Source of the DNA: Dechloromonas sp. TW-R-39-2
GTDB taxonomy: Bacteria; Pseudomonadota; Gammaproteobacteria; Burkholderiales; Rhodocyclaceae
Reading direction: 5' to 3'
DNA length: 64,000 bases
NCBI RefSeq assembly: GCF_016864195.1
Contig: NZ_CP045202.1
Location: 558,001-622,000 of the forward strand
Below, in pieces: positions 1 through 64,000 of the stretch. The position numbers and the translations under genes were made by a program. The notes below the pieces were generated by a model. That model made no database searches and had not been told where the DNA came from. It saw nothing but the letters and a program-made list of their open reading frames with translations. Numbering within the stretch: the first letter of the stretch is position 1; each line of letters opens with the position of its first letter.

Positions 1-717
1 ATGCGTTTTGTGCCGATCAAGCAGGCCGAGCAGCAGGCTGTACTGGCGCTGCATCGGGCTCGCCAAGGCTTCGTCAAAGCGAGGACAGCCCAGGCAAATC
101 AGATTCGCGGCCTGCTGGCCGAGTACGGCATCATCATTCCCCAGGGCATTGCGCACATCGGCAAGCGTCTGCCGGAGATCCTCGAAGACGGCGAGAATGG
201 CTTGCCCGGCGTCTTTCGTCAGCTAATTGCCCGTCTGGGAGACCACCTCAAGGAACTGGATCGGCAGGCCCAGGAGCTGGAAGGTCAAATCCAGGTCTGG
301 CATAGCGAGAATGCCGCCAGTCGAAAGCTCGCGCAGATACCAGGGATTGGTCCGATTACAGCCAGTGCGCTGGTGGCATCCATCGGCAATGCCCGGAACT
401 TCGAAAATGGCCGACAACTGGCAGCCTGGCTCGGGTTGGTGCCACGGCAGAACTCCAGCGGCGGCAAGCAGACCCTGCTGGGGATCAGCAAACGGGGCGA
501 TACCTATATGCGGACACTCTTGATCCACGGAGCGCGCGCCGTCATTCGGGTAGCCGAACGCAAGGCAGCCCACGCCGGGAGCTGGCTGGCAGGAGTGATG
601 GGGCGACGCAACAAGAATGTGGCTGCTGTGGCCCTGGCGAACAAGAATGCCCGGATTGTCTGGGCGCTCCTGGCCCAGGATCGGGACTACAAAGCGGATT
701 ACGGATTGACGGCATAA
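1..717 (+). CDS. IS110-family transposase, C-terminal part (cut by window start)
   Basis: The frame is open from the first base, so the true start and the N-terminal DEDD catalytic region probably lie upstream. The 238 visible residues end at TAA 715-717. They contain the C-terminal transposase_20 signature: PGIGPITASAL near residue 113, then AWLGLVPRQNSSGGK and GISKRGDTYMRTLL. IS110 transposases usually have about 330-400 residues, so roughly a third is missing. IS110/IS1111 elements move through a DEDD enzyme and lack typical terminal inverted repeats; the inverted repeats just downstream (719-790) fit an element end. Function is family knowledge; whether it is active cannot be judged here. 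Confidence 0.9.
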   Translation: MRFVPIKQAEQQAVLALHRARQGFVKARTAQANQIRGLLAEYGIIIPQGIAHIGKRLPEILEDGENGLPGVFRQLIARLGDHLKELDRQAQELEGQIQVWHSENAASRKLAQIPGIGPITASALVASIGNARNFENGRQLAAWLGLVPRQNSSGGKQTLLGISKRGDTYMRTLLIHGARAVIRVAERKAAHAGSWLAGVMGRRNKNVAAVALANKNARIVWALLAQDRDYKADYGLTA

Positions 718-718
718 A

Positions 719-790
719 CACGGGTTATCCCCCGTGCCGCAGGCCTACGGTCTAAAGGGACCTTCGGCCCACGGCCCCGTGGATAACCCT
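719..790. repeat. Nested inverted repeats after the transposase
   Basis: CACGGG (719-724) pairs with CCCGTG (731-736). GGGTTATCC (722-730) is also repeated in inverse as GGATAACCC (781-789). This could be the subterminal structure of the IS110-type element or its transcription terminator. The exact element end cannot be set without another copy. Confidence 0.5.
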
Positions 791-1353
791 GCCACTGAGC
801 AAGACAGCAGCACACTTCAAGGAGAACCACCGATTGCACAGGCAATCATGACGTGATGGCGAGATAGGTCAGACCGGGGTTGGACAAGCCTGAACTTTAC
901 AAGGCGCCTCACAGCGCGACCATCTGTTAAGGCTCCAACCAGCGTATTCCATCAGGGACGGAGGCTGTGGCCTCGATCAAAGTCCGGATCTATGGCTGCA
1001 ATCTCCACCTTACTTACCATCATCGATTGAGGGCTTGGCAAACCGGGGGCGACCATCTATGTAGAGCAGGCGTCAGGCCTTGAATAGAGCACCATCCGAA
1101 CTCTATTTAGCGCCTCGGAATCACCAATCACTCGAGAACAATAAGCGGTCATTTCTTGGTCCTGATGCGGTCGATAGCTATTCTGGCGTCACCGCATAAA
1201 TGGTCGCTGCAATATTGTGTAAAGCCTAACAAGGGCTGAATTACGACACGAGCAAAGCTTAGACCTTTATGGGCTCATTGGGTGGGCCAACCTCAGTGCC
1301 GGGATATCGGAGTAGTTCAGATGTCTGCTTTACTGCGTTGAGCAGCCTATCGT
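791..1353. other. Gene-free stretch downstream of the IS
   Basis: No reading frame with a plausible start, ribosome site and coding character was found. The first part (to roughly 1000) is probably the 3' non-coding end of the IS110-type element; the rest has no recognisable content. Confidence 0.4.
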
Positions 1354-1887
1354 TCAAACATGGGTGTATTTTGTACATTCACCGGCCAGTCGCTGACTTG
1401 CGAACCCTTCGAATACGGGCTGGAGCTTGCAATGCAAAAATGCTTCAAGCAAACCAATCGGAAAAGGCCCATGGCTTGCCTTGAGCAGAAAGTTAATCCG
1501 GGATGTGTTTTTGCATATCCATTCTCTCGTTTGATTAGCCTGTACCGTAGGTAACCAAGGGATCTCATGCTTGAGGAGCGAACCGGCCAGTGTGCTTTTT
1601 GCGGATCCCGTGTAATGCTGTGACCTATAACGCGCATTACTATTTTCTCCGGCACGCCCAACCTTTAAGCATCGATCTCCAAAGAGAAATACATAAACAG
1701 CCGCATGCCCCTTTAGCAACCTTGTTGGCGTGTGTGACGCACACAGTTTCTCAATATGAAAATCAGCGTGTGTAAGCTGAAGTCCGGCTAGTGTCGCGGC
1801 CGCCAAAAAATCTGTGAGCCAAGCATTAGTAAGCGAGTCAAGATTAGGCATTTCACTGTTTGAATGCAACGGAAGGGTATTTGTCAT
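1354..1887 (-). CDS. Hypothetical protein, possible GIY-YIG-like fold
   Basis: Predicted 177 residues from the ATG at 1887, chosen over an upstream in-frame start because the extra N-terminus is basic and low in coding character. The middle reads AVYVFLFGDRCLKVGRAG, followed by ARYRSQHYTGSA. This resembles the beta-hairpin plus GxxK/R pattern of GIY-YIG-like proteins. A conserved-looking FPIGLLEAFLHC segment follows near the C-terminus, where a GIY-YIG enzyme would carry its catalytic glutamate. It has no operon partners and sits in a gene-poor, IS-flanked strip. The GIY-YIG assignment is pattern-based inference; a nuclease role is unproven. Confidence 0.5.
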   Translation of the reverse strand: MTNTLPLHSNSEMPNLDSLTNAWLTDFLAAATLAGLQLTHADFHIEKLCASHTPTRLLKGHAAVYVFLFGDRCLKVGRAGENSNARYRSQHYTGSAKSTLAGSLLKHEIPWLPTVQANQTREWICKNTSRINFLLKASHGPFPIGLLEAFLHCKLQPVFEGFASQRLAGECTKYTHV

Positions 1888-2246
1888 GGCGGTGTCTCGT
1901 TTATGTTGCTTACGGCTTCTTTGTCGTTTAATTCCACCACAACTTGGGGCGTGCAAAGGCATTTCGGATGACAGTAACAAACGGCGCAGCAATCATTTGA
2001 ATGATAATTTAATACTCGCCGTTTGACTGAGCTGTTGCCGTTTGTAGCGCAGGAAGGGATTCGTATGCCGAATGCGTGCGACTAGCGATAAAGAGGGTTA
2101 TCACTACACAGCAGATGTTCGGCCTGATGTGGAGCTCCACATCAGGCCGACAAGCAGTCCAACTAACAATAAACCAGCTTCTACCACCTGCGAAACAACA
2201 ATCACAGGCTCGGCCGGTGTCTTTATTCACCCTAAAACATGGTGCG
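1888..2246. other. Intergenic stretch containing a long palindrome
   Basis: Between the orphan gene and gpx there is no convincing gene. The only clear structure is the perfect palindrome at 2119-2150. Short frames on both strands here lack ribosome sites and family resemblance. Confidence 0.5.
2119..2150. repeat. 32-bp perfect palindrome
   Basis: Two 16-base arms (TCGGCCTGATGTGGAG and its exact complement) abut with no spacer; the centre lies between 2134 and 2135. It could form a cruciform or serve as a bidirectional hairpin. It lies downstream of gpx (minus strand) but has no T-run, so it is not a typical terminator. Confidence 0.9.
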
Positions 2247-2786
2247 TTAAAGCAGCCCCTCAATCGTCGCAATCAGTGCTTCCGCATCCGGCTTGGTATC
2301 GGGCGCAAAGCGCCGGACGACCTGGCCGTTGCGGTCGACGAGGATTTTTTCGAAATTCCAGAGCACTTCCGGGCGCGGGGTCGGTTCGATGCCGTAGCCG
2401 CGTAGTTGTTCTTCCATGACGGGGCGTGCCTCGGTGTCCGGGTGGGCGGCGATCAGGTGGCTGTAGAGCGGGTGGCGCTCTTCACCAGTAACGACAATCT
2501 TGCTGTAGAGCGGGAAGCGGATGCCGAAATTGCTTGTGCAGAAGCTGGCGATTTCGGCGTTGCTGCCCGGTTCCTGCCCGGCGAAATCGTTGGCCGGAAA
2601 GCCGAGGACGGTGAAGCCGCGTTCGGCGTAACGTTCGTGCAGGGCTTCCAGTCCGGCGTATTGCGGTGTCAGGCCGCATTTCGAGGCGACGTTGACGATC
2701 AGCATCACCTTGCCCTGGTGCGGGCGCAGGTTGGTGGCGGTGCCGTCGATCTGCTGGAGCGGGATGTCGTAGAGTGCGTCGTTCAT
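2247..2786 (-). CDS. gpx: Glutathione peroxidase-family protein
   Basis: A 179-residue thioredoxin-fold peroxidase. The N-terminal VNVASKCGLTPQY holds the peroxidatic cysteine (about residue 37). GFPANDFAGQEPG carries the conserved glutamine, and VLWNFEK carries the tryptophan/asparagine of the catalytic tetrad. The length is normal for bacterial Gpx/BtuE. Such enzymes reduce peroxides using thioredoxin or glutathione in the cytoplasm. The gene lies on the minus strand behind the PaaY-like gene, with about 87 bases between them containing a GC palindrome, so co-transcription is uncertain. Confidence 0.93.
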   Translation of the reverse strand: MNDALYDIPLQQIDGTATNLRPHQGKVMLIVNVASKCGLTPQYAGLEALHERYAERGFTVLGFPANDFAGQEPGSNAEIASFCTSNFGIRFPLYSKIVVTGEERHPLYSHLIAAHPDTEARPVMEEQLRGYGIEPTPRPEVLWNFEKILVDRNGQVVRRFAPDTKPDAEALIATIEGLL

Positions 2787-2826
2787 GAATTGTCCTTGGC
2801 GTGTTGAGCGTTGATTTTCGGGCCTC

Positions 2827-2846
2827 TGCTGCGGTCGACCGCAGCA
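2827..2846. repeat. 20-bp palindrome with GGTCGACC core
   Basis: TGCTGCGGTC followed by its exact complement, in the gap between gpx and the PaaY-like gene. The same GGTCGACC-type core recurs in several other intergenic gaps of this window (10636, 26373, 26388; variants at 4424, 24060, 31571). Confidence 0.8.
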
Positions 2847-2873
2847 ATCAGACCATTTTCAGGCAGCCGCGTT

Positions 2874-3494
2874 TCAGCTTTTGCCGGATTTCTTCAGTTC
2901 AACGAGCGGAATCACGTCGGGAATATGGATGCGTTTGCGGTCGGCCTCGACTTCGCTCAGCGGGTTGGTTTCAACCATGGTCGCCAGGCAGCGCCGGGTC
3001 AGGTCTTGATAGGTTTTGGTGCCTTCGCTTTTCCAGGCGATTTCTTCGTCGGAGAGCGTGCGGATGACCTTGGCTGGCATGCCGGCGACCAGGCTGCGGG
3101 CCGGAATCTCGGCGCCGGCCTTGACGAAGGCACTGGCGGCGACAATGGCCGATTCGCCGATCACGGCATTGTCCATGATCACGGCATTCATGCCGATCAG
3201 GGCGTTCTTGCCGATGCGGCAGCCGTGCAATACCGCGCCATGGCCGATGTGGCCGTTTTCCTCGACCACGGTGTCGGTGCCGGGAAAGCCGTGCATCACG
3301 CAGGTGTCCTGCAGGTTGGCGCCACGTTCCAGGATCAGGCGGCCGAAATCGCCGCGCAGGCTGGCGCAGGGGCCGACGTAACAGCCCGGTCCGACGATGA
3401 CGTCGCCGATCAGCACGGCGCTGGGATGGACGAAGGCGGTGGGATCGACGACCGGTACAATGCCGTCGATGGCGTACACGCGCAGTGAATTCAT
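2874..3494 (-). CDS. paaY: PaaY-like hexapeptide-repeat protein (gamma-carbonic anhydrase superfamily)
   Basis: A 206-residue left-handed beta-helix protein. Hexapeptide turns run through [35 protein letters not shown] and [16 protein letters not shown]. Three histidines at metal-ligand positions are visible (VMHG, GHIGHG). The C-terminal extension ([15 protein letters not shown]) is typical of PaaY rather than plain gamma-carbonic anhydrases. PaaY is a thioesterase accessory to phenylacetate catabolism. It is divergent from the IclR-family gene at 3573, sharing a 78-base intergenic region, so IclR control is plausible. No other paa genes are in the window. Confidence 0.88.
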
Positions 3495-3572
3495 GATTTG
3501 CTCCTGACAAAACGATCTGGAATTCTATAAAATAAAAGCGATTTCGTAATGCAGAATCTTCAAGGGGCGGTC

Positions 3573-4361
3573 ATGAGTGACGAAATGGAAGGCAAACACG
3601 GCGTCCAGTCGCTGGAAATCGGGATGAGCATCCTGCGCGCCATGGTCAAGGGGCAGCGCTCGATGATGCTCAAGGACATTGCGGCGGCGGCGGACATGCC
3701 GGCCTCCAAGGCGCATCGCTATCTGGTCAGCCTGATTCGTGCCGGGTTGGTTGGGCAGGACCCGCTGACTTCCCGTTACGACCTTGGGCCGTTCGCCTTG
3801 AACATCGGTCTGGTGGCGATTGACCGGCTTGACCGGGTGCGCCTCGGCCTGGCGGCCATTGCCGAGTTGCGCGACAAGATCAACGAAACGACCGCGCTTG
3901 CCGTGTGGGGCGATACCGGGCCGGTCATCGTGCGCTGGGAGCGTCCGCGCCGCCCGATCACCGTCAATGTCGTGACCGGTACGGCGCTTGATCCGCTGAC
4001 TTCGGCCAGCGGTCGGGTTTTTTCCGCCTGGTTGCCCAAGGAAACTGTTGGCCGCCTGATCGAACGTCGTCTCAAGGGGCCGGACCTGCCGCCGGAGTTG
4101 CAGACGCGCGCCGAGGTCGAAGCCATGCTGGCCCAGGTGCGGGCCGATGGTTACGCCAGCGTTTCCGGCTACCACCTGGTGCCGGGTGTGGAGGCACTGG
4201 CGGCGCCGGTCTTCAATTTCAAGAATGAAATTACCATCGCCATGCTGGTGGTTGGCGTCAAGGGTATGTTCGACATGGACCCGGCCGGGCCGGTGGTCGG
4301 GCCGCTCAAGGAGGCCGCCGCCGAATTGTCGGTTCGCCTGGGATACACCGGCAGCAACTAG
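3573..4361 (+). CDS. IclR-family transcriptional regulator
   Basis: The ATG at 3573 is preferred over the in-frame ATG at 3549 because AAGGGG lies 8 bases before it. The 262-residue protein has an N-terminal winged helix (MLKDIAAAADMPASKAHRYL) and a C-terminal IclR effector domain (LAVWGDTGPVIVRWE, LTSASGRVFSAWLP). IclR proteins are usually dimeric or tetrameric and bind small aromatic or organic acids. It sits between divergent paaY and the downstream liv-type transporter, so either may be its target. The ligand is unknown. Confidence 0.92.
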   Translation: MSDEMEGKHGVQSLEIGMSILRAMVKGQRSMMLKDIAAAADMPASKAHRYLVSLIRAGLVGQDPLTSRYDLGPFALNIGLVAIDRLDRVRLGLAAIAELRDKINETTALAVWGDTGPVIVRWERPRRPITVNVVTGTALDPLTSASGRVFSAWLPKETVGRLIERRLKGPDLPPELQTRAEVEAMLAQVRADGYASVSGYHLVPGVEALAAPVFNFKNEITIAMLVVGVKGMFDMDPAGPVVGPLKEAAAELSVRLGYTGSN

Positions 4362-4390
4362 CCAGTATCGGCTCACGTTTGCCATGACAA

Positions 4391-4415
4391 GACCCGCCAC
4401 CTGGCGGGTCTTTGC
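4391..4415 (+). terminator. Rho-independent-like terminator after the iclR gene
   Basis: GACCCGCC/GGCGGGTC (8-bp stem, 4-base loop) followed by a short T-rich tract, 30 bases after the stop codon. Confidence 0.75.
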
Positions 4416-4476
4416 ATTTGCCGCGGTCGACGCTGGTTTTTGGCAAAAAATGTCGATAAATCAGCTGGATAATTAT

Positions 4477-4514
4477 TGATACATAAGGCGCAGGAAATTT
4501 CATTATTTGTATCA
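4477..4514. promoter_or_regulatory. Inverted repeat TGATACA...TGTATCA upstream of the liv promoter
   Basis: TGATACA (4477-4483) and TGTATCA (4508-4514) are exact inverse copies about three helical turns apart and just upstream of a candidate -35 box. A regulator site is plausible (for example the neighbouring IclR protein), but this is inference only. Confidence 0.35.
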
Positions 4515-4521
4515 TTTTCCA

Positions 4522-4550
4522 TTGACAGAAGTTGTTCTGTATTTCAGAAT
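4522..4550 (+). promoter_or_regulatory. Candidate sigma70 promoter of the liv operon
   Basis: TTGACA (4522-4527), 17-base spacer, CAGAAT (4545-4550). A small inverted repeat, TTCTG-N5-CAGAA (4535-4549), overlaps the -10 box and could be an operator. Confidence 0.5.
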
Positions 4551-4612
4551 CAATTCCACTAATGTGAAGTAATACTTCCATACGGCTGCGGCCGATAACA
4601 ACAGGAGGCGAG

Positions 4613-4672
4613 ATGAACGAGAGAGCAGCGGTGCGCACGGCGGCTGCGCCGACAGGGAAGGTGGGTGTCTGA
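4613..4672 (+). CDS. 19-residue leader-like small reading frame ahead of livH
   Basis: An excellent ribosome site (AGGAGG, 4603-4608) precedes the ATG at 4613. The frame encodes 19 residues beginning MNERAAVRTAAAP, and its TGA overlaps the livH ATG (TGATG, 4670-4674). This arrangement suggests translational coupling into livH, which has only a weaker site of its own. The peptide has no known relatives that I recognise. It could be a leader or simply a coupling device. Confidence 0.5.
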   Translation: MNERAAVRTAAAPTGKVGV

Positions 4673-5547
4673 TGCTTGCCCAGTTCCTGCAATTCCTATT
4701 TTCCGGTGTCACGGTCGGTGCGACTTACGCGCTGGCCGCGCTCGGCTTCACGCTGATCTACAACGCCAGCAACGTAATCAACTTCGCCCAGGGTGAGTTC
4801 ATCATGCTCGGCGGCATGCTGGCGGTGTTCTTTACCCAGGCCGGCCTGCCTTTGCCGGTTGCGCTGGTGCTGGCTATCCTGATTCCGGCGATTGTCGGCG
4901 TGGTCGTTGAAAAACTGGCGATCGAACCGGTCAAGGGTGCCGAAACGGTCACGCTGATCATCATCACCATCGGCGCTTCGCTGGTCATTCGCGGTCTGGT
5001 CCAGGTCTGGCTCGGCAAAGGCACGCACAGCCTGCCGGCCTTCTCGGGTGACACGCCGATCGAGATTCTCGGTGCGACGCTGATGCCGCAGAGCCTGTGG
5101 GTGCTCGGCGTTACGGCGCTGGTCGTCGTCGCGCTGTGGTACTTCTTCAACCGCACGCTGCAGGGCAAGGCCATGCTGGCCACCTCGTTCAACCGTCTGG
5201 CGGCTGAACTGGTCGGGATCAACACCAGCTGGGTGCTGTTCATGAGCTTTGCCATGTCGGCCGCGCTCGGCGCGCTGGGCGGTATCTTGGTCACGCCGAT
5301 CACGCTGACTTCCTACGATGTCGGGATCATGCTCGGCCTCAAGGGCTTCGTCGCTGCAGTGGTCGGCGGTCTGGGCAATGGTCTAGGCGCAGTGCTCGGC
5401 GGCTTGCTGGTCGGTATTCTGGAAGCCATGGGGGCGGGCTACATTTCGTCGGCCTACAAGGATGCCATTCCCTTCGTGCTCATCCTGCTCATTCTCTTCT
5501 TCATGCCGCGCGGCCTGTTTGGCGGCAAATCGACGGATCGGGTGTAA
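4672..5547 (+). CDS. livH: Branched-chain amino acid-type ABC transporter permease LivH
   Basis: A 291-residue polytopic membrane protein of the LivH family. The N-terminus (FSGVTVGATYALAALGFTLIYNASNVINFAQGEF) and the FVAAVVGGLGNGLGAVLGG cytoplasmic-loop motif are characteristic. The first of four co-directional, tightly packed transporter genes (livH-livM-livG-hemerythrin/livF). No periplasmic substrate-binding protein gene is present in the cluster. Liv-type systems near aromatic pathways often import aromatic acids rather than amino acids, so the substrate is open. Confidence 0.93.
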   Translation: MLAQFLQFLFSGVTVGATYALAALGFTLIYNASNVINFAQGEFIMLGGMLAVFFTQAGLPLPVALVLAILIPAIVGVVVEKLAIEPVKGAETVTLIIITIGASLVIRGLVQVWLGKGTHSLPAFSGDTPIEILGATLMPQSLWVLGVTALVVVALWYFFNRTLQGKAMLATSFNRLAAELVGINTSWVLFMSFAMSAALGALGGILVTPITLTSYDVGIMLGLKGFVAAVVGGLGNGLGAVLGGLLVGILEAMGAGYISSAYKDAIPFVLILLILFFMPRGLFGGKSTDRV

Positions 5548-5549
5548 GC

Positions 5550-6482
5550 ATGAAAAAGAATGCCTATTTTGGCCTGTACATCGTCATGGCCATCCTTGCC
5601 GTGCTGCCTTTCGTGCTGCCCAACAGCTTCTACATGGATCTGGTGATCCGCATGGCGATCAATGCCGTGATCGTGCTCGGGCTGAATCTGCTGATCGGCT
5701 TTGCCGGCCAGATCAGTCTCGGTCATGCCGGTTTTCTGGGTATCGGCGCCTATGCCTCAGCCGTGCTGCCGACGCATTTCGGCTGGCATCCGGTGCTCGC
5801 CATGGCGGCGGGAGCTGTTGCAACCGGCATTCTGGCCGCGCTGGTCGCCCGGCCGATCTTTAAGTTGAAAGGCCACTATCTGGCAATGGCGACGCTCGGT
5901 CTCGGCATCATTCTGAGCATTGCCTTGCGCAACGAGGCTGCCTGGACGGGTGGGCCGGACGGCATGCCGGTGCCGGCGATGGCCCTGTTCGGTTTCGAGC
6001 TTTCTTCCGACAAGCAGTGGTACTGGGTGGTTGCGCTGCTGCTCTCGGTCAGTGTCTGGGCTTCGCTCAACCTGATCGATTCACCGTTCGGCCGTGCGCT
6101 GCGCGCCCTGCATGGTTCCGAAGTGGCCTCGCAGGTGGTCGGTGTCGATGTGGTGCGCTACAAGGTTGCGATTTTTGTCATGTCGGCGGTGTTCGCCAGC
6201 CTGATGGGCAGCGTCACGGCGCATTACGTGGGTTTCGTGACGCCGAATCTGGCCGATTTCTTCCACTCCATCGAACTGGTCACCATGGTCGTCATCGGTG
6301 GCATGGCTTCGGTCTATGGCTCGCTGGTTGGCGCCGTGCTGCTGACTGCATTGCCGCAGGCGCTGGCTACCTTTGAAGGCTGGGAAACCGTGGCTTTCGG
6401 TTCGATTTTAATGATCTGCATGATCTTCATGCCAAAGGGCCTGGTCCCGACGCTGGCCGCCAAGTTCGGCAAGGGAGAATGA
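5550..6482 (+). CDS. livM: Branched-chain amino acid-type ABC transporter permease LivM
   Basis: Starts 2 bases after livH ends. The 310 residues have about 8-10 hydrophobic segments. Family motifs are visible: LGLNLLIGFAGQISLGHAGF near the N-terminus and TMVVIGGMASVYGSLVGAVL near the C-terminus. It pairs with LivH to form the membrane channel. The TGA overlaps the first possible livG start. Confidence 0.93.
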   Translation: MKKNAYFGLYIVMAILAVLPFVLPNSFYMDLVIRMAINAVIVLGLNLLIGFAGQISLGHAGFLGIGAYASAVLPTHFGWHPVLAMAAGAVATGILAALVARPIFKLKGHYLAMATLGLGIILSIALRNEAAWTGGPDGMPVPAMALFGFELSSDKQWYWVVALLLSVSVWASLNLIDSPFGRALRALHGSEVASQVVGVDVVRYKVAIFVMSAVFASLMGSVTAHYVGFVTPNLADFFHSIELVTMVVIGGMASVYGSLVGAVLLTALPQALATFEGWETVAFGSILMICMIFMPKGLVPTLAAKFGKGE

Positions 6483-6484
6483 GC

Positions 6485-7246
6485 ATGGCTTTGCTCGATG
6501 TATCCAACCTTTCCATTCAGTTCGGCGGCGTCAAGGCTGTCCAGAATGTCAGTTTCAGCATTGATGCAGGCATCGTTTATGCCGTGATCGGCCCGAATGG
6601 CGCTGGCAAGACAACGTTATTCAACCTGATTACCGGGGTCTACAAGCCAACCAGCGGTGAAATCCGGCTGGAGGGCGAGTCGATCGGTGGCAAGTCGCCG
6701 AACGAACTGGCGACGCGCGGTGTGGCCCGGACTTTCCAGAACCTGCAGATTTGCATGAACATGAGTGCCATCGAGAATGTGATGGTCGGTGCTCACCTGC
6801 GGCTTGACCGCAATCTGCTCAAGGCCGCCTTGCGTTTCCCGACCCTGAAACGGCGCGATGCCGAAATGCGTCGTGAAGCGGCTGAGCTGATGGCTTTTGT
6901 CGGCCTCGAAAAATATGTCGAGGCACGGGCCGATGCGATGTCCTACGGTGCGCTCAAGCGGCTTGAAATTGCCCGTGCGCTGGCCATGAAGCCGCGCCTG
7001 ATCTTCCTCGATGAACCGGCCGCCGGTCTCAATCCGAAGGAAACCATCGAAGTCGACCATCTGGTCCGCAAAATTGCCGATTCCGGCGTGACGGTGGTGC
7101 TCGTCGAGCACGATATGAAGATGGTGATGAACCTGTCGGACCGCATCCTGGTGCTTGATTACGGCAAGAAACTGGCCGAAGGCACGGGTGAGGAAGTTCG
7201 CCGGAATCCGGACGTGATTGCTGCCTATCTCGGCGCGCACGCATAA
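6485..7246 (+). CDS. livG: Liv-type ABC transporter ATP-binding protein LivG
   Basis: Start taken at 6485, because GGGAG at 6473-6477 is well spaced from it and too close to the ATG at 6479. The 253-residue ATPase has Walker A GPNGAGKTT, Q-loop ARTFQNLQ, Walker B PRLIFLDEP and switch histidine VEHDMKM. The ABC signature reads MSYGALKRLEIARAL, slightly divergent from the usual SYGxQRRLE of LivG. It energises LivHM together with the downstream LivF fusion. Confidence 0.93.
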   Translation: MALLDVSNLSIQFGGVKAVQNVSFSIDAGIVYAVIGPNGAGKTTLFNLITGVYKPTSGEIRLEGESIGGKSPNELATRGVARTFQNLQICMNMSAIENVMVGAHLRLDRNLLKAALRFPTLKRRDAEMRREAAELMAFVGLEKYVEARADAMSYGALKRLEIARALAMKPRLIFLDEPAAGLNPKETIEVDHLVRKIADSGVTVVLVEHDMKMVMNLSDRILVLDYGKKLAEGTGEEVRRNPDVIAAYLGAHA

Positions 7247-7256
7247 GGGGAAGAAC

Positions 7257-8573
7257 ATGGAAGCACTGCGCGTTATCAGCGAAGAACACCGCAATCTGTG
7301 GCGCATCGCCACGACCATCGACCAGGTGGCCGATGAGATGGAGGCTGGCAGCAAGGTCGATCCGGCTTTCTTTACGTCGATTTTCGATTACATCGAACAG
7401 TTCATGGATGCCTGCCATCACACCAAGGAAGATGACTTCCTGTTCCCGGTGTTGCGCCAGCGCAGCGCTGAGGCGGCACTCATTCTTGATCGCCTGCAAG
7501 CCGAGCACCGCAATGGTCCCGAAGTCCTGAAATCGCTGCGCGAGCAACTGGCCGCCACCGCGACAGGCGCGTTGGACAATGCCGCTTTTGCCGCCGCCCT
7601 GCGGACTTATACGGGCAGCTTGAAAAACCATATCCGGACGGAAGAAAAGGATGCCATTCCTTTGGCCCGCGAGGCGTTGACCGCAGCAGACTGGGCTGAA
7701 ATCGACCGGGCGTTTCTCGACAACGACGATCCCTTGTTCGGTGAAAGGGCGCGCGCCGAGTTTCGCGAGTTGTTCCACCGTATCGCCAGCCTGGCGCCGG
7801 AGTCGATCGGCCTGGGCGGACACACGGCCGGCGAACTGCAACCGGGCGCTTCCTCGGCCAAGGCCGATGTGCTGCTCAGCGTCAGGGATGTCGAAAGCTG
7901 CTATGGTCGGATCAAGGCCTTGAAAGGCATGAGCCTCGAAGTGCGGCGCGGCGAGACAGTCGCCCTGGTCGGCGCCAACGGTGCCGGCAAGACGACCTTC
8001 CTGCGCACCTTGTCCGGCATTCAGCCGATGAGTGCCGGCAGCATCCATTTCGATGGCGAAGACATCAGCAAGCTGCGTTCCGACATGCGGATGCGGCGCG
8101 GTATCTGCCAGAGTCCGGAAGGACGCCAGGTTTTCGGGCCGCTGTCGATCGAGGACAACCTCCGTCTGGGGGCGTATACCCAGCCAAAAAACCAGGTCGA
8201 AGGCGATCTGGAAAAGGTTTTTGCGATGTTCCCGATTCTCAAGGAAAAGCGCGCGCTGCCGGCCGGTACCTTGTCCGGTGGTCAACAGCAGATGCTGGCG
8301 ATTGGCCGGGCGCTGATGGGCCGTCCGAAAATGCTGCTGCTCGATGAGCCGTCGATGGGGCTGGCGCCGCTGCTTGTCGAGGAAGTTTTCAATGTGGTCA
8401 AAACGCTGAAATCGCAAGGCATGACCATCCTGCTCGTCGAACAGAATGCCTTTGCCGCGCTGGCCATCGCCGACCGTGGCTACGTGCTGGAAACCGGCAA
8501 TGTCACGCTGACCGGTACCGGCCAGGAACTGATCAGCAACGAGCAGGTGCGGGCGGCCTACCTTGGCATGTAA
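7257..8573 (+). CDS. livF: Hemerythrin-like domain fused to LivF-type ABC ATPase
   Basis: A 438-residue fusion starting at 7257 (AAGGGGAAG upstream). Residues about 1-180 form an HHE hemerythrin-like domain with candidate iron ligands H11 (EEHRNLW), H54/H55 and E58 (CHHTKEDD), H84 (EHRNG), H125 and E129 (NHIRTEEKD). After a linker (about 181-204), residues 205-438 are a complete LivF ATPase: Walker A GANGAGKTT (239-247), Q285, signature LSGGQQQ (339-345), Walker B MLLLDEP (359-365) and the family-typical VEQN in place of the switch histidine. Ordinary LivF has about 235 residues. Both halves are intact in one frame. The hemerythrin part may sense oxygen, NO or iron and gate transport; that is inference. 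Confidence 0.93.
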   Translation: MEALRVISEEHRNLWRIATTIDQVADEMEAGSKVDPAFFTSIFDYIEQFMDACHHTKEDDFLFPVLRQRSAEAALILDRLQAEHRNGPEVLKSLREQLAATATGALDNAAFAAALRTYTGSLKNHIRTEEKDAIPLAREALTAADWAEIDRAFLDNDDPLFGERARAEFRELFHRIASLAPESIGLGGHTAGELQPGASSAKADVLLSVRDVESCYGRIKALKGMSLEVRRGETVALVGANGAGKTTFLRTLSGIQPMSAGSIHFDGEDISKLRSDMRMRRGICQSPEGRQVFGPLSIEDNLRLGAYTQPKNQVEGDLEKVFAMFPILKEKRALPAGTLSGGQQQMLAIGRALMGRPKMLLLDEPSMGLAPLLVEEVFNVVKTLKSQGMTILLVEQNAFAALAIADRGYVLETGNVTLTGTGQELISNEQVRAAYLGM

Positions 8574-8581
8574 ATAGCTGG

Positions 8582-8604
8582 GCGGACTGAAGGTCCGCTT
8601 GTTC
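8582..8604 (+). terminator. Weak hairpin after livF fusion
   Basis: GCGGAC (8582-8587) and GTCCGC (8593-8598) with a 5-base loop, followed by TTGTT. A plausible but weak operon terminator. Confidence 0.4.
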
Positions 8605-8682
8605 GCCGGTATCGTGTGCTACCGGTGGTTTTCTGCCCTATCGTTGGCCCTGCGAGTGCTGGGCCAACCCTTCATCCCCGTT

Positions 8683-9162
8683 TCAGAGGCTGGACCAATC
8701 CTTCTTCGGCGGGAGTTCGATCCGGGCAATCGGGCCGCGTTCGGCGGCGATGATCCGGTCCATGACTTCGTAAAGCTCCTTGATCAATTCCGGGCCGAAA
8801 GCCTGTTCGATGATCTTGTACTGGGCAACGATCAGCGGGCCGAGTTCGGCGACCAGGCGTTCGCTTTTTGGTGTCAGACGGACAATGACACGGCGCTGGT
8901 CTTCCGCCATGCGGCTGCGCGTGACCAGGCCCATCTCTTCCATACGCGACAGCACGCCGGTCATGCTCGGGCTGAGAATGTGGCAATGCTCGCAGATTTC
9001 GCGCGGTTCCAGTTGCTCCATTTCGGCCAGTGCGCGCAGAATGCGCCACTGTTGTTCGGTCAGGCCGAAATGGCTGATGATCGGGCGAAAGTGGCAGAGC
9101 AGTTCTTCCCGTGCTTTGAGGAAGAGCTGAGGCAGATTGCGGTAGGCGAGCTTGCGGGACAT
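8683..9162 (-). CDS. hpaR: MarR-family regulator, HpaR-like repressor
   Basis: The ATG at 9162 is used; an upstream TTG at 9183 is less likely. The 159-residue protein has the MarR winged helix: FGLTEQQWRILRALAE, ICEHCHILSPSMTGVLSRM as recognition helix, and wing LVTRSRMAEDQRRVIVRLT. The N-terminal YRNLPQLFLKAREELLCHFRP is typical of homoprotocatechuate-operon repressors. It is divergent from hpaA and adjacent to the hpa genes. HpaR represses the meta-cleavage operon until an HPA-pathway effector binds. The repeated 15-bp operator-like element in this locus (9233, 10272, 15111, 15139) is a good candidate for its site. Confidence 0.87.
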   Translation of the reverse strand: MSRKLAYRNLPQLFLKAREELLCHFRPIISHFGLTEQQWRILRALAEMEQLEPREICEHCHILSPSMTGVLSRMEEMGLVTRSRMAEDQRRVIVRLTPKSERLVAELGPLIVAQYKIIEQAFGPELIKELYEVMDRIIAAERGPIARIELPPKKDWSSL

Positions 9163-9224
9163 GGAATCCGGTTCTCCAGTCAAAGGGGCTGGACCTGATA
9201 ATTGAATGGCCCAGATGATACCAG

Positions 9225-9253
9225 TTGACTGCTTAATATGTTAGTGATTGAAT
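9225..9253 (+). promoter_or_regulatory. hpaA promoter with embedded operator-like element
   Basis: TTGACT (9225-9230), 17-base spacer, TTGAAT (9248-9253). The spacer contains TTAATATGTTAGTGA (9233-9247), a sequence found again before dmpK and the TRAP/hpa operon. A repressor bound here would cover the spacer between both hexamers and could affect divergent hpaR and hpaA. Confidence 0.65.
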
Positions 9254-9307
9254 CAAATCCCGACGCCTTGTCGGCAGGTTTCTTGTAATCAGGTTCAGGT
9301 GGCGATC

Positions 9308-10222
9308 ATGACCGTGGTTCCCGTTCAGGCAATTCCCGATATTCATATCGGTCGGGTCTACGACCAGCGCGATCCCGAGTGCGAGGTGCACTATGAAACC
9401 TTCGGCCGCCTCGCCCAGTTTTTCGGGCGCAACACGCCGCCGCACCGGCATTACTGCTTCTATCAGGTGCATATCCTGGTCAAGGGCAGTATTCGCCTCA
9501 ATCTCGACGGCCAGGTCTATGGTGGCGCGGCACCGCTGCTGATCTTCACGCCACCAACCATCCCGCATTCGTTCTATTCCGAGGAAGATACCGATGGCCA
9601 TGTGCTGACCGTGCGGCAGGAAGTGGTGCGTAGCTGGTACCGGGCGATGCCCGGCCAGTGGCCGGATACCTTGCTGCGCGAAGCGGCCTTCATCGAACTG
9701 GCCAGCCTGCCGGCAGCGAGTGGCGAGGATTTCGCCGCTTTGGTGAACACGGTTGAACTGCTGCAGCGCGAGGCCGATCGCGATGCCAAGGGACATTCCG
9801 CCTTGTTGCTGGCCTTGGGGGAGTGTGCCTTCATCCATTTGAGCCGCCTGCTGCTGGCGCATGAACCGGTGACGGCGCAGCGTCCGGAGCGCAGTGAAGA
9901 CCTGCGCCTGTTCCTGAGTTTTTGTGATCTGGTCGAAGCACATTTTCGTGACCACCTGACCCTGACCGATTACGCCGGCCGCCTGCTGGTGACCGAGGCG
10001 CGGCTCAACGACATTTGCCGGCGCATGGCCGAACGGCCATCCAAGGAAATTGTGCACGAACGCCTGTTGCAGGAGGCGCGCCGCCTTCTGCTTTTTTCGG
10101 CGGTGCCGGTCAGCGAGATCAGCTATCAGCTGGGTTTTGCCGATCCGGCGTATTTCTCGCGCTTTTTCACCAAGCGGGCCGGCATGCCGCCGAGCCAGTT
10201 CCGTCTGGTCGGGCAGGGCTGA
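9308..10222 (+). CDS. hpaA: AraC-family activator of the HPA pathway, HpaA-like
   Basis: 304 residues from the ATG at 9308 (GGTGG upstream). The N-terminal cupin-type effector region reads VHYETFGRLAQFFGRNTPPHRHYCFYQVH and PPTIPHSFYSEEDTDGHVLTVR, closely resembling the enterobacterial HpaA activator as I recall it. The C-terminal AraC domain has both helix-turn-helices (LTDYAGRLLVTEARLNDICRR; VSEISYQLGFADPAYFSRFF). HpaA proteins activate 4-hydroxyphenylacetate hydroxylase genes in response to HPA. Here the next gene downstream is not hpaBC but a phenol hydroxylase operon, which suggests HpaA drives that operon. Confidence 0.88.
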   Translation: MTVVPVQAIPDIHIGRVYDQRDPECEVHYETFGRLAQFFGRNTPPHRHYCFYQVHILVKGSIRLNLDGQVYGGAAPLLIFTPPTIPHSFYSEEDTDGHVLTVRQEVVRSWYRAMPGQWPDTLLREAAFIELASLPAASGEDFAALVNTVELLQREADRDAKGHSALLLALGECAFIHLSRLLLAHEPVTAQRPERSEDLRLFLSFCDLVEAHFRDHLTLTDYAGRLLVTEARLNDICRRMAERPSKEIVHERLLQEARRLLLFSAVPVSEISYQLGFADPAYFSRFFTKRAGMPPSQFRLVGQG

Positions 10223-10271
10223 CCGTTCGCGGTTACGAAAAGTACAAGTCATTTCCCCAAACGTCCATTCA

Positions 10272-10296
10272 TTAATATCTTAGTAAAAGATTTAAT
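10272..10296 (+). promoter_or_regulatory. Operator-like element and -10 box upstream of dmpK
   Basis: TTAATATCTTAGTAA (10272-10286) matches the element in the hpaA promoter at 13 of 15 positions and overlaps a near-palindrome (AATATCTT/AAGATTTAA). It is followed by TTTAAT (10291-10296) as a possible -10. No good -35 is present, which fits dependence on an activator such as HpaA. Confidence 0.5.
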
Positions 10297-10351
10297 GCAC
10301 TTCATCAGATAGCTGCCTTTCGGGGTAGTGATAAATCAGGAGTGAGACGAC

Positions 10352-10615
10352 ATGGCGACAGGCAGTTTCGACATCACGCGCAAATTCGTGCGCGTCATGC
10401 GCACCCGGGCCAACGGTTTGATCGAATTCGAGTTCGCCGTCGGCGATCCCGATGTTGCGGTCGAGCTGGTCATGCCCAAGGCGGCCTTCGAGGAATTTTG
10501 TGCTGCCAATCACGTTGAGCGCATCGCCGCCGAGCCGGCTGCCTTCGACAGCGATGCAGCCGATGCCGACTTCCACTGGAACTTGCACCAGGCGACGCAT
10601 CAGCGTTTCCGCTAA
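10352..10615 (+). CDS. dmpK: Phenol hydroxylase assembly/accessory subunit DmpK
   Basis: 87 residues, preceded by AGGAG. Family-typical segments are FDITRKFVRVMR, GLIEFEFAVGDP and a C-terminal DFHWNLHQATHQRFR. DmpK-type proteins bind the oxygenase and help load iron or assemble the active enzyme; they are not needed for turnover in vitro. First gene of dmpKLMNOP, in the canonical order. Confidence 0.9.
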   Translation: MATGSFDITRKFVRVMRTRANGLIEFEFAVGDPDVAVELVMPKAAFEEFCAANHVERIAAEPAAFDSDAADADFHWNLHQATHQRFR

Positions 10616-10675
10616 CGGTTTTTGCCTTTTCGGAGCGGTCGACCGTTCCATTTTCAGTATTTTCAGGAGACAAAC

Positions 10676-11668
10676 ATGGCAATCGATTTGAGGACGGTCA
10701 GCATCACCCCGCTGCGCCAGACCTTTGGCCACCTGGCCCGCCGCATGGGCGCCGACAAACCGGCTTCGCGCTACATGGAAGCCACCATGGACCTGCAGCC
10801 GGTCGAGAACTATCACTACCGCCCGACCTGGGAGCCGCAGTACGAAATCTTTGACGAGACCCGCACCAAGGTCACGATGAAGGACTGGTACGCGCTGAAA
10901 GACCCGCGCCAGTACTACTACGGCGCCTGGACGTTGGCACGCGGCAAGATGCAGGAAATCGCCGAAGGCGACTTCGATCTGGTCGATGAACTCGGTCTTG
11001 CCGCCGCCTATCCGGCCGCCGGCAAGGAAGAAGCCCTCAAGGTTTTCCTGCCGCTGCGCCATGTGGCCTGGGCTTCGAACCTGAACAAGGCTTACGTTTC
11101 TTCCTACGGCTACGGCATCGCCATTTCGCAGGCCGCCTGCTACGCCTCGATGGACCAGCTCGGCGTCGCCCAATACACCAGCCGCCTCGGCCTCGCCTTC
11201 AATGACCTTGATGCCCTGACCGCCGCCAAGACGGCCTGGCTGGAAGGCGCCGAATGGCAGGAAATGCGCCGCTACGTCGAAGACCTGATGGTCGAGAAGG
11301 ACTGGTTCGAAGTTCTCGTCGCCCAGGACTTCGCCCTCGAAGGCCTGCTCTATCCGCTGATCTTCGAGCGCTACAACGAAAAGCTCAACGCCGCCTACAG
11401 CCCGGTCTTCTCGATGCTGACCCGCTTCCAGCGCGAATGGTTTGGTGAAACCACGAAGTGGCTGGATTCCATTCTCAAGGTCACCGCTGCCGACAATGCC
11501 GACAACAAGGCGCAACTGGCCGAGTGGATCAAGCACTGGCGCGAACGTGCCCTGAAGGCAATCAAGCCGGTTGCCGTGCTCGCCTTCGGTGCCGACGCCG
11601 ATGCCATCCTGGACGAACTGGTCCAGAACCTGAATGCCCGCGCCGCCAAGGCCGGTATCACCCTGTAA
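10676..11668 (+). CDS. dmpL: Phenol hydroxylase oxygenase beta subunit DmpL
   Basis: 330 residues from the ATG at 10676 (CAGGAG upstream). It has the four-helix ferritin-like architecture of beta subunits of soluble diiron monooxygenases, with RQTFGHLARRMGADKPASRY near the N-terminus and DPRQYYYGAWTLARGKMQE. It lacks the diiron carboxylate pairs of the catalytic subunit, as expected. It forms the (LNO)2 hydroxylase core with DmpN and DmpO. Confidence 0.94.
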   Translation: MAIDLRTVSITPLRQTFGHLARRMGADKPASRYMEATMDLQPVENYHYRPTWEPQYEIFDETRTKVTMKDWYALKDPRQYYYGAWTLARGKMQEIAEGDFDLVDELGLAAAYPAAGKEEALKVFLPLRHVAWASNLNKAYVSSYGYGIAISQAACYASMDQLGVAQYTSRLGLAFNDLDALTAAKTAWLEGAEWQEMRRYVEDLMVEKDWFEVLVAQDFALEGLLYPLIFERYNEKLNAAYSPVFSMLTRFQREWFGETTKWLDSILKVTAADNADNKAQLAEWIKHWRERALKAIKPVAVLAFGADADAILDELVQNLNARAAKAGITL

Positions 11669-11678
11669 AGGAAGTCGC

Positions 11679-11948
11679 ATGTCCAACGCATTTATCGCAT
11701 TCCAGAAGAACGACGACTCCCGCTGCATCGTCGAGGCCATCCTTGAAGACAACCCGGGCGCCATGGTCGTCGACCAGCCTTCGATGGTGAAGATCGACGT
11801 GCCGAACCGTCTGGTCATCAAGCGCGAAACCGTCGAGGAAAAGATGGGCCGCAGCTTCGACCTGCAGGAACTGCAACTGCACCTGATCACCATTTCCGGT
11901 CACCTCGACGAGACCGACGACGAATTCACCCTGAGCTGGAATTCCTGA
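11679..11948 (+). CDS. dmpM: Phenol hydroxylase regulatory/coupling protein DmpM
   Basis: 89 residues starting 10 bases after dmpL, with AAGGAAG before the ATG. It is a small cofactorless effector (MmoB/DmpM family) with segments FIAFQKNDDSRCIVEAI and MGRSFDLQELQLHLITISGH. It binds the hydroxylase and couples electron input to substrate hydroxylation. Confidence 0.94.
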   Translation: MSNAFIAFQKNDDSRCIVEAILEDNPGAMVVDQPSMVKIDVPNRLVIKRETVEEKMGRSFDLQELQLHLITISGHLDETDDEFTLSWNS

Positions 11949-11973
11949 TTCCGGCCGGCAAGGAGAGAACACC

Positions 11974-13518
11974 ATGGATATGAAAGTTGCCAAGAAGCTC
12001 GGCCTCAAAGAGCGCTACAGCCTGATGACCCGCGATCTCGCGTGGGACACGACCTACCAGCCGATGGACAAGGTCTTCCCGCAGACGACCTACGAGGGCA
12101 TCAAGATTCACGACTGGGACAAGTGGGAAGATCCGTTCCGCCTGACCATGGACGCCTACTGGAAGTACCAGGCCGAGAAGGAGCGCAAGCTGTACGCCAT
12201 CCTCGACGGCTTCAACCAGAATAACGGTCACCTGTCGGTCACCGATGCGCGCTACATCAACGTGCTCAAGCTCTTCCTCGGCTCGACGCCGCCGCTCGAA
12301 CTGATGGCCGCGCGGGGCTTCTCGATGATGGGCCGCCAGATGAACGGCGCCGGTCCGCGCGTTGCCTGCCAGATGCAGGCGGTCGATGAGTACCGTCACT
12401 TCCAGACCCAGATCCACTCGATCTCCAACTACAACAAGTACTACAACGGGATGGACGAGTTCGCCCATCAACAATCCCGCATGTGGTACCTGTCGGACGG
12501 CAAGTCCTTCTTCGACGACGCGATCACCGCCGGCCCGTTCGAATTCATGGTCGCCATCGGCTTCGCCTTCGAATACGTGCTGACCAACATCCTGTTCGTG
12601 CCCTTCATCTCCGGTGCCGCCTACAACGGCGACATGGCGGCGATGACCGTCGGCTTTTCGGCCCAGTCCGACGAAGCCCGTCACATGACGCTCGGCCTCG
12701 AATGCATCAAGTTCATGCTCGAACAGGACCCGGACAACCTGCCCATCGTCCAGCGCTGGATCGACAAATGGACCTGGCGCGGTACGCGCAAGCTCGCCTC
12801 GGTCGGCATGATGATGGATTACATGCTGCCCAAGCGCATCATGAGCTTCAAGGAAGCGTGGGAAATGTACGTCGAGGAAAACGGCGGCGCGCTGTTCAAG
12901 GACCTCGCCCGCTACGGCATCACCATCCCGAAATGCTTCGGCCAGACCATCGAAGAGAAAGAACACGTCACCCACCAGTCGTGGATCGGTTTCTACATGA
13001 AGCCGCAGGCGACGCCTTTCCACACCTGGATCCCGACGCCGGACGAAATGGACTGGCTGTCCGAGAAGTACCCGAACACCTTCGACAAGTACTACCGTCC
13101 GGTGCTCGAGCATCTCGATGCGCAGGAAAAGGCCGGCAACCGTTTCGACAACAAGACGGCGCCGATGAACTGCCAGGTCTGCGTCAGCACCATGAAGTTC
13201 AACGAGCCGGGCGACCCCATGGAAATGTGTTTCCGCGAATCGATCTACCAGGGCGAGAAGTTCCACACCTGTTCCGATCACTGCAAGGAAATCTTCGACA
13301 ACGAGCCGGAGAAGTACATCCAGACCTTCATCTCCTCGCACCAGGTGCTGCAGGGCAACTGCGAGCCGGAAGGCACCGACGTCAATGCCGCCGACTTCAA
13401 GCCGGGCCAGAACATGCTCGACTACTGGAAGCTCGACAAGCGCGCGCTCGGCGACTTCAATGGTTCCGAGGACCAGAAGAACTTTGCCGCCTGGCGCGAG
13501 CAGGCCACCAAGAACTAA
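11974..13518 (+). CDS. dmpN: Phenol hydroxylase oxygenase alpha subunit DmpN (diiron)
   Basis: 514 residues, the catalytic subunit. All diiron ligands are present: E109 (PPLELMAARG), E139 and H142 (DEYRH), E200 (AFEYVLTN), E234 and H237 (SDEARHM). A C-terminal cysteine/histidine segment (CQVCVSTM and CSDHCKEIF) matches the YHS-like zinc region of phenol hydroxylases. The enzyme activates O2 to hydroxylate phenols to catechols in the cytoplasm. Nothing suggests inactivation. Within this hpa locus its natural substrate could be 4-hydroxyphenylacetate, which is inference. Confidence 0.96.
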   Translation: MDMKVAKKLGLKERYSLMTRDLAWDTTYQPMDKVFPQTTYEGIKIHDWDKWEDPFRLTMDAYWKYQAEKERKLYAILDGFNQNNGHLSVTDARYINVLKLFLGSTPPLELMAARGFSMMGRQMNGAGPRVACQMQAVDEYRHFQTQIHSISNYNKYYNGMDEFAHQQSRMWYLSDGKSFFDDAITAGPFEFMVAIGFAFEYVLTNILFVPFISGAAYNGDMAAMTVGFSAQSDEARHMTLGLECIKFMLEQDPDNLPIVQRWIDKWTWRGTRKLASVGMMMDYMLPKRIMSFKEAWEMYVEENGGALFKDLARYGITIPKCFGQTIEEKEHVTHQSWIGFYMKPQATPFHTWIPTPDEMDWLSEKYPNTFDKYYRPVLEHLDAQEKAGNRFDNKTAPMNCQVCVSTMKFNEPGDPMEMCFRESIYQGEKFHTCSDHCKEIFDNEPEKYIQTFISSHQVLQGNCEPEGTDVNAADFKPGQNMLDYWKLDKRALGDFNGSEDQKNFAAWREQATKN

Positions 13519-13528
13519 GGAGACAGCC

Positions 13529-13891
13529 ATGACCATGTTGAAAACCCTCGCGCCCTACGACGTCAAGTCGCGCGATGCCGTCGAGAACTACAAGGGCCGC
13601 CAGTTGCTGTACGTGAACTGGGAACGTCACCGCATGTTCTCGCGTCCCTTCGTGCTCGCACTGCCGCCGGAAACCCTGTTCTCGGTGATCATCGACCAGT
13701 ACATGACCGACTGCTTCAGCTACCACCCGGACTGGAAGCAGATCGACTGGAACACGGTCGTCTGGCAGAACGGCAACACGCCCTTCACGCCGGATCGCAA
13801 CAAGAGCCTCAAGGAAAACGGCATCGGTCACAAGGACCTGATCCGCTTCCGCACGCCGGGCCTGGATGGCATTGCCGGTACCGGCTACTAA
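13529..13891 (+). CDS. dmpO: Phenol hydroxylase oxygenase gamma subunit DmpO
   Basis: 120 residues from the ATG at 13529, preceded by AAGGAGA. It matches the gamma subunit family: DAVENYKGRQLLYVNWERHR, FSYHPDWKQIDWNTVVW, and GHKDLIRFRTPGLDGI at the C-terminus. It completes the hydroxylase core. Confidence 0.94.
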   Translation: MTMLKTLAPYDVKSRDAVENYKGRQLLYVNWERHRMFSRPFVLALPPETLFSVIIDQYMTDCFSYHPDWKQIDWNTVVWQNGNTPFTPDRNKSLKENGIGHKDLIRFRTPGLDGIAGTGY

Positions 13892-13905
13892 AAACAACAG
13901 GGCGT

Positions 13906-13924
13906 CGCGCGGCTTGTCCGCGCG
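13906..13924. other. Intercistronic hairpin between dmpO and dmpP
   Basis: CGCGCGG/CCGCGCG with a 5-base loop and no T-run, in the 64-base gap between dmpO and dmpP. It is more likely an mRNA-stabilising or processing structure than a terminator. Confidence 0.45.
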
Positions 13925-13955
13925 GCAGCCCGGTTTCACCCCGCGGAGATAAAAC

Positions 13956-15011
13956 ATGAGCTACGAACTGAGTATCGAGCCGCTCGGCCGGACCATTGAG
14001 GTCGAGGACGGGCAGACCATCCTCGACGCCGCGCTGCGCGCCGGCATCTACCTGCCGCACGCCTGCGGCCAGGGCTACTGCGCCACCTGCAAGGTGTGCA
14101 TCACCGACGGCGAAGTCGACCACCAGAATTCCTCCAGCTTCGCGCTGATGGACTACGAGCGCGAAGAGGGTAAGGCCCTGGCCTGCTGCGCCACGCTCGA
14201 AGCCGACACCGCCATCGAAGTCGAGATGGAAATCGACGAAGACGCGCGCGACATTCCGGTCAAGGATTTCCCAGGCGTGATCAGCCGCATCGAGAACCTG
14301 ACGCCGACCATCAAGGGTATCTGGCTCAAGCTCGACGAAGCGCTCGACTTCCAGGCCGGACAGTACGTCAATTTCAATTTGCCGAACGACATGGGGCATC
14401 GTGCCTTTTCGCTGGCCAATTCGCCGTCGACCGGGAAAGAGATCGAACTGAACATCCGCATCGTGCCCGGCGGCGTCGGCACCACCTGGATCCACAACGA
14501 ACTCAAGGTCGGCGACGCGATCACCGTTTCCGGCCCCTACGGCCGCTTCTTCGTGCACAAGTCGGCCAACGTGCCGTCCCTGTTCATGGCCGGCGGCTCC
14601 GGCCTGTCCAGCCCGCGTTCGATGATTCTCGATCTGCTGGAAGAGGGCAGCGAACTGCCGATCACGCTGGTCTACGGCGCGCGCAACCAGGGCGAGCTGT
14701 ACTACCACCAGGAATTCCTCGATCTGGCCGCGAAATATCCGAATTTCAGCTACGTCCCGGCCTTGAACGACGAGCCGGCCGATAGCGGCTGGACCGGCTT
14801 CCGCGGCTTCGTCCACGATGCTGCCAAGGCCCATTTCGACAACGACTTCCGCGGCCGCAAAGCCTACCTGTGCGGCCCGCCGGTGATGATCGAAGCCTGC
14901 ATCACCACCCTGATGCAAGGCCGCCTGTTCGAACGCGACATCTACACCGAGAAGTTCTTCTCGGCTGCGGATGCGCAGCAGGTGCGCAGCCCGCTGTTCA
15001 AGCGCGTCTGA
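13956..15011 (+). CDS. dmpP: Phenol hydroxylase reductase DmpP (2Fe-2S, FAD)
   Basis: 351 residues. The N-terminal plant-type ferredoxin domain holds the cluster cysteines C37, C42, C45 and C77 or C78 (ACGQGYCATCKVC). The FAD domain shows GHRAFSLANSPS, and the NADH domain shows MAGGSGLSSPRSMI and YLCGPPVMIEA. It passes electrons from NADH to the DmpLNO hydroxylase. Last gene of the dmp operon; the following gap contains the promoter of the next operon. Confidence 0.95.
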   Translation: MSYELSIEPLGRTIEVEDGQTILDAALRAGIYLPHACGQGYCATCKVCITDGEVDHQNSSSFALMDYEREEGKALACCATLEADTAIEVEMEIDEDARDIPVKDFPGVISRIENLTPTIKGIWLKLDEALDFQAGQYVNFNLPNDMGHRAFSLANSPSTGKEIELNIRIVPGGVGTTWIHNELKVGDAITVSGPYGRFFVHKSANVPSLFMAGGSGLSSPRSMILDLLEEGSELPITLVYGARNQGELYYHQEFLDLAAKYPNFSYVPALNDEPADSGWTGFRGFVHDAAKAHFDNDFRGRKAYLCGPPVMIEACITTLMQGRLFERDIYTEKFFSAADAQQVRSPLFKRV

Positions 15012-15105
15012 GCGACCAATCCGGTTGGCAGCGGTGTGGTCGCACCTCGATCGAATGTCCTGCGGTCAACCGGAAAAACAAGCCCAAAATTAAATCGAAT
15101 ACCTG

Positions 15106-15153
15106 TTGACTCACTAACATAGTAGTGATTTAATTTGATCACTAACATGTTAA
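15106..15153 (+). promoter_or_regulatory. Strong promoter with two operator-like elements before the TRAP/hpa operon
   Basis: TTGACT (15106-15111), 17-base spacer, TTTAAT (15129-15134). The spacer is filled by TCACTA-N6-TAGTGA (15111-15128). A second element, TCACTAACATGTTAA (15139-15153), lies just downstream. Its reverse complement differs from TTAATATGTTAGTGA of the hpaA promoter at one position. The placement is classic for steric repression, most simply by HpaR. Confidence 0.75.
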
Positions 15154-15193
15154 TAAACGTGGGTCCGACCCACTCTGTTCGAGGAGATGTCGA

Positions 15194-16213
15194 ATGAACT
15201 ACCGTCACTTTGTTTTGATCGGCGCCATGGCTGTTTCCGTCCCGGCTCTGGCTCAGGAAGTCACTTTCAAGATCGCCCACTTCCTGCCGTCCGCTGCGCC
15301 GACGCAGCAAAAGGTGTTGCAGCCGTGGTGTGAAGAGATGGGCAAGCTGTCGAGCGGCCGGATCAAGTGCCAGTTCTACCCGGCCATGCAACTCGGCGGT
15401 ACGCCGGCGCAACTGGCCGACCAGGTCAAGAATGGTGTGGCCGACGTGGTGTGGACCGGTCCCGGTTATTCCGCCGGCCGCTTCCCGGCCATCGAAGCTT
15501 TTGAACTGCCGTTCATGGTCAAGGATTCAACCTCCAGCTCCAAGGCTTTGTGGACCTACTATCAACAGCACGCGCAGCAGGAATTTGCTGCCTACAAGGT
15601 ACTGGCTTTCCATACCGATGGTGGCCAGGCCGTGCATACCGCCAGCAAGCAGATTGCCGGTCTGACCGGGTTTGCCGGCCTCAAGCTGCGCACCTCGACG
15701 CGTGTTGGTGCCAAGACCCTGGCTGCGCTCGGTGGTCAACCGGTCGCCATGCCGCCGGCCCAGGTGACCGAAGCCATCGCCAAGGGCGTGGTTGACGGCT
15801 CCCTTGGTGCCTGGGAACTGGTCTATCCGACCAAGTTGTCCGAAGTCACCAAGTTCCATCTGCAGCCGGACAACGGCGTTGCCTACCCGACGGCCACCGT
15901 GCTGGCTGTGCTGATGAACAAGCAGAAGTACGACGGCCTGCCGGCGGATCTGAAGGCCATCGTCGACAAGACGACCGGCGAAGCGATGGTCGGCAAGTTC
16001 GGCGCGATGTTTGATGAAGTCGCCGCCGATACCCGCAAGCGCATTGCGGCACAGGGCAACAAGATCACCACCTTGAGCGCGACGCAGGTGACGGCGATGA
16101 AGCAGGCAACCGCCAGTGTCGAGGACGAGTGGGCCAAGCAGGTGAGCGAAAAGGGTCTGGATGGCAAGAAGCTGATTGCCGCTGCCCGCGAGCTGACTGG
16201 TACCAGCAAGTAA
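15194..16213 (+). CDS. dctP: TRAP transporter substrate-binding protein (DctP family)
   Basis: 339 residues with a Sec signal peptide (about MNYRHFVLIGAMAVSVPALAQ) and a DctP domain: FKIAHFLPSAAPTQQ, LKLRTSTRVGAKTLAALGGQPV, VDGSLGAWELVYPTKLSEV. A periplasmic receptor delivering substrate to the DctQM membrane pair. As the first gene after the hpa promoter, its ligand is probably an aromatic acid of this pathway, which is inference from context. Confidence 0.92.
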   Translation: MNYRHFVLIGAMAVSVPALAQEVTFKIAHFLPSAAPTQQKVLQPWCEEMGKLSSGRIKCQFYPAMQLGGTPAQLADQVKNGVADVVWTGPGYSAGRFPAIEAFELPFMVKDSTSSSKALWTYYQQHAQQEFAAYKVLAFHTDGGQAVHTASKQIAGLTGFAGLKLRTSTRVGAKTLAALGGQPVAMPPAQVTEAIAKGVVDGSLGAWELVYPTKLSEVTKFHLQPDNGVAYPTATVLAVLMNKQKYDGLPADLKAIVDKTTGEAMVGKFGAMFDEVAADTRKRIAAQGNKITTLSATQVTAMKQATASVEDEWAKQVSEKGLDGKKLIAAARELTGTSK

Positions 16214-16237
16214 TAACGAGAACCCAAGGAGAACAGC

Positions 16238-16777
16238 ATGCAAGATCCTATGGGGCTGCCCCATGAACTGGTTGAGCACGACAAGGTCGAGCACTACCTG
16301 ATCATGGCGGGCAAGACGATGGCAATTTCCGGTGGCGTCCTGTTTATCGCCCTGATCGCCATGTCGCTGGTGTCGATCATCGGCCGCAAGCTGGGCTTCG
16401 GCTCGGTGAACGGCGATATCGAATTGATGCAGGCCGGCACCGCGGTCGCCGCGACGGCTTTCCTGCCGTACTGCACGTTGCTTGGCGAGCATATCAAGGT
16501 CGATTTTTTCACCGAAAACATGCGTGACTCCCTGAAGCGCCCGATCGATGGCATTGCGGAAGTCCTGTTTGCCGCAGTTTCCGCGCTGCTGGTCTGGCGC
16601 ACCATCCTGTCGGCGATCGCCACGCATGAGTCGCAGGAAGTGACGACGCTGGTTTCGCTACCGCTGTGGATTCCGACGGCGCTGCTGGTCCCCGGCCTGT
16701 TCCTGATGATGATCTGCGCGATCTACCGGGCCTACGCCCACTTCCACCCGACCAAGAACATTCCGGGGAGCAAATAA
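16238..16777 (+). CDS. dctQ: TRAP transporter small permease (DctQ family)
   Basis: 179 residues with four predicted membrane segments: AISGGVLFIALIAMSLVSII; the 60-80 region; VLFAAVSALLVWRTIL; and LLVPGLFLMMICAIY. It ends directly at the start of dctM, as usual for DctQM pairs. Confidence 0.9.
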   Translation: MQDPMGLPHELVEHDKVEHYLIMAGKTMAISGGVLFIALIAMSLVSIIGRKLGFGSVNGDIELMQAGTAVAATAFLPYCTLLGEHIKVDFFTENMRDSLKRPIDGIAEVLFAAVSALLVWRTILSAIATHESQEVTTLVSLPLWIPTALLVPGLFLMMICAIYRAYAHFHPTKNIPGSK

Positions 16778-18106
16778 ATGAGCGGTACCTCTATTGGCCT
16801 GATCGGTTTTGGCTGTTTGCTGGCAATGCTGGCGGTGCGTGTGCATATCACGATGGCCATGTTCATTACCGGTGCCGGCATCTATCTGGTGATGAATGGC
16901 GGCGAAACCTCCGGTCTGTTGTACACCCTCAATAACCTGGTCTATGCCCGGGTTTCAAACTACGACCTGGCGGTCATTCCGCTGTTCATCCTGATGGGCC
17001 AGTTCGCCACGCACGGCGGTCTGTCCAAGGCGCTGTTCAAGGCGGCCGGTACGCTGATTGGTCACTGGCGCGGCGGTCTGGCCATGGCCTCGACGGCCGC
17101 CTGCGCTGCCTTCGGTGCGATCTGCGGCTCCTCGCTGGCGACGGCAGCCACGATGGGTCAGGTGGCTTTGCCTGAACTCAAGGCCAATGGCTATTCCGGC
17201 AAGCTGTCGACCGCGACACTGGCTGCCTCCGGTACGCTGGGCATCCTGATTCCGCCGTCGGTCCCGCTGGTCATCTATGCCGTGCTGACCCAGGAGTCGA
17301 TTGGCAAGCTGTTCGTCGCTGCCGTTGTGCCGGGCATCATCGCGGCGCTGGGTTATATCCTGGTCATCGCCTTCGTCGTTCGCCGCGATCCAAGCGCCGG
17401 TCCGGCCGGCAAGAAAGTGCCGTTCGGCGAAATGATCAAGGCCCAGATCAACATCATCCCGGTGCTTTGCGTTTTCCTCGTCGTCATCGTCGGCATCTAC
17501 GGTGGCTGGGCGAACCCGACCGAGGCTGCTTCGATCGGTGCGGCTGCCTGCGGCATTATCGCTGCCGTATCCGGCGGCATGCGGACCAAGGATTTCCTGC
17601 AGAGCGTTTACGGTACGGCCCACGCGACCGGCATGATCTTCATGGTGCTGATCGGCGCCGACCTGCTCAACTCCAGCCTCGCCCTGTCGCAAATGCCGAC
17701 CGAACTGGCGCTGTGGGTGCAGAACAGCGGCCTGCCGGCGCTGGTCGTGCTGTTCTCCATCCTGCTGATCTACATCCTGCTCGGTTGCGTGATGGATTCG
17801 CTGGCCATGATCCTGCTGACCATCCCCATTTTTTACCCGATGGTGATGGGCCTTGAATTCTTCGGCATGAGCGTCGAAGACAAGTCGATCTGGTTCGGTA
17901 TCCTGGCGTTGATGGTCGTTGAAATCGGCCTGGTGCATCCGCCGGTCGGGATGAATCTCTACGTCATCAACAAGATTGCCAAGGATGTGCCGATGAAGGA
18001 AACCGCCTGGGGGGTGATGCCTTTCCTGGCTTCCGATTTCCTGCGCATCATTGCGCTCGTCTTCTTCCCCACCATGTGCCTCGGCCTGGTTCATTACCTC
18101 GGCTGA
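16778..18106 (+). CDS. dctM: TRAP transporter large permease (DctM family)
   Basis: 442 residues and about 12 membrane segments. The family signatures AAFGAICGSSLATAATMG, ASGTLGILIPPSVPLVIYAV and LVHPPVGMNLYVIN are all present. It forms the Na+-driven translocation channel with DctQ. Co-directional with the hpa genes that follow 15 bases later. Confidence 0.94.
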   Translation: MSGTSIGLIGFGCLLAMLAVRVHITMAMFITGAGIYLVMNGGETSGLLYTLNNLVYARVSNYDLAVIPLFILMGQFATHGGLSKALFKAAGTLIGHWRGGLAMASTAACAAFGAICGSSLATAATMGQVALPELKANGYSGKLSTATLAASGTLGILIPPSVPLVIYAVLTQESIGKLFVAAVVPGIIAALGYILVIAFVVRRDPSAGPAGKKVPFGEMIKAQINIIPVLCVFLVVIVGIYGGWANPTEAASIGAAACGIIAAVSGGMRTKDFLQSVYGTAHATGMIFMVLIGADLLNSSLALSQMPTELALWVQNSGLPALVVLFSILLIYILLGCVMDSLAMILLTIPIFYPMVMGLEFFGMSVEDKSIWFGILALMVVEIGLVHPPVGMNLYVINKIAKDVPMKETAWGVMPFLASDFLRIIALVFFPTMCLGLVHYLG

Positions 18107-18121
18107 TCGGAGTCTCATAAC

Positions 18122-18766
18122 ATGATCAAACAGAAAGTCAGCGGCACGGTGTATGGCGTCATTCTTAATGACACCGTCTCCGTCCAGAAAATCGGTTCTC
18201 TTGAGGAAGCTCCGTACAAGGGGGCGCCCAAGGCCCCGGTGCTTTACCTGAAACCGGCCAATACCCGGGTTTCCTGCGGTAGCACGGTCGACCTGCCCAA
18301 AGGGGCCGATTCCGTCGAAGTCGCCGCCACTATCGGTCTGGTCATGGGCCGCGCCGCTGGCCGACTGAGTGCCGGCAATGCACTGGAATCGGTTGCCGGC
18401 ATCGTGCTTGCGGCCGACCTCAGCCTGCCGCATGCCAGCTATTACCGTCCGGCGATCCGTGAGAAGTGTTTCGACGGTGCCTTGCCGATTTCGTCAGTCA
18501 AGCCGCTGGCTGATCTGGCCGGCCTGACGCTGACGACCGAGATCGATGGTCAGGTGGTCGATAGCCGTTCGCTGAATGATCTGATCCGTTCGCCGGCCAA
18601 ACTGCTGGCCGATGTGACCGAATGGATGACCCTGAGCCAGGGTGACGTGCTGCTCGTCGGCGTGCGTTACATGGCACCGCAGGCCAAGGCTGGCAGCCGC
18701 GTTCGCGTCAGTGCCGAAGGATTGGGCCACCTGAATTTCACCATCGCCGAAGGAGTCGCAGCATGA
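18122..18766 (+). CDS. hpaG1: HPA-pathway isomerase/decarboxylase, N-terminal half equivalent (HpaG1)
   Basis: 214 residues of the fumarylacetoacetase (FAH) fold, with PVLYLKPANTRVSCGSTVDLP, EVAATIGLVMGR and TEWMTLSQGDVLLVGV. In enterobacteria HpaG is a single two-domain protein of about 430 residues; here the two halves are separate, overlapping genes. It acts with HpaG2 to decarboxylate and isomerise 5-oxopent-3-ene-1,2,5-tricarboxylate. The TGA overlaps the hpaG2 ATG by 4 bases. Confidence 0.87.
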   Translation: MIKQKVSGTVYGVILNDTVSVQKIGSLEEAPYKGAPKAPVLYLKPANTRVSCGSTVDLPKGADSVEVAATIGLVMGRAAGRLSAGNALESVAGIVLAADLSLPHASYYRPAIREKCFDGALPISSVKPLADLAGLTLTTEIDGQVVDSRSLNDLIRSPAKLLADVTEWMTLSQGDVLLVGVRYMAPQAKAGSRVRVSAEGLGHLNFTIAEGVAA

Positions 18767-19524
18767 AGCGCGGACGCATTGCCTACAACGGCGCCGTTCA
18801 TCAAGTCACCGAAGCCGATGGCAAGGTTCGCCTGTCCGACGGTCGACTGCTCAAGGAAGGCGATTTCCAGTGGCTGCCGCCGGTCGAGGTCGGTACCGTC
18901 TTTGCGCTCGGCCTGAACTACGCCGACCACGCCAAGGAACTGGCTTTCAAGGCGCCGGAAGTACCGCTCGTCTTCCTCAAGGGGCCGAACGCGATCACCG
19001 GCCACAAGGCCAATACCCGCCGCCCGGCCGACGCCACCTACATGCACTACGAGTGCGAGCTGGCCGTGGTCATCGGCAAGACCGGCAAGAACGTCGCCAA
19101 GGCCGACGCCATGGACATCGTCGCCGGCTACACCGTGGCCAATGACTACGCCATCCGCGACTACCTCGAAAATTTCTATCGCCCGAACCTGCGCGTCAAG
19201 AACCGCGACGCCTGCACGCCGCTCGGCCCCTGGCTGGTCGACGCCGCTGATGTGCCGAATCCGATGGCGCTCAAGCTGACCACCCGTGTCAATGGCAAGA
19301 CGACGCAGGAAGGCACGACCGCCGACATGATTTTCGACATCCCGACCCTGATCGAATACCTGTCGTCCTTCATGACGCTGAATCCGGGCGATGTGATCCT
19401 GACCGGTACGCCGGAAGGCCTGGCCGATGTGAAGGCCGGCGACGTCATCGAAACTGAAGTGGAAAACGTCTGCTGTCTGGTCAACACCATCGTCGACGAC
19501 CAGACCTATTTCGCCAACGCTTAA
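18763..19524 (+). CDS. hpaG2: HPA-pathway isomerase/decarboxylase, C-terminal half equivalent (HpaG2)
   Basis: 253 residues of the FAH family. The core GLNYADHAKELAFKAPEVPLVFLKGP is followed by the metal-site motif MHYECELAVVIGK, VAGYTVANDYAIRD and the end motif LNPGDVILTGTPEGLADV. It carries the usual carboxylate ligands, so it is the more likely catalytic half. Translationally coupled to hpaG1. Confidence 0.9.
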   Translation: MKRGRIAYNGAVHQVTEADGKVRLSDGRLLKEGDFQWLPPVEVGTVFALGLNYADHAKELAFKAPEVPLVFLKGPNAITGHKANTRRPADATYMHYECELAVVIGKTGKNVAKADAMDIVAGYTVANDYAIRDYLENFYRPNLRVKNRDACTPLGPWLVDAADVPNPMALKLTTRVNGKTTQEGTTADMIFDIPTLIEYLSSFMTLNPGDVILTGTPEGLADVKAGDVIETEVENVCCLVNTIVDDQTYFANA

Positions 19525-19543
19525 AAGAAAGCGAGAACAGCAC

Positions 19544-20998
19544 ATGATCAAGCACATCATCAACGGCCAGAAGGTCGACAGTAAGGAAACCTTCGAAACT
19601 ATCAACCCGGCCACCGGCGAGGTGATCGACACCGTCGCCAGCGGCGGCCAGGACGAAATCAACGCCGCCGTTGCCGCCGCCAAGGCCGCCTTTCCGGGCT
19701 GGGCGGCAACGCCGGTCAAGGAGCGCGCCCGTCTGGTCCGCAAGCTGGGCGAGCTGATCGCCGCCAATGTCGAGCCGATCGCCGACATGGAAACCGCCGA
19801 CTGCGGCCAGGTCACCAACCAGACCAAGCGCGTGCTGATTCCGCGCGCCTCGGACAACTTCAACTACTTCGCCGAGCTGATCCAGCACATGCACGGCGAA
19901 ACCTACGATTCCGACACCGGCCACCTCAACTACACGCTGTGGCAGCCGGTCGGCGTCTGCGCGCTGATCTCGCCGTGGAACGTGCCGTTCATGACCGCGA
20001 CCTGGAAGACGGCACCGTGCCTGGCTTTCGGCAACACGGCCGTGATGAAAATGTCCGAATTGTCGCCGTTGACCGCTAACCGCCTCGGCGAACTGGCCCT
20101 CGAAGCCGGCATCCCGGCCGGCGTCTTCAACGTCGTGCATGGTTTCGGCGACACCGCCGGCGAACCGCTGGTCTCGCACCCGGATGTCCGCTCGATCTCC
20201 TTTACCGGTTCGACCGCCACCGGCAACCGCATCGTCAAGGCGGCCGGCCTGAAGAAGTTCTCGATGGAACTGGGCGGCAAGTCGCCGTTCATCATCTTCG
20301 ACGACGCCGACTACGAACGCGCCCTCGACGCCGCCATTTTCATGATCTTCTCGAACAACGGCGAACGCTGCACCGCCGGCTCGCGGATCATTGTCCAGGA
20401 AGGCATCTACGACAAGTTCGTCGCCGATTTCGCCGCCCGCGCCTCGCGCCTGGTCGTTGGCGACCCGATGGACCCGAACACCGTGATCGGCCCGATGATT
20501 TCCAAGGGCCACATGGACAAGGTCAATTACTACATCGAACTCGGCAAGCAGGAAGGCGCCGAAGTCGTCTTCGGTGGCGGTACGCCGGTTGTCGCCGACA
20601 AGTTCAAGAACGGTTTCTGGGTGCAGCCGACCGTGTTCGCCAATGTCGACAACAAGATGCGCATCGCCCAGGAAGAAATCTTCGGGCCGGTGCCCTGCAT
20701 CATCCGCTTCAAGACCGAAGAGGACGCCGTGCGCATCGCCAACGACACCATCTACGGCCTCTCGTCCTACCTCTGGACCAACAACACCGGCCGCGCCATC
20801 CGTCTGGCCAAGTCCATCGAGTCGGGCATGACCTTCGTCAACAGCCAGAACGTGCGTGACCTGCGTCAGCCGTTCGGCGGTTCCAAGGCTTCCGGCACCG
20901 GTCGTGAAGGCAACCACTACAGCTACGACGTGTTCTGCGAAGCCAAGAACATCGCCGTGTCGTATGGCAGCCACCACATTCCGCGCTGGGGGGTATAA
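19544..20998 (+). CDS. hpaE: 5-carboxymethyl-2-hydroxymuconate-semialdehyde dehydrogenase
   Basis: 484-residue aldehyde dehydrogenase. Cofactor and catalytic residues are N146 (SPWNVPFM), E242 (MELGGKSP) and nucleophile C276 (NNGERCTAGS). It oxidises the ring-cleavage semialdehyde with NAD+. The position between hpaG2 and hpaD and the long match to HpaE architecture favour this over a generic ALDH. Confidence 0.92.
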   Translation: MIKHIINGQKVDSKETFETINPATGEVIDTVASGGQDEINAAVAAAKAAFPGWAATPVKERARLVRKLGELIAANVEPIADMETADCGQVTNQTKRVLIPRASDNFNYFAELIQHMHGETYDSDTGHLNYTLWQPVGVCALISPWNVPFMTATWKTAPCLAFGNTAVMKMSELSPLTANRLGELALEAGIPAGVFNVVHGFGDTAGEPLVSHPDVRSISFTGSTATGNRIVKAAGLKKFSMELGGKSPFIIFDDADYERALDAAIFMIFSNNGERCTAGSRIIVQEGIYDKFVADFAARASRLVVGDPMDPNTVIGPMISKGHMDKVNYYIELGKQEGAEVVFGGGTPVVADKFKNGFWVQPTVFANVDNKMRIAQEEIFGPVPCIIRFKTEEDAVRIANDTIYGLSSYLWTNNTGRAIRLAKSIESGMTFVNSQNVRDLRQPFGGSKASGTGREGNHYSYDVFCEAKNIAVSYGSHHIPRWGV

Positions 20999-21001
20999 AT
21001 C

Positions 21002-21847
21002 ATGGGCAAACTCGTTCTCGCCGCCAAGATCACTCACGTTCCGTCGATGTACCTGTCGGAACAGGATGGCCCGCACAAGGGGTGTCGTCAGGCCGCAATC
21101 GACGGTCACAAGGAAATCGCCCGTCGCATGCGCGAGCTGAAGGTCGATACCATCGTCGTCTTCGATACGCACTGGCTGGTCAATTCCGGCTACCACGTGA
21201 ATTGCGCGCCGAGCTGGGAGGGCATCTATACCTCCAACGAGCTGCCGCACTTCATCAAGAACATGCCGTTCTCGTACGAAGGCAACCCGGCGCTCGGCCA
21301 TGCCATCGCCGAGCAGGCGACCGCGGCCGGCGTGCACACTCGTGCCCATGACGCAACCAGCCTGGCGCTCGAATACGGCACCCTGGTGCCGATGCGCTAC
21401 ATGAATGAGGACAAGCAGTTCAAGGTCATCTCGGTCTCGGCGATGTGCACCGTGCATAACCTGGCCGACTCGATCGAGCTGGGCCGCGCCGTGCGCCGCG
21501 CCATCGAGCAGAGCGAAGGCAATGTCGCCGTGCTCGCCTCGGGCTCGCTGTCGCACCGCTTTGCGCAGAACGGCGTTTCCGAGCAATTCATGCACAAGGT
21601 CTGGGATCCGTTTCTGGAAAACGTCGACCGTCACGTCATCGAACTGTGGAAAAACGGCGACTGGAAGACCTTCTGCGGCATGTTGCCGGAGTACGCGGTC
21701 AAGTGTCACGGCGAAGGCATGATGCACGACACCGCGATGCTGCTCGGCGTGCTCGGCGCCGAGGATTACCAGGGCAAGGCCGAGATCGTGACGCCTTACT
21801 TCGGCTCGTCCGGCACCGGCCAGATCAACGTCGTATTCCCCATCTAA
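21002..21847 (+). CDS. hpaD: 3,4-dihydroxyphenylacetate (homoprotocatechuate) 2,3-dioxygenase
   Basis: 281 residues, a LigB-type (class III) extradiol dioxygenase. It follows the enterobacterial HpaD sequence closely: KITHVPSMYLSEQDGPHKGC, DTIVVFDTHWLVNSGYHVNC, TSNELPHFIKNMPF, LEYGTLVPMRYMNEDK. Iron-binding histidines lie in HVPSM and THWL. It opens the ring of homoprotocatechuate. Directly followed by a paralogue (21914), so the pathway has two ring-cleavage genes. Confidence 0.93.
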   Translation: MGKLVLAAKITHVPSMYLSEQDGPHKGCRQAAIDGHKEIARRMRELKVDTIVVFDTHWLVNSGYHVNCAPSWEGIYTSNELPHFIKNMPFSYEGNPALGHAIAEQATAAGVHTRAHDATSLALEYGTLVPMRYMNEDKQFKVISVSAMCTVHNLADSIELGRAVRRAIEQSEGNVAVLASGSLSHRFAQNGVSEQFMHKVWDPFLENVDRHVIELWKNGDWKTFCGMLPEYAVKCHGEGMMHDTAMLLGVLGAEDYQGKAEIVTPYFGSSGTGQINVVFPI

Positions 21848-21913
21848 AAGAGCGTAAAGCCGACGATAACCCCGATAGAGAAATCACTTTTCGAGATCAA
21901 GGGAGACAAATTC

Positions 21914-22810
21914 ATGGGTGAAATCCTTATGGCCATCAAGTGCACGCACGTGCCGTCGATGCTCATTTCCGAACAGCCGGGCCCAGCCCACGGCTGCCGT
22001 CAGGCGGCGATCGATGCCGAACGCGAGATCGGCCGCCGTGCCGCCGAACTCGGCGTCGATACCTTCATCGTGTTCGACACGCACTGGCTGGTCAATGCCG
22101 GTTATCACATCAACAACAATGCGGTGCACAAGGGCAATTACACCAGCCACGAGTTCCCGCATTTCATCCAGGACCTGCCCTACGAGTTTCCGGGCAATCC
22201 GGAGCTGGGCGACCTGATCGCCGAAGAAGCCACCGCCATGGGCGTCAAGACGCGCGCCCACCGGGTCGCTTCGCTCGATCTCGAATACGGCACGATTTTG
22301 CCGATGCGCTACATGAACCCGGAAGGCAAGATCAAGGTCGTCTCGATCGCCGGCTGGAGCACCTTCGGCTCGCTTGAAGAATCGCGCATCCTCGGCGAAG
22401 CGCTGGCCAAGGCCGTCGCCCGTAGCAACAGCAAGGTCGCCATCGTTGCTTCCGGCTCGATGTCGCACCAGATCTGGGAAAACCGCCTGGTCGAACAGGG
22501 CTTCAACTCGATCAGCCGCGAGTTCAACAAGCAGGTTGATCTGCGTGTCCTGCAACTGTGGGAGAACGGTGAATGGGATACCTTCCTGCGCATGCTGCCG
22601 GAATATGCCCAGTACTGCACCGGCGAAGGCAAGATGCACGACACCGCCATGCTGTTCGGCGCACTCGGCTGGGACCAGTTCTCCGGCAAGGCCGAAATCG
22701 TCTGCCCGTACTTCGAAAGTTCGGGTACCGGCCAGGTCGTCGTCAGCCTGCCGGTCGCCGGCATCCCGCTGAGCGCCCGCGGCATCGGCGCCGAAATGCC
22801 GATTTCCTGA
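21914..22810 (+). CDS. Second HpaD-like extradiol dioxygenase (paralogue)
   Basis: 298 residues from the ATG at 21914 (GGGAGA upstream). Same family as the preceding gene, with matching blocks HVPSMLISEQPGPAHGC, VFDTHWLVNAGYHINN, LEYGTILPMRYMNPEG and MHDTAMLFGALGW. Many positions differ, and a C-terminal tail of about 15 residues is added. The metal-ligand motifs are retained, so it is probably active. It could be specialised for another catechol or act as a stability variant. Origin by an old tandem duplication is inferred. Confidence 0.85.
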   Translation: MGEILMAIKCTHVPSMLISEQPGPAHGCRQAAIDAEREIGRRAAELGVDTFIVFDTHWLVNAGYHINNNAVHKGNYTSHEFPHFIQDLPYEFPGNPELGDLIAEEATAMGVKTRAHRVASLDLEYGTILPMRYMNPEGKIKVVSIAGWSTFGSLEESRILGEALAKAVARSNSKVAIVASGSMSHQIWENRLVEQGFNSISREFNKQVDLRVLQLWENGEWDTFLRMLPEYAQYCTGEGKMHDTAMLFGALGWDQFSGKAEIVCPYFESSGTGQVVVSLPVAGIPLSARGIGAEMPIS

Positions 22811-22834
22811 CACAACAATACCAAGGAGCAAGGA

Positions 22835-23227
22835 ATGCCCCATCTGATCTTTGAAGTCACCGACAACCTCGACGCGGCCGAAGCCGACGTCAAGAGCCTG
22901 TTGAAAAAAGCCAACCAGGTGTTGATTGACCAGGGTGGGGTGTTCCCGATCGGCGGTATCCGTTCCCGCGTCGTCTGGCTGCACGATTACTGCGTGGCCG
23001 ACGGCACGGTGGACGATGCCTTCGTGCATGTCACGCTGAAGATCGGCGGTGGCCGGTCGGAAGAAGCAAAGAAGAAAGCCGGCGACGAGCTGTTCGCGAT
23101 GATCTGCGAGCACTTCGCCATGATTTACGCCAAGCGCACGCTGGCCCTGTCGATGGAAATCGTCGAGTTCAGCGAATCCGGGACCTGGAAGCAGAACAAT
23201 ATCCACGCCCGTTACAAGAAGACTTAA
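22835..23227 (+). CDS. hpaF: 5-carboxymethyl-2-hydroxymuconate delta-isomerase
   Basis: 130 residues, tautomerase-superfamily CHMI type. It starts MPHLIFEVTDNL with the catalytic proline after Met, and GGIRSRVVWLHDYCVADG and DAFVHVTLKIGGGRS are typical. It isomerises the HpaE product. Preceded by AAGGAGCAAGGA. Confidence 0.93.
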   Translation: MPHLIFEVTDNLDAAEADVKSLLKKANQVLIDQGGVFPIGGIRSRVVWLHDYCVADGTVDDAFVHVTLKIGGGRSEEAKKKAGDELFAMICEHFAMIYAKRTLALSMEIVEFSESGTWKQNNIHARYKKT

Positions 23228-23247
23228 GCCCACCAAGAGGAATGACC

Positions 23248-24051
23248 ATGCTCAGCCAGGACATCATCGAAGCCACCGCGCGTCGCTTCCACGAAGCCGA
23301 AAAGACCCGCCAGCAGATCCGCCAGATTTCGCTGGATTACCCGGAAATCACCATCCCCGACGCCTATGCGATCCAGAAGGCCTGGGTCGACATGAAGATC
23401 GCCGAAGGGCGGAAGATCGTCGGCCACAAGATCGGCCTGACTTCGCGCGCCATGCAGATGTCGTCGCAGATCAACGAGCCGGACTACGGCACGCTGCTCG
23501 ACGACATGGTTTTTGCCGACGGCGGCGAAATCCCGGTCGACCGCTTCATCGTGCCGATGATCGAGGTCGAGCTGGCCTTCATCCTGAAAGACCGTCTCGA
23601 AGGCGAAAACGTCAGCATGCTCGACGTGCTCTCCGCCACCGACTACGTGATCCCGGCGCTCGAACTGATCGATGCCCGCTCGCAGCGCATCGACCCGGAA
23701 AGCAAGCGGCCGCGCAAGGTCTTCGACACCATTTCGGACAATGCCGCCAACGCCGGCATCATCATGGGCGGTCGTCCGATCAAGCCGATGGACATTGACC
23801 TGCGCTGGGTTTCGGCGCTGCTCTACCGCAACGGCGTGATCGAGGAAACCGGCGTCGCCGCCGGCGTCCTGAACCACCCGGCGAATGGCATTTCCTGGCT
23901 GGCCAAGCGCTTCGCGCCGCATGGCGTGGCGCTGGAGCCGGGGCAGATCATCCTCGCCGGCTCCTTCACGCGGCCGGTGCCGGCCAGCCGTGGCGACACC
24001 TTCCATGTCGATTACGGCTCCCTCGGCAACATCACCTGCCGTTTTGTCTGA
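23248..24051 (+). CDS. hpaH: 2-oxo-hept-3-ene-1,7-dioate hydratase
   Basis: 267 residues when started at 23248, which AGAGG (23235-23239) fits better than the in-frame ATG 6 bases earlier. The length equals that of E. coli HpaH as I recall it. Strong family blocks are [56 protein letters not shown] and [16 protein letters not shown]. It adds water to the oxo-heptenedioate intermediate using a divalent metal. Confidence 0.94.
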
Positions 24052-24067
24052 AAAACAGGAGTCGACC

Positions 24068-24865
24068 GTGGAAATGCCCCTCAACACCTTCAAGCGTGCG
24101 CTGGTCGCCGGCGAAACGCAGATCGGCCTCTTTCTCGGCCTGGCCAACGCCTACACCGCCGAAATCGTCGCCGGCACCGGTTTCGACTGGCTGCTGATCG
24201 ATGGCGAGCATGGTCCGAACGACCTGCGCAGCATCATCGAACAGCTGCAGGCGCTGGCACCATACCCGGTCAAGCCGGTCGTGCGTACCGTCGATCACGA
24301 CGTCGCCCGCATCAAGCAATTGCTCGATGGCGGCGTGCAGACGCTGATGGTGCCGATGGTCGAAACCGCCGCCGATGCCGAAAAGCTGGTCCGCGCCATG
24401 CGCTACCCGCCCAACGGCATCCGTGGCGTCGGCACGGCCATGGCCCGTGCCGCCCGCTGGAACGGCGTCGAAGGCTATTTCGCCAAGGCTGACGAAGAAA
24501 TGTGCCTGATCGTGCAGATCGAATCGACCGCCGGCCTGGCTGGCCTTGACGACATCCTCAAGGTTGACGGCGTAGACGCCGTCTTCATCGGCCCGTCCGA
24601 CCTGGCTGCCTCGATGGGCCACCTCGGCAATCCGGGCCACGCCGACGTCAAGGCAGCGGTTGCTGCCGCGATCGGCAAGATCTCGGCGGCCGGCAAGGCG
24701 GCTGGTGTGTTCTCGGCCGATCCGGCTGCGGCGGAGGCTTATCGCGAGATTGGCGCGAGCTTTTTGCTGGTCGGTGTCGATGCCTTGTTGCTGCGCAATT
24801 CGGCAGTCACCCTGGCGGAAAAATTCAAGAAGGCTGAGCCCGCCAAGAGCGGCGCGGCCTATTAA
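24068..24865 (+). CDS. hpaI: 4-hydroxy-2-oxo-heptane-1,7-dioate aldolase
   Basis: 265 residues if the GTG at 24068 is used; AGGAG lies 7 bases upstream of it, whereas the in-frame ATG at 24074 would be 13 bases away. Class II pyruvate aldolase of the HpaI family: GFDWLLIDGEHGPND, QTLMVPMVETAADAE, RYPPNGIRGVG, LIVQIES and DAVFIGPSDLAASMG. It splits the C7 intermediate into pyruvate and succinate semialdehyde. The next gene removes the semialdehyde. Confidence 0.93.
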   Translation: MEMPLNTFKRALVAGETQIGLFLGLANAYTAEIVAGTGFDWLLIDGEHGPNDLRSIIEQLQALAPYPVKPVVRTVDHDVARIKQLLDGGVQTLMVPMVETAADAEKLVRAMRYPPNGIRGVGTAMARAARWNGVEGYFAKADEEMCLIVQIESTAGLAGLDDILKVDGVDAVFIGPSDLAASMGHLGNPGHADVKAAVAAAIGKISAAGKAAGVFSADPAAAEAYREIGASFLLVGVDALLLRNSAVTLAEKFKKAEPAKSGAAY

Positions 24866-24886
24866 AACAACGAAGGAGAACAGAAC

Positions 24887-26341
24887 ATGCTGGCATTGAA
24901 AGACACCAACCTGCTGCGTCAGGCCTGCTACATCAACGGTGCCTGGGTCGCCGCCGACGCCGGCGAAGCCTTCCCCGTCACCAATCCGGCGACCGGCGAA
25001 ACCATCGCCACCGTGCCGCGTTGCGGCGCCGCCGAGACCGAGCGTGCCATCGCCGCCGCCGACGAGGCCCTCAAGACCTGGCGCGAAACCACCGCCGCCG
25101 AGCGTTCGCGCATCCTGCGCCGCTGGTTCGACCTGCTCATGACGCACCAGGACGACCTCGCCGCGCTGATGACCGCCGAGCAGGGCAAGCCGCTGGCCGA
25201 GGCGAAGGGCGAGATCGCCTACGCCGCTGCCTACATCGAGTGGTTTGCCGAGGAAGCCAAGCGCGCCTACGGCGAAGTCATCCCGTCGCCGTTCAAGGAT
25301 CGCCAGATCGTCGTGACCAAGGAACCGGTCGGCGTTTGCGCCGCGATCACGCCGTGGAATTTCCCGTCCGCGATGATCACCCGCAAGGTCGCTCCGGCGC
25401 TGGCTGCCGGTTGCACCATCATCCTCAAGCCGGCCGAACAGACGCCGCTTTCCGCCCTGGCCCTGGCCGAACTGGCCGAGCGCGCCGGCGTTCCGGCTGG
25501 CGTGTTCAGCGTCGTGACCGGCAAGGCTTCCGCCATCGGCGGCGTGATGACGGCCAGCCCGATTGTCCGCAAGCTGACCTTCACCGGCTCGACGCCGATC
25601 GGCCAGTTGCTGATGCAGCAGTGCGCCGGCACGGTCAAGAAGATGTCGCTGGAACTGGGCGGCAATGCGCCTTTCATCGTGTTCGACGATGCCGATCTCG
25701 ATGCCGCGGTGGCCGGCGCGTTGGCTTCGAAATACCGCAACGCCGGCCAGACCTGCGTCTGCTCCAACCGCTTCCTGGTCCAGGATGGCGTCTATGACGC
25801 CTTCGCCGCCAAGCTGGCGACCGCGGTTGCCGCGCTCAAGGTCGGGCACGGAACGGAGGAAGGTGTCACGCAAGGCCCGCTGATCGATGATGCGGCGATC
25901 AACAAGGTCGAGGAACTGGTCAAGGATGCGGTCGATAAAGGCGCTCGCGTCGTGACCGGCGGCAAGCGCCACGCGCTCGGCCGCACCTGGTACGAGCCGA
26001 CCATCCTGGCCGATGTGACCGCCGGCATGGCGGTGGCGAAGGAAGAAATCTTCGGGCCGGTGGCGCCGCTGTTTCGCTTCAAGACCGAAGCCGAAGCGGT
26101 GCACATGGCCAACGACACCGAATTCGGTCTCGCCGCCTACTTCTTCTCCAAGGATCACGGCCGCGTCTGGCGCGTTTCGAAGCAGCTCGAATACGGCATG
26201 GTCGGCGTCAATACCGGCCTGATCTCGACCGAAGTTGCCCCGTTCGGCGGCGTCAAGATGTCCGGTGTCGGGCGTGAAGGCTCCAGCCATGGTCTCGACG
26301 AGTACATGGAAACGAAATACCTGGCCTTGGGCGGTTTGTAA
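24887..26341 (+). CDS. gabD: Succinate-semialdehyde dehydrogenase
   Basis: 484-residue aldehyde dehydrogenase of the GabD type: TPWNFPSAMITRK, E256 (LELGGNAP), catalytic C290 (NAGQTCVCSNR) and PFGGVKMSGVGREGS. It oxidises the succinate semialdehyde released by HpaI to succinate, completing the HPA pathway to the TCA cycle. Last gene of the hpa operon. GC-rich repeats and a T-run follow at 26350-26398. Confidence 0.9.
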   Translation: MLALKDTNLLRQACYINGAWVAADAGEAFPVTNPATGETIATVPRCGAAETERAIAAADEALKTWRETTAAERSRILRRWFDLLMTHQDDLAALMTAEQGKPLAEAKGEIAYAAAYIEWFAEEAKRAYGEVIPSPFKDRQIVVTKEPVGVCAAITPWNFPSAMITRKVAPALAAGCTIILKPAEQTPLSALALAELAERAGVPAGVFSVVTGKASAIGGVMTASPIVRKLTFTGSTPIGQLLMQQCAGTVKKMSLELGGNAPFIVFDDADLDAAVAGALASKYRNAGQTCVCSNRFLVQDGVYDAFAAKLATAVAALKVGHGTEEGVTQGPLIDDAAINKVEELVKDAVDKGARVVTGGKRHALGRTWYEPTILADVTAGMAVAKEEIFGPVAPLFRFKTEAEAVHMANDTEFGLAAYFFSKDHGRVWRVSKQLEYGMVGVNTGLISTEVAPFGGVKMSGVGREGSSHGLDEYMETKYLALGGL

Positions 26342-26372
26342 TTGGCACCTCGGAATTTGCCCTTTTTTCTGT

Positions 26373-26398
26373 GTCGACCGTCCCCAGCGGTCGACCGG
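26373..26398. repeat. Inverted GTCGACCG repeat in the sad-bcr gap
   Basis: GTCGACCG (26373-26380) and CGGTCGAC (26388-26395) form an 8-bp stem with a 7-base loop. Possible bidirectional terminator or a dispersed intergenic repeat; compare 2827-2846. Confidence 0.55.
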
Positions 26399-26460
26399 CG
26401 AATTTGGGCAGATTCCGTGCTTTCCGGTAGGCTACGTCCAGTTTCACTGATTTTCGAACC

Positions 26461-27663
26461 ATGATCCATTCTGCTATCGATCCGGCCCGCGAGGGCCGTT
26501 TTATTTTGTTGCTCGGTGCGCTGGTTGCCTTCGGGCCGCTCGCCATCGACCTCTACCTGCCGGCGCTGCCGGCCATCGCCAGCGGTCTGGCGGCATCGGC
26601 CGAGGCAGTGCAGTTGTCGATCACCGTCTTCCTCGCCGGTTTTTCGCTGGGCATGCTGTTCTACGGGCCGATTTCCGACCGTTACGGCCGGCGCACGGTG
26701 ATGCTCTCCGGCATCGCGCTGTTTGCCGCGGCCAGCCTAGCCTGCATGCTGGCGACGGCGGTCGAGCAACTGATCGTCGCCCGCTTCGTCCAGGCGCTCG
26801 GTGGCGGGGCGGCCTCGGTGCTGGCGCGGGCCGTGGTGCGCGATGTTTATGCCCCGACCGAGGCGATCCGCAAGCTTTCCCTGATGGCCATGGTGACGGC
26901 GATTGCACCCTTGCTCGCACCGTTGCTCGGCAGCCTGCTGCTCGTCCAGTTCGGCTGGCGCGGCACCTTCGCCGCCGTCGTGCTGTGGGGTGTGCTCAGC
27001 CTGCTCGTCGTCTGGTTCCAGTTGCCGGAAACCCTACCATCCGAGCAGCGCGGTCAACTGCCGCTGGGCCGCGCTTTTGCCATCTACGGCAGTTTTTTGA
27101 TCGATCCGGTCGCGCTGGGTCTGTTGCTGGCCGGCGGCATGTCCTTTGCCGCAATGTTTGCCTACATCACGGCCAGCCCGTTTTATTTCATCGAGCTGCA
27201 CGGTTTTTCGCCCTTCGCCTACAGCGTGCTTTTTGCCAGCAATGCGGTTGGTATTTTCATTGCCAATTTCGTCAATAGTCGCCTGGTCAAGCGCCGGGGG
27301 CCGGCAGTGATGGCCGGTGTCGGCTGTAGCCTGGGTTTTGCCGGGGCGCTGCTGTTATGGGCGGCGACGGGATTTGCGGGGGCCTTGCCTGCGGTGATCC
27401 TCGGTCTGTTTGTCGTGGTCAGCATGACCGGTTTGCTGGGGGCCAATTGTGTCGGCTTGTTGATGGCGCGTTACCCGCAGAATGCCGGTGCGGCTGCCGC
27501 GCTGTTCGGGGCCAGCCAGTTCGGTCTCGGCATGCTGGCCAGCGCAACGGTCAGCTATGTTCACAGCCCGGATGGCCGGGGCATGGCCTGGGTCATTCTG
27601 GTCGTTTCAGGGGTGTCACTACTTGGCTGGCTGGGTTTCCACAAATACAACGACCACCGCTGA
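26461..27663 (+). CDS. Bcr/CflA-type multidrug MFS transporter
   Basis: 400 residues and 12 membrane segments. The Bcr/CflA signature is clear: N-terminal FGPLAIDLYLPALPAIA, motif A GPISDRYGRRTVML, and RFVQALGGGAASVLARAVVRD in helix 4. A drug or metabolite/H+ antiporter of the inner membrane. It stands alone on the plus strand after the hpa operon. Confidence 0.88.
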   Translation: MIHSAIDPAREGRFILLLGALVAFGPLAIDLYLPALPAIASGLAASAEAVQLSITVFLAGFSLGMLFYGPISDRYGRRTVMLSGIALFAAASLACMLATAVEQLIVARFVQALGGGAASVLARAVVRDVYAPTEAIRKLSLMAMVTAIAPLLAPLLGSLLLVQFGWRGTFAAVVLWGVLSLLVVWFQLPETLPSEQRGQLPLGRAFAIYGSFLIDPVALGLLLAGGMSFAAMFAYITASPFYFIELHGFSPFAYSVLFASNAVGIFIANFVNSRLVKRRGPAVMAGVGCSLGFAGALLLWAATGFAGALPAVILGLFVVVSMTGLLGANCVGLLMARYPQNAGAAAALFGASQFGLGMLASATVSYVHSPDGRGMAWVILVVSGVSLLGWLGFHKYNDHR

Positions 27664-27796
27664 TGATGCGAAATTTTGAGGGATTGAATGCATGCTGAAA
27701 ACCGCAAGCGCAGACGCATGGGACGATCCACATTAATATATTCGTGAAATTGACGTATCCCAGCCCTGTCGCCCCTTTTTCCATTCAGGCCATGCC

Positions 27797-28189
27797 ATGA
27801 ACTCCGTTGTTGTCTTTTGTACTGCCGCCCTTGGCACCCTGTTGTTCCTGCTGGGTCTGGCCGTCTCGATCATGCGTTTTCGAAGCGGCGTTGGTGCCGG
27901 TCCGTCGGAGGATCGCAATTCGACACTGAACAAGCTGATCCGGGCGCATGCCAACACAGCGGAATTTGCCCCGTTCCTGGCCGTGCTTTTTCTCTATTTC
28001 GGCTGGCGCGGGCCGTCAGTGCTGGTCGTCAATCTGATCATCGCGGTCACGCTCTGCCGCTTCCTGCTGGTCATCGGCCTGGTGGCCTGGCCCAGCATGG
28101 GGCGGCCCAATCCGGCTCGTTTTATCGGTGCGCTCGGGACGTACCTGCTGGGCAGCGCACTCTGCGTTGCCATGCTGGCAGGTCTCTAG
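27797..28189 (+). CDS. MAPEG-family membrane protein
   Basis: 130 residues with four hydrophobic helices. The MAPEG motif RAHANTAEFAPFLAVLFLYF corresponds to the ERVHKNTLEN-like glutathione-enzyme signature. Eukaryotic relatives act on eicosanoids and glutathione; the bacterial role is mostly unknown. It ends 1 base before the following MFS gene, so the two are likely co-transcribed. Confidence 0.85.
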   Translation: MNSVVVFCTAALGTLLFLLGLAVSIMRFRSGVGAGPSEDRNSTLNKLIRAHANTAEFAPFLAVLFLYFGWRGPSVLVVNLIIAVTLCRFLLVIGLVAWPSMGRPNPARFIGALGTYLLGSALCVAMLAGL

Positions 28190-28190
28190 C

Positions 28191-29435
28191 ATGGTGTTAC
28201 CGGCCGGCATGCGGGCGCTGGCCCATCGCAACTTCCGGCTCTATTTCGCCGGACAGGCGATTTCCATCCTCGGCTCATGGATTCAGCAGGTGGCGCTCGC
28301 CTGGCTGGTCTACCGCTTGACCGGGTCGGCTGCACTGCTTGGCATCACGGCCTTCTGCGGACTGATTCCGCAGTTGCTGGTCGGCCCGCTGGCCGGCGCA
28401 TGGATCGACAAGCACGACAAGAAAAAATGGTTGGTCGGCGTCCAGTCGCTGATGGCCGTACAGGCATTCGTGCTGGCCGGTTTGTGCTGGCTGGATTGGA
28501 TCAGTCCCGGATTCATCATTTGCATGGCGTTGATCCTCGGTGTCCTGAGCAGCTTCGATGCGCCCTTGCGCCAATCGCTGATCGGCAGCTTTGTCGGCAG
28601 TCGGGACGATTTGCCCAATGCGCTGGCGCTGAATGCCATGCTGTTCAACGCGGGGCGTTTCATCGGTCCGCCGATTGCCGGGTTGTTGCTTGGCCTGACG
28701 TCGGAGGCGTTCTGCTTCGCGATCAACGGTTTCTCTTTCATGGCATTGATCGCTGCCATCCTGCGTGTTCGCAGCCAGCCGCCCTTGCGTGCGAAGGGTT
28801 CAGTCGGCGAAGTTTTCAAGGAGGGCGTCATGTTTGCCTGGCGCATTTGGGTGGTTCGCATGCTGATTCTCACCCTGATCGCCTTGAATCTGACCGCTTC
28901 GGCCTACGCCGTGCTATTGCCGGTTTTCGCCCGCGATGTATTTGCCGGCGATGCCACGACGCTCGGCTGGTTGTGGGGCGCCGCCGGGTGCGGTGCCTTT
29001 GCATCAACGGTATTCCTGGCGACCCGCAAGTCGTCGCCGGCCATTGTGTCGGCCGTGGTTGCCGGTGTGCTGATCAGTGCCATCTCGTTGCTCGTCTTCG
29101 CGACAACGAACTGGTTGCCGCTCGCGCTGGGGGGCATGGTGGGTATCGGTTTCGGCATTTCGGTGTGCAATGTCGGCATCAATATGGTGCTGCAGAGCAC
29201 TGCTCCGGAAGCTTTGCGCGGACGCATCGTCTCCTTTTTTACCTCGGCCCGTTTTGGCTTCGATGCCCTGGGCGGTTTGCTGGCCGGTTTCGTTGCTGCC
29301 GGTTTCGGCGCCGGGCATACCCTGCTGGCTGAAGGCTGCGTACTGTTATTGTTTGTCGTTTTCCTGTTTACCCGCCGGCAGCGTCTGCAAGTCCAGATCG
29401 TTGCGGCCCATCAAGGAGCCCAGGATGGCCATTGA
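28191..29435 (+). CDS. MFS transporter (EntS/TetR_3-like)
   Basis: 414 residues and 12 predicted helices. The N-terminus ALAHRNFRLYFAGQAISILGSWIQQVALAWLVYRLTGSA is typical of the EntS-like exporter subfamily, and motif A reads GPLAGAWIDKHDKKK. Substrate unknown. It overlaps the GlcG-like gene by 11 bases. Confidence 0.87.
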   Translation: MVLPAGMRALAHRNFRLYFAGQAISILGSWIQQVALAWLVYRLTGSAALLGITAFCGLIPQLLVGPLAGAWIDKHDKKKWLVGVQSLMAVQAFVLAGLCWLDWISPGFIICMALILGVLSSFDAPLRQSLIGSFVGSRDDLPNALALNAMLFNAGRFIGPPIAGLLLGLTSEAFCFAINGFSFMALIAAILRVRSQPPLRAKGSVGEVFKEGVMFAWRIWVVRMLILTLIALNLTASAYAVLLPVFARDVFAGDATTLGWLWGAAGCGAFASTVFLATRKSSPAIVSAVVAGVLISAISLLVFATTNWLPLALGGMVGIGFGISVCNVGINMVLQSTAPEALRGRIVSFFTSARFGFDALGGLLAGFVAAGFGAGHTLLAEGCVLLLFVVFLFTRRQRLQVQIVAAHQGAQDGH

Positions 29436-29859
29436 AATGATTGCTTCCCTCGATCTCGGCGCAGCCGATGAAATTGCTGCTCTGGCCTTGGCCGAGGCGG
29501 CCAGGGCGGGGGTCAATATCTGTGTTGCGGTGGTCGACCGTGCCGGTTATCCGCTGGTCTTCAAGCGCCAGCAGGGCGCGCCGTTCCACGCCATCGATAT
29601 TGCGCTCGACAAGGCCTACACGGCGGTCAGCTTCGGCTTTGCAACCGGCAAGTGGGACAAGCGGCTGGCCGAAGGCAGCGAAATGCTGCGCCATGGCTTG
29701 ATGCAGCGCGAGCGCTTCGTCAGTTTCGGCGGTGGTTTGCCGATCAAACTGGGTGGCGCACGGGTTGGTGCTCTCGGTATTTCGGGGGGCAGCGAGGCGC
29801 AGGATGTGGCTTTTGGAGAAGCAGCGCTGGCTGCTTGGCAGGAAAATCAGCCGCTGTAA
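29425..29859 (+). CDS. GlcG/HbpS-family protein
   Basis: 144 residues with the GlcG/HbpS fold: AALALAEAARAGVNICVAVVDRAGYP, KAYTAVSFGF, and GGLPIKLGGARVGALGISGGSEAQD. Members bind heme or cobalamin-like ligands or accompany diol and glycolate enzymes; the specific role is unknown. It overlaps the end of the MFS gene, suggesting coupling. Confidence 0.85.
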   Translation: MAIEMIASLDLGAADEIAALALAEAARAGVNICVAVVDRAGYPLVFKRQQGAPFHAIDIALDKAYTAVSFGFATGKWDKRLAEGSEMLRHGLMQRERFVSFGGGLPIKLGGARVGALGISGGSEAQDVAFGEAALAAWQENQPL

Positions 29860-29918
29860 TCAGCCTGTTTTGATTCACAACGTATACTTCGTTCTTTCAC
29901 TTATTTTTGGAGCCAGAC

Positions 29919-31100
29919 ATGCAGTACGGCGCGTATTCAACGGATTCCCTGATGAGCATCACCCACCGTCCCGACCTGGTTTTCGAGCGCGGTGAAGGTT
30001 CCTGGCTCTACGACCATCAGGGCAAGGCCTACCTGGATTTCATCCAGGGCTGGGCAGTGAATACCCTGGGCCACTGCCCGCCGGAAATTGCTGCTGCTCT
30101 GGCTGAACAGGCCGGGAAACTGATCAATCCGAGTCCGGCTTTCTACAACGGCCCGATGGTCGAACTGGCCGGGCTGTTGACCGCCAACTCGGCCTTCGAC
30201 CGCGTTTTCTTTGCCAATACCGGGGCCGAGGCCAACGAAGGTGCGATCAAGCTGGCCCGCAAATGGGGCCGCCTCAACAAAGGCGGTGCCCACGAAATCA
30301 TCACCTTCGACCATTCTTTTCACGGGCGTACGCTGGCAACCATGTCGGCCTCCGGGAAGGCTGGCTGGGACACGCTCTACGCGCCGCAGGTGCCGGGTTT
30401 CCCGAAGGCGGTCTACAACGATCTGGCCTCGGTCGAAGCGCTGATCGGGCCGCACACGGTGGCCGTCATGCTGGAGCCGGTCCAGGGCGAGGGCGGGGTC
30501 ATTCCGGCTGAAATCGAATTTCTCCGCGCCTTGCGCCAACTGACGACGCAGCGTGGCATCCTGCTGATCGTCGATGAAGTACAAACCGGCATGGGGCGTA
30601 CCGGCAAGCTGTTTGCCTACCAGCACGCCGGGATCGAGCCGGACATCATGACGCTGGGCAAGGGCATCGGTGGCGGCGTGCCGCTGGCGGCCTTGCTTGC
30701 CCGTGAGGTGATCTGCTGTTTCGAGCCGGGCGACCAGGGCGGAACTTATAACGGAAATCCGCTGATGACCGCCGTGGGCGTTGCCGTCATGCAACGTTTG
30801 TTGGCACCCGGCTTTCTCGCCGGGATCGAGGCGCGCGGGCAGTATCTGTCCGAGCGCCTGCTTGAGTTGTCGGTCAAGCATGGCCTGAAGGGCGAACGCG
30901 GTGTCGGTCTGCTGCGCGCGCTGGTGCTGGCTGACGAGCGCGGCCCGGAGATCGTTCGCCAGGCGCTGACATGCAGTCCGAAGGGCTTGCTGCTCAATTC
31001 GCCACGTCCGAATCTGCTGCGTTTCATGCCGGCACTGAATGTCAGCGAGGCTGAAATCGATTTGATGATCAGCATGCTGGACGGCTTTCTGGCGCAATGA
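29919..31100 (+). CDS. argD: Class III aminotransferase, acetylornithine aminotransferase-like
   Basis: 393 residues. PLP-enzyme motifs are visible: [21 protein letters not shown]219 ([15 protein letters not shown]) and the Schiff-base lysine K248 (TLGKGIGGG). Size and sequence favour ArgD (acetylornithine or succinyl-diaminopimelate transaminase), but no arginine genes are nearby, so other omega-amino acids are possible. The stop overlaps the next gene by 4 bases (ATGA). Confidence 0.82.
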
Positions 31101-31546
31101 GCGAGCATCCGGAACGGGCGATTGTCCGTCGTGCCATCGATGAGCAATTAACTGCGCTGCCTGTCATGACCAATCCGCTGGCCATTTTGCTGAACATGCG
31201 GATACTGGCGGCGCGGGATGCCTGGGTCCGGATCGGCTATACGCCGCCGGAATGCCTGACGCAAGGGAATCAGGTGGTGCAGGGCGGGATCATTTCAGCC
31301 ATGCTCGATTTCGGGATGATTTTCGCCGCCTTTTCGAAAGTGCCGGCTGATGCAACGCTGGCGACCGTTTCGCAGACCACCAACTATTTCCGGGCAGCCA
31401 GCATGGGCGAACTGACCGTCGAAGCGGAGCTGGAAAAGGTCGGGCGCCGGCTGATCAACGCTCGTGCTTCCTTGTTCGGCCCCGATAACGTCTTGTTGGC
31501 CAGCGCCTCTGCACCTATTGCCGTAATCCCGCTGCCCCGGGCCTGA
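31097..31546 (+). CDS. PaaI-like hotdog thioesterase
   Basis: 149 residues with the hotdog thioesterase pattern: [24 protein letters not shown] followed by [29 protein letters not shown]. It acts on acyl-CoA or aryl-CoA thioesters; the substrate cannot be told. Coupled to the aminotransferase gene by a 4-base overlap. Confidence 0.85.
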
Positions 31547-31653
31547 GCCGGAAAGTGTCCGGCCGACGACAGTCGACCGTGGCACTTGCTGGTATCTTCC
31601 TGATTAAATCCGCGCAGGCAAGCTGACCCGGAACAAAAAATACAGGAGACAAG

Positions 31654-33612
31654 ATGACTTACCAGATCGACAGCCAACCCTTGTGGCAACCCACGCCGGC
31701 GCAGGTCGCGGCAACGCGCATGGCCGCGCTGATGCGCGAAACCGGTCAGGCGACCTATGCTGAATTGTGGCAATGGTCGGTCGATCAACCCGAGGCTTTC
31801 TGGTCGAAAGTCTGGGATTTTTGCGGTGCGGTCGGTGAAAAAGGCGATCAAATCCTGGTCGACCGCGACAAGATGCCGGGCGCCCGCTGGTTCCCGCAGG
31901 CTCGCCTGAACTTTGCCGAAAACCTGCTGCAGAAGCGCGATGACAGCGATGCGCTGGTTTTCTGGGGGGAGGACAAGGTCAAGCGCCGTCTGTCGCGCGC
32001 CGGGCTCTATGCCGAGGTGGCGCGCTTCCAGCAGTTCCTGATTTCCGCCGGGGTCGGCGAGGGCGACCGGGTGGCCGGTTTTCTGCCCAATCTGCCGGAA
32101 ACACTGGTCGCCATGCTGGCCGCGACTTCGCTCGGCGCAATCTGGTCGTCGGCGTCGCCCGATTTCGGTGTCCAGGGCGTGCTCGACCGCTTCGGCCAGA
32201 TCGAACCCAAGGTGCTGATCTGCGTCGATGGTTACTGGTACAACGGCAAGCCGGTCGATTGCCTGGAAAAGAATGCCGAGGTCGTTGCGCGCATGCCGTC
32301 GCTGCTCAAGACCGTCGTCGTGCCGTATCTGGCCGAGCGGCCGGCGATTGACGGTCTGGCCAATGCCTTGTGCTGGAATGACCTGCCTGCGGTCGACGCC
32401 GAAAAAACGGTGATTTTCAATCGCGTCGCGTTCAACCATCCGCTGTTCATCATGTTCTCCAGCGGCACGACCGGCGTGCCGAAGTGCATCGTTCATTGCC
32501 ACGGCGGCGTGCTTCTGCAGCATCTCAAGGAGCATCAGTTGCACAGCGATGTGCGGCCGGGCGATCGCCTGTTCTACTTCACTACTTGTGGCTGGATGAT
32601 GTGGAACTGGCTGGTTTCCGGGCTGGCCTGCGGTGCGACCTTGCTGCTGTACGATGGCAGCCCGTTCGCGGCTCGGGGCAAGGTGCTGTTCGACTATGCC
32701 GAAGCCGAGCAAATGACGCATTTTGGTACCTCCGCCAAGTTTATCGATGCCGCTGCCAAGCTCGGCCTGACGCCGGGCAAGACGCACAATCTGTCTGCCT
32801 TGCGCGCCATGTTCTCAACCGGTAGCCCGCTCAGTCCGGAAGGCTTCGACTGGGTCTATCGCGAAATCAAGGCCGACATCCTGCTCGCCTCGATTTCCGG
32901 CGGTACCGATATCGTCTCCTGCTTCGTACTCGGCAACCCGGTGCTGCCGGTGTATCGCGGTGAAATCCAGTGTCGTGGCCTGGGTATGGCGGTCGATGTG
33001 TTCGACGATGCCGGGCGTCCGGTCCGTTCGGAAAAGGGCGAACTGGTCTGCGTCAGGCCGTTCCCGGTGATGCCGGTCGGTTTCTGGAACGATACGGATG
33101 GCAGCAAGTACCGCGCAGCGTATTTCGAGCGTTTCGACAATATCTGGTGCCACGGCGACTTTTCCGAAATTACGGCGCACGACGGCGTGATCATCTACGG
33201 CCGTTCGGATGCGACGCTGAATCCGGGGGGCGTACGGATCGGTACGGCAGAAATTTACCGCCAGGTCGAGCAGCTGCCGGAAATTCTCGAATCGCTGGTC
33301 ATCGGCCAGGACTGGCCGCCGGGCAAGAATGACGACGTGCGCGTCGTGCTCTTCGTCAAGCTGCAGGAGGGGCTGGAACTTGATGCCGGGCTGGTCGAGC
33401 GGGTCAAGCAGCAGATCAAGGCCAACACCACGCCGCGTCACGTGCCGGCCAAGGTGGTTCAGGTGGCGGATATTCCGCGGACCAAGTCAGGCAAGATCGT
33501 CGAACTGGCCGTGCGCAATGTGGTGCATGAGCAGCCGGTCAAGAATGTCGAAGCACTGGCCAATCCGGAGGCGCTTGAGTTCTTCCGCGGTCGGGCCGAA
33601 CTGGCCGACTGA
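31654..33612 (+). CDS. aacS: Acetoacetyl-CoA synthetase
   Basis: 652 residues, the usual AacS length. Adenylation motifs are [64 protein letters not shown] and C-terminal [17 protein letters not shown]. It activates acetoacetate with ATP and CoA for polyhydroxybutyrate or lipid metabolism. Monocistronic; a GC-rich hairpin (33620-33637) overlaps the end of the convergent acyltransferase gene. Confidence 0.93.
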
Positions 33613-33626
33613 GTTGCTTGCCGCGC

Positions 33627-34745
33627 TCAGGCGCGGCGTGCGAGCAGGGTGATCAGGGCCGTCAGGCCCGGCACCTTGCGCGCCATTTCCAGGGCTTTGC
33701 TGAAAATCCAGCTGAGTGCGGCAGTAATGCGCTTGCTGGCGGCCGGGCTTTCGATCCAGCGATAAAACAGCGTGGCCGAGATGATGCTTGCGGTCAACGC
33801 CAATACAAGGCCCGAAATGGCGGCGCCGGTCGAGCTGAATTCCAGTTTGTTGTACAAGCCGTTGGCCAGCAGCAATACCGGGAAGTGGACCAGGAACAGG
33901 GAGTAGGAAATCTGGCCCAAAAAGGCGATCGGGCGTATCGTCGGCCAGCTTTCGAGCAGGCCGGTCCGGCGGCTGAAACCGAGCGTCAGGGCAACGACGA
34001 GGGCTAGCGCGATGCGCATGCGGAAATCGACGACCAGTGCCGCAATGGCAATGGTTGCGATGACGCCCAGCCAGGCGGACATTTGCCGGCGGTCCGAGGC
34101 CCACCAGGCCGCGGCACCGAGGCCGTAGGAACCAAAGAAATAGATCGCCCAGTTGTCCCAGCTGGCATCGCGGTTGAGCCAGAACAGCGACACCGTGGCA
34201 AGACCCAGAACCAGCGCCGGTGCCAGCAGGCGGGTGCGCCCGGACCACAGCAGGATGGCAATCAGTGCAAAGAGCTGGAAATCGATGGCGATGTACCAGA
34301 CCCCGGCTGACAGGGCATCAAAACCGAGCAGGCCCTGAAGCAGGAAAGCGTGTGCCAGCCATTGGTTGAACGTGGCGCGGGCCGGAACGGCCTCGTCGTC
34401 CATCCACTGGTCGGCGATGGCGGCAGCGGCGATGGCCAGGCCGATGGCGGCGAGGTACGGCACGACCAGGCGCAGGTAGCGCTTCCAGATCAGCGGCAAT
34501 GGCGAGATGCGGAGTGCCTGCCCTTCCGGGGAAAGGGCGCGTGCGGCCAGGAAGCCGGCGACGACGAGAAAGACCTGAACTGCCATCCGGCCATATTCGT
34601 AGAACCAGCCGACGGTTGCCGGGAAAGCCTCGCGTACGGCGGCGGCCAGCGGGCCGTAGGACGAGAAATGGTTCAGCAGGACAAGCAGGGCCGCAACTGC
34701 CTTGAGGGCATCGATTAGCGGCATACGGTTGGAGGTCGTACTCAT
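33627..34745 (-). CDS. Acyltransferase family 3 (OafA/YrhL-like) membrane protein
   Basis: About 372 residues from the ATG at 34745; ATGs slightly upstream are possible and no strong ribosome site decides. Multi-helix membrane acyltransferase: IDALKAVAALLVLLNHFSSYGP near the N-terminus with the conserved histidine, MAVQVFLVVAGFLAARAL, and GQISYSLFLVHFPVLLLANGLY near the C-terminus. Members O-acylate surface sugars or peptidoglycan. No polysaccharide genes are adjacent, so the target is unknown. Confidence 0.87.
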   Translation of the reverse strand: MSTTSNRMPLIDALKAVAALLVLLNHFSSYGPLAAAVREAFPATVGWFYEYGRMAVQVFLVVAGFLAARALSPEGQALRISPLPLIWKRYLRLVVPYLAAIGLAIAAAAIADQWMDDEAVPARATFNQWLAHAFLLQGLLGFDALSAGVWYIAIDFQLFALIAILLWSGRTRLLAPALVLGLATVSLFWLNRDASWDNWAIYFFGSYGLGAAAWWASDRRQMSAWLGVIATIAIAALVVDFRMRIALALVVALTLGFSRRTGLLESWPTIRPIAFLGQISYSLFLVHFPVLLLANGLYNKLEFSSTGAAISGLVLALTASIISATLFYRWIESPAASKRITAALSWIFSKALEMARKVPGLTALITLLARRA

Positions 34746-34814
34746 GATGCGCATATTACACTGAATTGCTGCGGTGCACAAGCGGCACCGCCTTGTTTTT
34801 TATAGATAAATTGA

Positions 34815-36086
34815 TTAAACGAAACGTGCGATGAAGGCGCCGGTCTGCGCTTCCGGCAACTCGACCCAAACCCGGTGGCCGCTGCCTGAGGCTACCGTCA
34901 CTGGTTCGCCGGCCTTGTTTTCCATGCGCGCCAGTGTCCAGCTTGTGTTGCCGCTCGGATGTACGCATTCGAGGCGGTCTCCTACGGTGAACTTGTTTTT
35001 CACCTCGATTTCCATCAGGCCGCGAGCCTTGTCGAATTGCACGGCGTCGCCGACATAGAGGCTGCGGTCCGATTCCGAATGGCCGCGCAGATAGTTTTGA
35101 TAGTCGGCGTCGTGGTGGCGCTGCAGGAAACCATCGGTGTAACCGCGATTGGCCAACCCGTCGAGTTCGCGCAGCAGATTCGGGTCGAGCGGGCGTCCGG
35201 CGACGGCGTCGTCGATGGCCTGGCGGTACGTCTGGGCAGTACGTGCGACGTAGTAGGGGCTCTTGGTGCGGCCTTCGATCTTCAGCGAATCGACGCCGAT
35301 TTCGACCAGGCGCTGGACGTGCTCGATGGCGCGCAGGTCCTTGGAGTTCATGATGTAGGTGCCGTGCTCGTCTTCCTCGATCGGCATCAGCTCGCCGGGG
35401 CGCTGGCGTTCTTCGAGCAGGATTTCCTGTTCCTGCTTGAGCAGTTGGGCTGGTTTACCGTCGGAGGTGCTGACTTTGTAATCCCAGCGGCAGGAATTGG
35501 TGCACGTGCCCTGATTCGGGTCGCGGTGGTTGAAGTAGCCGGAGAGCAGGCAGCGGCCTGAGTAGGCGATGCACAGCGCACCATGGACGAAGACTTCAAG
35601 TTCGATATCCGGGCATTGCTGACGGATTTCGGCGACTTCTTCGAGCGACAGTTCGCGTGACAGGATGATGCGGGTCAGCCCCAGTTTCTTCCAGAAACGC
35701 ACGGCGGCCCAGTTCACGGTATTCGATTGCACGGAAAGGTGGATTGCCTGATCCGGCCAGGCTTCGCGCACCATGTCGATGAGGCCGGGGTCGGACATGA
35801 TCAGCGCATCCGGCTTGAGCGCGATGACCGGCGCCATGTCGGCCAGGTAGGTGGTCAGCTTGGCGTTGTGCGGGAAGATGTTGCTGACGACAAAAAATTG
35901 CTTGCCGCGGGCGTGGGCTTCATCGATCCCTTCCTTCAGCGCGTCGATCGTCCCGAAGCTGTTGTTGCGCACGCGCAGGCTGTAGCGGGGCTGGCCGGCA
36001 TAGATCGCATCGGCGCCAAAATCGAAGGCGGTACGCATCATTTCGAGCGAGCCGGCTGGGGCGAGAAGTTCGGGCGCCTTGTGCAT
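34815..36086 (-). CDS. trhP: U32-family tRNA hydroxylation protein TrhP (YegQ)
   Basis: 423 residues from the ATG at 36086. It aligns block by block with E. coli YegQ as I recall it: ELLAPAGSLEMMRTAFDFGADAIYAGQPRYSLRVRNNSF, LIMSDPGLIDMVRE, EVFVHGALCIAYSGRCLLSGYFN, QGTCTNSCRWDY and EDEHGTYIMNSKDLRAI. The conserved cysteines probably bind an Fe-S cluster. TrhP makes 5-hydroxyuridine at tRNA position 34 with prephenate. Divergent from rng, with a 36-base gap between starts. Confidence 0.92.
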   Translation of the reverse strand: MHKAPELLAPAGSLEMMRTAFDFGADAIYAGQPRYSLRVRNNSFGTIDALKEGIDEAHARGKQFFVVSNIFPHNAKLTTYLADMAPVIALKPDALIMSDPGLIDMVREAWPDQAIHLSVQSNTVNWAAVRFWKKLGLTRIILSRELSLEEVAEIRQQCPDIELEVFVHGALCIAYSGRCLLSGYFNHRDPNQGTCTNSCRWDYKVSTSDGKPAQLLKQEQEILLEERQRPGELMPIEEDEHGTYIMNSKDLRAIEHVQRLVEIGVDSLKIEGRTKSPYYVARTAQTYRQAIDDAVAGRPLDPNLLRELDGLANRGYTDGFLQRHHDADYQNYLRGHSESDRSLYVGDAVQFDKARGLMEIEVKNKFTVGDRLECVHPSGNTSWTLARMENKAGEPVTVASGSGHRVWVELPEAQTGAFIARFV

Positions 36087-36122
36087 AGTAGAATCCAGAA
36101 AAAACCGCGAATTGTAGAGTGT

Positions 36123-37574
36123 ATGTCCGAAGAAATACTGATCAATTTCACCCCGCAGGAGACACGCGTTGCCGTTATGCAACAGGGTGTCGTCCAGGAA
36201 CTGCATATCGAACGCACCGCCAGTCGCGGTCTGGTCGGCAATGTCTATCTCGGCCGGGTTTGTCGCATTTTGCCCGGCATGCAGTCGGCATTCATCGATG
36301 TCGGTCTGGATCGCACGGCATTTCTCCATGTGGCCGATATCTGGCAACCGCGTGAGACGACAACCGAGCGGCCGATCGAGAAAATCCTGCACGATGGACA
36401 GAGCATCGTTGTCCAGGTCGTCAAGGATCCGATCGGGACCAAGGGCGCGCGGTTATCGACGCAGATTTCGATTGCCGGCCGGATGCTGGTTTACCTGCCG
36501 CAGGAAAAGCACATCGGGATTTCCCAGCGCATCGAAGCCGAAGCCGAGCGCGAAGCCTTGCGCGAACGCATTACGCGCCTGGTGCCGGCTGACGAGCCGG
36601 GTGGTTTCATCGTCCGGACCATGGCTGAAAATGCCTGCGATGCCGAGTTCGCCACCGACATCGCCTACCTGCGCAAGACCTGGGCCGATATTCGCGACAA
36701 GGCCAGAACTTCGGCGCCACCCAGCGTGCTGTATCAGGAGCTGTCGCTCGGCCAGCGGGTGTTGCGCGATTTCGTCAATCCGGAAACCAGCCGCATGGTT
36801 ATCGACTCGCGGGAGAACTTCCAGAAACTGACGGCCTTTGCCGAGGAATACACGCCGGCGGTGCTGCCTTTGCTCGATCACTACACCGGCCAGCGGCCGC
36901 TGTTCGACCTGCACGGGGTGGAAGAGGAAATCCAGAAGGCGCTGGCTCGGCGCGTCGATCTGAAATCCGGCGGCTACCTGATCATCGACCAGACCGAAGC
37001 GATGACGACCATCGACGTCAATACTGGTGGCTTTGTCGGCGTGCGCAATTTCGACGACACCATTTTCAAGACCAATCTCGAAGCCGCCGTGACCATCGCC
37101 CGCCAGCTGCGCCTGCGCAACCTGGGTGGCATCATCATTGTCGATTTCATCGACATGGAAAACGAAGAACACAAACGTGCCGTGCTCGATGAGTTCAACA
37201 AGGCGCTGGCGCACGATCACACGCGTCTCACGGTCAACGGCTTCACGGCCCTTGGTTTGGTCGAAATGACCCGCAAGCGGACGCGCGAATCGCTGGCGCA
37301 CGTGCTCTGCCAGCCTTGCCCAACCTGTGGCGGACGCGGTGAAGTCAAGACGGCGCGTACCGTGGCCTATGAAATCCTGCGCGAACTGCTGCGCGAAGCG
37401 CGTCAGTTCAATGCCCGCGAATACCGCATCCTGGCCGGCCCTGCCGTGGTCGACCTGTTCCTGGATGAAGAATCGCAATCCCTTGCCATGCTGTCCGACT
37501 TCATCGAAAAGCCGGTTTCCCTGCAGTCGGAGCCGAGCTACTCACCCGAGCAGTACGACATTGTTTTGATGTAG
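36123..37574 (+). CDS. rng: Ribonuclease G
   Basis: 483 residues, normal for RNase G. An S1-like domain begins around GNVYLGRVCRILPGMQSAFIDVG. DNase-I-like catalytic aspartates lie at D298 (TTIDVNTGGF) and about D341/D344 (IIVDFIDME), and the zinc-link motif is C399-P-T-C402 followed by GGRG. It processes 16S rRNA 5' ends and mRNAs. Intact; the accessory island begins immediately after its terminator. Confidence 0.96.
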   Translation: MSEEILINFTPQETRVAVMQQGVVQELHIERTASRGLVGNVYLGRVCRILPGMQSAFIDVGLDRTAFLHVADIWQPRETTTERPIEKILHDGQSIVVQVVKDPIGTKGARLSTQISIAGRMLVYLPQEKHIGISQRIEAEAEREALRERITRLVPADEPGGFIVRTMAENACDAEFATDIAYLRKTWADIRDKARTSAPPSVLYQELSLGQRVLRDFVNPETSRMVIDSRENFQKLTAFAEEYTPAVLPLLDHYTGQRPLFDLHGVEEEIQKALARRVDLKSGGYLIIDQTEAMTTIDVNTGGFVGVRNFDDTIFKTNLEAAVTIARQLRLRNLGGIIIVDFIDMENEEHKRAVLDEFNKALAHDHTRLTVNGFTALGLVEMTRKRTRESLAHVLCQPCPTCGGRGEVKTARTVAYEILRELLREARQFNAREYRILAGPAVVDLFLDEESQSLAMLSDFIEKPVSLQSEPSYSPEQYDIVLM

Positions 37575-37606
37575 CGTAATCTAGGTTCATCTGCGGATAC
37601 GAGAGT

Positions 37607-37637
37607 CCCTTGAGATCCACCATTTCTCAAGGGTTTT
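37607..37637 (+). terminator. rng terminator
   Basis: CCCTTGAGA/TCTCAAGGG (9-bp stem) followed by TTTT, about 33 bases after the rng stop. The cleanest Rho-independent terminator in this part of the window. Confidence 0.88.
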
Positions 37638-37692
37638 GCCTGAGTGGTGTTAATTGCCGTTGATCTCCGTATAATCGAAATAGCTCTTTCAT

Positions 37693-37732
37693 TGGTAGCT
37701 AGATGGGTAGCTAGACTGGCTAGCTACCCATC
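37693..37732. repeat. GGTAGCTAG repeats and 13-bp inverted repeat upstream of the integrase
   Basis: GATGGGTAGCTAG (37702-37714) and its exact complement (37720-37732) flank a 5-base loop. A further direct copy of GGTAGCTAG precedes them (37694-37702). Located between the rng terminator and the integrase start. They may be integrase or excisionase arm sites, an attachment region or an autoregulatory operator. No second copy was found in the window. Confidence 0.7.
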
Positions 37733-37747
37733 ACATTTCGGAGTGTG

Positions 37748-39187
37748 ATGACGGTGGCCAAGATCCAATCCAACTTACTGACTGATATCCAGCTACGGAA
37801 ATGGGTGCGTGCGGGTTTGCCAGTGGCGAAGTCGGATGGCGCGGGTCTCACGTTTACGCTGTCCGCAGCAGGTGCGGCAACATGGGTTTTACGCTACCAA
37901 CACGGAGGTCGTCGGCAAGAGGTGACTCTTGGTCGCTATCCGGATGTGTCGTTGGCTGCTGCCCGCTTGAATGCAACCAAAAAGCGTCTGGCCCTTATTG
38001 ATGGGGTGAATCCAGCGGATGAGGTACGCAAAACCAAAGCTCACAAAGATTGGACGGTTCGTGAACTGATTAAAGACTATCGGGAACTAGTGCTTACGAA
38101 TCTTGCTGATAGCACTCAACGTAGCTACGGTAGAAATCTAAAACGGATCGAAAATGGCATGGGTGCCATGTCCGTTCAATCGGTAGGCCCTGCTGATGTT
38201 GTCGCTCAGATTGAACGCGTCAAAACAGGTTGGGTGGAGCTTTTTACTCTTTGGTGTGTCCTTCTCGGCATTTTCAAGCATGCGACAGGTAAGAAGCTTA
38301 TCTTTGCCAGTCCATGTGCAGGTATCCAGCTTGAGGCCATCATCGGCAAACGGCCGGAGATTAAGAAGCGGCTAATGCTGAGTGCGGAGGAGTTGGCAGT
38401 GCTGATGAATGCACACATGAAACCGGACAACCTCCTGTCTGTGAAAATTTTGCTGGCAACTGGAGTTCGAATTTCCGAGCTGTTTACAGCCTTGAGAGAG
38501 AACGTATTTATTACAGAAGCTCGCTGGCACATACCGCAGAGCAAGACAGGGCCAGCTATGGATATTCCCTTGGTGCCGTGTGTTATCGAATGGTTTAAGG
38601 AGTTGTTTGAGCTAGCCGGGAACTCCGTGTATGTATTGCCGGCTCGCCTACGGACTTGGGTTCAGCGCATGGAAGATACCGAAAAGCATGGCGACCTTGT
38701 TCTGGACGGTGATCTGGAATTTGACGAAGAAATTTGTCGTAATGTCCACGAGTATCTTTCAAGTCCAGCTTGGAAAATTCATCGCGATTCACTTGGCCAG
38801 GTTAAGAGGTTCTTCATTGGCGTCGATTTAAATGCATCAGATGACTATCTAGTGAAGCAATTCCGTTCTTGGATAGCTAAAACCCGTGCGGAGGCTGATA
38901 TTGAACCTAAACAGTGGTTGTTTAGCGATAAAAGGTTCGAGAAATGGCACAAAGATCGTCTGCTGCCCTATTTGGATTTGACTTTCTGGGCGACCATCAA
39001 CCATAAAAAAATTAAGCCTGCAGATATGGAAGAAATTCTCTTCCAAGGTAAGTTTGATGGTTTTCCTGGTGAAAATGTAACCAAAAAGATAGCTAAAGAA
39101 GCCGTAAAGCTAATCAGTGATGCAACTCTCTATGCATTAAATGTTGAATTGCGCACATATGAGTGTGTAATGTCTGGAAAGTCGTAG
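37748..39187 (+). CDS. P4-type integrase-like protein lacking a visible HxxR box
   Basis: 479 residues from the ATG at 37748 (GGAG upstream). The N-terminal arm-binding domain is typical of P4-type integrases: LTFTLSAAGAATWVLRYQHGGRRQEVTLGRYPDVSLAAAR. The core-binding region follows (VRELIKDYRELVL). The catalytic domain shows Arg I at R241 (LLATGVRISELF) and the beta-hairpin lysine K266 (WHIPQSKTGPAMDIPLVP). Beyond that I cannot find the HxxR and H/W boxes or a clear tyrosine motif; instead the last 190 residues are unlike known integrases. It may be a divergent or catalytically degenerate recombinase. Confidence 0.75.
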   Translation: MTVAKIQSNLLTDIQLRKWVRAGLPVAKSDGAGLTFTLSAAGAATWVLRYQHGGRRQEVTLGRYPDVSLAAARLNATKKRLALIDGVNPADEVRKTKAHKDWTVRELIKDYRELVLTNLADSTQRSYGRNLKRIENGMGAMSVQSVGPADVVAQIERVKTGWVELFTLWCVLLGIFKHATGKKLIFASPCAGIQLEAIIGKRPEIKKRLMLSAEELAVLMNAHMKPDNLLSVKILLATGVRISELFTALRENVFITEARWHIPQSKTGPAMDIPLVPCVIEWFKELFELAGNSVYVLPARLRTWVQRMEDTEKHGDLVLDGDLEFDEEICRNVHEYLSSPAWKIHRDSLGQVKRFFIGVDLNASDDYLVKQFRSWIAKTRAEADIEPKQWLFSDKRFEKWHKDRLLPYLDLTFWATINHKKIKPADMEEILFQGKFDGFPGENVTKKIAKEAVKLISDATLYALNVELRTYECVMSGKS

Positions 39188-39372
39188 TTCCTAGATTTTT
39201 TCAATCACATATCACTTCAATGAGAAGGTGATCGTCTGCCGCAAAACATGGCAGATTGGCCAGAGTCAAGCATCTGGCCCTGTACCTAACTCCTAATCAC
39301 GTTCAAATCAGCGAGTGCCAGACATGGTGTTCGCTGATTTCGTTCGTCCTTTCCATTTACAGGAGTCAGTCA

Positions 39373-39720
39373 ATGAACATTCAATGCCCAAACTGTCACT
39401 CTGCACGTATCACCACCCGCAATCGTGCCCGTAAGACTGCTGGCCTGATCGGTACCGTCGGCGGCTGTGTCGGTGGTGCCACCGGTAGCCTGTCCGGCAT
39501 CGAAATCGGCATGACCGTCGGCGTCGTCGCTGGTCCACCAGGCATGGTCTTCGGCGGCGTCCTCGGTGCACTTTTCGGCGCTGTGGTCGGCGGCACGGCC
39601 GGTGGCCTGTCCGGTGCCCGATTGGGCGAACTCGTCGACCGTCGCATCCTCGATAACTACCGCTGCCTTGCCTGCGGCCACTGCTTTAGTCTCACTGCAC
39701 CCGAGCCGACCACCTACTGA
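39373..39720 (+). CDS. Small protein with split CxxC ribbon and glycine-zipper membrane segment
   Basis: 115 residues from the ATG at 39373 (AGGAG 8 bases upstream). An N-terminal CPNC and a C-terminal CLACGHC form a possible zinc ribbon. The middle, about residues 20-85, is an extended Gly/Ala-rich hydrophobic stretch (GGCVGGATGSLSG, GVLGALFGAVVGGTAGG) resembling a glycine zipper. No specific family is recognised. First of a run of plus-strand island genes. Confidence 0.65.
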   Translation: MNIQCPNCHSARITTRNRARKTAGLIGTVGGCVGGATGSLSGIEIGMTVGVVAGPPGMVFGGVLGALFGAVVGGTAGGLSGARLGELVDRRILDNYRCLACGHCFSLTAPEPTTY

Positions 39721-39858
39721 TCGGCTTGTTTCATCTCTGCCGTCTGCAAAGGACGGCATCGCAGTTCTCGTCTCTCTCTCTCATTGATTCATCGCCTCCC
39801 GTCTCTGCCGTTCACACGGCGGAGCGGCTGCGCCTATTCATTCCCGAAAGGAAATCTC

Positions 39859-40827
39859 ATGGCACACCTCGTTCAACAAATGGCCTATGTCGGCGCCGAA
39901 CCCTGGCATGGCCTCGGCAATCGTCTTCCAGCCAAACAACCCATCGAAGTCTGGGCCAAATCTGCAGGCATGGACTGGACCATCCAGGAATCCCCGGTCC
40001 GCTTTATGGCTGACAGCATCGGCAGTCTCGGCACCATCCACTCCTTCGAAGATCAGAAGGTGCTCTATCGCTCGGACACCAAGGAAGCCCTGTCCGTCGT
40101 TTCGCAGCGTTATCAGGTCGTTCAACCCAAGGAGGTGTTGGAGTTCTATCGTGATCTCACGACCGCTTCCGGCTACGAGCTGGAGACGGCTGGTGTATTG
40201 AAAGGTGGTAAGAAGTTCTGGGCGCTGGCCAAGACCGGTCAATCGACTGCCTTGAAGGGTAACGACCAAGTAGAGGGCTACCTATTGTTAGCTACGTCAT
40301 GTGACGGCACCCTCGCCACCACGGCAACTCCGACGACTGTCCGTGTTGTCTGCAACAACACCCTGACCATCGCCGTGAATGGTGCCAGCCAGGCGATCAA
40401 GGTACCGCACAGCACCCGCTTCGATCCGCAAGCCGTCAAGCAGCAACTCGGTATCGCTGTCTCGCAATGGGATGGGTTCATGTACCGAATGAAGACACTG
40501 GCCGAGCGCAAGGTGAAATCGCACGAGGCCATGAACTACTTCCTGCGCGTGATGTGCGATGTCCAGCCTGGCGCGATCGATCCGGCAGGTCTCGCCAACG
40601 AACGTGCCCTGAAGCGGGTGCAAGCCCTCTACGACGGCCAAGGTAAGGGGGCTGAGTTGGAAGCAGCCAAGGGCACTGCTTGGGGGCTGCTCAATGCCGT
40701 CACCGAGTACGTCGATCATGAACGGCGTGCCCGCAGCACCGAGTACCGCATGGACTCCGCCTGGTTCGGCCAGGGGGCTGTCCTCAAACAACGCGCCCTC
40801 GATACGGCCCTGCAACTCGTCGCCTGA
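39859..40827 (+). CDS. DUF932-domain protein
   Basis: 322 residues from the ATG at 39859 (AAAGGAAATCTC upstream). Starts MAHLVQQMAYVGAEPWHGLG, the usual DUF932 beginning, with LYRSDTKEALSVVSQRYQVVQP and VVCNNTLTIAVN internally. DUF932 proteins are common on phages, plasmids and integrative elements next to recombination genes; their biochemical role is not established. Confidence 0.88.
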   Translation: MAHLVQQMAYVGAEPWHGLGNRLPAKQPIEVWAKSAGMDWTIQESPVRFMADSIGSLGTIHSFEDQKVLYRSDTKEALSVVSQRYQVVQPKEVLEFYRDLTTASGYELETAGVLKGGKKFWALAKTGQSTALKGNDQVEGYLLLATSCDGTLATTATPTTVRVVCNNTLTIAVNGASQAIKVPHSTRFDPQAVKQQLGIAVSQWDGFMYRMKTLAERKVKSHEAMNYFLRVMCDVQPGAIDPAGLANERALKRVQALYDGQGKGAELEAAKGTAWGLLNAVTEYVDHERRARSTEYRMDSAWFGQGAVLKQRALDTALQLVA

Positions 40828-40926
40828 TCATCACCTGAATCCGCGTTTCATCATTCATCCCGCGCACATGCCCAGTTCCGCTTATTAGCGGACTGGGCAT
40901 TTTGCATTTCTGGAAGGAGTACAACT

Positions 40927-41934
40927 ATGCAACCACAAGCCTTACCTAACGCCACTCCGATCAAGCATCGTCCGGCACTCAAACTGGTCAAGACCAAGGA
41001 ACTGCCACGCGAGGATTGGCTGGCCGTTCGCAAGCGAGGCATCGGCAGTTCGGATGCCGCAACCGCCGCTGGCTTGAATCCATACAAGAGCCAACTCGAA
41101 TTGTGGATGGAGAAGACCGGTCGTGATGGCAAGCTGCCCAAGGCCGATCCACACGATGAAGAATCGCCGCTCTATTGGGGAACCATCTTGGAGCCAATCG
41201 TCGCAGCCCACTACACCAAACGCACCGGCAATCGGGTGCGGCGCATCAACGCCGTCCTACAGCATCCCGATCCCAGCTTGCCGTGGATGCTCGCCAACAT
41301 CGACCGTGAAGTCACGGGATCGAGTGAAGTACAGATCCTCGAATGCAAGACGGCCGGCATCAACGGCGCAAAGCTCTGGAAGGAGGGCGTACCCGAATAC
41401 GTTCAGCTCCAGGTCATGCACCAGCTGGCCGTTACCGGCAAGCAAGCGGCTGATGTCGCCGTACTGCTGGGCGGACAACACCTCGAAATCCATCGGATCG
41501 AACGCGATGAGCGATTGATTGCTCGCTTGATCGAACTCGAACGGCACTTCTGGCACTTCGTCGAGACGGATACACCACCACCGGCCGATGGCAGTGAATC
41601 AGCCGATCTGGCGCTACGCTGCCTCTATCCAGCCGACGATGGGCAGACCCTCGATTTCACAGAGGAGCGCAACCTGTCAGCCACCTTCGCCGATTGGCTC
41701 TCGGTTCGGCAAAGCATCGCCGAAGCGGAAAAGCTGGAAGCACAACTCAAGCAGGCGCTGCAGCAAGCCATGGGCAGTGCCACGAGAGCGAACTTCGAAA
41801 CCGGCAGCGTCACCTGGAAGAAAGCCAAGGACAGTGTCGTGCTCGATGTCACGGGCCTCCTCAATGATCACCCCGAGTTCCAGCAGCGCTACGCCCTGAC
41901 CAAGCCAGGCAGCCGGCGCTTCCTGGTTGCTTGA
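40927..41934 (+). CDS. YqaJ-family viral recombinase (lambda-exonuclease-like)
   Basis: 335 residues. PD-(D/E)xK exonuclease motifs: RKRGIGSSDAATAAGLNPY, YWGTILEPIVAAHY, MLANIDREV and LECKTAG (catalytic D and ExK), then PEYVQLQVMHQLAVTG. Such 5'-3' exonucleases work with a single-strand annealing protein in phage or ICE recombination. No recognisable annealing partner is present nearby; the DUF932 or RDF-like neighbour could take that role, which is speculation. Confidence 0.88.
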   Translation: MQPQALPNATPIKHRPALKLVKTKELPREDWLAVRKRGIGSSDAATAAGLNPYKSQLELWMEKTGRDGKLPKADPHDEESPLYWGTILEPIVAAHYTKRTGNRVRRINAVLQHPDPSLPWMLANIDREVTGSSEVQILECKTAGINGAKLWKEGVPEYVQLQVMHQLAVTGKQAADVAVLLGGQHLEIHRIERDERLIARLIELERHFWHFVETDTPPPADGSESADLALRCLYPADDGQTLDFTEERNLSATFADWLSVRQSIAEAEKLEAQLKQALQQAMGSATRANFETGSVTWKKAKDSVVLDVTGLLNDHPEFQQRYALTKPGSRRFLVA

Positions 41935-42026
41935 TTTCCACCTACACCCATCACAACGCAATCAGCCTTCCCAACCTGCCACCCCAGCGGTGCAGGCGGA
42001 AGGCATTTTTTACAGGAGTCACTGAT

Positions 42027-42929
42027 ATGTTGAAAGGCCTAGTCATCACGCCACCGGTCCTTGGAAGAATCTCCATTGGCAAGGTGGTCGAGAAGAACGG
42101 CAAGCGGCTGCCGGAGAAGGACGATCAATTCACCATCACCAGTCAGGTACAGAACAAGGACGGTTGGTTGCCCCATCCCCTCGATGAAGCCCTGCGCAAG
42201 GAACAGGGCGGCAAGATTCGCAGTATTCCGATCCGCTTGTTGTTCAACGACCCCGATCTCAACTTCCGGGCCGAATATAGCTTGTTTGACCGAACCACCG
42301 GTCGGCCACTCTGTGTTGGCGATGGACAGAACTGCAAGCGGCAGACGGAAGAGGGCATCAAGTCGTTTCCGTGCCCGTCACCAGATGCTTGCCCTCTGGC
42401 GAAAGGAGGTTGCAAACCCTATGGACGCTTGAATGTCGCGTTGGGTGACGATGATCCGCTGGGCAGTTTTGTCTTCCGGACTACAGGGTTCAACAGCATT
42501 CGAACCTTGAGTGCTCGGTTGCAATACTTTCAGGCAATCTCGGGAAACAAACTCTCTTGTCTGGCACTGGAACTACGCTTGCGTGGGAAATCGACGCGCC
42601 AGAGTATGGGAACGCCTATCTACTACGTCGATATCACCCCACGGTCAGGGCTGTCTACGGAGGAAATGCTGCTGCAGGCCAAGCAACTGGATGAAGCACG
42701 TCGGCAGGCTGGGTTTGATCAGGATGCTCTGGATCAGGCGGCCAAGCAAGGGCTGGGGAATGGGGCGTTTGAGGATGGAGAGGAAGATGGCGGTGCGGTG
42801 GTTGAGGAGTTCTTCTCAACATTATCGGAGGCAGACTCGCTACCAACGTCACCTGTTCCAGCAACGCCACAGCACGCTACGCTGGGTCAGAAACTGGAGG
42901 CCAAGGCAGAAGCCCTCACTTCCGCTTGA
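42027..42929 (+). CDS. Recombination directionality factor-like protein
   Basis: 300 residues from the ATG at 42027 (AGGAG upstream). MLKGLVITPPVLGRISIGKVVEKNGKRLPEKDDQF, with IPIRLLFNDPDLNFRAEYSLFD, matches proteins annotated as hydrolase/metal-binding or RDF-like on integrative elements. A cysteine cluster (CKRQ, CPSPDACPLAKGGC) suggests metal binding. The C-terminal 50 residues are acidic and low complexity. The function is inferred from family context only. Confidence 0.65.
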   Translation: MLKGLVITPPVLGRISIGKVVEKNGKRLPEKDDQFTITSQVQNKDGWLPHPLDEALRKEQGGKIRSIPIRLLFNDPDLNFRAEYSLFDRTTGRPLCVGDGQNCKRQTEEGIKSFPCPSPDACPLAKGGCKPYGRLNVALGDDDPLGSFVFRTTGFNSIRTLSARLQYFQAISGNKLSCLALELRLRGKSTRQSMGTPIYYVDITPRSGLSTEEMLLQAKQLDEARRQAGFDQDALDQAAKQGLGNGAFEDGEEDGGAVVEEFFSTLSEADSLPTSPVPATPQHATLGQKLEAKAEALTSA

Positions 42930-42933
42930 TCCA

Positions 42934-43179
42934 TCAGAGTCCTGCGTCGATCAGCAGATCGGACGGCTGGCACTGAATGGCCTTGGCAATCCGCAAGATG
43001 TTCAAGAAGGTCACATTCCGTTCGCCCCGTTCGATCTTGCCCATATGGGAGCGATCGATCTCGGCATAGTCGGCCAGGGCCTCCTGGGAAAGAGCTAAAG
43101 CCATCCGTCGTGCGCGGATGGCGCTACCCAGTTTCACGAGGTCCTGGTTGAGATCGAGCTTTGCGGAAACCCTTGCCAT
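42934..43179 (-). CDS. XRE-family helix-turn-helix regulator
   Basis: 81 residues from the ATG at 43179; an upstream ATG at 43206 would run through the inverted repeat described separately. Cro/C1-type HTH: LGSAIRARRMALALSQEALADYAEIDRSHMGKIERGERN. It ends 4 bases from the end of the RDF-like gene and is divergent from the small membrane protein at 43249. Probable local regulator of the island. Confidence 0.85.
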   Translation of the reverse strand: MARVSAKLDLNQDLVKLGSAIRARRMALALSQEALADYAEIDRSHMGKIERGERNVTFLNILRIAKAIQCQPSDLLIDAGL

Positions 43180-43181
43180 GC

Positions 43182-43228
43182 CGTGAATCGTGACGATATG
43201 ATGCATTCACGACCACGGCATTTACGAC
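43182..43228. promoter_or_regulatory. Inverted and direct repeats between the XRE gene and the small membrane gene
   Basis: CGTGAAT (43182-43188) pairs with ATTCACG (43205-43211), and CATTCACGACC recurs as CATTTACGACC (43204-43214; 43219-43229). Likely an operator region of the XRE protein controlling both divergent genes. Confidence 0.4.
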
Positions 43229-43248
43229 CCATTTTAGGAGCCGTTTCT

Positions 43249-43392
43249 ATGTACAACCAATCACCCCTCGAAACCCTGGCGAGTTATGCGATCACGTTTG
43301 TTGCAGGTGCTCTCTCGGTGATCGCTGTTTCCGCCTATGGGAAATGGATGAAGCATCAGGGTCGCACCGCAGGCCCAGTCGTTTCCCCGTAA
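43249..43392 (+). CDS. Small single-span membrane protein
   Basis: 47 residues from the ATG at 43249, with AGGAG 9 bases upstream. The segment LASYAITFVAGALSVIAVSAYGKWM is a good transmembrane helix. No family recognised. It may be co-transcribed with the next gene. Confidence 0.55.
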   Translation: MYNQSPLETLASYAITFVAGALSVIAVSAYGKWMKHQGRTAGPVVSP

Positions 43393-43435
43393 TCAGCAAC
43401 CGGCGAGCTAATCGCCCAACACTCAAAGGATCAGC

Positions 43436-43774
43436 ATGTCGATTGATATTCAGAAATTTACCGCCGGCGAACTCACTCTGGAAAAGCTCGATACGCTCGC
43501 TATGCAGCACGAGTCGTTCCAAGTCGTCGCGGTTTCCAACATCAGTGCTGTCGTCGAAAAAATCGAAGGGCGACTGGAAAAGCAGGATCTCAAATGTCGT
43601 GTCTATTCCGAATACCGCTCGGCGGCGATGGCGGCGACTTTCAGTCCGGCAGCCGTGGTCGGACTGGGCGCAGCGGTCGGCATCGGGTTGCACAACCTCG
43701 CCACCTTCAATCCCGACTACGAGATTGCCAAGAACAAGTTGGCTGGCACGGTCACCGTCAAATACATGAAGTAA
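43436..43774 (+). CDS. Hypothetical protein with C-terminal hydrophobic segment
   Basis: 112 residues, with AAAGGA before the ATG. A soluble alpha/beta-looking first half (FQVVAVSNISAVVEKIEGRLEKQ) is followed by a Gly/Ala hydrophobic stretch (FSPAAVVGLGAAVGIGLHNLA). Not recognised. Lies between two other small membrane or secreted proteins of the island. Confidence 0.55.
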   Translation: MSIDIQKFTAGELTLEKLDTLAMQHESFQVVAVSNISAVVEKIEGRLEKQDLKCRVYSEYRSAAMAATFSPAAVVGLGAAVGIGLHNLATFNPDYEIAKNKLAGTVTVKYMK

Positions 43775-43810
43775 GCCCGAGTGCAGCGCATTCGGAATCA
43801 AGGAGCGCAC

Positions 43811-44365
43811 ATGAAAAAGCTATTTGCGGCCCTGTGTGGCCTGCTGTCTGTCACGGCTGCTCAAGCCTGTAACTGGAATGCCGAGAACTGCACGTTTGAG
43901 ATGCTGAACAATATTCAACGTCAGATCGCCAATCTGAAGCAGAACCCAAAATTCATGCAGGAGAAATTTGCGGAACTGCAAGCCAAGGCGCAGTACATTG
44001 ATCGCAAAACGGCATCGTGTTCGAACTGGAAATGCTCGAACGACACCATGTCCGAATTTAACACCTATGTTGCACAACTGACGTTGAATTACGGAATCGC
44101 CAACAAGCCTGCAGTAGCCCCTGCGCCAGCACCTGCTCAGGATAAGTGGGCCGGCCAGTGCGTGGTGGCAGCCAAGCCAGGCGTGAATGCCTATGTCGAT
44201 CAGAGCGGTACTAGTAAGGCGGGTGCGGTATCTGAATACATTGGATATACCGTAACTCAAAGCGCTGAAAAATTCGTTGGATTGAAGGTTGCCGAAAGTG
44301 GGAAGTTTGTGGGCTGGGCGAAAAAGAGTGACCTACAGATGCAGGATTTGAGGAACTGTAACTGA
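43811..44365 (+). CDS. Secreted protein with possible SH3-like C-terminal domain
   Basis: 184 residues from the ATG at 43811 (AGGAG upstream). Signal peptide MKKLFAALCGLLSVTAAQA, then a cysteine-containing helical region (CNWNAENCTFEML and CSNWKCS), a Pro/Ala linker (APAPAPAQDKW), and a C-terminal CVVAAKPGVNAYVDQSGTSKAG...VGWAKKSDLQ segment resembling bacterial SH3. Periplasmic or surface role suggested; function unknown. Followed by a strong terminator. Confidence 0.65.
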   Translation: MKKLFAALCGLLSVTAAQACNWNAENCTFEMLNNIQRQIANLKQNPKFMQEKFAELQAKAQYIDRKTASCSNWKCSNDTMSEFNTYVAQLTLNYGIANKPAVAPAPAPAQDKWAGQCVVAAKPGVNAYVDQSGTSKAGAVSEYIGYTVTQSAEKFVGLKVAESGKFVGWAKKSDLQMQDLRNCN

Positions 44366-44377
44366 CCGGAATATGGC

Positions 44378-44402
44378 AAGGGGGGCGAGAGCCCCCTTTT
44401 TG
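44378..44402 (+). terminator. Strong terminator after the secreted protein gene
   Basis: AAGGGGGGC-GAGA-GCCCCCTTTTT: a 6-bp GC stem extended by G-T and A-T pairs, followed by T5. Confidence 0.9.
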
Positions 44403-44472
44403 CTCCATGAATTTTTTTCGAAATGCTACGAACTGTTGTGACTACCGTCCGAAATGCCGGACAGGTGTCGAC

Positions 44473-45561
44473 TTATCGGAAGAGATTTACAACGTTCGTA
44501 TCGCTACTTTCAGTGGCTTTTCCGAGTAAATCATCTAGTAACCTTGGCTGAACGCCCATCTGACGAGCTACAGCAGAGAGCGGAACTCCAAGTTGTTCAT
44601 TCATTACCTGTAGGCCATCGGACACAACTTCCGGTGTTTCGAGCGGCATCAGCGAGTCTTCGTTCTCGGCTATGGCCTCTCCATGCCGTTTGAGCGTGAT
44701 GTAGCCAGCGCGAACCTGATCATCACTAAATACGCCAAGTTGTCTGCCTCGATAAAGTAGAGCAGCCTTGGAAACACCCCAGCGTAATTTCAGTTCGCTC
44801 AATCCTTCCCAGTTCAAACGTGACCGCCGCAAAGCTAGATGGTTTTCCGCCAGAAAAGAGGCGCGAGGGAGAAGGAAGGCGCTGGCGAAACGATTGGCTT
44901 GGGCCTCGGTTAGTCGGTCGCCGGTCAGTACGCCGCAGTGCAGTGCAAAATGGCCAAGCTCATGGGCGATGCCAAAACGTGCGCGGCATGCTGATCTGCC
45001 GTCACCATTTAAGGCGATTACAGGGCGACGAGTTGCGAATGAAACTGCATCTACCTCGTTAGCCAAGCCATTGACGCGCATTACAACTGCGCCTGCATTC
45101 TCTGCGACTCGCGTAACGTTGCTGATTGGCCCCATGCCTAATCCCCAATTTACGCGGCAGCGCTCTGCTCCTCGCTCAATCGCTTCTTCAGATGAGGGGT
45201 CTGCCTCCGCAATGCTGTGCTCTGGAAGATTCAGATATTCATCGAGGACACAGACAAGGCGCTTCAGCATTTCACCTCGCGCGCGAGCATACTGGCGTAG
45301 CGCAGCTTTCGTTGTTAGCTGCTTTCGGAAGTGGCATTGCTCTTCAGTCAATGGCATCGGGTCTACGTGCCGCAGGAATTCAGGCAATACCCCCAGCGAC
45401 TCGACCAATGCTTGCTCAAATGCAGTGGAGACAGGTTCTGCTCCTGTCTCCACGCGACTTAGGTATTGCTTCGACTTGCCTAGTAAATCGCCCAACTCGT
45501 TGAGCGAAAAACCGTTAAAGAGGCGGGCAAGTCGAATGTTTGATCCGAGGATCGGGCTCAT
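44473..45561 (-). CDS. XRE HTH plus ImmA/IrrE metallopeptidase
   Basis: 362 residues. An N-terminal HTH (LARLFNGFSLNELGDLLGKSKQYLSRVETG, residues 10-40) is followed by an ImmA/IrrE-type domain with the zinc motif HELGH at 200-204 (RFGIAHELGHFALHC). The C-terminal 100 residues may hold further DNA-binding helices. Such proteins cleave repressors to derepress mobile elements or stress genes. The start overlaps the end of the upstream partner gene by 4 bases, so the two form a coupled pair. Confidence 0.87.
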   Translation of the reverse strand: MSPILGSNIRLARLFNGFSLNELGDLLGKSKQYLSRVETGAEPVSTAFEQALVESLGVLPEFLRHVDPMPLTEEQCHFRKQLTTKAALRQYARARGEMLKRLVCVLDEYLNLPEHSIAEADPSSEEAIERGAERCRVNWGLGMGPISNVTRVAENAGAVVMRVNGLANEVDAVSFATRRPVIALNGDGRSACRARFGIAHELGHFALHCGVLTGDRLTEAQANRFASAFLLPRASFLAENHLALRRSRLNWEGLSELKLRWGVSKAALLYRGRQLGVFSDDQVRAGYITLKRHGEAIAENEDSLMPLETPEVVSDGLQVMNEQLGVPLSAVARQMGVQPRLLDDLLGKATESSDTNVVNLFR

Positions 45562-46157
45562 GCTCCTGCCGATGCAGCAGCATCGTCATCCTGGTCACGC
45601 CGCTTCGGCGTAATAACCGGCTTTTGAATCTCGACCGGTGCGGGCATCGTTTTCTTCGCATCTCCCAGCTTTCGCAGAATGCCACCAGAACGCCAACGGC
45701 AGACCTCTTGACCAGAAGCCGAGAATCCCAGTAGCAGGACATGCGGTTCTTCAATTTCGCCGAAGCCTTGGTCGATGACAAAAACAAATCGTGCAGCCTC
45801 GCCAGGGGCGGCTTCTTCAATCAGGCTCATTTGGAAGAGGTGAACTTCCAATACGGCACGCTTTTTTGGCGCATCAGGATTGTCGTTACTGAAGCGACAA
45901 GGGATGCCATTCACAGAGAAGACGATATCCAGTCCGTTGTTTTCAACGCGGAGCCACGGGTGACGACGTGACATGTATTCATTGCTAATCCGCTGCTTTT
46001 GGCGACCAAAGCGAGTTGTGCCGATGGTGTACGGGGTATCCGTGTCACGCACCAGGTCGTCTTCAGTGGCATACCACTCTTCGAGAAACCAGCTGGCGAC
46101 AAGGGTCAGGTATTCCTCTTTGAGGGCCGAAGGCAGATTAGAACCAGAACGTTGCAT
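45558..46157 (-). CDS. Hypothetical protein paired with the ImmA-like protease
   Basis: 199 residues from the ATG at 46157 (CGGAG upstream). No family recognised. Visible features are a beta-rich core (VLEVHLFQMSLIEEAA, FVFVIDQGFGEIEEPHVLLLGFS) and a charged, low-complexity C-terminus (ITPKRRDQDDDAAASAGA). The 4-base overlap with the HTH-peptidase gene suggests obligate partnership, for example substrate, inhibitor or co-regulator. Confidence 0.6.
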   Translation of the reverse strand: MQRSGSNLPSALKEEYLTLVASWFLEEWYATEDDLVRDTDTPYTIGTTRFGRQKQRISNEYMSRRHPWLRVENNGLDIVFSVNGIPCRFSNDNPDAPKKRAVLEVHLFQMSLIEEAAPGEAARFVFVIDQGFGEIEEPHVLLLGFSASGQEVCRWRSGGILRKLGDAKKTMPAPVEIQKPVITPKRRDQDDDAAASAGA

Positions 46158-46482
46158 TGTGCAATCTCCGAAAAACGTCAACGTATTATGTGCATTTTTT
46201 TTAATTCGTCAACAAGTGAGGCCAGTATTTTCGGATCGAGGTCTTATGTTTCCCTGCTGGCCAGCAAAGAGGCTACGTAGCTCAGAAAGGAAAACGCTTT
46301 CAGGCTATTGGGTTCTGTCGCGTAATCCCAGGGATGTCTCGAACTCAGTCTTTGCAACCAATGTTTTCGTTACTCACGGAAAAGCTACTCGGGAAAAATT
46401 GGAGAGGTGGTTATCAGTTCAACTGGACGGCGTTCGGCAACTTCTATTTCCTGGAAACAGAGGGCGTTGTTGTCGCCGAAGA
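46158..46482. other. Intergenic stretch
   Basis: Contains the likely promoter of the minus-strand pair (AT-rich, near 46190-46205). A 65-codon plus-strand frame (46334-46531) has no clear ribosome site and overlaps the next gene, so it is not called. Confidence 0.35.
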
Positions 46483-47052
46483 TCAGCCAGCAAGTGCAGG
46501 CGCAGTGACCTGCGAGGCTTCCGCAGGCTGAGAGGCCGCGTTCGGGAATAGGGCGTCCAGCAGATCAGAAACGGAAGGCAGCTTCCGGAAGCGTGGTCCT
46601 GGAATGTCCCGGTAGTGCTCGCGGACTTTCTTGTTGCCTTCCTTATCCCGTCGACCGGGAAGGACTGAGGAGTTGAAGCCATCGACGCTTGGCATCGGAT
46701 CGTTCGGGGTGGCGCCAAAATAGCGGTAACCCTCGATAGCCAGGTCGAAGTCCCGATGGACAATGACTACAACGCAACTACCTGGCATCAGCGTGAAATC
46801 GGTTCGGACGGAGAAGCTTTTGTTTTTCCCCTCGGAGTTGACCTGTTTGATTTGGACGAACCGTGTTCGCCCTGACATTGTGAGGACAAGATCGAATCCC
46901 GACTCATCGACCTCAGTTCGAAGAATGTCCATACGGACCTCAGGATCACGCCGCCAAAGCTCTCCAGCGAGTGCGGCGATCATCGAGTGGGTGAGGACGT
47001 TCTCGACGTATGAGGACCGGGTGGCGAGGGCTGCGCGGTAGTCAGGCATCAA
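46483..47052 (-). CDS. Predicted PD-(D/E)xK-fold protein
   Basis: 189 residues. The region [27 protein letters not shown] has the nuclease-superfamily arrangement: E47 or E50, D54 and Q67-x-K69. The N-terminal [26 protein letters not shown] resembles a widespread family of small proteins of this fold. The C-terminal part is not recognised. Its start overlaps the end of the IHF-like gene by 4 bases. Nuclease activity is inferred, and Q in place of E suggests either a variant site or a DNA-binding-only protein. Confidence 0.6.
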
Positions 47053-47369
47053 GCGGCCTTCTTGATCGGTTCCGGTTCTTCCCTTGGTGCCGACGCTTCG
47101 ATCCGCTCACGGAGTTCCTTCCCAGCCTTGAAGTGCGGTACCCACTTTGCGCCAACCGCCACCTTCTCTCCGGTCTTCGGGTTCCGCCCGGTGCGTGGCG
47201 GACGGTAGTTCAGCGCGAAGCTACCGAAGCCGCGAATTTCGATTCGATCACCTTGTGCCAGGGCTCCATTGATCGCCGCAAGGATTTCAGTGACCGACAT
47301 TTCGGCATCCTTTGTGACCAATGACGGAAAGCGTTCAGCGAGGCGGGCGATGAGTTCGGAGCGTGTCAT
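47049..47369 (-). CDS. Integration host factor beta-like (HU/IHF family) protein
   Basis: 106 residues from the ATG at 47369 (an ATG at 47390 is also possible). Typical IHF-beta body: [51 protein letters not shown], with the DNA-intercalating proline in GRNPKTG. A C-terminal tail of about 12 residues ([10 protein letters not shown]) exceeds the usual 94-95 residues. An accessory copy inside an island; chromosomal ihfB is normally beside rpsA. Confidence 0.87.
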
Positions 47370-47398
47370 GATCTTGCGATTGTAATCCATTCAATAGC

Positions 47399-48640
47399 TT
47401 ATCTCTTGAAACGGCTCCAATTCGGAAGGTATTTAATCGCTGGGTTGAATACTCGGCGCTTTGCAATGAAGCCATCAGATTCAAGGTAGCCTTCCCGCTC
47501 AAGCTCCAGTAGAAATTCCGTTACCTCGTCATCGATATCTATTTGGGAGGTATAGCGCGAGTCAGGATCGTCGAATCCGGTCCCGTAGGAAAAGGTATCG
47601 TAGCGGGTGCGACACCATTGGAGGACATCGCCAAGTCTGAACTCCCGCTTTTCAGTGTTGGCGACCACAAAACGGAAAAACACGCCTGTTCGCCAAACGA
47701 TGGAAGGGCAGAGAAATGGCGGTCCAACGGCATCTCTGCGGTTGAAGAGCAGCGGCAAAGTTTCTGGTCGTCGATCCAGCAAGAAACAGTGATAGGTCAG
47801 TTTTGCTAGGTGGTTGAGTGTTTTGTATGTCTCGATTCTTCGGTTCTTCGGGATGGACTGTAGCCATTCATGAGTCATTTCGCCGCCGTAGTCATCGGCT
47901 GCTTGGATTAGTAAGTCCCATCCATCGCCGTCATCGTCCTCGTGGCGGTCGTCGTCATCAAGATCAGGGTCGTAGGGGTTATCTCGCCAATTCTCGTATT
48001 CATATTGAGCAATTTTTTCCTGCAACTGCTTCCGAAGTCGAGTTTGAAGATCAAATTCGTCGGGGTGGAACGCCCATTTCCGCAGCGACATCTTGGAGAG
48101 AACGGCTTTATCGATCTCCTCAAGTGGCGTATCCAGGGCAATTTTTGAGAGGTCGATTTCAACCGTTGGAATGCCGTAGCGTCTCAGCTTTGAACGCTTC
48201 TCTCGATCAACAAAATGGGTAACCGCCACTTCGACGAAAAGCAGCCCGGCGTCGGTCTCAAACTGGACATCGGGCACGATCTCCTTAAATCCCTGTTCGA
48301 AGGCGCCAGAAAGAATTGCGTGTTCCTTGCCGGGCACCGTCTCATCGACCCAAAACCTGTAGTTGTCGTCCTGGATAACCACATAGAGAAAAGGCGTGGT
48401 GAATGCCAGTTGCCGGGCAATCAGGCGCTTTGCGTAATCGTGGAGCGCTGTTTCTGGTTTGTACGTGCAATCGGTCTTTGCGTGGTGGGCGAAGTGGTGG
48501 GCGTTATCCTCGCCCTTCTTCGCAACCAAATCGGATTTGCAGCCGGGACACTGGCAGTTGCATTTCAGTCCGCGATCCACATGGCTGATATGGATGTACT
48601 CGCCGTCGCGCCAGCCGAAGGGTAGCTTTACATCGGCCAT
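47399..48640 (-). CDS. CoiA-like protein with zinc-binding N-terminus and nuclease-like core
   Basis: 413 residues. The N-terminus has CxxC (C31, C34) and HHFAHH (48-53), the arrangement seen in CoiA-like proteins. The core IVPDVQFETDAGLLFVEVAVTHFVDREKRSKLRRYGIPTVEIDL carries D124, E137 and basic residues of a PD-(D/E)xK-type site. A very acidic stretch (DPDLDDDDRHEDDDGDG) follows, then a helical C-terminal domain. CoiA promotes recombination of incoming DNA in competent bacteria; on islands such proteins are uncharacterised. Co-directional with the IHF-like gene. Confidence 0.65.
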   Translation of the reverse strand: MADVKLPFGWRDGEYIHISHVDRGLKCNCQCPGCKSDLVAKKGEDNAHHFAHHAKTDCTYKPETALHDYAKRLIARQLAFTTPFLYVVIQDDNYRFWVDETVPGKEHAILSGAFEQGFKEIVPDVQFETDAGLLFVEVAVTHFVDREKRSKLRRYGIPTVEIDLSKIALDTPLEEIDKAVLSKMSLRKWAFHPDEFDLQTRLRKQLQEKIAQYEYENWRDNPYDPDLDDDDRHEDDDGDGWDLLIQAADDYGGEMTHEWLQSIPKNRRIETYKTLNHLAKLTYHCFLLDRRPETLPLLFNRRDAVGPPFLCPSIVWRTGVFFRFVVANTEKREFRLGDVLQWCRTRYDTFSYGTGFDDPDSRYTSQIDIDDEVTEFLLELEREGYLESDGFIAKRRVFNPAIKYLPNWSRFKR

Positions 48641-48658
48641 CGGTTTCGAGCGCCCGAG

Positions 48659-49477
48659 TTAATGCTTGAAGTAGAGCCGGCGCAGGACAGTCCTAGAGGT
48701 CACCAGGACTAAATGAAGGCGGAATGTACTGTGGTCCTCATCCGACAATCCCGGGTGGGAGCCGTCTGAATGCAGCATCTTGAAGAGACCGCTGACGAAG
48801 CTCTTGCCATCGGTGGTCATCTCGTTTCTGGAAGAGGACAAAAAACCCTTTTCGGCGAGCAGTGTGCGTCGATTTTCCGAGGTCTTACGGTTCTCCACAT
48901 CCGCTGGAAATTCGTGCTTAGCAATGTCATCGAGCAACCCCTCAAGAAACGTCCGCATTTGGGCGTTTGCAGCAGCCCAATCGCCTCTGGTATGGGCATC
49001 GATAGCCTGGTCTAAATGCCCAAGTGGCGTGAAGAAGTTGAAATGCTTCAAGAGCGAATGAACTTCATCATCCGTTTTCGGAAGATTAATTTCATCGGGT
49101 AGTGCTGCCCGAAGATAAGGGCGACCTGATTGCTCTTCTGCGGCGATGACATAGCCATCGCGAGCCAGCCCACGCAGAAATGACTCCCTCTCCGTTTCGT
49201 TGGTCGCCGGCAAAACTTTGACGGCTTCCCTGATCACCGCCTCTGCTAGGGTCATCTGGCCAACAACGGTATTAATCATTTGGAAGCCACTCTGGAGCAC
49301 CAGCGACGCCATCCTTGTCGACTTGCTTTTGACGCTGACTTCCTTGCCTTGTGGGATTTCCTGTTCCAGCTCTACTCGCAAAATCATTTGGTCAAAACTT
49401 GCTTGCGAAAGCTTTTCTGCCAGCAATTCGATGGCGGCGAGGATGGTCGGTCGAGTAAAGGAATGGGTGTGGCTCAT
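48659..49477 (-). CDS. Hypothetical protein, possible HEPN-like C-terminal domain
   Basis: 272 residues from the ATG at 49477 (GGAG about 11 bases upstream). Two helical parts: an N-terminal region (LAAIELLAEKLSQASFDQMILRVE) and a C-terminal part (LFKMLHSDGSHPGLSDEDHSTFRLHLVLVTSRTVLRRL) that resembles the end of Abi-type or HEPN-type proteins. No RxxxxH motif is certain. First gene of the minus-strand run HEPN-like, CoiA-like, IHF-like, PD-(D/E)xK. Confidence 0.5.
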   Translation of the reverse strand: MSHTHSFTRPTILAAIELLAEKLSQASFDQMILRVELEQEIPQGKEVSVKSKSTRMASLVLQSGFQMINTVVGQMTLAEAVIREAVKVLPATNETERESFLRGLARDGYVIAAEEQSGRPYLRAALPDEINLPKTDDEVHSLLKHFNFFTPLGHLDQAIDAHTRGDWAAANAQMRTFLEGLLDDIAKHEFPADVENRKTSENRRTLLAEKGFLSSSRNEMTTDGKSFVSGLFKMLHSDGSHPGLSDEDHSTFRLHLVLVTSRTVLRRLYFKH

Positions 49478-50310
49478 GGTCGCTGGACACTCCATTCTAA
49501 AAATGGAGGCGGTGTTCTATATTAGAACCTGAGCATACAAATTGTGCTCTGCTGTGTCCATGTCGAAAGCCAGAACGAAGAGGCGAAGGTCAGCATATAT
49601 CGAACCCCGCCCGCATCTGCTCGATCCGCGCCTGCAATGATTGCTGGTGGCAACACGCTAGCGCCTGGGCGTCGTTGAGAGTACCTATCGGGCCTATGCC
49701 TCTGACCGATCTGTTGCAGCCTTTGGCACCGACATGCCCCAACGGTGCACCGAAATCCAGACAGATGACTCCGAAGTTGGCCTGTTTCGGTCGCCACAGG
49801 CAACTTCTCGGCCATAACGGCCATTGGCCTGAGGCGCTCAATCGGGCAGCAATCCGCCGCTTACCTGCCGTTCCACCTTGAGTGGTCGCGAACGGCAGCT
49901 TCCATTTCTGGCGAATGCGTACTCCGCGCCCATTGCGGACATCCAGCCTTCTCCAGACCCGACGGTCAGGCAAACCCTGGTTTTACGGACTAGACATCTA
50001 CAAAGCGGCCGGTCGCGACCACGCCCAACCGGCCATCTGCGGACGGTCCAAGTGGCTATCCAATTTCAATAGTTGCAGCTTTCTCAGATCTGCTTGTACG
50101 ACCGGTATTCGGTGAGCAAACATACGACTGCTTGACACGAGATCCGCCGAAAATCCCGCGCATGCAACAAATTTGCAACTCGCCATGTGTAGCAAACGCC
50201 ACATCGCGGATTGTTTAAGTGAAATCAAATGATTGCGCCCATAACCGAGTAATCTTGTCAGGTATATTCAGGTCAATAATAAGTACTGAGCAGATATTAA
50301 GGCCGAGGTT
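49478..50310. other. Long gene-poor mosaic region
   Basis: About 830 bases without a convincing gene. The first 60 bases hold the promoter of the minus-strand island operon, including GAGCA-N9-TGCTC near 49530-49548. The rest (49650-50060) is a patchwork of GC-rich segments such as GAACGGCAGCTTCCATT and CATTGCGGACATCCAGC, resembling degenerate intergenic repeats of proteobacteria. Similar text recurs around the beta-lactamase gene (56100-56400, 57230-57370). The right border of the island may lie here. Confidence 0.4.
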
Positions 50311-50547
50311 ATGAGTAAAGACCCTGTGTTTTTCAAATCTCCCGAGATGGCAAAAAAATTTCCGTTGCATCCTAAACATCCTGAACGGACTTGTTGGGGC
50401 TGCGATAAATATTGTTCAGTGAATTCGTTGCAGTGCGGCAATGGTTCTGGTCGTACCCAGCATCCGGCGGAAATGCTCGGAGACGATTGGTACAAGTGGG
50501 GCGATTGGGGCATCGACTCGGCGGAAACGCCAGTGATGAGTTCTTGA
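50311..50547 (+). CDS. DUF3079-family small protein
   Basis: 78 residues. The core KFPLHPKHPERTCWGCDKYC followed by SLQCGNGSGRTQHPAE and DDWYKWGDWGID is the DUF3079 pattern. Four cysteines suggest a metal or redox site. The ATG at 50311 is used; an internal ATG at 50347 would give only the core. Function of the family is unknown. Followed after 2 bases by another cysteine-rich gene. Confidence 0.78.
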   Translation: MSKDPVFFKSPEMAKKFPLHPKHPERTCWGCDKYCSVNSLQCGNGSGRTQHPAEMLGDDWYKWGDWGIDSAETPVMSS

Positions 50548-50549
50548 AT

Positions 50550-50765
50550 ATGGCCGGCTCATGGGGTTGCCCACACGAAATTAATGGCTTGTGTCACAAG
50601 GTTGGTGGTCAGACTTGTGACCCTGGAATGAAAGGTTGTGTGCTTTATGGTCGCTACGTGTTCGCAAACCCAGCAAAAAATGCACGCATTGTGCAGAAGC
50701 AGGGCCGAAGAGATGAAGTCGCCGTAGCGCCGGGCTCAAAAACCAGCAATGACAGCAAAGAATGA
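50550..50765 (+). CDS. Small cysteine-rich protein
   Basis: 71 residues from the ATG at 50550, 2 bases after the DUF3079 gene. MAGSWGCPHEINGLCHKVGGQTCDPGMKGCVLYGRYVF has four regularly spaced cysteines (CPHE, LCHK, TCDPG, GCVL), likely a metal site; the C-terminus is polar. No named family recognised. Operon partner of the DUF3079 protein. Confidence 0.65.
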   Translation: MAGSWGCPHEINGLCHKVGGQTCDPGMKGCVLYGRYVFANPAKNARIVQKQGRRDEVAVAPGSKTSNDSKE

Positions 50766-51069
50766 CAATCCGGTAGATATTGGCGCGAAAACGCTCGTTG
50801 GATGTTCTCGCTCCTCGATGCTTGAGCCAAAAAACGACGGAATTTATGTGATCGAATTGTGCAGCGGAGAATTGCGCCACTGGCGCTATCTCGGTCCAGG
50901 GGCGCAGTCCAACGCGTGGTGGCTCGATATGGAATCCGGCCTGGAATTCAGTGAAACCAGCGTGATGTATGCATGGCGAATCGTTGGCGTTGGGAGCGAA
51001 AAATTTCAGACTGATCTCGAAAATTCATCTGGCTTAGCTCACGGCAATGGGAGCAGTAACAAAGAGTAG
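50749..51069 (+). CDS. Hypothetical protein
   Basis: 106 residues, overlapping the preceding gene by 17 bases. The middle NDGIYVIELCSGELRHWRYLGPGAQSNAWWLDMESGLEFSE looks like a small beta-sheet domain. No family recognised. It probably belongs to the same transcript as the two cysteine-rich genes. Confidence 0.5.
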   Translation: MTAKNDNPVDIGAKTLVGCSRSSMLEPKNDGIYVIELCSGELRHWRYLGPGAQSNAWWLDMESGLEFSETSVMYAWRIVGVGSEKFQTDLENSSGLAHGNGSSNKE

Positions 51070-51159
51070 AAATTGCCAGATGGTTTCACAGAAGGCTTGG
51101 TGGAACGATTACAGAGTTCAAATTTCTAAGTTGGAAGTAAATTGTTGAGGTAGACCGCT

Positions 51160-51585
51160 ATGGACGGGTATTCGCGAGCAATTTCTTCACTCAGTGATTT
51201 AATCCTTGAGCAGACCTCTGATGCGCTCATCTACGCCAATCGAGAGGGTGTGATTGAACGCTGGAACCAAGCTGCAGAATCAATGTTCGGATATACCTTT
51301 GCCGAGGCTTACAGCCAAAGCTTGGATCTGATAATTCCTGAACACCTTCGTCCAGCGCACTGGCGAGGTTTTGAGGCTGCGATGGTTAATGGTTCTACAC
51401 GCCTACATGGCCGCCCCACATTGACACGAGCAGAACGTAGATCGGGAGAGAGAATCTTTGTCGAAATGAGCTTTGCTTTGGTAACCGACGAATCCGAAAA
51501 GGTCATTGGTTCGGTTGCCATGGCACGAGACGTGACAGAACGTGTTCTTCGGGAAAAAGATGCCGCCATTAGCATGAATAAGTAG
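51160..51585 (+). CDS. Stand-alone PAS-domain protein
   Basis: 141 residues forming one PAS fold: ISSLSDLILEQTSDALIYANREGVIERWNQAAESMFGYT, SLDLIIPEHLRPAHWRGFEAAM, GERIFVEMSFALVTDES and GSVAMARDVTERVLREKDA (PAC). No output domain is attached, so it may work as a separate sensor module. Heme or flavin binding cannot be judged. Lies between the cysteine-rich genes and the denitrification locus. Confidence 0.85.
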   Translation: MDGYSRAISSLSDLILEQTSDALIYANREGVIERWNQAAESMFGYTFAEAYSQSLDLIIPEHLRPAHWRGFEAAMVNGSTRLHGRPTLTRAERRSGERIFVEMSFALVTDESEKVIGSVAMARDVTERVLREKDAAISMNK

Positions 51586-51596
51586 GTAGGGTGGTG

Positions 51597-52013
51597 CTAC
51601 GCCGTCTGATACTTGTGCAAGCGGTCAACGCTTGGGATCAGTATCCACCTTCCTTCAACCTTGATCAGACCAAGCTCACTCAATTCGCGAAGGATGCGAG
51701 AAAAGTATTCTTGCGTCTGGTTGAGGCGGGAGGCAATTAGCCCTTTATTTACGTGAAGTTCGAGAACGGTATTTTCGTCATCGAGCCGGCTTTCCGGCAA
51801 TTCATGCATCAACTATCCAATGATGCGCTGCTTCCCTGAATACAAGGAATAAGCTTCAACATTGAGCATGAGTTGATGCATGCGCATGGCCATCCCGGCC
51901 TGCACTTTTCATACATAGTCGCGATCACGATCCAGTTCGTCGAAGATCACAGACTTGGAGACGTGAAGCAACAGGCAACTGCGCAGCGCTTGTGCAGAGA
52001 CATCACTGCTATA
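51597..52013 (-). pseudogene. Decayed Dnr-like Crp/Fnr regulator (C-terminal two thirds)
   Basis: Read on the minus strand in one frame, codons give SAQALRSCLLLHVSKSVIF, a TGA stop, then AMRMHQLMLNVEAYSLYSGKQRIIG, a TAG stop, then LMHELPESRLDDENTVLELH and the HTH (GLIASRLNQTQEYFSRILRELSELG). This parallels the intact regulator at 57386-58087 (AQALQDSMLIHVPKEAIL, HDLMTDVEAYSLQSAKQRIIGYLM, GVIASRLNITQEHFSRVLHDLSDSG). The N-terminal part is missing and two in-frame nonsense codons interrupt it. It abuts the terminator of the cytochrome gene. Confidence 0.88.
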
Positions 52014-52039
52014 AAAAACGGAACTACGAAGAGTTCCGT
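52012..52039 (-). terminator. Terminator downstream of the cytochrome c gene
   Basis: On the minus strand, ACGGAACT/AGTTCCGT (8-bp perfect stem, 6-base loop) is followed by a run of T. About 70 bases past the cytochrome stop. Confidence 0.88.
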
Positions 52040-52108
52040 TTATTGGCTCTCGGCTTGTTTTAGTCCAACAATACGAGAAGCTGCTTGCTCGTTGAAGACT
52101 GGCGTTTG

Positions 52109-52417
52109 TTACTTCTGGGAGAGAATCCAGGTAACGAGCTTCTTCGCTTCGTCAGGGGTAACGTTGTTCGGCGGCATCGGGATTTGACCCCAGACGCCTT
52201 TGCCACCGGCCTTGACCTTGGTGGCCAGTATGGCGACCGCCCCGGCATCGCCCTTATATTTGGCGGCGACCTCCTTGTATGCCGGGCCGACCAGCTTCTT
52301 GTCGATGGCATGGCAGGACATGCAGTTCTTGGACTTGGCCAGTGCCTCGTCGGCAATTGCCTGGCCGGAGACGCAGAGACCAACGGCAAACATCATTGCG
52401 ATATGGACAGCTTTCAT
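52109..52417 (-). CDS. Small c-type cytochrome (c551/c552-like)
   Basis: 102 residues: signal peptide MKAVHIAMMFAVGLCVSGQAIA, heme motif C32-M-S-C35-H36, and axial methionine M81 in IPMPPNNV. Mono-heme class I cytochrome of the c551 size. In denitrifiers such cytochromes donate electrons to NirS in the periplasm. A perfect Fnr/Dnr box lies 64 bases upstream, as for nirS. Monocistronic on the minus strand. Confidence 0.93.
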   Translation of the reverse strand: MKAVHIAMMFAVGLCVSGQAIADEALAKSKNCMSCHAIDKKLVGPAYKEVAAKYKGDAGAVAILATKVKAGGKGVWGQIPMPPNNVTPDEAKKLVTWILSQK

Positions 52418-52480
52418 TTGGATGAACCCTTCGTTGAAATTATGCGAGAACGTAATGTCGCGGTTGGAAATATTGGCGCT

Positions 52481-52494
52481 TTGATGGGAATCAA
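52481..52494. promoter_or_regulatory. Fnr/Dnr box upstream of the cytochrome c gene
   Basis: TTGATGGGAATCAA, a perfect TTGAT-N4-ATCAA palindrome, 64 bases before the ATG at 52417 and nearly the same distance as the nirS box. Predicts anaerobic or NO-dependent activation. Confidence 0.88.
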
Positions 52495-52587
52495 AAGCCT
52501 GCTGAGGCCTGTCCGAGTCTGACGCTGCTCAAAGCGTCTAATTGATGAACATCAAGACGCGATGCCTGCGACTCGTTGACTACTCCG

Positions 52588-54073
52588 CTACTTGGTCAGG
52601 CGCTCGAACAACTTGACAGTGGTGTCGACACTGCGCAGAAGGCGCTCGCCCTCAGCCATGACAAGGCGGGCATGTTGGGTTCTGGCGGCATGGGAGAGAT
52701 CCGGACAGAGTGTGCGGATGAATTTCTGCCATTGGCTGGCGACCACCCGAAGCTGGGCGGCTACTTCCGGCGGGATATTCGCCGTTTTTCCCAGGGTCTG
52801 CAGGTTGCTTTCGAACTCCAGGCAGGAAGGTGGCGTCAGCCCGGCAATTTTTTCGTCCAGACTAGGCCACTCGCGAAACAGGAAGAACTTGCCGATGCGC
52901 TGCGACAGCATGCGGTTGCGGCCGGCCATGTTGACGTAATGCGCCGCAGGGAGTCCGCCCAGATCAGCCGCATGACCAGTCAGTACATCGGTTGCTTGAA
53001 GCAACTCCTCGCTCAGGTCGAATACATCTTCAACTTTTTGTGCGGATAACTCGTCGCCACGCATCAGTTGTTGATAGCGCGGCCACAAAGCTTTGATCAG
53101 CGCGAGTTTCTCGGCGAACTCAGCGGCCAGCTCTAGCTTTTCAAGACGGGCCAGGTTGCGCTCGAATTCCTTCTCCAACTGGTTGAGCTTGACCAGTGCC
53201 TTGTGTGGAGCAATCGCCGAAACGATCATGTACCACGCGATGGCCATGCGCTGCGAAAGCACACGCAGGCGACCGCACATGTTGATCAGCGCGCCAGCCG
53301 ACAGCGGAGTCTCGGCATCGAGCGCGTTGCCTTTGCGTTTTCTGCAGAAATTCAGCCTCTGCCCGTTGTCGCCGCCGACTGTATCGAGCAGGGCAGCATT
53401 CTGGATATGGACTTTGCGGCCATCGACGACAAGAACGCCGTTGTCGCTCAGTTCGCGCAGATTGCGGGAGAAAGACTCGGGCGTCATGCCAATGCGCGCC
53501 GCGATCACTTTTTTGCTGGCCTTGAGAACGATGGTCGTTTCACCCGCCATATTGGCTTTTTCTCCCGCCGATTCAAGCAGGTAGTCGAGTAAGCGTTGGG
53601 CTCCGGTCAGACCATAATGGTGGCTGGTGATATCGAACTCAATCGCGAATTGACGGCGGGCCAAGGCAGTAATGATGCGCATGCCAAATTCGCGGTGATT
53701 CTCGGTGGCCTCTCGTAGTTTACGAATATCGATCGCGACCAGCAGGGTCTGCGTGATGCAGCAACAAGTCGAAGCGTAGTGCGTGGCGCCGAATAGTTCG
53801 CCCAAGCTCAGCAGTTGCTCGCTCTGCACCAGTTCGATGACCTTGGTGGCGCCGCCGGGGATGCTGGTGCTACGCTTGATGCTGCCGTTGAACAGCAGGT
53901 GCGCTTCGCGGATCGGGTCGCCGGCTTCGTATAGTGCCTGGTTGGCCGGAAGTTCGATCAGGCGGCTCGCCTCGACCAGCTCGTTGAGCAAAACGGTCGG
54001 CAATCCGGCAAAGAACCTGCTGCCGGTGAGCAGTTCGCGCTGAGCCCGATACGGATCTTTAAAGCGGGCGTTC
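52588..54073 (-). CDS. Crp/Fnr-type regulator fused to two PilJ/NarX-like sensory repeats
   Basis: About 495 residues; the only possible start in frame is a TTG whose codon ends at 54075, after an in-frame stop at 54091-54093. Residues about 18-140 form a cyclic-nucleotide-binding-like domain, and 156-230 a Crp HTH whose recognition helix TPESFSRNLREL keeps the E-xx-SR pattern that reads TTGAT. Residues about 260-370 and 378-490 are two PilJ-type (NarX P-box-like) repeats: NMCGRLRVLSQRM (265-277) and NMAGRNRMLSQRI (382-394). No transmembrane helices, so cytoplasmic. Next to nirS and its cytochrome: a likely nitrate/nitrite- or NO-responsive one-component regulator (inference). Confidence 0.88.
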
Positions 54074-54120
54074 AATTGGAGAGGATTTCCTTAAGTTGTT
54101 CCTGACCTCATGCTAAGCAA

Positions 54121-54165
54121 AAAGAAAAGGGGGCGTAACTCCTCTCTCGGAGGAGCGATGCCCCC
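54121..54165 (-). terminator. nirS terminator
   Basis: On the minus strand, GGGGGC pairs with GCCCCC and an inner CTCCTC pairs with GAGGAG, followed by TTTTCTTT. Located just after the nirS stop codon. Confidence 0.85.
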
Positions 54166-54174
54166 TCTTTAGTC

Positions 54175-56423
<2,249 letters not shown>

Positions 56424-57221
56424 ATGAATCGACGTAGCCTAATTCTCTTTTCGCTATCAATTGTCCTTGCGTTTAGGACGCTTGCTGCGTCTGCTTCACA
56501 AGAGCGCGCAGACTGGTCCAGTTTCTTTACTACAGCCGAGGTGCACGGCACCATCGTTGTCTTAGACAACCGCAATGGGAAGGAAGTGGCTTTCGTTTAC
56601 GACTCGGAGCGCGCGGGGCGTCGCTACTCGCCGGCTTCAACCTTCAAAATTCCTCATAGCTTGTTTGCTCTTGACGCGGGAATTCTCCGTGATGAGTTCC
56701 AGGTAATTCCCTGGGATGGCATCAAGCGTTCGATAAAGGCGTGGAATGAGGACCAAAACCTACGCTCCGCGATGCGTAATTCGACTGTCTGGGTCTACGA
56801 ACGATTTGCTCGGCAGCTTGGCGATGCGCGTGAGACTGAGTACATGCGAAAGATTGCGTATGGCAACGCAGTTGCGGGAGGCGGCAAACCTTTCTGGGTC
56901 GAAGGCGACCTAGCAATTTCGGCAAATGAACAAATATCGTTCCTGCGTCATCTCTATCGTAATGAACTGCCATTCCCGGTCGAGCATCAGCGGCTCATCA
57001 AGGACGTGATGGTGAATGAGGCAGGTCGTGATTGGATATTGCGGGCTAAGACCGGCTGGAGTGGAAAGGTTGGCTGGTGGGTAGGCTGGGTCGAGTGGCC
57101 AACCGGACCGGTATTTTTTGCGCTGAACATCGATACGCCCAACAGACTGAATGACCTCTCAAAGCGGCAAGAAATTACGCGCAACATACTTCGTTCTATC
57201 AGTGCTCTGCCACCGTATTAA
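56424..57221 (+). CDS. Class D (OXA-type) beta-lactamase
   Basis: 265 residues with signal peptide MNRRSLILFSLSIVLAFRTLAASA. All class D motifs are present: S72-T-F-K75 (active-site serine and carboxylated lysine), S120-T-V, Y146-G-N, FWVEG (tryptophan 158) and K209-T-G followed by WWVGWVE. Predicted to be a functional periplasmic beta-lactamase; the OXA subgroup is not assigned. It is isolated between nirS and dnr and flanked on both sides by mosaic non-coding DNA, suggesting insertion by transfer. No integrase, attC or IS is directly visible. Confidence 0.92.
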   Translation: MNRRSLILFSLSIVLAFRTLAASASQERADWSSFFTTAEVHGTIVVLDNRNGKEVAFVYDSERAGRRYSPASTFKIPHSLFALDAGILRDEFQVIPWDGIKRSIKAWNEDQNLRSAMRNSTVWVYERFARQLGDARETEYMRKIAYGNAVAGGGKPFWVEGDLAISANEQISFLRHLYRNELPFPVEHQRLIKDVMVNEAGRDWILRAKTGWSGKVGWWVGWVEWPTGPVFFALNIDTPNRLNDLSKRQEITRNILRSISALPPY

Positions 57222-57385
57222 CTGTGAAGGACGATGTCGGTTGTTTGCTTAAGGCAGTCAGCCCACCGTACATAGCTCACCGGCAGTTCCTGGCCGGCTC
57301 CTAGCCGATACCAACTAGTTGCCGTAACGAAGAACAGCCCTCGACCCTGAACAGCCTTCAGTGGTTACTAGCGATGCTCTCACCG

Positions 57386-58087
57386 CTACGGGTTGTCTTG
57401 AGTTTTGAGGAGTTTGGACACGCTCGGAATCCGAATTTTCTTGCCATGCACCTCAAGCAGCCCGCTATCCGACAGGTCGTGCAAAACCCTGGAGAAGTGT
57501 TCCTGAGTGATGTTGAGGCGTGAGGCAATGACCCCTTTGCCTACAGTGAGCTCAAACTCCAGTTTGTCTGTGTCTATTGCTGCCTGAGGCACATCAGTCA
57601 TCAGATATCCGATAATTCGCTGCTTGGCCGACTGCAACGAGTAGGCTTCGACGTCCGTCATCAAGTCGTGTGTGCGTTTTGCCAACCCGGCTAGCATCTT
57701 CTTGGTAAAGCCGTAGTCGTGTTCCAACTCATTCAGTATGGCTTCCTTGGGGACATGAATCAGCATCGAATCCTGCAACGCTTGAGCAAAGACAATATAG
57801 GTCCGGTCCAAAAACATAATGGCTTCGCCAAAACTTTGACCCTGCTGAATTATTTCCACAATCTTCTCGTTGCCCTGAGATGATGTGAATGCTAGTTTGA
57901 CCTGGCCGAAAACCAGAAGATGAAAGCCCGTACAAGCATCTCCGGCACGAAAGAGTACATCGCCTTTTTGCGCGTGGATAAGCTTGGAGCAACTGGCAAT
58001 GTGTTCGATATCGCAGGCAGCCATGCCAGCAAACAGGGGCAAGTGAGCCAGATGGCTTTCGAGGCTGATTAACTTGTGGTCGCGCAT
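57386..58087 (-). CDS. dnr: Dnr-like Crp/Fnr-family regulator
   Basis: 233 residues from the ATG at 58087. Cyclic-nucleotide-binding-like domain (HIASCSKLIHAQKGDVLFRAGDACTGFHLLVFGQVKLAF) and HTH (GVIASRLNITQEHFSRVLHDLSDSGLLEVHG) with the E-xx-SR recognition pattern. The N-terminal cysteine cluster of oxygen-sensing Fnr is absent, which favours the Dnr/NnrR group (NO sensing through heme). Likely activator of nirS and the cytochrome. A perfect box sits at 58126-58139, very near its own start, suggesting autoregulation. Confidence 0.85.
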   Translation of the reverse strand: MRDHKLISLESHLAHLPLFAGMAACDIEHIASCSKLIHAQKGDVLFRAGDACTGFHLLVFGQVKLAFTSSQGNEKIVEIIQQGQSFGEAIMFLDRTYIVFAQALQDSMLIHVPKEAILNELEHDYGFTKKMLAGLAKRTHDLMTDVEAYSLQSAKQRIIGYLMTDVPQAAIDTDKLEFELTVGKGVIASRLNITQEHFSRVLHDLSDSGLLEVHGKKIRIPSVSKLLKTQDNP

Positions 58088-58125
58088 ATTCGTCCCGAGG
58101 CAAATGACAATGCGCAAATGATAGT

Positions 58126-58139
58126 TTGATTTGAATCAA
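58126..58139. promoter_or_regulatory. Fnr/Dnr box upstream of dnr
   Basis: TTGATTTGAATCAA, a perfect TTGAT-N4-ATCAA site only 39 bases before the dnr ATG. This spacing is short for activation with a normal leader, so repression or a nearly leaderless transcript is possible. Confidence 0.85.
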
Positions 58140-58302
58140 AACTGGAACTGGCGTACGATTTTCTGGTAACACTTTGACGTGCACTCTTGAATTAGCTTGA
58201 TGCCCTGGTGCCATGTCAACAAATCCAGGTAAGCGATAGGTCACCTTGGGTTGCACGCTACGTGAAGCATATTAGGAAAATATGAATTAGGCGCTTATAC
58301 TA

Positions 58303-58322
58303 GTAAGTAATTTAATACTTAC
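58303..58322. promoter_or_regulatory. Palindromic operator before the TetR gene
   Basis: GTAAGTA-N6-TACTTAC, perfect 7-base arms, ending 8 bases before the tetR ATG and just downstream of a TATACT -10 candidate (58296-58301). Likely autoregulatory site of the TetR protein. Confidence 0.7.
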
Positions 58323-58330
58323 AAGTGCCC

Positions 58331-58936
58331 ATGTCTATCAACCCTCGTCAATCCACCGAGTCACGCCAGGCAGAAATCATCGCCACCATGGTTCAGCTCT
58401 CGGCCGAGCGCAGCCCTGCTGAAATAACGACCACGGACATTGCCAAAGCCATGGGGGTTACTCAGGGTGCGCTTTTTCGGCACTTCGCCACCAAGGAAGC
58501 TATCCGCCTGGCCGTGGTCGAATGGATAGATGAGCATTTGATGTTCGAACTACTGGCTGCCAAGGAGCGCTCCCCTGATGCGCTGACTGCCCTCAAGGCC
58601 ATGTTCATGGCTCACGTCGGCTTTGCCAAAGCACACCCTGGAGCGCCTCGCCTCATTTTTGGCGAGCTTCAGCAACCTGCTTCATCCCCCGTCAAGCAGC
58701 GGGTTCAGCAAATCATGCAGCGCTATCGGCAAACCCTTTCCCAAACCCTGGCCGCGGCTATTGAGGCGAAGTTGATACGCGCCGATGCCGATTGCGCAGC
58801 GGCGGCAGCCCTGTTCCTTGGGGCCATTCAGGGCTTGGTCATTCAAACCATGCTCAGCGGACACACCGAGCAGATGGAGCAACAGGCGGTCGGCGTTCTG
58901 GACCTTTATCTTGCCGCCCTTGGGGTCAAGTCATGA
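58331..58936 (+). CDS. TetR-family regulator of the exporter operon
   Basis: 201 residues from the ATG at 58331. N-terminal TetR HTH: RQAEIIATMVQLSAERSPAEITTTDIAKAMGVTQGALFRHFATKEAI. The C-terminal ligand domain has the usual variable helices. Its stop overlaps the HlyD-like gene by 4 bases, making it the first gene of the operon it probably controls. No strong ribosome site precedes it. Confidence 0.9.
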   Translation: MSINPRQSTESRQAEIIATMVQLSAERSPAEITTTDIAKAMGVTQGALFRHFATKEAIRLAVVEWIDEHLMFELLAAKERSPDALTALKAMFMAHVGFAKAHPGAPRLIFGELQQPASSPVKQRVQQIMQRYRQTLSQTLAAAIEAKLIRADADCAAAAALFLGAIQGLVIQTMLSGHTEQMEQQAVGVLDLYLAALGVKS

Positions 58937-60123
58937 AGCTAAATGGTTTTCTCAGCCGCAAGTTTGGCCTGGTGGCTTTTGCAGTGCTTCTTCTGCTCGG
59001 ATTTGGTTTTGTCGTCGCCCGGTCAGGCCCACTGGCGCCAACCAAGGTCACCATCACTCGGGTCGAAACCGGGAGCCTGTCGTCATCACTGTTCGGCATT
59101 GGCACAGTCGAAGCGCGACGCAGCTATTTTATTGGCCCCACCGCTGCTGGTCGCGTCAAAGCAGTTCATGTCGATGTGGGTGAACAGGTCAAGGCCGGGC
59201 AACTGCTGGCAGAAATCGACCCAGTCGACCTGGACGAACGACTACGTTCGCTTGAAGCCTCATACGCCCGGGCATCCAGCGCGGTTCTGGCGGCTGACGC
59301 TCAGCGCAAGGATGTTCTGGCCCGCCAGATGATTGCCAGCTTGAATGCGAAACGCTATCGCGACCTCGGCGATAAGCATTTCGTCAGCCCGAGTGCAGTT
59401 GAGAGCAAACAACAGGAACTGACATCGGCTCAGGCAGCCGTCGATGCAAGTGATGCCAACCTGCAAAGTGCCCGGCAGGAAGTCATCCGCCTGAAGGCCG
59501 ACCAGGATGCTTTACGGCAGCAACGGAATAACCTGCGCCTGGTCGCACCCGTTGACGGCGTGCTGACCAGCCGTGATGCTGAAGCTGGCTCGACAGTCGT
59601 TGCAGGGCAATCAGTGCTCAAGTTGATAGAGCCCAGCAGTCTCTGGGTCAAGGTCCGGCTGGACCAGGGGCGGTCCCGCGGCCTGGCTGCTGGACAAGCC
59701 GCAAGCATTGCCCTGCGCAGCAATCCGGGAATGCCATTAACCGGCAAGGTAGTCAGGATTGAACCGGTCAGTGACAGCGTGACCGAGGAGCGCATCACCC
59801 TGATTACCTTCGACCAGATTCCTCCTGGCCTGAGCATTGGCGAGATGGCCGAGGTGACCGTTCAAACGGCAGCCAATCAATCTGGCCTGACACTGCCCAA
59901 TGCAGCCATCAAACAAATGCCTGAGGGTTCTGGTGTCTGGAAACTACGCGATGGCAAGCCCGTCTTTGTCGCCATCAAACTCGGCACCAGCACCCTGGAT
60001 GGTGCGGTGCAGGTACTGGAAGGACTTGGCGCAGGTGACGAAATCATCGTTTTCAGCGAGCGCGAGCTGTCTGAAGGTAGCCGTGTCAAAGTTGTCGAAC
60101 AACTGGCAGGACAACGCCAGTGA
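58933..60123 (+). CDS. HlyD/RND-type periplasmic adaptor of an ABC exporter
   Basis: 396 residues: N-terminal membrane anchor (FGLVAFAVLLLLGFGFVVA), lipoyl/barrel motif (GRVKAVHVDVGEQVKAGQLLAEIDPVDLDERL), alpha hairpin (about 95-190), second barrel half (LRLVAPVDGVLTSRDAEAGSTVVAGQ), and a C-terminal membrane-proximal domain. Membrane-fusion protein linking the permease/ATPase pair to an outer-membrane channel. It overlaps the permease gene by 4 bases. Confidence 0.9.
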   Translation: MKLNGFLSRKFGLVAFAVLLLLGFGFVVARSGPLAPTKVTITRVETGSLSSSLFGIGTVEARRSYFIGPTAAGRVKAVHVDVGEQVKAGQLLAEIDPVDLDERLRSLEASYARASSAVLAADAQRKDVLARQMIASLNAKRYRDLGDKHFVSPSAVESKQQELTSAQAAVDASDANLQSARQEVIRLKADQDALRQQRNNLRLVAPVDGVLTSRDAEAGSTVVAGQSVLKLIEPSSLWVKVRLDQGRSRGLAAGQAASIALRSNPGMPLTGKVVRIEPVSDSVTEERITLITFDQIPPGLSIGEMAEVTVQTAANQSGLTLPNAAIKQMPEGSGVWKLRDGKPVFVAIKLGTSTLDGAVQVLEGLGAGDEIIVFSERELSEGSRVKVVEQLAGQRQ

Positions 60124-61313
60124 TAAGTCTGGCCGGGCGCGACATCCTGCATTCCTGGTCGAAGTTCGTGTTGACCGGAATCGGTCTTGGCTTGCTGATT
60201 GGCGTGACGCTGACCATGGCCGGAGTTTATCGAGGTATGGTCGATGATGCCAAGGCGCTGCTCAACAACAGTGGCGCTGACTTGTGGGTCGTTCAGCAGG
60301 ACACGCAGGGGCCTTATGCGGAGTCCTCGAGCATCCATGATGACGTGTACCGTTCAATGCTCAGCCTGTCGGGCGTGGCTCGCGCCGCCAACGTGACTTA
60401 TCTGACCATGCAGGTTCGTCTGGACAATACCGATGTGCGTGCGATGGTTGTAGGTTTCGAGCCAGGGCAGCCGGGAGAGCCCGGCTACCTGATTGCCGGA
60501 CGTCACATTACCCGTAACCATTACGAGGCCGTCGCCGACGTCAAAACCGGGTTCCAACTGGGCGATAGCATTCGGATTCGTCGGCACGACTACCGGGTCG
60601 TCGGCCTGACCAAACGCATGGTTTCGTCCGGCGGCGACCCCATGGTCTTCATTCCGCTGAAGGATGCACAGGAGGCACAGTTCCTGAAGGACAACGATGC
60701 CATCCTCAATGAGCGGGCAAGAACAACGGCCAATCCGACATTGAATCGCCCGGGCGTGCCGGGTTTGCTCGAGGCCATCCAGGCATCGCAGAACGCGAAT
60801 CGCAACGTCAATGCCGTGCTGGTTCAGGTGGCATCAGGAAGCAAGCCCGAGACTGTCGCAAATGATGTCAGGCGCTGGAAGCACCTGGAGGCTTTCACCC
60901 GGGTTCAAATGGAAGAGATTCTGGTGGCGAAGCTGATTGCCACCTCGGCCAGGCAAATCGCGATGTTTCTGGTAATTCTTGCGGTGGTCAGCGCGGCCAT
61001 CGTCGCTTTCATTATTTACACGATGACTTTGGGCAAGATTCGCGAGATTGCCGTGTTGAAGCTGATTGGCACGCGTAACCGGACCATTGCCGGGATGATT
61101 CTTCAGCAGGCACTGGGTCTGGGGCTTATCGGTTTTCTCGTCGGCAAGGTTTCGGCCACTGCCTGGGCGCCATTCTTTCCCAAGTATGTTCTGCTGGAGC
61201 CAGGCGATGCAGCGCGCGGCTTTGTCGTGGTCATGGTCATTTGTGCGCTGGCCAGCACGCTGGCGATTCGGGCTGCCCTGCGCGTAGACCCGGCCACCGC
61301 CATTGGAGGATGA
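60120..61313 (+). CDS. FtsX-like ABC permease (DevC/MacB-like)
   Basis: 397 residues: one N-terminal helix (SKFVLTGIGLGLLIGVTLTMAGVY), a large periplasmic domain (about 45-265), then three helices with the FtsX motif (AIVAFIIYTMTLGKIREIAVLKLIGTRNRTI). Works with the adjacent adaptor and ATPase in a DevBCA/MacAB-like exporter. Substrate unknown. Confidence 0.9.
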   Translation: MISLAGRDILHSWSKFVLTGIGLGLLIGVTLTMAGVYRGMVDDAKALLNNSGADLWVVQQDTQGPYAESSSIHDDVYRSMLSLSGVARAANVTYLTMQVRLDNTDVRAMVVGFEPGQPGEPGYLIAGRHITRNHYEAVADVKTGFQLGDSIRIRRHDYRVVGLTKRMVSSGGDPMVFIPLKDAQEAQFLKDNDAILNERARTTANPTLNRPGVPGLLEAIQASQNANRNVNAVLVQVASGSKPETVANDVRRWKHLEAFTRVQMEEILVAKLIATSARQIAMFLVILAVVSAAIVAFIIYTMTLGKIREIAVLKLIGTRNRTIAGMILQQALGLGLIGFLVGKVSATAWAPFFPKYVLLEPGDAARGFVVVMVICALASTLAIRAALRVDPATAIGG

Positions 61314-61314
61314 G

Positions 61315-62019
61315 ATGGACGGTTTCGGCATTCGCATCGAAGGCTTGAGCAAGCGCTATGGCGAGGGCGATACCGCGGTCGACGCCTTGAAAGACGTCAA
61401 TATGACCGTCGCCCCCGGGGAGGTGGTGGGATTGATTGGCCCCTCAGGTTCCGGAAAAAGCACCCTGCTCAAGTGCCTGGGCGCGGTAATAGAACCGACT
61501 ACCGGCAAGATGACGCTGGGTGACGAGGTCATCTACGACAATGGCTGGAAAATTCCCGACCTGCGCGCCTTGCGCCGCGACCGGATTGGGTTCGTATTTC
61601 AGGCCCCCTATCTGATTCCATTTCTCGATGTTATCGACAACGTAGCCTTGTTACCCATGCTGGCCGGCAGGCCGAATGGTGAATCAAGAAAGCGCGCGCT
61701 GGAGTTGCTTGAAGCACTGGATGTCGGGCACCGCGCCAAAGCCCAACCGTCGCAACTGTCGGGCGGGGAGCAACAACGCGTGGCAATTGCCCGGGCCCTG
61801 GCGAATCAGCCGCCCGTCATCCTCGCCGATGAGCCGACCGCACCTTTGGACAGCGAACGCGCCTTGAGTGTCGTGCGCATCCTCAACCAGATGGCGCTGC
61901 AGTTCAATACGGCCATCATCGTGGTGACCCACGATGAGAAAATCATTCCTACCTTCAAGCGGATTTACCACATTCGCGATGGCAAAACCTTTGAAGAAAA
62001 AGGCCAGGCTCTGAGCTGA
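61315..62019 (+). CDS. ABC exporter ATP-binding protein (DevA/LolD-like)
   Basis: 234 residues from the ATG at 61315 (GGAGG 5 bases upstream). Walker A GPSGSGKST, Q-loop VFQAPYLIPF, signature LSGGEQQRVAIARAL, Walker B PVILADEPTAPLDS, switch VVTHDEKI. The D-loop PTAPLD differs from the more common PTGNLD of LolD and MacB. Last gene of the TetR-HlyD-FtsX-ATPase operon. Confidence 0.93.
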   Translation: MDGFGIRIEGLSKRYGEGDTAVDALKDVNMTVAPGEVVGLIGPSGSGKSTLLKCLGAVIEPTTGKMTLGDEVIYDNGWKIPDLRALRRDRIGFVFQAPYLIPFLDVIDNVALLPMLAGRPNGESRKRALELLEALDVGHRAKAQPSQLSGGEQQRVAIARALANQPPVILADEPTAPLDSERALSVVRILNQMALQFNTAIIVVTHDEKIIPTFKRIYHIRDGKTFEEKGQALS

Positions 62020-62169
62020 GTCTCAGATAGGCGGGCAGACAATGCCCTATTTCAAGCGAAATCAGATGCTGCGCCCGTTTTGCCCGCCTCTCCTGGCCGC
62101 AAGTATTGGTGGCTAACCATTTGCAGATGACTAGTTAATCAGAGTTCATCCCTGGCGCATCATGATTCT

Positions 62170-62652
62170 TCAGCCTTTGGCGGCTTTCCAACCCGTATGC
62201 TGGAAATATTTTCCATATGCCTTCAGAGCTTCAAGTGCTTGCACCGCGCCATCGTGGCGCGACTTTGAAGTTTTTCCTCTCATGGTCTCGGCGCCTTCCA
62301 TCAGGTCTGCAATAACCAAGTGAAGCATCGCATCAGCCTGGGGCTCGAGTTTGCAATTCTGAATTGCATAGGCCACCTTTTCACTGATTGTCGTCGCTAA
62401 TGCTTGATAGTCGTCGTTGCCGTATTGATTCTTGTGAATCGCCGGTATTGCCTTCGCCATCGCTTGATTGATGTCGTTCATAGCCTGACGCAGCGGCTCA
62501 TCAGTTGCCCATTTTTTTCCAACGTTAAGGTGGAGCTTTGTCGGTTCGACACTCCCATGGCTATGGTTGTGTGCGGCACTTTCAGCTGCGAGGATATTGG
62601 GCGAAGCTCCAAGCGCAATGGCAGTCAGAACTACGGCGAATATGGTTTTCAT
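62170..62652 (-). CDS. Periplasmic protein of unknown function
   Basis: 160 residues from the ATG at 62652 (GGAG upstream). Signal peptide MKTIFAVVLTAIALGASPNILA, a histidine-rich start of the mature part (AAHNHSHGSVEP), then a mostly helical body with one cysteine (CKLEPQADAMLHLVIADLMEGAETM). It suggests a four-helix-bundle periplasmic protein, possibly metal-related. No family named with confidence. Separated from the exporter operon by convergence. Confidence 0.7.
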   Translation of the reverse strand: MKTIFAVVLTAIALGASPNILAAESAAHNHSHGSVEPTKLHLNVGKKWATDEPLRQAMNDINQAMAKAIPAIHKNQYGNDDYQALATTISEKVAYAIQNCKLEPQADAMLHLVIADLMEGAETMRGKTSKSRHDGAVQALEALKAYGKYFQHTGWKAAKG

Positions 62653-62933
62653 CGGGTCTCCTATTTCATGGGTGCAATACCCAACCAATATAGTCAACTA
62701 ATCTTAACGCAAGCTTAAAGCCAAGACGGGTTTCCGTTGCTTGTTGAGTCCGCCTACCGAAGATATTTTCAGCCCAAGTTCAAGCATCCTTGGCATAACC
62801 CATATTGGTTATTCTTTCAATTTTTGTTATGCACTGAGCGATACTTAAGGAACTGATGTATCAGAGTTTATCGTGTAGGCGTTGCGGCGGGTATCAGCCT
62901 AACCAGTCATTCAAATGGGTGCTGATAAAGACA

Positions 62934-63183
62934 GGCGACCGTCCGCCCCTGGCCGATACCAGCGCCAGCCTGAGCGGAATATTGGCAGCGGTGGAGCTGG
63001 GTTCGGCATCACGATCCTGACCCGGCCGGTCTGCCGGGCAATCTGCAGATTTTGTCAGGCATGCCGGAACTGCCCAGCATAGGCCCGCTACTGCATCGGG
63101 CGGAAGCGGAGCCAAACGCTGTCGTCAAGCAACAGGAAACCATCATCCTGGGCAAACTCGCGCAACTGCTTCCTGCCCATTGA
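62934..63183 (+). pseudogene. LysR-type regulator remnant (C-terminal effector domain)
   Basis: Three frames joined by two apparent single-base losses read RPPLADTSASLSGILAAVELG, then FGITILTRPV, then LPGNLQILSGMPELPSIGPL and, near the end, ETIILGKLAQLLPAH with a TGA stop. This is the end of a LysR substrate-binding domain (TSASLSG...AAV...LGIT). The N-terminal HTH is absent, so it is a decayed fragment lying just upstream of the AraC gene. Confidence 0.78.
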
Positions 63184-63268
63184 AGATTCGCCGGTAGATA
63201 GAGCAATTGCGGTCAGGATTTGTCGGCGCGTCCCGCGCATAGTGTGCGCTGTGAACCGAGGATTAAAG

Positions 63269-64000
63269 ATGAGCAACACACAGGCTGAAAAATACGCAAG
63301 GCGCTTCGCGAAAGTGCTCGACCATATCGAGTCCAACCTGGGCGAAACGCTGAGCACGGAACTTCTGAGCCAGGTCGCCAATTTCTCCAAGTTTCACTTC
63401 CATCGGCAATTTGCCGAATACGTCGGTACCAGCGTTGGTCGTTACATCCAGTTGCTGCGTCTGCGGCAGGCCAGTTATCGGCTCGCTTTCAGTCGCCAGG
63501 ACAAAATCATCGACATCGCCCTGGACGCCGGCTTCGAAAACCCGGAATCGTTTACGCGCGCCTTCAGGAACACCTTCGGCCAGTCGCCCTCCGCATTCAG
63601 GCGGCAACCGGACTGGGAATCCTGGCATGACCGCTATCGCTTCCGTATCCCGGAAAGGAAACAAACCGTGCAAGTCGAGATCGTCGATTTTAAAACCACC
63701 CGTGTCGCCGTCATGGAGCATCGCGGCCCGACGGAAAGGGTCAATGACTCTGTCGGCCAATTCATTGACTGGCGAAAGGCGAGCGGTCTTTCGCCAAAGA
63801 ACAGCAGCCGGTCCTTCGGCATTGTCTACGACAACCCGGACACCTGCGAACCTGCAGACTTCCGGTTCGATATCTGCGGAGAAGTGCATGACGAGGTGCC
63901 GGCCAACCCGCAGGGCGTGATCACGAAATACATTCCCGGCGGCCGTTGCGCGCGGGTGCGGCATAACGGCTCCCACACTAGGATTGGCGAGAGTATCTAC
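63269..64000 (+). CDS. AraC-family regulator with GyrI-like domain (cut by window end)
   Basis: Open from the ATG at 63269 to the last base, 244 codons seen. Residues about 1-110 are an AraC DNA-binding domain (VLDHIESNLGETLSTELLSQVANFSKFHFHRQF; IDIALDAGFENPESFTRAFRNTFGQSPSAFRR). From about 130 a GyrI-like ligand domain begins (VQVEIVDFKTTRVAVMEHRGP). Resembles SbmC/Rob-type drug-responsive regulators of about 285 residues, so only the last portion is missing. Confidence 0.9.
   Translation, partial: MSNTQAEKYARRFAKVLDHIESNLGETLSTELLSQVANFSKFHFHRQFAEYVGTSVGRYIQLLRLRQASYRLAFSRQDKIIDIALDAGFENPESFTRAFRNTFGQSPSAFRRQPDWESWHDRYRFRIPERKQTVQVEIVDFKTTRVAVMEHRGPTERVNDSVGQFIDWRKASGLSPKNSSRSFGIVYDNPDTCEPADFRFDICGEVHDEVPANPQGVITKYIPGGRCARVRHNGSHTRIGESIY

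Follow-up and report, generated by a model that had tools for sequence, protein, structure and literature searches.

In the nitrate/nitrite sensors NarX and NarQ, sensing is done by the periplasmic part of a membrane histidine kinase within a two-component system, and in McpN, the PilJ-domain nitrate chemoreceptor of Pseudomonas aeruginosa, the sensor is also periplasmic and its output is chemotaxis. A review (PMC8199190, available in part) gives G-x-x-R as the nitrate-binding motif of all three and describes the form in NasR as asymmetric and conserved in part. McpN holds nitrate at the interface of two chains, and the McpN paper (PMC6381276, available in part) defines a strict N-box, [IVL]-[ND]-x-A-G-x-Q-R-M-L-[ST]-Q, and counts transcriptional regulators, in a general remark, among the proteins with PilJ domains and N-boxes. 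NasR of Klebsiella oxytoca, a NIT-ANTAR nitrate/nitrite antiterminator, is a one-component sensor with an N-terminal sensor module and an RNA-binding ANTAR output; in the available part of its description, pocket residue R176 is reported to lie in helix 5, and the pocket network is drawn with helices 1, 5, and 6. TTGAT-N4-ATCAA-type boxes are the consensus of the Crp/Fnr regulator DNR of P. aeruginosa (PMC1274295), whose His139 is described as important for haem (PMC8510549; both available in part) and in which no sensor domain follows the HTH. All component parts of the protein described below are already known, and PilJ domains in transcriptional regulators have been mentioned in print without detail; in the literature searched, as far as its texts were available, we found no description of a Crp/Fnr-PilJ family, of its NasR-like module, or of a two-box link to nirS.

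Here we describe a Crp/Fnr regulator fused to tandem PilJ domains in Dechloromonas sp. TW-R-39-2 (genome 3.46 Mb), encoded within a 64-kb stretch of DNA (NZ_CP045202.1, 558,001-622,000; hereafter the window, in whose positions coordinates are given). The fusion resembles NasR as a putative one-component sensor, and shares with DNR and other Crp/Fnr denitrification regulators its N-terminal half, the E-xx-SR recognition residues, and TTGAT-N4-ATCAA boxes. Unlike NasR, to which it is about 9-10% identical, it has a Crp/Fnr output, carries its sensor module at the C-terminus, and receives two Pfam PilJ calls and no NIT call. We consider it probable that the fusion is a cytoplasmic one-component denitrification regulator in which an oxyanion pocket controls the Crp half, acting jointly with a haem-type DNR.

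A soluble fusion protein encoded between nirS and a cytochrome c gene

The fusion gene (52588-54075, minus strand) encodes 495 aa plus a stop, from a TTG start in the ORF listing of the window, and is recognized by its ORF, Pfam matches, and relatives. It is the second of three genes on that strand, following nirS (54175-55905), which encodes the cytochrome cd1 nitrite reductase (Pfam Cytochrom_D1, 7.1e-150) and, judged from the sequence, likely starts at the ATG at 55905, and preceding a gene for a small class I cytochrome c (52109-52417; Pfam) that is likely the electron donor to NirS. Pfam placed cNMP_binding (2.3e-8), HTH_Crp_2 (5.3e-12), and PilJ (1.3e-16) on the fusion, all exceeding the curated cut-offs, and no histidine kinase domain. 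The highest Kyte-Doolittle mean over 19 residues was 1.41, the usual membrane level being 1.6, and no signal peptide was seen by eye at the protein's start. A membrane or periplasmic sensor was accordingly rejected for want of a membrane-level hydrophobic segment. The first-pass annotation, made from the letters of the window, had proposed this domain order, a soluble protein, and a position between nirS and a cytochrome c gene, and in these respects it proved correct, as it did for the PilJ identity, the nirS link, and the boxes discussed below; its suggestion of NO as a signal fared worse where the route of DNR is concerned.

That annotation had also treated the two halves as a single protein, barring an assembly error. 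A protein search with the fusion, in which the 8000 candidates sharing the most words were scored, found at least 197 relatives at E ≤ 1e-3, and a profile of 19 diverse members, scored in the same manner, found at least 1452 at E ≤ 1e-30. Precomputed domains gave PF13545 plus PF13675 among the matches listed (the best 120 of at least 197), and the best 120 of at least 1452 profile matches had the same make-up. Since the same fusion occurs in many separate genomes and metagenomes, at about 31-92% identity, an assembly artefact joining two genes was rejected; we found no point in its support and give it practically no credence. In databases the relatives carry generic names ("type IV pili methyl-accepting chemotaxis transducer N-terminal domain-containing protein", "CRP-like cAMP-binding protein"). 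By named genomes, the fusion is present in Dechloromonas, Thauera, Accumulibacter, Propionivibrio, and other Rhodocyclales-type records. It is nevertheless uncommon: a sample of the order held five near-full-length fusions in 300 genomes, and a sample of the family held the fusion in 23 of 199 genomes at E ≤ 1e-40 (G459 aligned only in the Crp half).

The Crp/Fnr half lacks the haem ligand of DNR

Residues 1-230 (53386-54075, minus strand) comprise a cNMP-type barrel, a dimer helix, and a winged HTH according to Pfam and the structure model, and are followed by a linker (residues 231-258; 53302-53385, minus strand) of low model confidence, with pLDDT < 50 at residues 235-239 and 244-255. The barrel, Crp-type HTH, and E-xx-SR helix of the DNR-like Crp/Fnr superfamily are all present. 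The recognition helix (residues 199-211; 53443-53481, minus strand; a helix in the model) carries E200, S203, and R204, and these E-xx-SR residues, already pointed out in the first-pass annotation, were invariant in 232/232 aligned proteins, i.e., 231 fetched relatives and the window protein.

DNR (3dkw, E 3.7e-15) is the solved protein nearest in sequence to the N-terminal half, and the boxes of the locus match the DNR consensus (PMC1274295, available in part), as would be expected if the fusion were an NO-responsive DNR-type activator whose PilJ half is merely a dimerisation or stability module. However, the position of DNR His139 is F143 in the fusion; of 50 fusions compared there, 26 have C and a single one has H. 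By alignment, the haem-ligand histidine is kept by a paralogue in L133 and by the neighbouring DNR-type Crp/Fnr regulator of the window (57386-58117, minus strand; 243 aa; Pfam). Since the histidine is replaced in this way, NO sensing by the DNR route is unsupported and was rejected as the main signal. The PilJ motif positions, moreover, are among the most conserved columns of their half, which also argues against this explanation, and we regard it as distinctly unlikely.

The PilJ half is predicted to fold like the NIT domain of NasR

PilJ (PF13675) matched the C-terminal half over two stretches with 61.1 bits against a cut-off of 26.6, and the two copies scored singly reached 36.2 and 30.5 bits, each above the cut-off. 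Copy 1 (residues 259-373; 52957-53301) and copy 2 (residues 374-495; 52591-52956), both on the minus strand, are each modelled with four helices. Two copies of an NMxGRxRxLSQR-type motif, as had been claimed, lie at residues 265-276 (NMCGRLRVLSQR, with G268 and R271; 53248-53283, minus strand) and 382-393 (NMAGRNRMLSQR, with G385 and R388; 52897-52932, minus strand). Among the 232 proteins, R271 was kept in 231 and G268 in 229, R388 in 231 and G385 in all, so that these four positions belong to the best-conserved ones of the C-terminal half. In another set, of 53 rows from genome loci, in which L093 repeats the window and two rows are partial, R271 was kept in 52/52 and R388 in 50/52 of the rows reaching the residue. 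G268xxR271 and G385xxR388 are the equivalents of the G-x-x-R that contains the key arginine of McpN, R61.

The best full-length structural match of the sensor-half model, by Foldseek, was the eight-helix NIT domain of NasR, and the model shows the two-bundle arrangement of that fold. Over the whole length the comparison gave an rmsd of 4.9 and a TM of 0.66 for NasR, vs 23 and 0.26 for the PilJ chemoreceptor, which also has tandem PilJ domains but aligned with one bundle only. R271 lies in predicted helix 1 and R388 in predicted helix 5, the latter as reported for R176 of NasR and the former in one of the helices drawn in its pocket. Because of this predicted NasR-NIT-like fold and the conserved G-x-x-R arginines, a nitrate/nitrite reading of the pocket gains ground.

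Several results stand against that reading. Neither motif of the window protein matches the strict N-box found in McpN, and membership of the strict McpN N-box class was rejected on this account; McpN was not significant (E 0.17) in a PDB sequence search with the sensor half; and Pfam NIT (PF08376) was not listed at E ≤ 1. Among the 232 proteins, copy 1 fits the strict N-box in 65 and both copies in 17, and the matches in the 53-row set are confined to a deep clade. The nirS-linked clade departs from Q at the position preceding the key arginine, where copy 1 mostly has L and copy 2 mostly N. Such variation would suit a one-component regulator with another pocket signal, be it a different oxyanion (e.g., sulfite or, as a guess for Dechloromonas, chlorate/perchlorate) or a small metabolite. 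In the available part of PMC6381276, the PilJ chemoreceptor has no nitrate binding on record, its PilJ-LBD (two PilJ domains) and the PA4520 NIT domain having bound neither nitrate nor nitrite, a further point against the nitrate/nitrite reading, and sulfite is also accepted by NarX/NarQ. The pocket arginines and glycines are kept, however, and the fusion has a genomic link with nirS and, at two loci, with nos genes; we consider a different signal unlikely.

Stand-alone proteins matching the C-terminal half of the fusion occur in other genomes of the order, and the genome of the window encodes two PilJ proteins of 260 and 285 aa (L089:5705-6487 and L090:5954-6811, both plus strand) with apparent signal peptides by eye. 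One of the pair has two PilJ matches and the other a single match plus a weaker second motif; they are possible relatives of the fused module.

Linkage to nirS is frequent in one clade

Loci were surveyed by tblastn, duplicates (L094, L095, L096, L101, L103, and L116) were removed, and a tree was made of 50 fusions, leaving out the incomplete rows L015 and L115 as well as L093, which is the window's copy. Of the 34 rows of a main clade, 24 have nirS immediately upstream of the fusion in the same orientation, seven do not, and three could not be read, and the nirS-to-fusion gap is 85-115 bp over all linked loci. The proposed nirS link thus holds for 24 of 31 readable main-clade rows; the remaining 7/31 weigh against the regulatory reading that we prefer. 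Adjacency to nirS is clearly not constant. In the family sample, all nine NirS copies at least 87% identical to that of the window had, by coordinates, the fusion directly downstream, and NirS was present in 22/23 fusion genomes vs 102/176 others (p 1.8e-4, kinship ignored), with none at threshold in the fusion genome G423 (81% complete).

In the deep clade, the fusion of L128 adjoins a 75%-identical nirS, and that of L122 (G324) is divergent from nosZ, which suggests a control region shared between the fusion and the nitrous oxide reductase gene in a deep branch. Also in this clade, the L126 fusion has a COX1-like gene and SCO1-type genes in its vicinity, L127 appearing similar by eye, and in L020, a main-clade locus without nirS beside the fusion, nosD is a few kb away. 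Unlinked fusions were found near sensor kinases, GGDEF/EAL proteins, an amidase, and, by eye, ClpS/ClpA-like genes; beyond the nos genes of two loci and a NIT-GGDEF-EAL gene in L037, they showed no common neighbour theme. The L037 gene (6535-9258, minus strand) encodes a NIT-PAS-GGDEF-EAL protein near a fusion without adjacent nirS, and two PDB searches with this protein gave only cyclase, phosphodiesterase, and PAS-type proteins among the best 60 matches listed. Two nirS-fusion-cytochrome units (L009 and L017) lie about 31 kb from each other on one Dechloromonas contig (SSXW01000026.1), their fusions being 92% and 64% identical to that of the window. The genome of the window has two further nirS-like genes (C1 1224919-1226514 and 2530446-2532008), 63 and 65% identical, neither of which has a perfect box close by.

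Pairs of boxes at constant spacing precede linked nirS genes

Boxes of the form TTGAT-N4-ATCAA had been noted at 52481, 55972, and 58126; all three are real, and two more, at 52542 and 56033, had gone unmentioned. All are perfect sites. The box nearest nirS (55972-55985) has a second exactly 61 bp upstream (56033-56046), the box nearest the cytochrome c gene (52481-52494) likewise has a second exactly 61 bp upstream (52542-52555), and a single box (58126-58139) lies upstream of the DNR-type regulator gene. Base composition predicted 0.02 perfect sites in the 64-kb window against the five found; in a shuffle control with one mismatch allowed, 1.92 sites were expected and five were reached in 3/100 shuffles. 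The whole genome holds eight perfect boxes, of which the three outside the window precede ccmA-like, porin-like, and second DNR-type genes (names by eye). The paired boxes would fall at about -41.5 and -102.5 relative to a transcription start, and CRP is known for synergy at such spacings.

A pair at 61-62 bp with at most three mismatches in total was present in 23/23 linked main-clade nirS promoters with enough upstream DNA, the spacing being 61 bp in 20 promoters and 62 bp in three (L031, L157, and L159). These loci include the partial L015, which is outside the tree, and several of them (L009, L010, L015, and L016) are closely related to the window; the linked L013 and L036 fell outside the test, having too little upstream DNA, and L160, the same as L026, was uncounted. 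L097-L100 were represented with longer upstream DNA by L159, L156, L157, and L158, respectively, and for L157-L159 box positions were set against known nirS coordinates, the nirS part being too short for a tblastn match. The controls were 33 nirS genes that have no fusion beside them; 20 were picked by hand, and not consecutively, among the higher-scoring non-adjacent NirS rows of the family sample, and 13 came from genomes with a fusion elsewhere, one of these controls (L167) having only 178 bases upstream. A 60-62 bp pair with at most three mismatches occurred in 1/33, namely L147, an unlinked nirS with a weak pair (0 and 3 mismatches at 62 bp) that, like the control L143, comes from a genome with an unlinked deep-clade fusion. 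At least one box (at most one mismatch) was present in 15/20 family-sample control stretches. Upstream of the linked cytochrome c gene, the pair was found by the same rule in 12/13 rows, one of them the window, with a spacing of 61 in ten, 60 in L013, and 62 in L023; the L099 promoter had 1 + 3 mismatches at 61.

The box pair is absent at L128, the only nirS-linked case of the deep clade. When the genomes of 11 unlinked fusions were searched, ten of them with NirS, their other nirS genes had no box pair; therefore, the fusion there acts elsewhere or through one box. The close relationship among linked nirS genes makes common ancestry a genuine confounder, and the two-box link may have come down with the nirS clade instead of owing anything to the regulator. 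Crp/Fnr paralogues use the same box type, and the genome of the window has eight HTH_Crp_2 matches, one of them the fusion and one a decayed remnant, so that the two boxes could belong to FNR and DNR while the fusion hitch-hikes beside nirS; the membership of linked nirS in one close group can then explain the shared boxes. However, only a single box precedes L161, a nirS about 85% identical to that of the window and from a genome whose fusion, L040, is unlinked and falls outside the 34-row clade, and the pair is repeated at the linked cytochrome c promoter. Moreover, the letters of the upstream nirS box drift (TTGAT to TTGAC or TTGTC) with the spacing held constant, which argues for a function of the pair. 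A hitch-hiking fusion is, in our judgement, rather unlikely.

Proposed mechanism

From these observations we infer the ligand, the promoters occupied, and the direction of control as follows. Since its E-xx-SR helix is invariant, the Crp/Fnr-type half would bind TTGAT-N4-ATCAA boxes as a dimer. The two PilJ four-helix bundles are predicted to adopt the arrangement seen in NasR's NIT domain, and both motif helices of one chain would line a pseudo-symmetric pocket, where a single nitrate or nitrite would be gripped between R271 of helix 1 and R388 of helix 5. By analogy with what has been proposed for NasR and its ANTAR half, ligand binding may alter the module's hold on the Crp half. The main-clade fusion would work at the nirS and linked cytochrome c promoters alongside the haem-type DNR, and nirS would respond to substrate as well as to NO. 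In Herbaspirillum seropedicae, two Fnr-type proteins act at one promoter without a second site (PMC5934665, available in part).

A fuller joint reading, possible but held tentatively, is that nirS, the regulator, and the two-box promoter form a conserved cassette, that a nitrate/nitrite-sensing fusion and a haem-type DNR occupy the boxes 61-62 bp apart, and that the pocket has been retuned. If so, nirS and its cytochrome would need both oxyanion and NO, one polypeptide would hold both of the pocket halves that McpN builds from two chains, and retuning of the nirS-linked clade (Q to L and N) would perhaps have been from nitrate to nitrite. In denitrifiers, both nitrite accumulation and N2O release depend on the timing of nirS switch-on. 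The regulator we propose would, if real, connect an oxyanion with the nirS promoter through one soluble protein, give a NasR-like pocket an output that binds DNA, and offer a promoter whose design can be probed by altering a single spacing, and we judge it to be of interest for research on regulation in Rhodocyclales denitrifiers.

Intergenic hairpin and other features of the window

The gap between nirS and the fusion (54076-54174) contains a GC-rich hairpin followed by a T-rich tract (54129-54165, minus strand; by eye and by folding), which is terminator- or attenuator-like and was not listed by a terminator scan. A hairpin with a T-rich tail occurs in this gap in many linked loci, its letters differing between lineages, and folding against mononucleotide shuffles gave little or no excess stability at several loci (e.g., L019, L097, and L113). 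In many loci the hairpin precedes, by eye, a stretch resembling TTGCTTAG-ATG, a possible -10 element of a promoter; a sigma-70 scan gave one promoter-like site vs 3.1 expected. Just downstream of the cytochrome c gene lies the remnant of a DNR-like gene (51606-52001, minus strand), 53% identical to residues 109-240 of the 57386-58117 protein and with an in-frame stop; no N-terminal half of it was found, and matching stretches occur also in L009, L010, and L016. Between nirS and the DNR-type gene, 56424-57221 (plus strand) encodes a penicillin-binding transpeptidase-fold protein of 265 aa, which resembles a class D beta-lactamase in its motifs STFK, YGN, and KTG. Genes for a TetR regulator, an HlyD-type protein, a MacB/FtsX permease, and an ABC ATPase follow in a row at 58325-62019 (plus strand) as an efflux-type operon.
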